Assembly (NCBI GenBank): GCA_026397205.1
Contig: JAPLVH010000022.1
Span: 25,686 to 59,262, forward strand
Source of the DNA: Candidatus Berkelbacteria bacterium
GTDB lineage: Bacteria; Patescibacteriota; UBA1384; XYA2-FULL-43-10; CAINNR01
Direction: 5' to 3'
DNA length: 33,577 nucleotides
Positions 1 to 33,577 of the stretch are shown piece after piece. A program made the position numbers and the translations under genes. The notes below the pieces were generated by a model. The model saw only the letters and a list, made by a program, of their open reading frames with translations, ran no database searches and was not told the DNA's origin. Numbering within the stretch: position 1 is the stretch's first letter; each line of letters opens with the position of its first letter.

Positions 1-87
1 AAATGCGTTCGACAAAATTTTTGACAAAACCTGGACGCCTTGTCCACCTTCACCGGCAAGTAAAATTTTAGTTATTTCAGCATTCAT
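1..87 (-). CDS. 2-oxoacid:ferredoxin oxidoreductase gamma subunit, N-terminal part (runs off window)
   Basis: Minus translation from 87: MNAEITKILLAGEGGQGVQVLSKILSNAF; GEGGQG motif typical of the POR/KOR gamma subunit; adjacent to beta and alpha genes. Confidence 0.75.
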   Translation of the reverse strand, partial: MNAEITKILLAGEGGQGVQVLSKILSNAF

Positions 88-99
88 AAATTATCCAAA

Positions 100-212
100 A
101 CAAATTAAGAATTAAGATCTCAGAGTTAAGAATCTAATTTAGAATTAAGAATTGATTATCAACCGAAACTTCCATAATTCTTAATTCTGCATTCTTAATT
201 CTTAATTATTTC
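100..212 (-). repeat. Intergenic MITE-like repeat, family 1 copy A
   Basis: Reverse complement GGAAGTTTCGGTTGATAATCAATTCTTAATTCTAAATTAGATTCTTAACTCTGAGATCTTAATTCTTAATT. Confidence 0.75.
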
Positions 213-920
213 TCCTTCCGGATAAACTTTTTCCATCTTCTCTAGAAAATCAAAACTTTTTTTGGCGTTGGTTTTCCAGTTTGTCGGACAGATTGAAAGA
301 ATTTCAACGAAGGAGAAAGAGTTGTTTTTGATTTGATTCTCAATCGCGCGAGTTAAAATTTTTTCTAGCATTATTGGATTTGAAACACTGGCCCTAGCGA
401 TATAGGCCGAACTTTTGGCGATTTGCCGAACCAATTCCGGACCGTGGAATGGATCACCGAGAGTTTTGACATCTCGACCATCGGGCGTCGTCGTTGTAAT
501 TTCACCGGCCAAAGTTGTTGGTGCCGCTTGACCGCCGGTCATTGAGTAGTCGGTGTTGTTGATTAAAATTGCGCTGATTGGATTATTTCGATAAGCGGCG
601 TGCAAAAGCGATTGAAGACCGATGGCATAACCGCCACCGTCGCCCATCATCGCCAGAACAATTCGTTTATCCCGCGCCATCTTAAAACCAACCATCATCG
701 GGATTGATCGGCCATGGTGACCCTGAACTGTGTCAAAATTGAAATAATTCCAGGACAAAAGCGAGCAGCCGATATCAATTCCGAGTGTGACTTTTTTTTG
801 GATTTTCATTTCGTCAATGACAAAACCTAAATGCCGCAAAGCAATTGATTGGCCACAACCGGGACAGAACAAACTAGGTTTCGAATTTTGGTTAATGCAA
901 TTTGGAGTGATATTTTTCAT
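195..920 (-). CDS. 2-oxoacid:ferredoxin oxidoreductase beta subunit (TPP-binding)
   Basis: FCPGCGQS, GDIGCS-like and MGDGGGYAIG TPP-binding motifs. Confidence 0.9.
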   Translation of the reverse strand: MKNITPNCINQNSKPSLFCPGCGQSIALRHLGFVIDEMKIQKKVTLGIDIGCSLLSWNYFNFDTVQGHHGRSIPMMVGFKMARDKRIVLAMMGDGGGYAIGLQSLLHAAYRNNPISAILINNTDYSMTGGQAAPTTLAGEITTTTPDGRDVKTLGDPFHGPELVRQIAKSSAYIARASVSNPIMLEKILTRAIENQIKNNSFSFVEILSICPTNWKTNAKKSFDFLEKMEKVYPEGEIIKN

Positions 921-925
921 AAAAA

Positions 926-1090
926 ACTAAATTATTCTAATTGTTCTAATTGTTCTAATTATTCTAATTATTCCCTGCCCGCCGTTGCCGGCGATGGCAG
1001 GCGGGTAAAAAAGCATCAAATACCAATTTCCCTTTTAGACATTCGGAGTTGGGATTTTCTTAGGCAATTAGAATAATTAGGTTAATTAGA
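926..1090. repeat. Intergenic MITE-like repeat, family 2 copy 1
   Basis: AATTATTCTAATTATT ... CCCTGCCCGCCGTTGCCGGCGATGGCAGGCGGG hairpin ... AATTAGAATAATTAG terminal inversion; second copy at 9803-9955. Confidence 0.7.
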
Positions 1091-2113
1091 AATTAGATTT
1101 ACGATTTCCTCCGGTGTAAATCCTTCGGCCGGTTTGAAAACCGGGATAAGTTTAGCGGCAATTTCCGGGATTTTGTAGACGACAAGTCGGGAAAATTGTT
1201 CGAATGCCGACTCAAAGATAAAAATCTTTTTTGCTGATTTGATTGATTTTCTGATTGATCCGCAATCGAGCGGTCGCAAAGTGATCGGTCGAACTAATCC
1301 GATTTTATTTTTTCTCTCTCGAAGTTGGTCAACAGCGGTTTTTGCCGCCGCAGCAACGGAGCCGTGAGCAATGAAAATTGTTTCGGCACCGACAACTTTA
1401 TAACATTCACATTCGGCAACACGCGGAATCATATTTTTATAATCATCAATGTTTTTTCGCAAAACCTTGGCGAACTCCGGCTCCGAACCGTAGCAGTTGC
1501 GGATAAATGTCGGTTTTTTGGCCTCCTCTTTCAATATTTTTGTTGCCGGATAAGGTTTAAGCGGGCGGGAAAGTTCAGAGGAAATGCGCGATTTCCCAAG
1601 ATAGCCGTCGGACAGAAGAATCGTTGGGAACCGGTAGCGCCAGGCGGTGGAGAAAATTTTTGCCGACAGCGAATAGCATTCGGCAACAGAGGAGGCAGAG
1701 TAGACGATCCGCAGGCCGTCACCGTTGCCGCCAAGCGCCGCTAAATTTACCTCCTGCTGCGAATAAATGACCGTGCCGGTTGACGGACCGCCGCGCTGGC
1801 CGATGATGGCGACAAAGGGCAATCGTTCATTTTCTGCCATCGAAATCGGATCTTGCATCAGAACATGGCCGATACCGGCGGTGGCGGTGAAGGCCTTTTT
1901 GCCAGCGAGTATCGCGCCGATAACAGCAAATCCGGCCGAAGTTTCGTCTTCGGTTTGGAGATATTTCAGATTTCGGTCTGTTTGTGCCGACTTTATCCAG
2001 CCCTCCAAAATTTCAGTTGTCGGAGTAATCGGGTAGCCAAAAAACATTTCGGCGCCGGCATCAACCGCGCCTAGAACAACAGCTTCGTTTCCGGTTAGAA
2101 ATTTTTTTGTCAT
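1082..2113 (-). CDS. 2-oxoacid:ferredoxin oxidoreductase alpha subunit
   Basis: FLTGNEAVVLGAVDAGAEMFFGYPITPTTEI; alpha-subunit signature; next to beta. Confidence 0.92.
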   Translation of the reverse strand: MTKKFLTGNEAVVLGAVDAGAEMFFGYPITPTTEILEGWIKSAQTDRNLKYLQTEDETSAGFAVIGAILAGKKAFTATAGIGHVLMQDPISMAENERLPFVAIIGQRGGPSTGTVIYSQQEVNLAALGGNGDGLRIVYSASSVAECYSLSAKIFSTAWRYRFPTILLSDGYLGKSRISSELSRPLKPYPATKILKEEAKKPTFIRNCYGSEPEFAKVLRKNIDDYKNMIPRVAECECYKVVGAETIFIAHGSVAAAAKTAVDQLRERKNKIGLVRPITLRPLDCGSIRKSIKSAKKIFIFESAFEQFSRLVVYKIPEIAAKLIPVFKPAEGFTPEEIVNLISN

Positions 2114-2335
2114 TGACTTTATTATATCAAGAAAAGCACTAATTTCGAAACTCTATGCTCTAAATAAGCTCAAAAACCAAAGCTCCCCACAGGGTCAGCT
2201 AAAGCTAGAAAATATCAAATGAATGTCAAAATCAAAATGTCAAATTTAGAATTTAATCATTTGGTTTTTCATTTGAAATTTGGATTTTAGATTTTGGATT
2301 TATTTGTTTAGAATTTAGAACTTAGAATTTAGGGT

Positions 2336-3403
2336 TTAGATTTGTGTCAGTTTCCTGGCAATAGCCAACTCCTCATCCGGTTTAACAACCGCAATTTTGA
2401 AATTTAGAAAATCAAGATTTTTACAAATTTTCCGCCGGATTACCGCTGAACCAAAACCAATTTCGCCGGAAAAAGCAACGGTGTCAACACCGCCAAGTGC
2501 GGCGGCGTAAGCGCCGATATATTTTGAAATTCGATAGCAAAAAATTTCAATTGCCAATTTCGCATCGTCGGGATTAGCGTTTTTCGCCGAACGATCGTTG
2601 GCAATTTTGAAATTAAGGTCCTCGATTTTTTCGTTTGCCAGAGAAAGAAGTGTCAGCATTGCACCGGAAGTTTCCGAGAGACCGGCAAGGCCGGAGTTAT
2701 TCTCAATCAAATCCCGAGTTTTTTTGCTGCCGATTTTCTCGACCAGATACAAAATGACGCCGGGATCAATGTCGCCGCTACGAGTTTGCATTGGCAGACC
2801 CTCAAGAGTTGTAAAGCCCATCGAGGTGTCAATCGGTCTGCCACAGTCAATTGCCGCCAGTGAACAACCGGCTCCTAAATGAACGGAGATCAATTTTTTA
2901 TTTCGAATCGGGTCAACTTGGTCCAGAATCCAGCCATGAGAAATTCCATGAAAGCCGAATCTTTTTATACCGAATTCGGCGGCAATTTTTTTTCCGATCG
3001 GATAAATTTTAGCACGCTCCGGCAAGTTAGAAAAAAAAGCGCTGTCGAAAAAAGCAAAGTGCTGTGCAAAAGGGATTTTGTCGAGGAGAAATCTGATAAC
3101 TTTTTCTGCTTGTGGATTGTGGTGCGGTGCTAGTTCGGCGAATTTCCTGATGATTTGAATTGTTGGTAGCGTTATTGGCATCATGTCTTTGCCCTGATCA
3201 CCACCGTGGACAACTCGATAACCAACCTTAGTAATTTCGGGAATTTTATTTTTTATTTCTGGCAGGAGAAGATTCATCGCTTGATCGTGGTTGCGGATTT
3301 TTTCACCAATACCAGAAAATCTGCCGGAAGAAATCACCTCCAGATTTTGGTCAAACAACGAATATTTTAAGGACGACGAACCGGGGTTGATGACTAAAAT
3401 CAT
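2336..3403 (-). CDS. ackA: Acetate kinase
   Basis: MILVINPGSSSLKYSLF, FGFHGISHGW, HLGAGCSLAAI, DTSMGFTTLEGLPMQTRSGDIDP. Confidence 0.95.
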   Translation of the reverse strand: MILVINPGSSSLKYSLFDQNLEVISSGRFSGIGEKIRNHDQAMNLLLPEIKNKIPEITKVGYRVVHGGDQGKDMMPITLPTIQIIRKFAELAPHHNPQAEKVIRFLLDKIPFAQHFAFFDSAFFSNLPERAKIYPIGKKIAAEFGIKRFGFHGISHGWILDQVDPIRNKKLISVHLGAGCSLAAIDCGRPIDTSMGFTTLEGLPMQTRSGDIDPGVILYLVEKIGSKKTRDLIENNSGLAGLSETSGAMLTLLSLANEKIEDLNFKIANDRSAKNANPDDAKLAIEIFCYRISKYIGAYAAALGGVDTVAFSGEIGFGSAVIRRKICKNLDFLNFKIAVVKPDEELAIARKLTQI

Positions 3404-3409
3404 AAAACT

Positions 3410-3520
3410 GAATTATGAATTAAGAATGCAGAATTAAGAATTACAGAAGGGAATTTATTTGGGGAAATTCACAATTCTTAACCAGGTTCTAAATTCTGAG
3501 ATCTTAATTCTCAATTATTT
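3410..3520 (+). repeat. Intergenic MITE-like repeat, family 1 copy B (diverged centre)
   Basis: GAATTAAGAATGCAGAATTAAGAATTACAGAAGG...TTCTAAATTCTGAGATCTTAATTCTCAATTA. Confidence 0.65.
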
Positions 3521-4018
3521 TTCCAATATCGCCTTCGTTTGCACCGGCGGCATTGCCTTCGTCGGTGTCAAGGTGAAGTCGGAGACAGAAATTCTTATCA
3601 ATTTTAACCACAGTGTCGGCAAAAATTACTTCTCCGCGCGAACTTTTAATCCTAACTTTTTCCAGCCGATCTTCGGATAAATTAAACTCTTTGGCTTCCG
3701 CCCTAGAGGCGTGAATATGACGTTTGGCGATTATCGCTGCGCAGCGACTAATTTCCCCAGAGTTGCCGACAATTTTAATTACGCTGCAACCCGATAACGA
3801 GCTAGATTCATAAGGCGCGGAAATACCAATAGTCCGGCAGTCGGTGGCTGAAAGTTCAACTTGGGTTTCCTCCCGAAAAGGGGAAAGGAATCTGGCCTCA
3901 CGCTCGGCGGTCGGCCCGAGACTTTCTTATATTCTTCACCGGCGAACAAAAAATCATAATCGGTTTTTGACAGATGAATGTGGCGAGCGGAAATTTCAAT
4001 AATAATTTTATTTCCCAT
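3504..4018 (-). pseudogene. pduL: PduL-type phosphate acyltransferase, frameshifted (two frames)
   Basis: Frame 1: MGNKIIIEISARHIHLSKTDYDFLFAGEEYKK; continuing in another frame: SLGPTAEREARFLSPFREETQVELSATDCRTIGISAPYES...IIAKRHIHASRAEAKEF...LRLHLDTDEGNAAG...; both PduL RHIH motifs present but in different frames. Confidence 0.85.
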
Positions 4019-4020
4019 AA

Positions 4021-5130
4021 TTATTTAATTAAAGATTCACCGGTCATCGCCGTCGGTTTTTCTATTTTCAAAATATCAAGAATTGTCGGCGCAATATCAG
4101 CAACCGTTCCTTTTGATTTTATCACAGACGGGACAAAGTTGGAAACTTTTTTTTGAAATTTTTCACCGGCAATTACAAACGGAATAAAGTTTTTCCGCTT
4201 GGAATTTTCAATCATTTGCTCGCCGCCGCCGATTGCCGCAGTAATAATTAGGACTCCGGAATTTTTTAGAACCGCGGTAAATATTTTTGCTAAACTTTGA
4301 TCAATTTTTTTGATTGCCTTGACTACTTGACCAAACGACTCAGTTTCCACTGCCTGTCTCAAGTCGGAAATATTGGCTCTGACAAAGACATATTTTTTTG
4401 AATTAACGGCATCAGTAATTTTCGCCTCAACATTGACCAGTGACGAATTCGAAATTAAAAATTGGTTTAGATTATTTTCAGCAATCACTTCGTTCAAAAT
4501 CGAAGTCGGATTTTCATCGGGAAAAATCGTCAGGATATTTTTTTCTATCGCCGGTGGAAATCGAAATGGCAGAAGCGAGGCAAAAACTGAGATTTTTTTA
4601 AATATCTTGCCGTCGGATAAAATTCTTAGCGCCAGATTTTGAAGACAAACGTTGCCAAAATTTAAAATCAAAACACCATCATTATTTTCAATTTCCAAAT
4701 TCAATTCGCTTGAAATGCTAATTTTTTCATCAGCAATTCCGCTTGATCCTGCCAATTTTTTGATTGCCGATATTGTGTTGTTGGATAATTTATCTTTAGT
4801 GTCGGCAAAAATCAAAAGGCGTGAGTTAAGAGTTGAAATTTTCTTAATAATTTTTTCAAGACACGGATTTTTTTCAAAACTGTTTTCAAAAAGCATAGCG
4901 GCAATTTTCTCTTTTTCCGGCAAAATAATTCGACCGGATTCGAGTGACGCTTGGTTTGATTTCGCAGTCGCGTTTTTTAGCGACTCCAAAATCTGAAAAA
5001 AGAAATTTTGACAGAGTAAATTAAAAACCTCCGGATTTGCACTGTGAATTGCATTGCCGGCAAAATTCTGGCTATAACCCCAGCTGTCAATTGTTAAAAA
5101 TACGATTGGATTTATTTCTAATTTGGTCAT
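4021..5130 (-). CDS. Degenerate GpmI/alkaline-phosphatase-superfamily paralog (probable pseudoenzyme)
   Basis: N-term VFLTIDSWGYSQNFAGNAIHSA and C-term GTVADIAPTILDILKIEKPTAMTGESL align to the adjacent GpmI; GNSETGH, VGHCGN and ADHGN motifs lost. Confidence 0.75.
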   Translation of the reverse strand: MTKLEINPIVFLTIDSWGYSQNFAGNAIHSANPEVFNLLCQNFFFQILESLKNATAKSNQASLESGRIILPEKEKIAAMLFENSFEKNPCLEKIIKKISTLNSRLLIFADTKDKLSNNTISAIKKLAGSSGIADEKISISSELNLEIENNDGVLILNFGNVCLQNLALRILSDGKIFKKISVFASLLPFRFPPAIEKNILTIFPDENPTSILNEVIAENNLNQFLISNSSLVNVEAKITDAVNSKKYVFVRANISDLRQAVETESFGQVVKAIKKIDQSLAKIFTAVLKNSGVLIITAAIGGGEQMIENSKRKNFIPFVIAGEKFQKKVSNFVPSVIKSKGTVADIAPTILDILKIEKPTAMTGESLIK

Positions 5131-5136
5131 ATTGGG

Positions 5137-6762
5137 TTAATTATTATTTTGAATTGAAATTGACGAGTCGTTGCTGACGATTTTCCGCAGATTACTGCCG
5201 ACAATTCCCGACCGACCGGCGATTAGCGATGCGGCTGTCATTTCCTCCGGTTTTTCGATTTTCATAATTTCCAAAATCGTCGGCGCAATATTGCAAAGCG
5301 CGCCGTTAAATTTCAATTGGATCCCTAGAAAGTGAATATCTTTCGAGACGATCACAAACGGAACCGGATTTGCGGTGTGCTCGGTTTGCGGTTTGCCGGT
5401 CGCCGGGTTGATCATCTCCTCGGCATTTCCGTGGTCGGCGGTGATTATTGTCAGATAATTTTTTGCCGAAAGCGCAACAATTAATCGGCCGAGACATTGA
5501 TCAACTGACTCAACTGCCTGGACGGCGGCGGAAAAATTTCCGCAGTGTCCGACCATGTCGGCATTGGCGTAATTTATAACCAGAAAATCAAAATTATAAT
5601 TCAGAGCGGCGATCGTTTTGCTGGTCAATTCCATTGCGCTCATTTCCGGCGTCAAGTCGTAAGTCAAGACCTTCGGCGACGGCTGCAAAATTTGCTTCTC
5701 GCCGGCAAACGGTTTCAAATTTCCGCCGTCAAAAAAATAGGTGACATGGGCGAATTTTTCCGTTTCGGCGCTGTGGTATTGAGTTAAATTATTTTGGCTT
5801 AAAACTTCAGCCAGCGAATTTTTGATTATCACCGGTTCAAAGGCCTGGATGCCGAGCGGATTCGGATCACGGGTGACAAAAGTCAAAAAATATAAATTTT
5901 TCAGAATTTTTCGGTCCGGCATTTGCTTTATTGGACCGCCGACAAACGCCTGCGAGATCTGTTTTGCTCGGTCGGGACGAAAATTGAAAAAGATGACGGC
6001 ATCATTGTCATCAATAGTCACTTTCTCACCACCCTCCGGAATGATAGTTTGCGGCTCGATAAATTCGTCATTAATATTTTTAAGATAACAGCGAGAAATT
6101 GCCTCGCGAACGGTTTTTGAAACTTCCGCTTCGCCCTTGGTCAGCGAGTTGTAAGCCCGCGAAGTTCGGCCCCAATTTTTATCTCGGTCCATGGCAAAAA
6201 AGCGACCGCAGATACTGTTAATCTGGCCGATACCGATTCTTTTCGTCTCCGCCGTTATCTTTTCAAAAATTGACAAAGCCGAGGTTGGATCGGAATCGCG
6301 GCCATCGGTGAATAGATCAAGACAGACCCTAGCTATTCCGTTTTGTTTCGCCATCTGTAAAAGTTTATAGAGGTGATTCAGACATGAGTGGACGATACCG
6401 TTGCCAGCGAGACCAATGATGTGCAAACGCGAATTATTTTTCTTCACATGTTCAAAAGCGGCGAGAATTTTTTCGTTCTTGAAAAACTCGCCATTTTCAA
6501 TTTGACGATTAATATAGGGCAAGTCCTGCGGCACGACTCGACCGGCGCCGATGTTTAGGTGTCCGGTCTCGGAATTTCCACCGGTGCCAGCAGGAAGTCC
6601 GACCGCTTCGCCTGAAGCCAGAAGCTCGGTTTTGGGAAAAGTTCGCCACCAAAAATCAAAGTTCGGTTTTTTAGCGCTAGAGATCGCATTTCCACCCCAA
6701 ACCGGGCCAATTCCCCAGCCATCCAAAATAATAAGCGCAACTTTTTGTCTTGTCTCGTTCAA
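5137..6762 (-). CDS. gpmI: 2,3-bisphosphoglycerate-independent phosphoglycerate mutase
   Basis: VALIILDGWG, GNSETGHLNIGAGRVVPQD, ITADHGNAEEM, EHTANPVPF; TTG start preceded by GGAGGG. Confidence 0.95.
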   Translation of the reverse strand: MNETRQKVALIILDGWGIGPVWGGNAISSAKKPNFDFWWRTFPKTELLASGEAVGLPAGTGGNSETGHLNIGAGRVVPQDLPYINRQIENGEFFKNEKILAAFEHVKKNNSRLHIIGLAGNGIVHSCLNHLYKLLQMAKQNGIARVCLDLFTDGRDSDPTSALSIFEKITAETKRIGIGQINSICGRFFAMDRDKNWGRTSRAYNSLTKGEAEVSKTVREAISRCYLKNINDEFIEPQTIIPEGGEKVTIDDNDAVIFFNFRPDRAKQISQAFVGGPIKQMPDRKILKNLYFLTFVTRDPNPLGIQAFEPVIIKNSLAEVLSQNNLTQYHSAETEKFAHVTYFFDGGNLKPFAGEKQILQPSPKVLTYDLTPEMSAMELTSKTIAALNYNFDFLVINYANADMVGHCGNFSAAVQAVESVDQCLGRLIVALSAKNYLTIITADHGNAEEMINPATGKPQTEHTANPVPFVIVSKDIHFLGIQLKFNGALCNIAPTILEIMKIEKPEEMTAASLIAGRSGIVGSNLRKIVSNDSSISIQNNN

Positions 6763-6824
6763 AATCCCTCCGAATTAATGAGTCGCTTCACTTACTATTA
6801 TATAGTATCTATCTACGATATGGA

Positions 6825-6869
6825 ATCCAACCTGCTCTGCCACCTCCGAGGTGGCAGAGCAGGTTGGAT
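6825..6869. repeat. 45-bp perfect palindrome
   Basis: ATCCAACCTGCTCTGCCACCTC-C-GAGGTGGCAGAGCAGGTTGGAT. Confidence 0.95.
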
Positions 6870-6871
6870 AA

Positions 6872-6900
6872 TAAAAAAACTCCGACCCGAAGGTCAGAGC
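6872..6900 (-). terminator. Intrinsic terminator of the M23 gene
   Basis: Minus strand: CTCTGACC-TTCG-GGTCGGAG followed by TTTTTTT. Confidence 0.85.
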
Positions 6901-6915
6901 TTGAATATAAAATCG

Positions 6916-8499
6916 CTACTTCGTGATCTGGTGCAGATTGCTTCCATCAAGATCACAGCTGTAGATATTTCTGGTGCCATCTTTGCGCAGAGAAACATAA
7001 ACCGACGGACTGTCGAAGTCGGGGTAATAGATTTCCAGAAATTCGTCGTCGTTGGTGTTCAAGAATCTTTGGCCGGGAACAAGATGGTAGCCGTAAAGAA
7101 TGGCATTACTGCTGTTGGGAACCAGTATTCCGTTCAGAATCTGCCAATGCTTTGTTCCCTCATTGTAGTATCCGTAAAGGATTTTGCAGTTTGCGGTCGG
7201 ATCGCCGCTGCAATTATCAATAGCTTCAATTCCGGAACATTCGCCGCGGATCGGATTGGTCAGGGGAAAGAACTTCTGTGTTTGTCCATCAACAATCCAA
7301 CAAACAAGTTGCTTCTTGCCACTTTTGAACTCGATTTTGTCGGTTAAAATCCGCCAGATTCGCGGTCCGGGATTGGAGACGACAACCGGAATAGCTGGTT
7401 TCAACCAACCAAATTTATCATTGATGTCATCTGTATTGTCAACTTTGCCATGTTGCACTGCTGGAATATCATTGAATGCATTGCTGCGATCAACAACCAC
7501 ACTATGTCGGAAATCAAACGCCCGCCAACCTGATTGATCGTCAACATAGGGCGCGTAATCCGTTTCGCTATGCCAGGGCAAAATCGTAAAGTCGTGAGGA
7601 ATGGTATACATTCTGCCCGCCTGATTCTCAGTCAAATGAAATAGTGCTGTCTCTAACTCGTTGTGCAGTTTGAAGTAGATGCTGTCGCCGGGACCGGCAA
7701 AGATCTGACTAACGATATTGCTCTTGGGAACTTTGAACACCATCTTTTGATTTTGACCATCAAGATCGGCGGCCATAATCCAAGAGTTGGCAGCTGAATC
7801 GCGAAGATAGAACAGGCGATTGTTGGTTGCGGCCGCCATGTAGTGTTCGTAGCCACAGGAATATCTGGTCGGCGAAAAGGTCCTGATCCAAGCGATCGGA
7901 TCATACCAGTTTGCATAACACTTTATGCCGTGAAATTCTGTTGCCGCCGGTAGTGGAAGCTTTTGCATCCCAAAACCGTTCGTTGGGAATTGGTCCGGAA
8001 AGTTGACATTGTAGTAAATGCCGAAATGAAGATGATTACCAACCGCCCAAAAACCGATTTTGCCGATGACCTCGCCCTTGCTGACTTTTTCACCGATTCG
8101 ATAGGAACGAACTTCATCGTCGTTCAAATCAACGCCGTCTTTCACCGGCCGACGCAAATGTCCGTAAATTGCGTGGAAACGGTAGCCACTTGTGGTGATG
8201 TGTTCGATGATTATCGCGAAATTGAGAAATTGGCCGTTATCATCCCAGCCGGTCGGCGAACAAACAACGATTTTGCCATCGGCGATTGCTCTAACTGGCG
8301 TCTCAATCGGGCACATTATGTCCTGTCCGCAATGCCAAAATTTGGCGTCCTTGAAGTAATCATCGCCGGCCAGACCGAAGCTGTATTTCGAATTTGCGAC
8401 ATACTTTTCATCTACTGGCGGACAAAATCCAGTCGAATATTCGGCAAAGGAAATCGAACAAATCGCCAGCAAAATCACAACGACTGCAATCGTTCGCAT
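6916..8499 (-). CDS. Secreted M23-family metallopeptidase fused to TolB/WD40-like beta-propeller region
   Basis: Likely start at 8499 (MRTIAVVVILLAICSISFA signal peptide, SD GGAGGTGG); HCGQDIMCPIETPVRAIADGKIV...YGHL...NHLHFGIYY; C-term NIYSCDLDGSNLHQITK. Confidence 0.85.
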   Translation of the reverse strand: MRTIAVVVILLAICSISFAEYSTGFCPPVDEKYVANSKYSFGLAGDDYFKDAKFWHCGQDIMCPIETPVRAIADGKIVVCSPTGWDDNGQFLNFAIIIEHITTSGYRFHAIYGHLRRPVKDGVDLNDDEVRSYRIGEKVSKGEVIGKIGFWAVGNHLHFGIYYNVNFPDQFPTNGFGMQKLPLPAATEFHGIKCYANWYDPIAWIRTFSPTRYSCGYEHYMAAATNNRLFYLRDSAANSWIMAADLDGQNQKMVFKVPKSNIVSQIFAGPGDSIYFKLHNELETALFHLTENQAGRMYTIPHDFTILPWHSETDYAPYVDDQSGWRAFDFRHSVVVDRSNAFNDIPAVQHGKVDNTDDINDKFGWLKPAIPVVVSNPGPRIWRILTDKIEFKSGKKQLVCWIVDGQTQKFFPLTNPIRGECSGIEAIDNCSGDPTANCKILYGYYNEGTKHWQILNGILVPNSSNAILYGYHLVPGQRFLNTNDDEFLEIYYPDFDSPSVYVSLRKDGTRNIYSCDLDGSNLHQITK

Positions 8500-8560
8500 C
8501 GTGCCACCTCCGAGTTTGTACGAGCTTTTGTCCGGCGATATCTCACCGAACAAACTAGCT

Positions 8561-8591
8561 TAATAGTAGCAGATATCCTTTTATTTTGCAA
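8561..8591 (-). promoter_or_regulatory. Promoter for the M23 gene
   Basis: Minus strand TTGCAA-N17-TACTATTA with extended -10 TGC. Confidence 0.6.
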
Positions 8592-8611
8592 GAGTTTTTT
8601 TATCTTAACTT

Positions 8612-8647
8612 ACTATGGAATATCGTCGATCGACGATATTCCATAGT
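8612..8647. repeat. 36-bp perfect palindrome between divergent promoters
   Basis: ACTATGGAATATCGTCGATCGACGATATTCCATAGT equals its own reverse complement. Confidence 0.95.
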
Positions 8648-8677
8648 CGAGACAGAGTGAATAGGAATAATTGTTCG

Positions 8678-8708
8678 TTGCAAAATGGGCGAAGAAATGC
8701 TACTATTA
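8678..8708 (+). promoter_or_regulatory. Promoter upstream of tRNA-Leu
   Basis: TTGCAA-N17-TACTATTA with extended -10 TGC; same elements as the divergent M23 promoter. Confidence 0.6.
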
Positions 8709-8818
8709 TATAGTGTATAAGCCGAAGTGGTAGAATTTCAACTGGGCCGATCGACCTTTGGTCGGGAAAAGTGCTATAGGAGGCAAAATTTCAAAATTGG
8801 TGCGATTGGAATAAATTT

Positions 8819-8905
8819 GCCGAGGTGGCGAAACTGGTAGACGCGCAGGTCTCAAACACCTGTGGTCGCAAGATCATGCGGGTTCGACCCCCGCCCTCGG
8901 CACCA
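8819..8905 (+). tRNA. tRNA-Leu (anticodon CAA)
   Basis: GCCGAGG/CCTCGGC acceptor stem, anticodon arm CAGGT-CTCAAAC-ACCTG, GGTTCGACCCC T-arm, long variable arm, encoded CCA. Confidence 0.95.
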
Positions 8906-8914
8906 CGAGCGTAG

Positions 8915-9032
8915 CTCGAACTAAAAACCCAAAGTGAAAAACTAAAAGCTTTAGTAGCCACTCCGTGGCTGGATTATTAGTTTTGAATTTTGAGTTATGG
9001 TTTTTCACTTTTCGCTTTAAACTTTAAATTGT
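8915..9032. repeat. AT-rich intergenic repeat, family 3, with central hairpin
   Basis: AACTAAAAACCCAAAGTGAAAAACTAAAA ... AGCCAC-TCC-GTGGCT ... TTTTGAATTTTGAGTTATGGTTTTTCACTTTTCGC; related to 18428-18515 and 28697-28748. Confidence 0.55.
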
Positions 9033-9033
9033 T

Positions 9034-9801
9034 ATGATTTCCGAGAAAGAACTCGAACAACTTTTTATCGTCTCTCGCCGAAACAAAGAGAGTAAGGTCA
9101 GAAAATTTTTTCAGTTTCTGGCTTTTTTTGTTCTGATTTTTTCGATAATATATTTCACTTTAAATTGGTCGGCGCTATCAAAAAAACTTGGTTTTTGGTA
9201 TCACGACCAATTCACCGGCGGCATCGCCGACATCCCTCCTAACTCCTGGTCGGTAGCCGATTTATCGAGAACAACTCCGAGCGAAATAAAAATTGAACTG
9301 CCGAATATCGCCAATAATTCCTTGTCAATTCCCAGTATTAATCTAGGCGCACCGATTACTTTTGGTGTCGCTGATAACGAAAAAGATATTCTCAGTAGCT
9401 TGAAGAACGGCCTGATTCAACTTCGCGGAACCGCCGTTCCCGGCGAAGTCGGAAATATTTTTATCACCGGTCATAGCTCAAATTTTCCCTGGATTAAAAG
9501 CGATTACAATTCGGTTTTTGCACTTTTGGATAATGTCGTCATCGGGGATCGAATCTTGATTAAATATCAAAACCAAAATTATCTCTATGAAATCGCCGAC
9601 AAAAAAATCGTCCCGCCCAGCGATACTTCGGTTGTCAACTCACATGGGGACGATTCAACTTTAACTCTTTCGACCTGCACGCCGGTTGGCACCAGCTTAA
9701 ATCGGCTGATCGTTTTAGCCAATCAAATTTTACCCGACCCTTTGACCAACACACCGTTTGTGGCGGAAAAAATCAACCAGATGCCGGAAGGAGTGAGGTA
9801 A
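9034..9801 (+). CDS. Sortase
   Basis: N-terminal TM; GHSS and TLSTC catalytic motifs, final R (NRLIV). Confidence 0.88.
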   Translation: MISEKELEQLFIVSRRNKESKVRKFFQFLAFFVLIFSIIYFTLNWSALSKKLGFWYHDQFTGGIADIPPNSWSVADLSRTTPSEIKIELPNIANNSLSIPSINLGAPITFGVADNEKDILSSLKNGLIQLRGTAVPGEVGNIFITGHSSNFPWIKSDYNSVFALLDNVVIGDRILIKYQNQNYLYEIADKKIVPPSDTSVVNSHGDDSTLTLSTCTPVGTSLNRLIVLANQILPDPLTNTPFVAEKINQMPEGVR

Positions 9802-9802
9802 A

Positions 9803-9955
9803 TCAATTATTCTAATTATACTAATTGACCTAATTATTCCCTGCCCACCGATGTCGGCGATGGCAGGCGGGTAAAAAAATCCCAATTTTGAAGCATTGGT
9901 GCTTGGTGCTTCTTTAGATCAATTAGGATAATTAGCACAATTAGAATAATTTAAT
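9803..9955. repeat. Intergenic MITE-like repeat, family 2 copy 2
   Basis: CTAATTATTCCCTGCCCACCGATGTCGGCGATGGCAGGCGGGTAAAAAAA ... AATTAGAATAATT; compare 926-1090. Confidence 0.7.
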
Positions 9956-10679
9956 TTATACTGGCTTTTTTATAGCTTGTTCCATCTTTATACAAGAGAT
10001 CAGAACCATCCCAGGAAAATAGAAAATGGGTTGGGTTTGCTGATGATAATTTGACTAGAAGCTGATCATTTGTTCCGCTTCTTTCGATGATTCGAATTTC
10101 ATCGCCCTTTTGATAGCCGATATAATTATTGCCCGGATACCAGATTACACCGGTGATCGGGGAGGAAAATCTGGTCACTAAATTTTCACCGTTCCAGATT
10201 TCGTAACTATTGGCTGACAATCCCCCCTGCGGATTAGAAATTAGTGAATCATTCGGTGAATCAATTGAGGCAATTGTTCCCGTATCACTAACATCAGAGA
10301 TTTTTGCAGATGAACGAAAGAGAGTAATACTTTTGTCGGCGAAAACCATATCGTCGGTTATTTTTGCTGATGTTGTCCATGAATTGTAGCCGAATTTGTT
10401 TACCTCGACGTCGTAAAAACCGGCATAAAAATTATCGGAGAAAGACGAGCCGTGGGCGATTAGTTTGCCGTCAAGATAAACATCGGCATCCGAAGGAGAG
10501 AAACTCAAATAAATCATACCGGTGTGACGGAAGCTAAAATTATTCCAGTTGATTTTGTAGCCAAACGCGTAATAAATCAGGTAGAGCGAAATGACAGCGA
10601 TTAATAGAGTCATCAGGGTTTGGCCGATAATTATCTCCCAAATTCTTTCGCGCCGAGTCCGGTGCTTAAAATTATTCAT
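9951..10679 (-). CDS. PEGA-domain membrane protein
   Basis: Likely start MNNFKHRTRRERIWE; TM helix, then SPSDADVYLDGKLIAHGSSFSDNFYAGFYDVEVNKFGYNSW. Confidence 0.7.
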   Translation of the reverse strand: MNNFKHRTRRERIWEIIIGQTLMTLLIAVISLYLIYYAFGYKINWNNFSFRHTGMIYLSFSPSDADVYLDGKLIAHGSSFSDNFYAGFYDVEVNKFGYNSWTTSAKITDDMVFADKSITLFRSSAKISDVSDTGTIASIDSPNDSLISNPQGGLSANSYEIWNGENLVTRFSSPITGVIWYPGNNYIGYQKGDEIRIIERSGTNDQLLVKLSSANPTHFLFSWDGSDLLYKDGTSYKKASIN

Positions 10680-10876
10680 ACAATTATTGTAGCTGATATT
10701 GAAAAAAATGCCAAGATGCGGTATAATAACAATAGAAATTACAAAACCATAATGGCGAATGACGAACAAATGAATTAAATCTAAATGACTAAATTTTTGA
10801 TCATTTAAGCATTCACTAATTTATTCGTCATTCTTAATTCGGATTTTTTGATACACATATTCTTAATTTTATAATC

Positions 10877-12163
10877 ATGGCCAAATTTATTGTCACTGGT
10901 GGACAAAAACTTGAGGGTGATTTTGTCGTAGCCGGAGCCAAAAATGCGGCGCTTAAGATGATTGCCGCATCAATTATGATTCCCGGCCGGACAACGATTT
11001 ACAATGTTCCGCGGATTATTGATGTTCTTAAAATGATTGAAATTATTGAAAGTTTGGGTGGCAAAAGCCAGTTTGTCGGAAATACTTTGACGGTTGATGC
11101 CAGCGAAATTAATTCTTCTCAACCTAACAACAACGCAATTCAGCAACTTCGTGGTTCGGTCGTTATTATCGGTCCGCTACTTTCGTTGTTTGGTAAAGCC
11201 GAATTCGCCCAGCCAGGCGGTTGCCTAATCGGTGCACGACCGATTGACACCCATCTGAATGCCTTCAAATCGATGGGGGCTGAGATAAAATACTCCGGCG
11301 AGCATTTTCAGATTGCGACTGATGATGATTTCAAAACCGGCGACAAGGTTGTCGTTTTGGAGGAAATGTCGGTGACAGCAACCGAGAATGTAATGATGGC
11401 TTCGGTTTTGCGCTCGGGAAAAACCCGGATTGAAATCTGCGCCGCTGAGCCGGAAATAGCCGACTTGGCCGAATTTTTGAACAAAGCCGGGGCAAAAATT
11501 TCCGGTGCTGGAACCAACACAATTGTGGTTGATGGTGTTGAAAAACTTCAACCAATCGAGTATGCCGTGATGCCAGATCGAATTGAGGTCGGAACAATTG
11601 CGATCGCCGCTGCAATTACTGGCGGCAAGGTTCGAATTAAAAATATTATTCCAGCACATTTACAAATCGTTTTAAATAAATTCCGCGCCTGCCATCTTGA
11701 TTTTGAAATCGAAATGATTGACGAAAAATTCGCCGATATGATCATCAACCAAAAAACAAAATTACAAGCGCCGGAGACCAAGTGGGTTGATACCCGTCCT
11801 TACCCCGGTTTTCCGACCGATTTGCAGCCGCCGTTTGTGGTTTTAATGACTCAAGCCGCCGGTCGGACAAAAGTTTTTGAAACCATTTTTGAATCGCGGT
11901 TTGATTATGTCAAATGGCTTAGTGTTATGGGGGCGAAAATCGAAATCGAAAGCCCACACATTGTTGAAATTGAAGGCAAAACAAAACTTCACGGAGAAAT
12001 GATCGAGTCAACCGACCTCCGCGGCGGAGCGGCATTGATTTTGGCAGCACTTTGTGCTGATGGCGAAACTGTGATTAATAATACTAATTATGTTGACCGC
12101 GGTTATGAAAATTTTGACGAACGACTAAAAAAACTCGGAGCGAAAATCGAAAGGGTTGAGTAA
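10877..12163 (+). CDS. murA: UDP-N-acetylglucosamine 1-carboxyvinyltransferase
   Basis: GGQKLEGDFVVAGAKNAALKM, RPYPGFPTDLQPPFVVLMTQAAG, DLRGGAALILAAL. Confidence 0.95.
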   Translation: MAKFIVTGGQKLEGDFVVAGAKNAALKMIAASIMIPGRTTIYNVPRIIDVLKMIEIIESLGGKSQFVGNTLTVDASEINSSQPNNNAIQQLRGSVVIIGPLLSLFGKAEFAQPGGCLIGARPIDTHLNAFKSMGAEIKYSGEHFQIATDDDFKTGDKVVVLEEMSVTATENVMMASVLRSGKTRIEICAAEPEIADLAEFLNKAGAKISGAGTNTIVVDGVEKLQPIEYAVMPDRIEVGTIAIAAAITGGKVRIKNIIPAHLQIVLNKFRACHLDFEIEMIDEKFADMIINQKTKLQAPETKWVDTRPYPGFPTDLQPPFVVLMTQAAGRTKVFETIFESRFDYVKWLSVMGAKIEIESPHIVEIEGKTKLHGEMIESTDLRGGAALILAALCADGETVINNTNYVDRGYENFDERLKKLGAKIERVE

Positions 12164-13170
12164 TGGCAAATCGAATCGCAATTGACCTCGGCACAACCAA
12201 TGTTTTAGTTTATCTGCCGAAAAAGGGGATTGTCGTTGATGAGCCGTCGGTTGTCGCTCTTCAAGCTGAAAACAATCAAATCGTTGCAATCGGTGAAGAA
12301 GCAAAAAATATGATCGGCAGAACGCCGGAATCAATTGTTGCCGCCCATCCGCTGAAAGACGGCGTCATTGCCAACTACAATATCTCCGAAGCGATGCTCC
12401 GCCATTTTATCAACCGTGTCTCCGGCAAAATCCGCTTCACTCGGCCAGAGGTGATGATCGCAACTCCGGTCGGAATTACCTCAACCGAACGCCGGGCAGT
12501 AATTGACGCTGTGATTTCCGCTGGCGCCAAACAGGCCTATTTAATTAAGGAGCCGATCGCCGCCGCACTTGGAGCCGGCGTCCCGATCGCCGCGCCTTCG
12601 GGAAATATGATAATTGACATCGGCGGCGGGACAACCGAAGTTGCGGTAATTTCATTGGGCGATGTTGTCGCCTCGACCTCTGTTCGCGTTGGCGGCGATA
12701 AAATTGATATCGCAATTTCAAATTATGTTCGAAAAAAACATAATTTAATTATCGGTGAACAAACCGCCGAAGAGACTAAGAAACGTATCGGTTCGGCGAT
12801 CGAGCCGAAAAAGGAGCAAAAGATGGAGGTTTCCGGCTCGAACGCCATCACCGGACTGCCGGAAAGTTTAGTTTTGACATCATCCGACATTGTCAAAGCA
12901 ATTAAACCGCCGCTTTTAGAGATAATCAACGCCGTCAAAAGTGTTTTGCAAAAAACCCCGCCGGAGCTGGCGAGCGATGTGATGGACAAGGGAATTATTA
13001 TTACCGGTGGCGGCGCGCTGTTGGAAAATATTGACACACTTCTAACCAAAGTCACCGGCGTACCGTGTCAAGTTGCCGAAGATCCGCGCTTTTGCGTCGT
13101 CAAAGGTGCCGGCATCGCCGTCGAACATTTGGACGCTTACAAAAAATCAATTTTATGGGCAAGGGAATGA
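12163..13170 (+). CDS. mreB: Rod shape-determining protein MreB
   Basis: IAIDLGTTNVLVY, GNMIIDIGGGTTEVAVISLG, ITGGGALLENID. Confidence 0.93.
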   Translation: MANRIAIDLGTTNVLVYLPKKGIVVDEPSVVALQAENNQIVAIGEEAKNMIGRTPESIVAAHPLKDGVIANYNISEAMLRHFINRVSGKIRFTRPEVMIATPVGITSTERRAVIDAVISAGAKQAYLIKEPIAAALGAGVPIAAPSGNMIIDIGGGTTEVAVISLGDVVASTSVRVGGDKIDIAISNYVRKKHNLIIGEQTAEETKKRIGSAIEPKKEQKMEVSGSNAITGLPESLVLTSSDIVKAIKPPLLEIINAVKSVLQKTPPELASDVMDKGIIITGGGALLENIDTLLTKVTGVPCQVAEDPRFCVVKGAGIAVEHLDAYKKSILWARE

Positions 13171-13312
13171 TGAAAATTCAAAATGCAAAAATCAAAGATC
13201 AAAATGTTGGTCGGCACTGCCGTGCCGGGGTTTTGTTCTTTATATCTTTTTTGCCTGTCATTTTTTGCGTTAGCTTACCCTGTGGGGATTTTTGATATTT
13301 AATTTTTGATTT

Positions 13313-14446
13313 ATGACAATTGGAATTGACGCTTCCAGAGCGATTAAATCAAATCGAACCGGAACCGAAAATTACTGCCGTAATTTGATTTTGGCGATTT
13401 TGAAAATTGCCGGTGATCAGAGAATCAGATTATATTTTGCTGACGAACCGACAAGTGTGTTCAAAAATTTGCCGAAAAATTTTGAAACGAAAGTCATCAA
13501 GCGGAAAAAATATTGGACACAAATCGGATTGTCGCTGGAAATTTTGAAAAATCCACCGGATGTTTTGTTTGTACCGGCACATATTTTGCCGCCGATTACA
13601 GCAAAAAAATCAGTTGTCACAATCCATGATCTCGCCTGGAAATATTTTCCCGAGGCCTACTCCGCTAGTGAGCGACGATTGCAGGATTTGGCGATCCGTC
13701 GCGCGATCAAAAAGCATGCCGATATAATAGTATATAGCGAATCAACGGCGAGCGATTTAAAAAAATTTTATAAATTTGATGATAAAAAAATTCATTTTGT
13801 GCCGATGGGATTCGAGCCTCGTCATTGCGAGGAGGAACGACGAAGCAATCTGCCGACTAATAAAGATTGCCGCGCTTCGCTCGCAATGACAAACCAAAAG
13901 TATATTCTATTTGTCGGCCGATTGGAAGCTAAAAAGAATATACTAAATTTAATTGAATCGTATAAATTATTACGCCAGGAAAGAAAAATTTCAGAAAAAT
14001 TGGTTCTGGTTGGAAAGCCGGGATTTAGATACGACGAAATAAAAAAAATGATTGACTCGGCTGGGAAAATCAAAAATGATATAATCGAGACCGGTTTTGT
14101 TTCAGATGACGAATTATCAAAACTATACAAAAACGCGTCGGTTTTCGTTTTCCCCTCACTTTACGAAGGTTTTGGCTTTCCGATTCTCGAAGCTTTTGCC
14201 GCCGGCACGCCGGTTGTCACATCAAACACCTCGTCAATGCCGGAAGTTGCTGGCGATGCCGCAATTCTCGTCAATCCGAAAAAACCGTTTGAAATCGCCG
14301 CCGCCATCAGCCAAATTTTAAACAAACCTCGCTTGCGCGACGATTTAGTCAAAAAAGGATTTGCCCAATTGAAAAATTATGATTGGAATATTTGTGCCAA
14401 AGAAACCTTGAAAATCCTCACAGGAACGGACGACAAATTTTCCTAA
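13313..14446 (+). CDS. GT4-family glycosyltransferase carrying an inserted palindromic repeat
   Basis: GIDASRAIKSNRTGTENYCRNL, FVGRLEAKKN, FPSLYEGFGFPILEAFAAGTPVVTSNTSSMPEVAGDAA; FEPRHCEEERRSNLPTNKDCRASLAMTNQ encoded by the repeat. Confidence 0.9.
   Translation: MTIGIDASRAIKSNRTGTENYCRNLILAILKIAGDQRIRLYFADEPTSVFKNLPKNFETKVIKRKKYWTQIGLSLEILKNPPDVLFVPAHILPPITAKKSVVTIHDLAWKYFPEAYSASERRLQDLAIRRAIKKHADIIVYSESTASDLKKFYKFDDKKIHFVPMGFEPRHCEEERRSNLPTNKDCRASLAMTNQKYILFVGRLEAKKNILNLIESYKLLRQERKISEKLVLVGKPGFRYDEIKKMIDSAGKIKNDIIETGFVSDDELSKLYKNASVFVFPSLYEGFGFPILEAFAAGTPVVTSNTSSMPEVAGDAAILVNPKKPFEIAAAISQILNKPRLRDDLVKKGFAQLKNYDWNICAKETLKILTGTDDKFS
13821..13890. repeat. 70-bp palindromic dispersed repeat inside a CDS
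   Basis: GTCATTGCGAGGAGGAACGACGAAGCAATC...GATTGCCGCGCTTCGCTCGCAATGAC. Confidence 0.85.
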
Positions 14447-14528
14447 TGACCAAAAACTAATTCCGCTGGATTTTATTCATCTTTAGTTATTAGAGATATT
14501 CGCCATCCGTTCTTGAAATGGAGCATTT

Positions 14529-15650
14529 ATGCGAGTTGCTATCATCCACGATTATCTAACCAAGCTTGGTGGTGCCGAAGAAGTTTTGAAAGTTCTTCAC
14601 AAACTTTATCCGACGGCGCCGATTTTTACTTTGCTTTATGACAAAACCGGAACCAAAAACCAATTTGAAAATGGTTATGATATTCGGCCATCAAATTTAC
14701 AGAAATTGCCTCGCGCGATCAGAAATCGGCAAAAACTTTTGCTTTCGCGTTTTCCAAAAGCGATTGAAAAATTTGACCTTTCGGGATTCGATGTTGTAAT
14801 TTCGTCCAGCAATTCTTTCGCCCATGGCGTAATAACAAATCCCAAAACTTTGCACATCACCTATTGCTACTCGCCGACGCGCTATCTTTGGGATTGGGCG
14901 CCGCAATATTTGAAGGAAAATAATATCGGCTTCGGTGCCGCCGGCATTTTCATCAGAAATCTTTTATCGAAAGTCCGTCTTTGGGATTTTAATGCGTCAA
15001 AACGAACTGATGAATTTATTGCGATTTCCAAAACTGTTGCAGCGCGAATTAAAAAATATTATCGCCGCGATTCTACAGTTATCTATCCGCCGGCGGCGAC
15101 CCGAAAATATCTGGATAATGATCGCAAAGTCGAGGATTTTTATTTGATCGTTTCTCGACTTTCACCATACAAAAATATCGATCTGGCGATTCGAGCTTGC
15201 AATCAGCTAAAAAAGAGTTTATATATAGTAGGCGAGGGAGCCGACAAAAAACGGCTGGAAAATTTGGCTGGTCCGACGATAAAATTTCTCGGCTGGCAAA
15301 CCGATGAAACAAAAATTGAACTTTTCAAACATGCCCGTGCATTTATTTTCCCCGGAGAAGATGATTTCGGCTTAACACCGGTTGAATCAATGGCCGCTGG
15401 CCGGCCGGTAATCGCTCTGAATTCCGGTGGCTCAACTGAAACCGTTGTTGCTGGGAAGACCGGAGAATTTTTCGATGACGCAAAAAATCCGAAAGATTTG
15501 ATTGATGCGATAAATCGTCTAGAAAAAAATTATTCAAATTATTCTATTGAAAATTGTCAATCCCAAGCCGGTAAATTCTCAACCGAAATTTTTATCAAAA
15601 ACTTTTCCGAATTCGTCAATGAAAAATACAAAACATTCAAAAAGAAATGA
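14529..15650 (+). CDS. GT4-family glycosyltransferase
   Basis: VAIIHDYLTKLGGAEEVLKVLH, YCYSPTRYLWDW, FPGEDDFGLTPVESMAAGRPVIALNSGGSTETV. Confidence 0.92.
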   Translation: MRVAIIHDYLTKLGGAEEVLKVLHKLYPTAPIFTLLYDKTGTKNQFENGYDIRPSNLQKLPRAIRNRQKLLLSRFPKAIEKFDLSGFDVVISSSNSFAHGVITNPKTLHITYCYSPTRYLWDWAPQYLKENNIGFGAAGIFIRNLLSKVRLWDFNASKRTDEFIAISKTVAARIKKYYRRDSTVIYPPAATRKYLDNDRKVEDFYLIVSRLSPYKNIDLAIRACNQLKKSLYIVGEGADKKRLENLAGPTIKFLGWQTDETKIELFKHARAFIFPGEDDFGLTPVESMAAGRPVIALNSGGSTETVVAGKTGEFFDDAKNPKDLIDAINRLEKNYSNYSIENCQSQAGKFSTEIFIKNFSEFVNEKYKTFKKK

Positions 15651-16486
15651 CCAAGCGCAAGAAAGTTAAAATTTTAAACATTCCGATTGATACTTTTAAG
15701 AAAAGTGAAGTATTGGAATTTTTGGAAGAAAAAATCGGACAAAAATCAATCGTTAAAATCGCCACCGTCAATACTGAATTTTTAATGACGGCAACTTGGC
15801 GTGAAGATGTTAGGGCGATGTTGGACGCAACGACGCTGAATTTGGCTGACGGCGTCGGCGTTCTTTGGGCGGCGAAATTTTTATCGCTGAAATTACCAAA
15901 AGAAAAGTTCTGGCGAATCATTGTCGGGATTCTAAAATTAAAATTGTCGCTCATGGCAATCACATTTTATCCAAAATATTTGTGCCGGCCGATTCCGGCG
16001 CGTATTTCCGGCTCCGATTTTATTTATGATTTATCAAAATTCGCGGCCAAAAATAGTTTATCGCTTTTCTTTTTGGGCGGTGAGCCGACAGTTGCCGAAC
16101 AGGCAGCATTAAAACTTCAAACTGATATTTTAAATTTAAAAGTTGCTGGTACTTACGCTGGCACACCAAAAGTTGAGGACGAGGAAAAGATCGTTGAAAT
16201 TATTAAAAATAGTCAAGCCGATATTATTTTCGTCGCCTACGGTGTTCCAAATGAGGAATTGTGGATTAATCGAAATCTCAAAAAAACCGCAGCCAAAATC
16301 GGCATCGGTATTGGTGGAACTTTTGACTTTCTCGCTGGTCGCCGAAAACGAGCACCGAGATTTTTTCGGACAATTGGACTTGAATGGTTTTGGCGCCTAA
16401 TTCTCGAACCCCGACGCCTTCGCCGCCAACTCGCCCTACCAAAATTTATTTATCAGATTTTCAAATTAAAAATCTTCACCAATTAA
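15647..16486 (+). CDS. WecG/TagA/CpsF family glycosyltransferase
   Basis: NTEFLMTATW, LADGVGVLWAAKF, FFLGGEPTVAEQAALKL, FVAYGVPNEELWI, GIGGTFDFLAGRRKRAPRFFRTIGLEWFWRLILEPRR. Confidence 0.93.
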   Translation: MTKRKKVKILNIPIDTFKKSEVLEFLEEKIGQKSIVKIATVNTEFLMTATWREDVRAMLDATTLNLADGVGVLWAAKFLSLKLPKEKFWRIIVGILKLKLSLMAITFYPKYLCRPIPARISGSDFIYDLSKFAAKNSLSLFFLGGEPTVAEQAALKLQTDILNLKVAGTYAGTPKVEDEEKIVEIIKNSQADIIFVAYGVPNEELWINRNLKKTAAKIGIGIGGTFDFLAGRRKRAPRFFRTIGLEWFWRLILEPRRLRRQLALPKFIYQIFKLKIFTN

Positions 16487-16517
16487 TTCTCATAATTTAC
16501 ATTTTATTTGGGTTGCA

Positions 16518-16557
16518 ATATCACTAAATACAAGTGATCACTTAAATACAGTGATAT
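16518..16557. repeat. 40-bp dyad element upstream of, and overlapping the start codon of, the PaaX/Cas2-like gene
   Basis: ATATCACTAAATACAAGTGATCACTTAAATACAGTGATAT; two TCACT-N7-AGTGA units. Confidence 0.9.
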
Positions 16558-17092
16558 GAAAAAACAAAAAATTGCTGAGAGTGCTAAAAATATTACAATA
16601 GAGATTCTCGAAGCTCTTGACACTTTTCTTGGCGCATTTCTTCTTTCAGCTGGGAGTAGTCGTCGTTTGTACCGAGAACTTAACAAGCAACGACCGGACA
16701 TTGACCGTGACACCTTCTATCACAATCTGCACAGCATGAATCGTCGAAAATTAATTAATTACGATCATCATTCAGATTCTGTAGAATTTACAAATAAGGG
16801 TCTATTGAAAGTGGTAGAAAAAGTCTGTAAAAAATTCCCAAATGATAAAATTTTTAGATTTGTTTCTTTTGATATTCCGGAGGATTTCAGCACAAGGCGC
16901 GACAAATTTCGTTCGACGCTAAAACGAATCGGATTTAAGAATGTTCAGAAAAGTTTGTGGGTAATAAACAAGGATGCAAGTTCCGTGGTCGAAATTGCTG
17001 CTTACGAATGTCAAGTTGAGAAATATATTTCATATATCGTTTCTGCTTCCAGTGATATTGACGGTATCCTAATCAAAATGTTTAGGGAATAA
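16556..17092 (+). CDS. Winged-helix + Cas2-like (PaaX C-terminal type) regulator
   Basis: FRFVSFDIPEDFSTRRDKFRSTLKRIGFKNVQKSLWVINKDASSVVEIA resembles the Cas2-like fold of PaaX-family proteins; HTH-like N-terminal region. Confidence 0.75.
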   Translation: MKKQKIAESAKNITIEILEALDTFLGAFLLSAGSSRRLYRELNKQRPDIDRDTFYHNLHSMNRRKLINYDHHSDSVEFTNKGLLKVVEKVCKKFPNDKIFRFVSFDIPEDFSTRRDKFRSTLKRIGFKNVQKSLWVINKDASSVVEIAAYECQVEKYISYIVSASSDIDGILIKMFRE

Positions 17093-17093
17093 C

Positions 17094-17133
17094 ATATCAC
17101 TATATACACGCGATCACTTAAATGCAGTGATAT
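17094..17133. repeat. 40-bp dyad element immediately downstream of the PaaX/Cas2-like gene
   Basis: ATATCACTATATACACGCGATCACTTAAATGCAGTGATAT; 36/40 identical to 16518-16557 by manual alignment. Confidence 0.9.
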
Positions 17134-17162
17134 AAATGTTGGATTTAGACCCACACAAGGGC

Positions 17163-17192
17163 TTGACAAATAAATATGAAATTTGCTACAAT
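17163..17192 (+). promoter_or_regulatory. Promoter upstream of nusA
   Basis: TTGACA-N18-TACAAT with extended TGC before the -10. Confidence 0.65.
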
Positions 17193-17255
17193 TAATTTGT
17201 AAACATGGTGGCCGCGCGGTCACCATTTTCTAAAAATATAATGAAAGGGAGTGAA

Positions 17256-18425
17256 ATGAAGGAAGAAAAGGGACAATTTATGCAAGCGATCGAGGATTTG
17301 TGCGACGAAAAAGGTTTGGATCGTGACACGGTGATCGGCACTGTTGAAGCGGCGCTGGCGGCAGCTTATCGAAAGGACTATGGTCGTCCGCGACAGATGA
17401 TTCGGGCAAAGCTTGATCCGAAAACCGGCGAAGCCGAGATGTTCAAAATCACAACCGTTGTTGATGATGAGGAATTTGAAAATCCTGAAGCAGAAATAAT
17501 TCTAGCCGACGCCAAAAAAATTAAAAAAACGGCAAAAATCGGCGACGAATTTGTTGACGCTCTGCCAAAAGAGGAAACTTTCGGTCGTATCGCCGCTCAA
17601 ACCGCCAAGCAAGTTATTATCCAAAGGATCCGCGAAGCCGAACGAGAGCTGATTTTTTCCGAATACAAAAATCGGGAGAACACCGTTGTCAACGGCAATG
17701 TTTCGCAAATCGAAGGTCGAAATGTCATAATCTCCCTTGGCAAAGCCAATGCTATTTTATTTCCCTCCGATCAAATCAATAGCGAAAAATATTATGTCGG
17801 AGGGCGACTGAAAATTTTAATTAAAGAGGTTGAGCAAACTTCACGTGGTCCACAAATTTTGGCTTCACGAACAGCCGAGGGTCTTATTAAGGGCTTGTTC
17901 GAACTTGAAGTTCCGGAAATTGCCAACGGAACGGTTGAAATTAAAGCTATCGCTAGGGAAGCCGGTTCGCGAACAAAAATGGCAGTGATTGCGACTGATG
18001 AAAATATTGACCCTATCGGCTCCTGCGTCGGTCAGCGCGGCTCTAGGGTTCAATCGGTTCTGTCGGAAATCGGCGAGGAAAAAATTGACATCATTTTGTG
18101 GGACGAGGATTTGGAAAAATTTATTGTCAACGCCCTTTCGCCGGCGAAATGTTCGAAAATTGTTCTTTCGTCAAAAGATAATAAAGCAACGGTTTATGTT
18201 CCGGAGGACAGTTTATCCTTGGCAATCGGCAAAAACGGCCAAAATGTTCGGCTGGCATCAAAACTTAGCGGCTGGGGAATTGACATCGAACGAGCGGAGG
18301 ATAAAAATTCCGACGACGATGAAGTTGTCAATGATGCCGAAAAAACTCCCAGGAAAAAAACAGCCAAAGTTAGTAAAAAGAAAGTATCAAAGAAATCCAA
18401 AAAGATCACCGATTCCGAGGAATAG
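17256..18425 (+). CDS. nusA: Transcription termination/antitermination factor NusA
   Basis: Track ORF begins 17205, but AAAGGGAG SD places the likely start at MKEEKGQF; S1/[57 protein letters not shown]; Lys-rich tail. Confidence 0.93.
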
Positions 18426-18515
18426 ATTTTTATTTTGAGTTTTGAATTATAATTTTTCCGTCTAGGCTCGGCCTAGCCGAGACCGATCATTTTTAGTTTT
18501 AAACTTTAAATTTTC

Positions 18516-21023
18516 ATGGACAATATCTTTCGAAAATTTTCCGGAAATTTGCGCAAGATTCTGACATTGGCGGAGAAAATCGCCCATGATTCTGGACGAC
18601 CGCTGGAAAGCGAGGATCTGCTTTTGGCCATTGTTTTGTCAAAAGGTACTCTAGCAAATGATATTTTGACTAATTTTGATATTCTGCCGGAGAAAGTCCA
18701 GATTGTCGCCAAATTGGTTTCGAGTCAATCACAAAAGGAGTCCGATCGGGGAATATCAAAAAATGCCAAATCGGTAATCCAAAAAACCTTGAAAATCGCC
18801 AGTGATTTCGGCCACTTAAATGTTGACGCCGAACATTTGCTTTTGGCGCTAATCTCTGATCCAAAATTAAATTCCTACAGCATAATCGAACGAATCGGCG
18901 CCGATCCGAAAAAAATTAAGGAACAAATCGAAGCGATCTTTTCCGAAATTTCAAAGGCCTTCTCGCCTGAGTCGCTGGGAATTCTTGGTGCGACAGGAGG
19001 GATTCCCGGGGTTAATTTCGGCAGTTTAAATGCTGACGATGAATTTTTCGAACCCCAAGGTCGGACGACAACCAAAGAGAGCCAAAAATCTTTAATTGAA
19101 TTATATACCGTTGATTTAACCGCGGCGGCGGAGAGAAATAAACTTGATCCGGTTATCGGACGCGAGTCGGAAATCGAACGGCTGACCCAGATTTTATCGC
19201 GTCGAACGAAAAACAATCCGCTTCTGATCGGCGAACCGGGTGTCGGAAAAACGGCGATAGTCGAGGGTTTGGCGAAAAAAATATCGTCTGGCGATGTTCC
19301 GACGACTTTAATTGGCAAAAAAGTTCTATCACTTGATGTCTCTGGACTTTTGGCCGGTACAATTTACCGCGGACAATTTGAGGCCCGTCTGAAAAATTTG
19401 CTGGCGGAAATTTTAAAGATCGGCAAAGTGATTCTTTTCATTGACGAAATTCACAACACGATCGGCACCGGATCGGCTGATGGCTCACTTGACATCGCGA
19501 ATATGTTAAAGCCGACACTAACTTCTGGTGAAATCAATTTCATCGGTGCGACAACGATCGAGAGTTATCGAAAATATCTGGAAAAAGATCCAGCTTTCGA
19601 GCGACGGTTTCAAGTAATAAAAATCGAAGAACCGACGGTGGAAGATACAATAAAAATTATCCGCGGACTCAAAAGCAAGTACGAAAAACATCACGGAGTC
19701 AAAATCTCTCCGGATGCAATTGAGGCAGCAGCGGTTTTATCGCAAAGATATGTCGCCGATCGATTTCTGCCTGACAAAGCCGTTGATCTAATTGACGAAG
19801 CGGCGGCGGCAACTAATGTCGCTTCGCCCGAGGGAACAAAAATCAGTAAATTGAAGAATAAATTAATCGAAATCCAAACAAAAAAAGATGAATCCGTAGT
19901 AAATGAAAATTATGAAGCAGCAACCAATTTCCGCGAGATTGAAATTAAAATTATTGACGAAATCTCCAAGCTGGAAGCGGGAATTTCCAAAGAGAAACAG
20001 AATTTAATAAGCGCCAGAGACATCGCCAGAGTCGTCGCCAAATCAACTGGGGTAAAAATCGAAAACCTAACTTTGGACGAACGGCAAAAATATCTGGAAC
20101 TTGAATCAAAATTAAAAAAAAATGTCATCGGTCAGGAAGAGGCGATCGGAATAATCGCCAACTCGATTCGCCGAAATCGCGCCGGGGTCTCCGACCCGAA
20201 ACGACCGATCGGATCTTTTTTATTTCTTGGTCCGACCGGCGTCGGCAAGACATATTTAACAAAACAATTGGCAGGTATTTTGTTCGGCTCGGAGGAAAAT
20301 TTGATTCGAATTGATATGTCGGAGTTCGCCGAACGCCACAATGTTTCCCGGCTTGTCGGCGCGCCGGCCGGCTATGTCGGCTATGACGACGGCGGCCAAC
20401 TGACTGACGCAATTCGGCAAAAACCTTATTCAATAATTCTTTTCGACGAAATTGAAAAGGCCCACCCCGATTTCTTCAACATTTTATTGCAAATTTTGGA
20501 TGATGGAATTTTAACTGATGCCAAAGGCCGAGCGGTAAATTTTCGCAACACGATTATTGTTATGACTTCAAATCTTGGGACCAAAGAACTTTCGAGTCAG
20601 CATGACATTGGTTTTGGGGTTGAAGCAAAATCCGATGACAAAATTGCTTACGAAAAAATCAAGGAGAAAGTTCAAGATTCAGTAAAAAAAGAGCTCCGTC
20701 CGGAGTTTGTCAACCGCCTTGATTCGATCGTTGTTTTTCGCTCACTGGCTGAAAGCGCAATCAACAAAATAGTAGAGCTGAATTTGCAAACCCTAGTTAA
20801 GCGATTAAAAAAACAGAATATTGTTCTAAAAATTTCCAAAGAAGTTGTTGCACATTTGGCGAAGGCCGGTTACTCGGATGAATTTGGAGCTCGACCGATT
20901 CGCCGGATAATTTCGGACCAACTTGAAAATCAGATCTCTGAAAGTATAATCTCGGAAAGATTTGTTTCCGGCGACAAAATTTCCGCCAAGGTTCTTGGTG
21001 ATAAAATTATTTTGACCAGATGA
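18516..21023 (+). CDS. clpC: Clp ATPase (ClpC/ClpB type)
   Basis: Two Walker A motifs (GEPGVGKT, GPTGVGKT), Clp_N repeats, VDLIDEAAAA, GFGARPIRR-like C-term. Confidence 0.92.
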   Translation: MDNIFRKFSGNLRKILTLAEKIAHDSGRPLESEDLLLAIVLSKGTLANDILTNFDILPEKVQIVAKLVSSQSQKESDRGISKNAKSVIQKTLKIASDFGHLNVDAEHLLLALISDPKLNSYSIIERIGADPKKIKEQIEAIFSEISKAFSPESLGILGATGGIPGVNFGSLNADDEFFEPQGRTTTKESQKSLIELYTVDLTAAAERNKLDPVIGRESEIERLTQILSRRTKNNPLLIGEPGVGKTAIVEGLAKKISSGDVPTTLIGKKVLSLDVSGLLAGTIYRGQFEARLKNLLAEILKIGKVILFIDEIHNTIGTGSADGSLDIANMLKPTLTSGEINFIGATTIESYRKYLEKDPAFERRFQVIKIEEPTVEDTIKIIRGLKSKYEKHHGVKISPDAIEAAAVLSQRYVADRFLPDKAVDLIDEAAAATNVASPEGTKISKLKNKLIEIQTKKDESVVNENYEAATNFREIEIKIIDEISKLEAGISKEKQNLISARDIARVVAKSTGVKIENLTLDERQKYLELESKLKKNVIGQEEAIGIIANSIRRNRAGVSDPKRPIGSFLFLGPTGVGKTYLTKQLAGILFGSEENLIRIDMSEFAERHNVSRLVGAPAGYVGYDDGGQLTDAIRQKPYSIILFDEIEKAHPDFFNILLQILDDGILTDAKGRAVNFRNTIIVMTSNLGTKELSSQHDIGFGVEAKSDDKIAYEKIKEKVQDSVKKELRPEFVNRLDSIVVFRSLAESAINKIVELNLQTLVKRLKKQNIVLKISKEVVAHLAKAGYSDEFGARPIRRIISDQLENQISESIISERFVSGDKISAKVLGDKIILTR

Positions 21024-21078
21024 AAAATGATTCCAATCATTTTTCATCCCGAGCGAAGTCGAGGGATCTTTCCGATAA
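21014..21078. repeat. Dispersed repeat/hairpin at the clpC-rel junction
   Basis: GAAAAATGATT-CC-AATCATTTTTC inverted repeat followed by ATCCCGAGCGAAGTCGAGGGATC. Confidence 0.7.
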
Positions 21079-22786
21079 AATGATACCGTCATTATTTGAG
21101 GAGAATATAAAACCTTTGGTCTCAAAATTTGCCGCAAACGAGAAAGAAAAAATTGCCGAAGCTTTTCGTTTTGCCAAAAACGCGCACTTGGGGCAAAAAC
21201 GGGTCAGTGGCGAAGATTTTATTATCCACCCAGTATTGGTCGCAAAATCATTCATGGAAGTTGGTGCCGACAGCGAAACCGTAATTGCCGCCCTGCTTCA
21301 TGATGCGATCGAAGACACTTCGGTAACTAAAGATGAGATCAGCAAAAAATTCGGACCAACTGTCGCCGATTTGGTTGATGGTGTAACAAAAATCTCGAGT
21401 ATAAAAGACAAGGAAAAACTTTTACTTTTGGGTTTTGAAGATAAATTTCAAACCCAAATTGACAACTACCGGAAACTTCTGACCAAAATGGCCGGCGACC
21501 CGCGAGTGATCGCAATAAAATTATACGACCGACTTCATAATGTCCAAACTTTGGAGTGGTTGCCGGAAACCAAACGGCAAATTTACGCCAGAGAAACAAT
21601 AGAAATTTACTCCGTCCTGGCCGAACGGCTTGGTTTTGGTGAGTTAAAGGGAAAATTAAACGACCTATGCTTCGAATATGCCTATCCGCAGGAGTATGAT
21701 GTTTTCATACAAAGTATTACGATTCCTCGGCAGGAGCGTGAAAGATATATTACCAAAATTATTATGGAAATCAAAAAGCATTTGTTCGAGAACAAAATCA
21801 AATTTCAAATTTACGGACGGGTGAAAAGAAATTATTCGCTTTACAGCAAATTGAAAACAAAAAATGGCTATCTCGGTTCGATTTATGATTTGGTAGCAAT
21901 TCGAATTATCGCCAGTGATGTTGCTGATTGCTACAAAATTCTTGGTTTAATCCACAAAAAATATCCGCCACTGATTCAAAAATTTCACGATTATATCGCC
22001 AGGCCGAAAGAAAACGGTTACCAATCACTTCACACCGTCGTTTTCGGACCAGAGAAAAAGTCGTTTGAAATCCAAATTCGAACCGAGGAAATGGACAAAA
22101 ATGCCGAATTCGGTGTCGCTTCGCATTGGAATTATAAGGAAAAAACAACTTCAAATTTGTCAGAAAAAATCGGTGCCGACTGGCAGGAAGAGTTATCGGA
22201 CGATGACAAAAATCAAAAATTATTTGCCAATAAAATTTTTGCTTTTACGCCGGTGGGGAAGATTTTTGAACTCCGTCGCGGTGCAACGGTGATTGATTTT
22301 GCTTTTTTAATTCACAGCGATTTGGGATTGTCGTGCGCCGGCGCAAAAATCAATGGTAAAATTGCGCCGATTTCTACCGAACTTTTAACCGGTGATGTTG
22401 TCGAGATATTAAAAAGTCCGCGACCGAATCCGTCGCGCGATTGGCTCCGGATTGCCAAAACCGGTTATGCCAAAACCAAAATTCGAAAATTTTTCGCCGC
22501 TCAAAATCGGCTTGATGATTTGGAAAAGGTTGATGTGTTAAAACCGGTGCAAATTAAAAAACGCCGTCTGACGATCAACCAACAAAATTTCAAAATCACT
22601 TTCGAAAACGGCAACTTTCCCTACCGGCTGGCCAAATGTTGCAATCCTAAAAGTTCCGATGATGTCGTCGGCTACATCACCAGCCAAAAAGAAATTTCAG
22701 TCCACAAATCTACTTGTTCTGCCTGCAAAAAATTTTTACCTGCTCGAATAGTTCAAGCAAATTGGAGCAAAACAAAAATTAGTTGA
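21020..22786 (+). CDS. rel: RelA/SpoT family (p)ppGpp synthetase/hydrolase
   Basis: AALLHDAIEDTSV (HD), AIKLYDRLHNVQTL, YDLVAIRII, KENGYQSLHTVVFGP, TGS and ACT-like C-term; real start may be MIPSLFEENI at ~21080. Confidence 0.93.
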   Translation: MKNDSNHFSSRAKSRDLSDKMIPSLFEENIKPLVSKFAANEKEKIAEAFRFAKNAHLGQKRVSGEDFIIHPVLVAKSFMEVGADSETVIAALLHDAIEDTSVTKDEISKKFGPTVADLVDGVTKISSIKDKEKLLLLGFEDKFQTQIDNYRKLLTKMAGDPRVIAIKLYDRLHNVQTLEWLPETKRQIYARETIEIYSVLAERLGFGELKGKLNDLCFEYAYPQEYDVFIQSITIPRQERERYITKIIMEIKKHLFENKIKFQIYGRVKRNYSLYSKLKTKNGYLGSIYDLVAIRIIASDVADCYKILGLIHKKYPPLIQKFHDYIARPKENGYQSLHTVVFGPEKKSFEIQIRTEEMDKNAEFGVASHWNYKEKTTSNLSEKIGADWQEELSDDDKNQKLFANKIFAFTPVGKIFELRRGATVIDFAFLIHSDLGLSCAGAKINGKIAPISTELLTGDVVEILKSPRPNPSRDWLRIAKTGYAKTKIRKFFAAQNRLDDLEKVDVLKPVQIKKRRLTINQQNFKITFENGNFPYRLAKCCNPKSSDDVVGYITSQKEISVHKSTCSACKKFLPARIVQANWSKTKIS

Positions 22787-22811
22787 CAAATATTACGACT
22801 TTTGATAAGAT
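22783..22811 (+). promoter_or_regulatory. Sigma70-type promoter driving the candidate His leader
   Basis: TTGACA (overlaps the rel stop codon) -N17- TAAGAT. Confidence 0.8.
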
Positions 22812-22821
22812 GATTTTGCAA

Positions 22822-22893
22822 ATGAAAAAATTTCAGATAACAATTAATCACCATCACAATTCTTTTCTTTTCGGGAAAGGATTGTTTTGCTGA
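22822..22893 (+). CDS. Putative His-rich leader peptide (23 aa)
   Basis: MKKFQITINHHHNSFLFGKGLFC*; CAC CAT CAC at 22849-22857; between promoter and terminator. Confidence 0.6.
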   Translation: MKKFQITINHHHNSFLFGKGLFC

Positions 22894-22916
22894 ACGATTA
22901 TTAATCAAGTTCTCAA

Positions 22917-22955
22917 ATCAGCCCCGTCCCGAAAAGGACGGGGCTGATTTTTTTC
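22917..22955 (+). terminator. Intrinsic terminator (candidate attenuator)
   Basis: ATCAGCCCCGTCC-CGAAAA-GGACGGGGCTGAT followed by a T run. Confidence 0.92.
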
Positions 22956-22971
22956 GGCCTACATTACATTG

Positions 22972-23178
22972 ATGGCGGTGACAATCATGGCCCGGATCGC
23001 GATGAAAGTAAAAGCAACTGGATCGAATGTCGCGACCAAAGACGGATGGATCTGCTACCAGTGGCAGTGTCCTTTGTGCAGGAAAGACCACGGCGAATCA
23101 TGCTATCCCGAAGATCTCGACCGGCAAGAACGATGTTGTGACAGATGCGGTCAACCCGTCAGTATTGTCGGTGTCTGA
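22972..23178 (+). CDS. Small zinc-ribbon-like protein, uncharacterised
   Basis: WQCPLCRKDHGESCYPEDLDRQERCCDRCGQPV; two Cys pairs; track ORF begins 22969. Confidence 0.45.
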   Translation: MAVTIMARIAMKVKATGSNVATKDGWICYQWQCPLCRKDHGESCYPEDLDRQERCCDRCGQPVSIVGV

Positions 23179-23257
23179 CCGCAAACCAATGGGGCGGAGA
23201 AATCCGCCCCAACCGCAATTTGACCAAAATCTACCGATTTGCTACCTTATATATAGT

Positions 23258-23323
23258 ATGTCAAAAGAAAAAAGATTATTCCAAAAACCACGTGGAACAC
23301 GAGATATCTTGCCGGAGGAATAA
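23258..23323 (+). pseudogene. hisS: hisS 5' fragment (duplicate of the hisS N-terminus)
   Basis: MSKEKRLFQKPRGTRDILPEE* versus MSNEKRLFQKPRGTRDILPAQ in full hisS at 24320. Confidence 0.9.
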
Positions 23324-23376
23324 GCAATTGCACTACGATAAAAAATCGTATATTTTTTGAGTATCAAGATAGCAAG

Positions 23377-23997
23377 ATGAAAATTACAAGAAAAATAAAT
23401 ATGTCTCCACATATTATTTCAATCGATGATTTTAAGGAAAAGATTGGGGGTTATTCTCCAGAACGAGCGTCTGAATTTCATGCGGAATCAGCAAAATTGG
23501 CGGACATAGAGTTTGGTGGGGCGGTAAAAAATACAGCAAATGGCAAAGTTATTTTTCTAGCCGGAGGAAGTGCCTCAGGAAAAACAGAATATTTACACAC
23601 TCATTTGGTTGATGAAGACGCGGTTATCTTTGATAGCACGTTGTCCAGTCAAGAAGGTGCTAGAATTAAAATTGGAAAAGCAAAAAAATACAACAAGAAT
23701 ATTGAGTTACATTTTGTAATCCCCGATGATGTCAAAAGAGCATTTACTGCTTTTTTGGGCAGAGATAGAAAATTCAACGATGCAGTATTCTATAATACTC
23801 ATAGCGATTCAAGATCTACTTTGCTCTGGGTTGCTAATAACTACAGTGAAATCACAATCAAGGTAATTGAAAGCTACTACAGAAAAGACAAATTAAAATA
23901 TAAGGAAATTGAATTAAAAAACAAGGAAGAAACACTTGAATATATTAAGTCAATTCAGTATAATACAAAAGAGATAATAAAGAAAGTGATATCATGA
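23377..23997 (+). CDS. Zeta-toxin-like P-loop kinase
   Basis: KVIFLAGGSASGKTEYL Walker A, AVIFDSTLSS; 4-nt ATGA overlap with next gene. Confidence 0.65.
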   Translation: MKITRKINMSPHIISIDDFKEKIGGYSPERASEFHAESAKLADIEFGGAVKNTANGKVIFLAGGSASGKTEYLHTHLVDEDAVIFDSTLSSQEGARIKIGKAKKYNKNIELHFVIPDDVKRAFTAFLGRDRKFNDAVFYNTHSDSRSTLLWVANNYSEITIKVIESYYRKDKLKYKEIELKNKEETLEYIKSIQYNTKEIIKKVIS

Positions 23998-24272
23998 CAA
24001 AAAAAGACCTTCATCCAAAAAATCCTAACAACCAATACCTTAAGGCTTATTCTGATGCAGTAAAACAAGGTCAAAAAATTCAGCAAGTAATTCCACACAG
24101 CAATGGTTGGGCAGTCAAAAAAGTATCTTCAGATAAAGCGTCTGGGGTTTTTAAAAATAAAGATCTCGCAATTTCAAGGGCTTGTAAAATTGCTAAAAAC
24201 CAAAGATCTGATGTTTTGATTCATAATAAATCCGGCAAAATATCAAAAAGAATTCCCTGTCGAGTTAGATAA
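23994..24272 (+). CDS. DUF2188-like small protein
   Basis: IQQVIPHSNGWAVKKVSSDKASGVFKNKDLAISRACKIAKNQRSDVLIHNKSGKI. Confidence 0.7.
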   Translation: MTKKDLHPKNPNNQYLKAYSDAVKQGQKIQQVIPHSNGWAVKKVSSDKASGVFKNKDLAISRACKIAKNQRSDVLIHNKSGKISKRIPCRVR

Positions 24273-24319
24273 TTTCTGAATTTTTATTTCTGAGTTAAAT
24301 TCAATAGATCTATTATAGT

Positions 24320-25621
24320 ATGTCAAACGAAAAAAGATTATTCCAAAAACCACGAGGGACACGAGATATTTTGCCGGCGCAGCAGTCAGCTTGGCGGTTT
24401 TTCGAGTTGTCGGCGGAAAATGTTTTATTCGGACTCGGATTTTCCAAAATTGATACACCGATTTTTGAAGATCGGCAAATTTTCGAACGCTCTGCCGGTG
24501 CCGGCACAGACATTGTCGAAAAAGAATTATTTTCGATCGAGTCGCGGCGTGACGACGAAGAAAATTCTTATGTCTTGCGCCCTGAGGGAACCGCCGGAGT
24601 TGTTAGAGCTTATATTGAAAATGGAATGATGTCATGGCCACAGCCGGTTCGATTATTTTATTTCGGTCCGATGTTTCGTTATGAGCGGCCACAAGCCGGT
24701 AGGTTTCGCGAACATCGTCAACTCGGTTTAGAAATTATCGGTGATGCATCAGCTGAGTCGGACTTTTTGTCAATTTTTGCCGCAATAGAGATTCTAAAAA
24801 AGTTGTCATTTAACAATATCACACTGGCTATTAATTCCATCGGTTGCCCAAAGTGCCGACCAAAATTCATCGACGGGCTGAAAAAATATTACTCCGCAAA
24901 ACTAGAAAACCTTTGTGAGGATTGCCGCCGCCGATACGAATCAAACCCGCTTCGACTTTTGGACTGCAAAAATAGTCAGTGTCAGAGTGCTAAAAACGAA
25001 ACACCAAAATTCGTCAATTTTCTTGATGACGAATGCAAGGAACATTTCGCCGATTTGAAAATTATGCTTGATGATTTTGGAATCAAATACACCATTGACA
25101 ATTCTTTGGTCCGCGGATTCGATTATTACACCAAAACGGTTTTTGAAATTTCTGCTGGCACTGATGCCAAAAGAGTAAATACTTTTGTCGGTGGCGGGCG
25201 GTACGATGGACTGGTTGAAACTTTAGGCGGCGCAAAAACTCCGGCTGTCGGTTTTGGCATGGGCGCCGATCGCGTCGTCGCCGAAATAATTTCATCTGGA
25301 GTTAAAATTCCCAAGCCACTTGGTGTCGAAATTTATTTGATTTGTTTTGATAATTCGGCAAAAGAAATGGCAATGAAAGTTTACCGGCAAATTGATGATG
25401 CCGAAATTAATATCTTCTATTTGCCTTCTGATGATTCATTATCCAACCAGCTAAAATCTGCCGCCAAAATCGGCGCCGAATTTGCAATAATTATTGGCGA
25501 AAATGAAGTTAAGGGAAATCAAATTGTTTTGCGGGATCTAGAAAAAAGTACACAAGAAATTATAAAATTTGATGATATAATACCGTTGATAAGTAAAAGA
25601 TTGCTTCGTTCCTCGCAATGA
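24320..25621 (+). CDS. hisS: Histidyl-tRNA synthetase
   Basis: FQKPRGTRDILP, RYERPQAGRFREHRQLGLEIIG, LVRGFDYYTKTVFEI, GGGRYDGLVE. Confidence 0.95.
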   Translation: MSNEKRLFQKPRGTRDILPAQQSAWRFFELSAENVLFGLGFSKIDTPIFEDRQIFERSAGAGTDIVEKELFSIESRRDDEENSYVLRPEGTAGVVRAYIENGMMSWPQPVRLFYFGPMFRYERPQAGRFREHRQLGLEIIGDASAESDFLSIFAAIEILKKLSFNNITLAINSIGCPKCRPKFIDGLKKYYSAKLENLCEDCRRRYESNPLRLLDCKNSQCQSAKNETPKFVNFLDDECKEHFADLKIMLDDFGIKYTIDNSLVRGFDYYTKTVFEISAGTDAKRVNTFVGGGRYDGLVETLGGAKTPAVGFGMGADRVVAEIISSGVKIPKPLGVEIYLICFDNSAKEMAMKVYRQIDDAEINIFYLPSDDSLSNQLKSAAKIGAEFAIIIGENEVKGNQIVLRDLEKSTQEIIKFDDIIPLISKRLLRSSQ

Positions 25622-25622
25622 C
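25599..25622. repeat. Half-copy of the GTCATTGCGAGG palindromic repeat at the hisS 3' end
   Basis: GATTGCTTCGTTCCTCGCAATGAC; supplies the hisS stop codon. Confidence 0.75.
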
Positions 25623-25637
25623 AAAACGCCTGAAAAA

Positions 25638-26945
25638 ATGAAATTAAAAATTGAAAAACTTGTCTCTGATGGTTTTGGTCTCGCGCATGCACCCGATGGT
25701 CGGGTGATTTTTATAAAAAAAACCTCTCCCGGTGATGTTGTAAATGCTGAAATTTACAAAAAACAAAAGGATTTTGCTTTTGCCAAAGTTGAAAAAATTA
25801 TTTCGCCGTCTTGTGATCGAATCCTGCCAAAATGTCAGTATTTTGAACCCTGCGGTGGTTGCGATTATCAAATGCTGTCCTCGCAAAATCAACTAAAATA
25901 CAAAAACGAAATTGTTGCCGAAATTTTACACCGGGCAAAAGTTGATGCTAAACCAGAAAAGATCATCGCCGGATCAAATCAAGAACTTGGGTACCGAAAT
26001 TCCATTCGATTTATTTTTGAAATCGATGACAAAAATCATATTCATTTAGGTCGTCATAATTATTTGGATGAAAGAAAATTTGTCATCGTTGATAAATGTC
26101 TTCTGGCTTCGGAAAAAGTTAATGAAATCGCCCAAGCGATTCGTGACACGATAAACGAAAGTGATGGTGAAAAATCGTCGTTCTGGCAACTGAAAATTCG
26201 CCAAGGTTTTGCCACCAATGAAATTATGGTTGAAATAATTACTTCAACCGAAAATCTGCCTGTCAAAAAAGAATTGATTGATGAATTAAAAAAATTCCCG
26301 GAAATAAAATCAATTTATCAAACAATTGCCAGCGGAAAATCGCTCAAACATTTGCAACGACGACTTTTGTTTGGCTCATCGCTGATTCACGAAAAAATCG
26401 GCGGTTTTATTTTTCAAATTTCACCCGAGTCGTTTTTCCAAACAAATTCTCTCGGTGTCAAAACTTTATACGACAAAATCAAAGAGTTTGCCGACATAAA
26501 ATTTGGCGACGAAGTAGTTGATTTATTTTGTGGCACCGGTTCGATTGGAATTTATTTGTCAACTTTGGCAAAAAAAGTTGTCGGCGTCGAAATTGTGCCG
26601 GAAGCAATTCGCGACGCCCGCGACAATGCCCGACTTAATAAAATTTCAAATTGCGAATTTATCATTAGAGATTCGACAAAATGGATTAAGCAAAATATAA
26701 ATAAAAAAATCGACAAAATAATTGTTGATCCACCGCGCGCCGGCCTTTCCAAAGATTTAATTTTTGACCTTTGCCTTTTGAATTTTGACTTAATTGTCTA
26801 TGTTTCCTGCAACCCTGCAACTTTCGCCCGCGATCTAAAAATTTTCGAAAGTAGGGGAGTTGTTGCCACGAATATCCAACCAATTGATATGTTCCCACAG
26901 ACACATCATATCGAGATAGTAAGTAAGCTGACGAAAATAAAATAA
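25638..26945 (+). CDS. TrmA/RumA-family (RlmD-like) 23S rRNA/tRNA uracil-5-methyltransferase
   Basis: TRAM-like N-term, CGGCDYQMLS, DLFCGTGSIGIYLS, IIVDPPRAGLSKD, YVSCNPATFARDL, MFPQTHHIEIV. Confidence 0.93.
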   Translation: MKLKIEKLVSDGFGLAHAPDGRVIFIKKTSPGDVVNAEIYKKQKDFAFAKVEKIISPSCDRILPKCQYFEPCGGCDYQMLSSQNQLKYKNEIVAEILHRAKVDAKPEKIIAGSNQELGYRNSIRFIFEIDDKNHIHLGRHNYLDERKFVIVDKCLLASEKVNEIAQAIRDTINESDGEKSSFWQLKIRQGFATNEIMVEIITSTENLPVKKELIDELKKFPEIKSIYQTIASGKSLKHLQRRLLFGSSLIHEKIGGFIFQISPESFFQTNSLGVKTLYDKIKEFADIKFGDEVVDLFCGTGSIGIYLSTLAKKVVGVEIVPEAIRDARDNARLNKISNCEFIIRDSTKWIKQNINKKIDKIIVDPPRAGLSKDLIFDLCLLNFDLIVYVSCNPATFARDLKIFESRGVVATNIQPIDMFPQTHHIEIVSKLTKIK

Positions 26946-26987
26946 TCCACGAATATTAATACGCATATCCCGCGAAGCTTCAGCGAA

Positions 26988-27050
26988 GTTGGACAAACCC
27001 ATCATATTGAAATCGTTGGACTTTTAAAAAAACCGGCACTTGAAGTAAAT
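26988..27050 (+). pseudogene. 3' remnant of a second RumA-type methyltransferase gene
   Basis: Translates as VGQTHHIEIVGLLKKP, matching the C-terminal PQTHHIEIV of the adjacent full gene. Confidence 0.7.
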
Positions 27051-27056
27051 GCCGGA
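27024..27056 (-). terminator. Intrinsic terminator for the minus-strand ORF 27066-27545
   Basis: Minus: CCGGCA-N11-TGCCGG-TTTTTTT. Confidence 0.75.
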
Positions 27057-27065
27057 AAATGAATT

Positions 27066-27545
27066 CTATTGTGGCGAAAAGTCCGGTATTCGTCGACGAA
27101 CTTCACCAACTAGTCGGTCGCGCCACGTATCGAGACCACCGACCTCTTCGATATGCTTTCGGTGGCGAGCAGTCACAACCGATAGTTGATTGTCTGGAAT
27201 ATTCATCACAAATTCTGCGTACAAAATCGATTGCTTGGTTATCTCACGAAGAACTCTATCACGTTCTTCGACCGAATCCTCTTCACCAGAGTAACAAAGA
27301 TCAAATATTGGGTGAAGTCCAATATACGCGGTGAACAGAAGCGGATCATCTTCATCATCTTCTGAATCATCGCAAACGCATTTAGGACAATCGGTGAATG
27401 CAACTTTGACAACAATCTCTTTCGTATAACCAACAAATGGACCAATCAAAATCAGTGGCGTCGATGGGTCATTGTTCATTCGAATAACATCATCTTCTGG
27501 GTCAAATTCGCAATCCTGCGCAGCTATGACATCCATCATGTCCAT
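27066..27545 (-). CDS. Acidic hypothetical protein
   Basis: SD GAGGAGG upstream; minus promoter TTGACA-N17-TAAAAT; DCPKCVCDDSEDDEDDP; no recognised family. Confidence 0.65.
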   Translation of the reverse strand: MDMMDVIAAQDCEFDPEDDVIRMNNDPSTPLILIGPFVGYTKEIVVKVAFTDCPKCVCDDSEDDEDDPLLFTAYIGLHPIFDLCYSGEEDSVEERDRVLREITKQSILYAEFVMNIPDNQLSVVTARHRKHIEEVGGLDTWRDRLVGEVRRRIPDFSPQ

Positions 27546-27646
27546 CTTTGAATCCTCCTCGACAATACGGCGGATTTACAGCATGACAAAATTTTAGCAA
27601 ATATCAACGTATTTGTCAATAGTTTCGTTTTGCCAATAAAAATGTT

Positions 27647-28255
27647 TCAACGAAACTTCCGAATTACGCCACGGACTTTGCCTTGGATTGTCACTCGTTT
27701 TTTGGCAAAGTGCATCGGTTTCATTGTGCTGTTTGCCGGTTGAAGTCGAATGCCGTTTGGCTCTAAATAATAACGCTTAAGAGTTGCGTTGTCGTTATCA
27801 ATTAAAGCAACGACGATGTCGCCGTTTCGCGGTGAATTTGATTGCTCGATGATGACATAATCGCCGTCCAAAATTCCATCATCAATCATTGATTCGCCGC
27901 GAACACGAAGAGCAAAAGTCCGCCGACCCATCATATCTTTCGGGATGTCAATGGTCTCGTTGGTTCGAATTGCCTCGATCGGTTTGCCGGCATCAATAAC
28001 ACCGGACAAAGGAATTTCAAAAGTATCAATGCCGGATGCAAAAACCGGCGTCAACTGAATTGACCGCGCCTCCATCGCTTCTTTTGTTAAATATCCCTTT
28101 TCCTCCAAAATTGAAATATATTCGGCGATTGTCGAGACCGACGATAATTCAAAATAATAGGCGATTTCCCGAAAACTCGGGGCATAACCGTTTTCTGTGA
28201 TAAATCCGCGAATAAAATCCAGGATTTCTTTCTGCCTTTTTGTTAGTGGCTCCAT
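27647..28255 (-). CDS. lexA: LexA repressor (start adjusted)
   Basis: MEPLTKRQKEILDFIRGFITENGYAPSFREIA (HTH), RVRGESMIDDGILDGDYVIIE (Ser), VALIDNDNATLKRYY (Lys). Confidence 0.93.
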   Translation of the reverse strand: MEPLTKRQKEILDFIRGFITENGYAPSFREIAYYFELSSVSTIAEYISILEEKGYLTKEAMEARSIQLTPVFASGIDTFEIPLSGVIDAGKPIEAIRTNETIDIPKDMMGRRTFALRVRGESMIDDGILDGDYVIIEQSNSPRNGDIVVALIDNDNATLKRYYLEPNGIRLQPANSTMKPMHFAKKRVTIQGKVRGVIRKFR

Positions 28256-28327
28256 AATTGCTCCTTCTAGTCGCAATAGCGTAAAACGCAAAGCGAAAAA
28301 CTAAAAACTATAACTAAAAATATAAAA

Positions 28328-28699
28328 CTATCTTTTGCCCCGCAACGTTAAAATACTAGCGCCAAGAATTTTTGCAATTTCAACAGCTTCGGTTTGAATT
28401 TTATAAAAATCAACACTGTGAATCTGGCGAGTATCGGATAAAAGATTCAGCCAAAATAGTGTTTCATTTGCAGATTTTAATGCGTGGCCAAAAAAATTAG
28501 TAAAATCTTTCTTACTGCTACCAGCTTGTGCCTCAATAATATTTGCACCGATACTTGTTGAACACCTTATTAGTTGTTTTGCAATAATTTGATTCGTAAG
28601 ATTCCTTGTGTCGAGGTTATCTATAAATTTAATAATCAAAACTGCAAAATCATATGATCGTTTTTTAGCATTTCTTTGATTTTCATTTTTTGATTCCAT
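28328..28699 (-). CDS. Four-helix bundle protein (S23/IVP-like)
   Basis: YDFAVLIIKFID...QLIRCSTSIGANIIEAQAGSSKKDFTNFFGHALKSANETLFWL. Confidence 0.85.
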   Translation of the reverse strand: MESKNENQRNAKKRSYDFAVLIIKFIDNLDTRNLTNQIIAKQLIRCSTSIGANIIEAQAGSSKKDFTNFFGHALKSANETLFWLNLLSDTRQIHSVDFYKIQTEAVEIAKILGASILTLRGKR

Positions 28700-28747
28700 T
28701 TTTAAATTTTAAGTTATAGTTTTACGCTTTTCGTTTTAAGTTTTAAG

Positions 28748-28816
28748 CTATTCAATAAACCCGCCATTGAATGGTTCTGCTTTTGTTCCCGGTTTGTTTG
28801 ATTTTTGTTTGGTCAT
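28748..28816 (-). CDS. Possible microprotein upstream of the four-helix-bundle/lexA genes
   Basis: MTKQKSNKPGTKAEPFNGGFIE*; preceded by TTGACA-N19-TAAAAT on minus strand. Confidence 0.3.
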   Translation of the reverse strand: MTKQKSNKPGTKAEPFNGGFIE

Positions 28817-28910
28817 AAATTTATTTTACCAAACATCGCCCGAACACTGTCAAGAGTTTTTTAAGTATATACTCAAATAATCCTTTGCTGCAAAAGATAA
28901 TCTATTTGTG

Positions 28911-28941
28911 TTGACAAAAATTTTCCGATGATATGTATTAT
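28911..28941 (+). promoter_or_regulatory. Promoter upstream of ORF 29006
   Basis: TTGACA with TGTATT/TATTAT -10 candidates 17-19 nt downstream. Confidence 0.5.
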
Positions 28942-29005
28942 ATTTGTCGCCTTAACCGGCGAAGAACCCGGTGACTTTTGTCACCAAAACTCGAGGAGGA
29001 ATAAA

Positions 29006-29692
29006 ATGGTTCCCGAAGAGCTAAGATTCGATAGAATGATTTTAAATTCGTCACACGAATGCTATCCTGGAAACAAGGGTTTCAAACCTGTTGTATTACT
29101 CGATAATAATTTATCCGGAGAAATGATCGGTGAATTTCTTGGCTGGGCTATTGATGACGGAAGACATAAAATCATTCGCAACCCAATGTGTCATAATCGT
29201 TTTGGCTTGATTTCCGGTCCCTCACCAAAAGCTTTTGTATCCAGTCCGACCGCAATTGGACCGACTACAAGATTTCCAAAAGGAAAAGTTGGCAGTACTG
29301 ATTCTTACTCTCCGGACGATATATCTTTCGCCCCAGTTCCAATTATTCTTCAAGAAGAAGACAAAATGTTTTTAGGACCGGTCAAGCTTTACAATGCTAT
29401 TGCGAATTATCTCTGCTATTGTCTCGGTCATAATTGTAATACCGCTCCTGAAGCATTTTATTCGGATGCAAATATCGCCCCATTTGCAAATGAAGTTAAA
29501 CATGTGTTAGTTTCATTCGGAAGAGCTGAATTGAAAGGCCAAGTTATTTTCTGTATGAGTCAAGAAATCTGGGACCTGAATATCGAATTTCCAAACATTG
29601 GGTACTTCTTGTATGAATTAAATCGCGTCGCAACCACTGCGCAAGGTGAACATCAAGAAGCATCCGTTTTGTCCGCTCTTCGTGGATTGTAA
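29006..29692 (+). CDS. Hypothetical protein, no recognised family (start adjusted)
   Basis: Strong SD GAGGAGG before MVPEELRFDRMILNSSHE; terminator downstream. Confidence 0.75.
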   Translation: MVPEELRFDRMILNSSHECYPGNKGFKPVVLLDNNLSGEMIGEFLGWAIDDGRHKIIRNPMCHNRFGLISGPSPKAFVSSPTAIGPTTRFPKGKVGSTDSYSPDDISFAPVPIILQEEDKMFLGPVKLYNAIANYLCYCLGHNCNTAPEAFYSDANIAPFANEVKHVLVSFGRAELKGQVIFCMSQEIWDLNIEFPNIGYFLYELNRVATTAQGEHQEASVLSALRGL

Positions 29693-29704
29693 ATTCTCTC
29701 TAAG

Positions 29705-29727
29705 CCAACCACTCCGGTTGGTTTTTT
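29705..29727 (+). terminator. Intrinsic terminator
   Basis: CCAACC-ACTCC-GGTTGG-TTTTTT. Confidence 0.85.
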
Positions 29728-29847
29728 CTTAGAATTTTGCCTAAGTTGACGATATATACTATAATATAGATGAAATAATAATTCGGATTTGGTCTCGGTT
29801 GATCTGTGTCAATCGGTGTATAAAATCCGTGTTCGTAAGGAGGTTCT

Positions 29848-30111
29848 ATGGGGAGTGAAAATCGAAAGTTGATCAAGTTCTCGAATTACAGCTTGTGCAT
29901 CACGCTACCAGCCAGCTTGGTCCGCCGGCTAAAATGGAAAAAAGGCGACACTGTCAAACTCGTCGCTGACGAAGAAAAAGGCGAGGTTTCAATATCCAAA
30001 TCGAAAAAAGTTTTGGCGACCAAAAAATCCAAAGCGGAATTGAAATCAGTTGAAAAATCGTTGCCGGCAAAATCCTCCAAATCAAAATCCGACAAAAAAT
30101 CACGCTGGTAA
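29848..30111 (+). CDS. SpoVT/AbrB-like DNA-binding protein with Lys/Ser-rich tail
   Basis: RKLIKFSNYSLCITLPASLVRRLKWKKGDTVKLVADEEKGEVSISK. Confidence 0.75.
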   Translation: MGSENRKLIKFSNYSLCITLPASLVRRLKWKKGDTVKLVADEEKGEVSISKSKKVLATKKSKAELKSVEKSLPAKSSKSKSDKKSRW

Positions 30112-30288
30112 ATCGGAAAGCTCTAAATTCTAAATCCCGAGCTCTAAACAAATTCAAATATCAAAATTCCAAATTTGGTTTTTTTGTATTTATTTTTGCT
30201 GTTTATTTAGGGTTTAGTGCTTAGGGTTTTGAGCTTCCATTCTATTTTTGCGAACTTTTTGCTAAAATAGAATGGTAAAGGAGGGAAT

Positions 30289-31032
30289 TTGGGAATTGCC
30301 GACGACATCAGGCCAAAAAAATTTCAGCGGGTTTCTGATCGCCGAGAGAAAAAATCCAAAGCGGAGAAAGACCCGAAGGAAGAGGCGGTTCACGAGCTAT
30401 TTTCAAAAAAAGATAGTGGCGATTTTTTTGCTGATACGCCAATTGGAGAAAAAACACCGGCGAAAGCCAAAGTTGAAACTAAGACAAAAGATATTGGGCA
30501 GGAGAAAAAAGGTTTTGGTTGGTTTTACACAACGATAATTATTCTCGTGATTTTGATCTTGGCAACGATTCTGATTTGGCAAAATTTCGACACACTGAAA
30601 AGCTACTGGAACGGGAGTCATAAAAATAAAAAAGATGCTAATTTGAATCAGATTCTAAATTCCAATGGAAATTCCAGCCAAAATTACAGCGGCTCAACGA
30701 CTACCACACCGACAACGACACAACCGACCACGACCACATCACCGACAGTTGACAAATCATTTCCGATATCGGTTCTGAATGGCTCAGGAATCAAAAATTC
30801 GGCGGCGAGTGTATCGTCGGAGCTGACAACTGCTGGTTTCACCACGGTCACAAACTCCGGCAACGCCAGATCATTTAGCTACAGCTCGACGGTTGTATAT
30901 TTCAAAACCGGCAAAGATGTCGAAGCCGATTTGGTCAAAACCGCACTGCCAGACCAAACGGTGACGGCTACCGAAAGCAACTCCGTCGTTGGCGCTAACT
31001 ATGATATTGTTGTTGTGGTGGGAAAAAAGTAG
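30289..31032 (+). CDS. LytR_cpsA_psr C-terminal-domain membrane protein
   Basis: TTG start after AAAGGAGGG; TM IIILVILILATILI; Thr/Pro linker; FPISVLNGSGIKNSAASVSSELTTAGF. Confidence 0.75.
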   Translation: MGIADDIRPKKFQRVSDRREKKSKAEKDPKEEAVHELFSKKDSGDFFADTPIGEKTPAKAKVETKTKDIGQEKKGFGWFYTTIIILVILILATILIWQNFDTLKSYWNGSHKNKKDANLNQILNSNGNSSQNYSGSTTTTPTTTQPTTTTSPTVDKSFPISVLNGSGIKNSAASVSSELTTAGFTTVTNSGNARSFSYSSTVVYFKTGKDVEADLVKTALPDQTVTATESNSVVGANYDIVVVVGKK

Positions 31033-31035
31033 ATA

Positions 31036-31147
31036 GAATTAAGAATCCAGAATGCTGAATTAAGATTTACGGAAGTTTGCCAATTGATAAACAATTCTTA
31101 ATTCTAGATTAGATTCTTAATTCTGAGATCTTAATTCTTAATTATTC
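31036..31147 (+). repeat. Intergenic MITE-like repeat, family 1 copy C
   Basis: GAATTAAGAATCCAGAATG...GGAAGTTT...GATAAACAATTCTTAATTCTAGATTAGATTCTTAATTCTGAGATCTTAATTCTTAATTA; related copies at 100-212 (inverted) and 3410-3520. Confidence 0.75.
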
Positions 31148-31149
31148 TT

Positions 31150-31401
31150 ATGAACATTTCAAATATCTTCAACTTTTACGACAAATGGATTTTGGGGATT
31201 TCGCCCGGAGTTTCCGGCTTAATTTCGCTGGCGATATTGCTACTCTTGGCATTTTCGCTTTGGCGATTTGTCAAAGGAAATTTCATCTGGATAATTTTGG
31301 TTATAATTTTTATTCCGGCAACTTGGCCGGCACTGAAAAGTATCGCCAGAATTTTGATCTTTGTTAGCGAATTTTTAATTCTGCGGGTAAAATTGCGATG
31401 A
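31150..31401 (+). CDS. Small membrane protein, uncharacterised
   Basis: Two hydrophobic segments; stop overlaps next start. Confidence 0.55.
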   Translation: MNISNIFNFYDKWILGISPGVSGLISLAILLLLAFSLWRFVKGNFIWIILVIIFIPATWPALKSIARILIFVSEFLILRVKLR

Positions 31402-31799
31402 AAAGTTTTGTCATCCGACTAAAAGAAGGCGATGAACTGATTTTGAAAATAAAAGATTTCTGCGCTGAAAATAAGATTGATTCGGCTTGGTTTTCCGGAT
31501 TTGGTGCTGCCAGTTCGGTAAAACTGGCATTTTATAATTTGGCGAAAAAAGAGTATATTCGAAAAACATATACCAAACCGCTGGAAATCGCCGCACTTTC
31601 CGGAAACCTTGGGCAGATGAACGGAAAAACTATAATTCACTGCCACGGGATTTTTTCTGAAGAAAATTTCCAAACTGTTGGCGGTCATGTTGACGAACTT
31701 GTCATCGCCGCAACCTGCGAGATTGTTCTTCATCAATTAAACATAAAACTCGAACGAAAATTTGACAAGAATATTGGATTAAATCTGCTAGATATTTAA
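31398..31799 (+). CDS. PPC-domain (DUF296) putative DNA-binding protein
   Basis: FVIRLKEGDELILKIKDFCAENKIDSAWFSGFGAASSVKLAFYN...HCHGIFS...GGHVDELVIAATCEIVL. Confidence 0.85.
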   Translation: MKSFVIRLKEGDELILKIKDFCAENKIDSAWFSGFGAASSVKLAFYNLAKKEYIRKTYTKPLEIAALSGNLGQMNGKTIIHCHGIFSEENFQTVGGHVDELVIAATCEIVLHQLNIKLERKFDKNIGLNLLDI

Positions 31800-31810
31800 T
31801 TTACAAAAGT

Positions 31811-32719
31811 ATGAAAAAGTATGATGTTGTAATTGTCGGTGGCGGTCCGGCGGGAATAACGGCGGCGATTTACACCGCCAGACGAGAGCTAAAAACTCTG
31901 GTCATCACCAAGGAGCCGGGCGGACAGGTTGTAAAAACTCCGGATATTGAAAACTATCCAGGTTTTGACTTGATTGCCGGCGTTCTATTGGCGAAAAAAT
32001 TTATTGACCAAGCAAAAAAATTCGGCGCCGAAATTATTCACGATGAAGTAATTGACATTGACGAAAAAAAGGAGAAGTTGATTGTCAAAACCACCAGGGA
32101 CGAATTCTATCCGAGCGCTTTGATTCTGGCTTTTGGCAAGGTTCCGCGAAAACTTCACATCAGCGGAGAAAAGGAGTTTGCCGGCCGCGGCGTCTCATAT
32201 TGTGGAACTTGCGACGCACCCTTTTTCAAAAACAAAACCGTTGTTGTCACCGGCGGCGGCAATTCGGCGTTTGATACCGCTCTGCTTTTGGCACGAGTCG
32301 CAAAAAAAGTATATATTATTCACCGCCGCGATGAATTTCGGGCGGAAAATATTTTGGTTGACAAAGCCAAAAAGAACCCGAGAATCGAATTTATTCTAAA
32401 CGCCAAGATCAAAGAAATCAAAGGTGACACTGTTGTCAAGTCGGTCGAGATTGAAATTAAAAATAAAAAACGAGAAATCGAAACTGACGGCATATTTATC
32501 GAGATTGGTTATTTGGTTGACGGCGGCTTGATTAAAAATTTTGTTAAAATGGACTTGCAAAATCAAATCATTGTTGACAGAGACCACTCGACTTCGCGTC
32601 CAGGGGTTTTCGCCGCCGGCGATTTAACTAATTCATTTTACAAACAAATCGTCATTTCCGCCGGCGAAGGCGCGATTGCCGGCCTTTCCGCGGCGAAGTT
32701 TGTGGACGAAAAGAAATAA
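31811..32719 (+). CDS. trxB: Thioredoxin-disulfide reductase
   Basis: DVVIVGGGPAGITAAIYTARRELKTLVI, GVSYCGTCDAPFFKNKTVVVTGGGNSA, GVFAAGDLTNSFYKQIVISAGEGAIAGLSA. Confidence 0.93.
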   Translation: MKKYDVVIVGGGPAGITAAIYTARRELKTLVITKEPGGQVVKTPDIENYPGFDLIAGVLLAKKFIDQAKKFGAEIIHDEVIDIDEKKEKLIVKTTRDEFYPSALILAFGKVPRKLHISGEKEFAGRGVSYCGTCDAPFFKNKTVVVTGGGNSAFDTALLLARVAKKVYIIHRRDEFRAENILVDKAKKNPRIEFILNAKIKEIKGDTVVKSVEIEIKNKKREIETDGIFIEIGYLVDGGLIKNFVKMDLQNQIIVDRDHSTSRPGVFAAGDLTNSFYKQIVISAGEGAIAGLSAAKFVDEKK

Positions 32720-32721
32720 AA

Positions 32722-33138
32722 ATGAGAGTTTTGCTATTGCACGCGAACAAATTCCAAGTTAATGTTGTCGAGGAATCAAACCGTCCATACGGAATTATTC
32801 CTGAGGTTAAAAAGGATTCCTGTGAACAAATGGAGTAGTATCTAGTTGTATTTTTTTGCGTCGAGAAAGATGACGATAAAAATAAACTCGGATTGTTATC
32901 AGGCGAAATAATAAAAATAGCTGAAGAAATTTCAACAAAAAATTTGATGATTGCACCATTTGTTCATTTGTCAAAGAATATTGCCGATCCTCAAACTGCC
33001 AAGGAATTTTATCAATTTTTATTTCAAAAATTTGAAAATAGTGATTTTGTCGTCAGATCATCGCACTTTGGATACCATAAAAGTTTGCTACTAGATATCA
33101 AAGGTCACCCAGGATCATTCCGTTATCGTGAATTTTAA
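32722..33138 (+). pseudogene. Standalone archaeal-type threonyl-tRNA synthetase editing domain with an in-frame TAG
   Basis: MRVLLLHANKFQVNVVEESNRPYGIIPEVKKDSCEQME*YLVVFFCVEKDDDKNKLGLLSGEIIKIAEEISTKNLMIAPFVHLSKNIADPQTAKEF...SHFGYHKSLLLDIKGHPGSFRYREF*; single TAG at 32836-32838. Confidence 0.8.
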
Positions 33139-33217
33139 TCCCTGAATTGGTCATTTTTCAGAGCATACAAATCAAATTTATTTATAATCAGATTCTGATA
33201 CCAAAAAATTAAACCGA

Positions 33218-33271
33218 AATACTTTTTCTCTAATATACTGGCGATCGCTCGTATATTAGAGAAAAAGTATT
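33218..33271. repeat. 54-bp near-perfect palindrome
   Basis: AATACTTTTTCTCTAATATAC-TGGCGATCGCTC-GTATATTAGAGAAAAAGTATT; 21-bp perfect arms, central GCGATCGC. Confidence 0.95.
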
Positions 33272-33328
33272 CACATAACTTCGCCCAAACGCCATTAAAA
33301 GTCATGATCCTTGGGAAGTAAAGACAAA

Positions 33329-33475
33329 ATGAAACACACAACAAAAAACAAAATTAAAGAAAAAGCTGCTACTATTACAATCGATCTTCTAGAAAGTTTA
33401 ATGTTTGCTAGTGAGAAATTTTTAGCGATGTCATTAAGGCGCTGTCGCCAAACCTCTAAATTGATTAATTTTTGA
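33329..33475 (+). pseudogene. Truncated N-terminal paralog of the PaaX/Cas2-like protein
   Basis: MKHTTKNKIKEKAATITIDLLESLMFASEKFLAMSLRRCRQTSKLINF*; aligns to KIAESAKNITIEILEALDTFLGAFLLS of ORF 16556. Confidence 0.55.
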
Positions 33476-33502
33476 AAAAAATGGTCTTCTAAATTAAAAA
33501 CC

Positions 33503-33524
33503 TCACTTTTCAAGTGATTTTTTT
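33503..33524 (+). terminator. Intrinsic terminator-like hairpin
   Basis: TCACTT-TTC-AAGTGA-TTTTTTT. Confidence 0.65.
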
Positions 33525-33577
33525 GTTGGTTTCTTGTTTTTCTTTTGGGTTTTTGTCTTTTTCTTTGACTTTTCGGG

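Follow-up and report, generated by a model that had tools for sequence, protein, structure and literature searches.

A zeta-like kinase-DUF2188 gene pair between direct repeats of the hisS start in a Candidatus Berkelbacteria genome

A gene pair encoding a zeta-like P-loop kinase and a DUF2188 protein lies between two copies of the hisS start in a 33,577-nt stretch of Candidatus Berkelbacteria DNA (the window, here always the whole stretch). The genome is that of a member of the Patescibacteria (CPR) and is small, with 0.82 Mb in 29 contigs. It is rather likely that this cassette of ~1 kb inserted in hisS with a target duplication of ~65 bp and without a transposase of its own, and that a rumA remnant further downstream ('rumA) is a separate matter. 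The observed basis of this reading is the repeat itself, an empty site in G002 (a genome from another genus of the same family), the conservation of the pair, and similar repeats around it in two unrelated genomes. Against it, the two hisS copies share 94% identity and not 100%, and three of their four differences are silent, which also fits recombination between related alleles.

The upstream copy, hisS', forms the first arm of a 64-nt direct repeat whose two arms are offset by 1062 nt and agree at 60 of 64 positions. A hisS 5' fragment of 21 codons about 1.06 kb before the intact gene had been read from the sequence alone, and it is real. The repeat is the top-scoring direct (same-strand) repeat of the window (BLAST E about 1e-21), and the two flanks of the pair reach a local alignment score of 109, whereas none of 300 shuffles exceeds 32. 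Both arms start with TATAGT, six bases 5' of each ATG, and span hisS codons 1-19. The TTATAGT-like upstream region that had been ascribed to hisS' belongs to the repeat, since TATAGT is found in both arms, while the remainder upstream of hisS' is not repeated. The fragment opens with the ATG at 23258 (not 23259) and runs for 21 codons to a TAA (23321); beyond the repeat it reads PEE-TAA-GCA, one base off PEEQA. When the host genome was searched with the region, the only match was the locus itself; hisS' appeared only as the known fragment, there was no second copy of the region, and a dispersed repeat was rejected as the origin of the hisS repeat on this ground. The features of the locus are collected in Table 1.

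Table 1. Features of the hisS-rumA locus, in window coordinates
Feature	Position	Strand	Basis or remark
Promoter-like site, TTGACA-17-TAAGAT	22783-22811	+	5' of leader ORF
Leader ORF, 23 codons, MKKFQITINHHHNSFLFGKGLFC	22822..22893	+	Leader homologue in G002 at the corresponding position, MKIQTKKLNNIHHYNSLPFGKGSF
Terminator/attenuator hairpin, then T run	22915..22956	+	Leader plus hairpin z -5.9; kept in G002 (z -6.3)
Small zinc-ribbon-like ORF (CxxC pairs)	22972..23178	+	First ORF past the attenuator; also in G002
Putative ancestral hisS promoter, TTGACC-17-TACCTT	23220..23248	+	Read by eye; TTGACC also 5' of hisS in G002
Upstream repeat arm, TATAGT plus hisS codons 1-19 (hisS')	23252..23315	+	Repeat comparison
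Zeta-like P-loop kinase, 198 aa, candidate toxin	23401..23997 (alternative start 23377)	+	Pfam, PDB profile, fold
DUF2188 protein, 92 aa, candidate antitoxin (PADLOC PDC-S16)	23994..24272	+	Pfam, PADLOC
Downstream repeat arm, 5' end of intact hisS	24314..24377	+	Repeat comparison
Intact hisS, 433 aa	24320..25621	+	Pfam; tree, groups with own family
Intact rumA-type methyltransferase, 435 aa	25638..26945	+	Pfam; tree, groups with own family
'rumA, remnant QTHHIEIVGLLKK from the C-terminus of a diverged second rumA	26994..27032	+	Profile match, silent divergence
Intrinsic terminator of convergent gene	27026..27062	-	z -6.3; overlaps the last 'rumA codons
lexA	27647..28291	-	Pfam; inverted relative to hisS-rumA compared with relatives

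Genomes of the same family have the gene order clpC-relA-hisS-rumA, with lexA behind rumA where traceable (G001, G003); G003 is without relA at the hisS site, and none of G001-G003 has a kinase homologue. The G002 site consists of relA, a leader ORF with His codons and a terminator, a zinc-ribbon-like ORF, a GC hairpin, TTGACC, a single hisS start and rumA, without the pair. In the window these elements precede hisS', which is thereby placed at the ancestral hisS start. The sequence-only reading had taken the outer hisS fragment as the mark of the ancestral operon, and the attenuator and hisS promoter of G002 stand where this predicts; the synteny it expected of sister genomes, hisS-rumA without the insert, was also found, in G002 with the zinc-ribbon ORF between attenuator and hisS.

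The leader ORF, with HHH (HHY in G002), and the terminator precede the zinc-ribbon ORF and not hisS directly (22822-23178). This region has no Rfam match at the gathering threshold, the zinc-ribbon-like ORF has no match in Pfam or NCBIfam, and the ancestral hisS promoter was not flagged by a consensus scan. The proposal that a His attenuator is in its original place upstream of hisS agrees with G002 as to position, with the reservation that the zinc-ribbon ORF comes first. Because of this ORF, and because hisS has a promoter-like site of its own, attenuator control of hisS is no better than plausible.

Between the repeat arms there are only the kinase and DUF2188 ORFs, with no transposase or integrase. 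The DUF2188 ATG overlaps the kinase stop (ATGA), and the pair has a GC content of 33%, compared with 41% for the window. Pfam bears out the gene content read from the sequence (kinase, DUF2188, hisS and rumA), with the Zeta_toxin match of the kinase just below cutoff (22.1 vs 22.3 bits). The kinase also matches the PDB profile Zeta_1 of gonococcal zeta1 (1.2e-7), and its predicted fold (pLDDT 93) has 6EPG as best PDB match (TM 0.75), the six top matches all being zeta1. The P-loop GGxASGKTE is conserved in all kinase members, and the model is that of a zeta fold with a Walker A motif. The DUF2188 partner matches the PADLOC candidate-defence models PDC-S16 (1e-17), and the kinase has no PADLOC match. 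A promoter-like site before DUF2188 (23936-23964) is not above chance. Among seven papers that mention DUF2188, none was found by title or abstract to deal with its function. The two genes may form a candidate toxin-antitoxin or defence pair, in which the kinase would be the toxin and the DUF2188 protein the antitoxin that neutralises its toxicity.

The pair occurs in 15 loci from distinct genomes of diverse CPR lineages, with the kinase first; one locus (L093) has no DUF2188 match, and in L055, L058 and L094 the kinase is broken or truncated. Its neighbours differ and include typA, a restriction-type gene, vapBC and uvrD-like genes (names other than typA were read by eye from the sequence). 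Searches by class for further loci gave few new ones. The pair is absent from the searched viral contigs, plasmids and phages, and its carriage by a phage or plasmid was rejected for lack of any match there.

Two other pair loci have clear flanking duplications. In G384 the pair lies between 62-nt direct repeats that are 95% identical, and the downstream copy is the typA terminator, convergent with the pair. The full 62-nt repeat occurs only twice in that genome, and in several congeners that lack the pair a terminator of diverged sequence occupies the same typA position. The left arm is 184 bases from the contig end, and parts of the repeat resemble other terminators of the G384 genome. In the Daviesbacteria locus L052 the pair lies between 69-nt repeats that are 75% identical, right after the stop of the upstream gene; there is no further copy in 12.6 kb, and other dispersed repeats are nearby. 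When flanks were aligned against 300 shuffles, G384 and L052 scored above all of them and L055 was borderline (3/300). Direct repeats of at least 55 nt and at least 70% identity with a spacing of 800-1300 number five in 476 kb of non-redundant loci, and three of these bracket this pair. Since the window raised the question, two of the three count as independent support. The other pair loci show no clear flanking repeat, leaving it clear in 3 of 15 only, and they may be old or inserted otherwise. Because the pair has similar flanking duplications at other genes and in other genomes, its insertion alone explains hisS'.

According to this insertion reading, the cassette would have entered hisS about 20 codons in, within a resident cluster of relA, attenuator, zinc ribbon, hisS and rumA. 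A target of ~64-70 bp, beginning shortly 5' of the ATG and reaching codon ~19-23, would have been duplicated on insertion, with drift afterwards. The upstream copy would have kept the old promoter and become the dead fragment hisS', and the downstream copy would have restored a complete hisS, so that the essential gene survived. hisS and rumA follow immediately after the cassette, no clear terminator intervenes, and from this position hisS is probably transcribed through the cassette. The pair would move as a unit without its own transposase and leave a long direct duplication. A more far-reaching version, in which the pair is itself a minimal mobile element of CPR bacteria that does without a transposase, is doubtful; here the characteristic target duplication of 62-69 bp would come from the pair's own activity or from a host process that it sets off, and even an essential gene such as hisS would survive its entry.

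Homology-facilitated illegitimate recombination is another possible origin of the arrangement, though an unlikely one. Precedents for one-sided homologous/illegitimate recombination come from naturally competent bacteria and from E. coli conjugation (PMC3240628). DNA of a close relative with the pair already upstream of hisS would have recombined homologously inside hisS (perhaps into rumA) and been joined illegitimately at resident hisS codon ~22, and hisS' would be the resident allele. The hisS copies do differ like alleles, in that most of the changes are silent. Relatives have PAEQA or PTEQP after the repeat, and hisS', read as PEE-(T/C)AA-GCA, resembles this PxEQA pattern more than the PAQQS of the intact gene does; however, the resemblance at codons 20-23 was noticed post hoc, and a slightly longer target duplication fits it too. 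Such recombination also requires a donor with the pair already beside hisS, and alone it does not account for the repeats of 62-69 nt that flank the pair beside other genes.

The sequence-only reading had proposed a single replacement, in which an incoming kinase-DUF2188-hisS-rumA block displaced the resident middle and hisS' and 'rumA are the outer scars of one event. The order hisS' - pair - hisS - rumA - 'rumA is as it described, and the ancestral operon was confirmed. A comparison of phylogenies between full hisS/rumA and the fragments had been suggested as a check; in trees of the intact genes both proved native, falling within the host's own family (supports 97/93 and 97/96). An incoming hisS-rumA block is for this reason neither needed nor indicated; a hisS and rumA donor within the genus is possible.

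The 'rumA fragment starts 48 nt past the stop of intact rumA. It is a genuine rumA C-terminus, as had been read, and scores 26.6 bits with a RumA C-terminal profile built from relatives, compared with 9.1 for the best of 18,000 shuffled frames. The match begins at Q, and the preceding V-G is not RumA-like (F-P in relatives). Its tail, VGLL, is that of other families of the order and stands apart from that of its own family (VSEL/VAEL), which also speaks against a common replacement event. Silent differences affect 7 of 10 shared-residue codons in 'rumA, compared with 3 of 17 in hisS' (p=0.013). This strong difference makes one event with two outer scars unlikely, and block replacement as a whole is very improbable. 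By its far more diverged silent sites, 'rumA is probably an older, separate relic. A recent local duplication was rejected as its source, given that the 7 of 10 codons differ silently with residues kept, and there is no second rumA elsewhere in the genome. An intergenic repeat before 'rumA (GCGAAGCTTCAGCGAAG) has three near copies in the genome and is uninformative. The 3' side of rumA has its own history, which may be an earlier replacement of rumA or the inversion of lexA; a rumA-only replacement is possible. lexA is codirectional with rumA in relatives and inverted in the window (lexA region 27647-28860).

The hisS 5' end could instead have been duplicated locally in tandem, independently of the pair, which would have landed between the copies later. 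This is compatible with the window taken alone but needs two events and leaves the repeats around the same pair elsewhere unexplained, and it is the remotest of these possibilities.

Several other features of the window were noted. Upstream of lexA there is a short conserved leader ORF (MTKQKSNKPGTKAEPFNGGFIE), with similar ORFs in front of lexA in G003 and G001. A 159-aa ORF between rumA and lexA (27066-27545, minus strand) has no Pfam or NCBIfam match. A 23S rRNA intervening-sequence-protein gene (28328-28699, minus strand) is enclosed by 53-nt inverted repeats of 83% identity (28275-28752) and lies between lexA and the leader region upstream of it. A PaaX/Cas2-like gene (16556-17092) lies between 43-nt hairpin-forming direct repeats of 88% identity (16518-17136), and G008 has a homologue between hisS and rumA, also within a 43-nt hairpin repeat (91%). 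Because such repeats bracket both genes, this single gene looks mobile. A dispersed repeat family of ~115 nt (75-87%) occurs in both orientations at 103-217, 3410-3522 and 31027-31149, and a 55-nt direct repeat (82%) lies inside two neighbouring minus-strand genes (4043-4097 and 5237-5291).

Insertion with long target duplication is known for restriction-modification genes of Helicobacter (Nobusato 2000 and Furuta 2010, as cited in PMC1643837, PMC3031569 and PMC3874152). Such insertions are recognised by flanking direct repeats of tens to ~100 bp, and the repeats around the pair measure 64 nt in the window, 62 nt in G384 and 69 nt in L052. As with these insertions, often linked to rearrangements, a small selfish-type gene pair without a transposase stands in a putative direct target duplication of the order of 100 bp. 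Unlike them, the genes are a kinase/DUF2188 pair, the hosts are CPR bacteria, and the repeats are of 62-69 bp in three genomes. The kinase resembles the toxins of epsilon/zeta and PezAT in its fold, nearest to gonococcal zeta1 (6EPG/6EPH), and in its P-loop. The pair differs from these systems in that the kinase gene comes first and the partner is a DUF2188 protein, with no epsilon- or PezA-like antitoxin, and the kinase has about 200 aa, compared with about 400 for zeta1. PDC-S16, which the partner but not the kinase matches, is a candidate family without demonstrated function. Integrative islands with att repeats in gene ends are similar in that a direct repeat of tens of bp restores the target gene; here, by contrast, the insert of ~1 kb has no integrase and the target sequence differs in each genome.

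Small toxin-antitoxin-like pairs scatter among genomes without visible transposases, and a duplication of 62-69 bp that recurs around one pair in three CPR genomes is a concrete scar to search for. The insertion would extend the long-target-duplication mode from restriction-modification genes to another type of gene pair and to CPR bacteria, and the weight of the finding rises if the scar holds in larger samples. It would also mean that an essential tRNA-synthetase gene can be separated from its promoter and come to lie downstream of such a pair.
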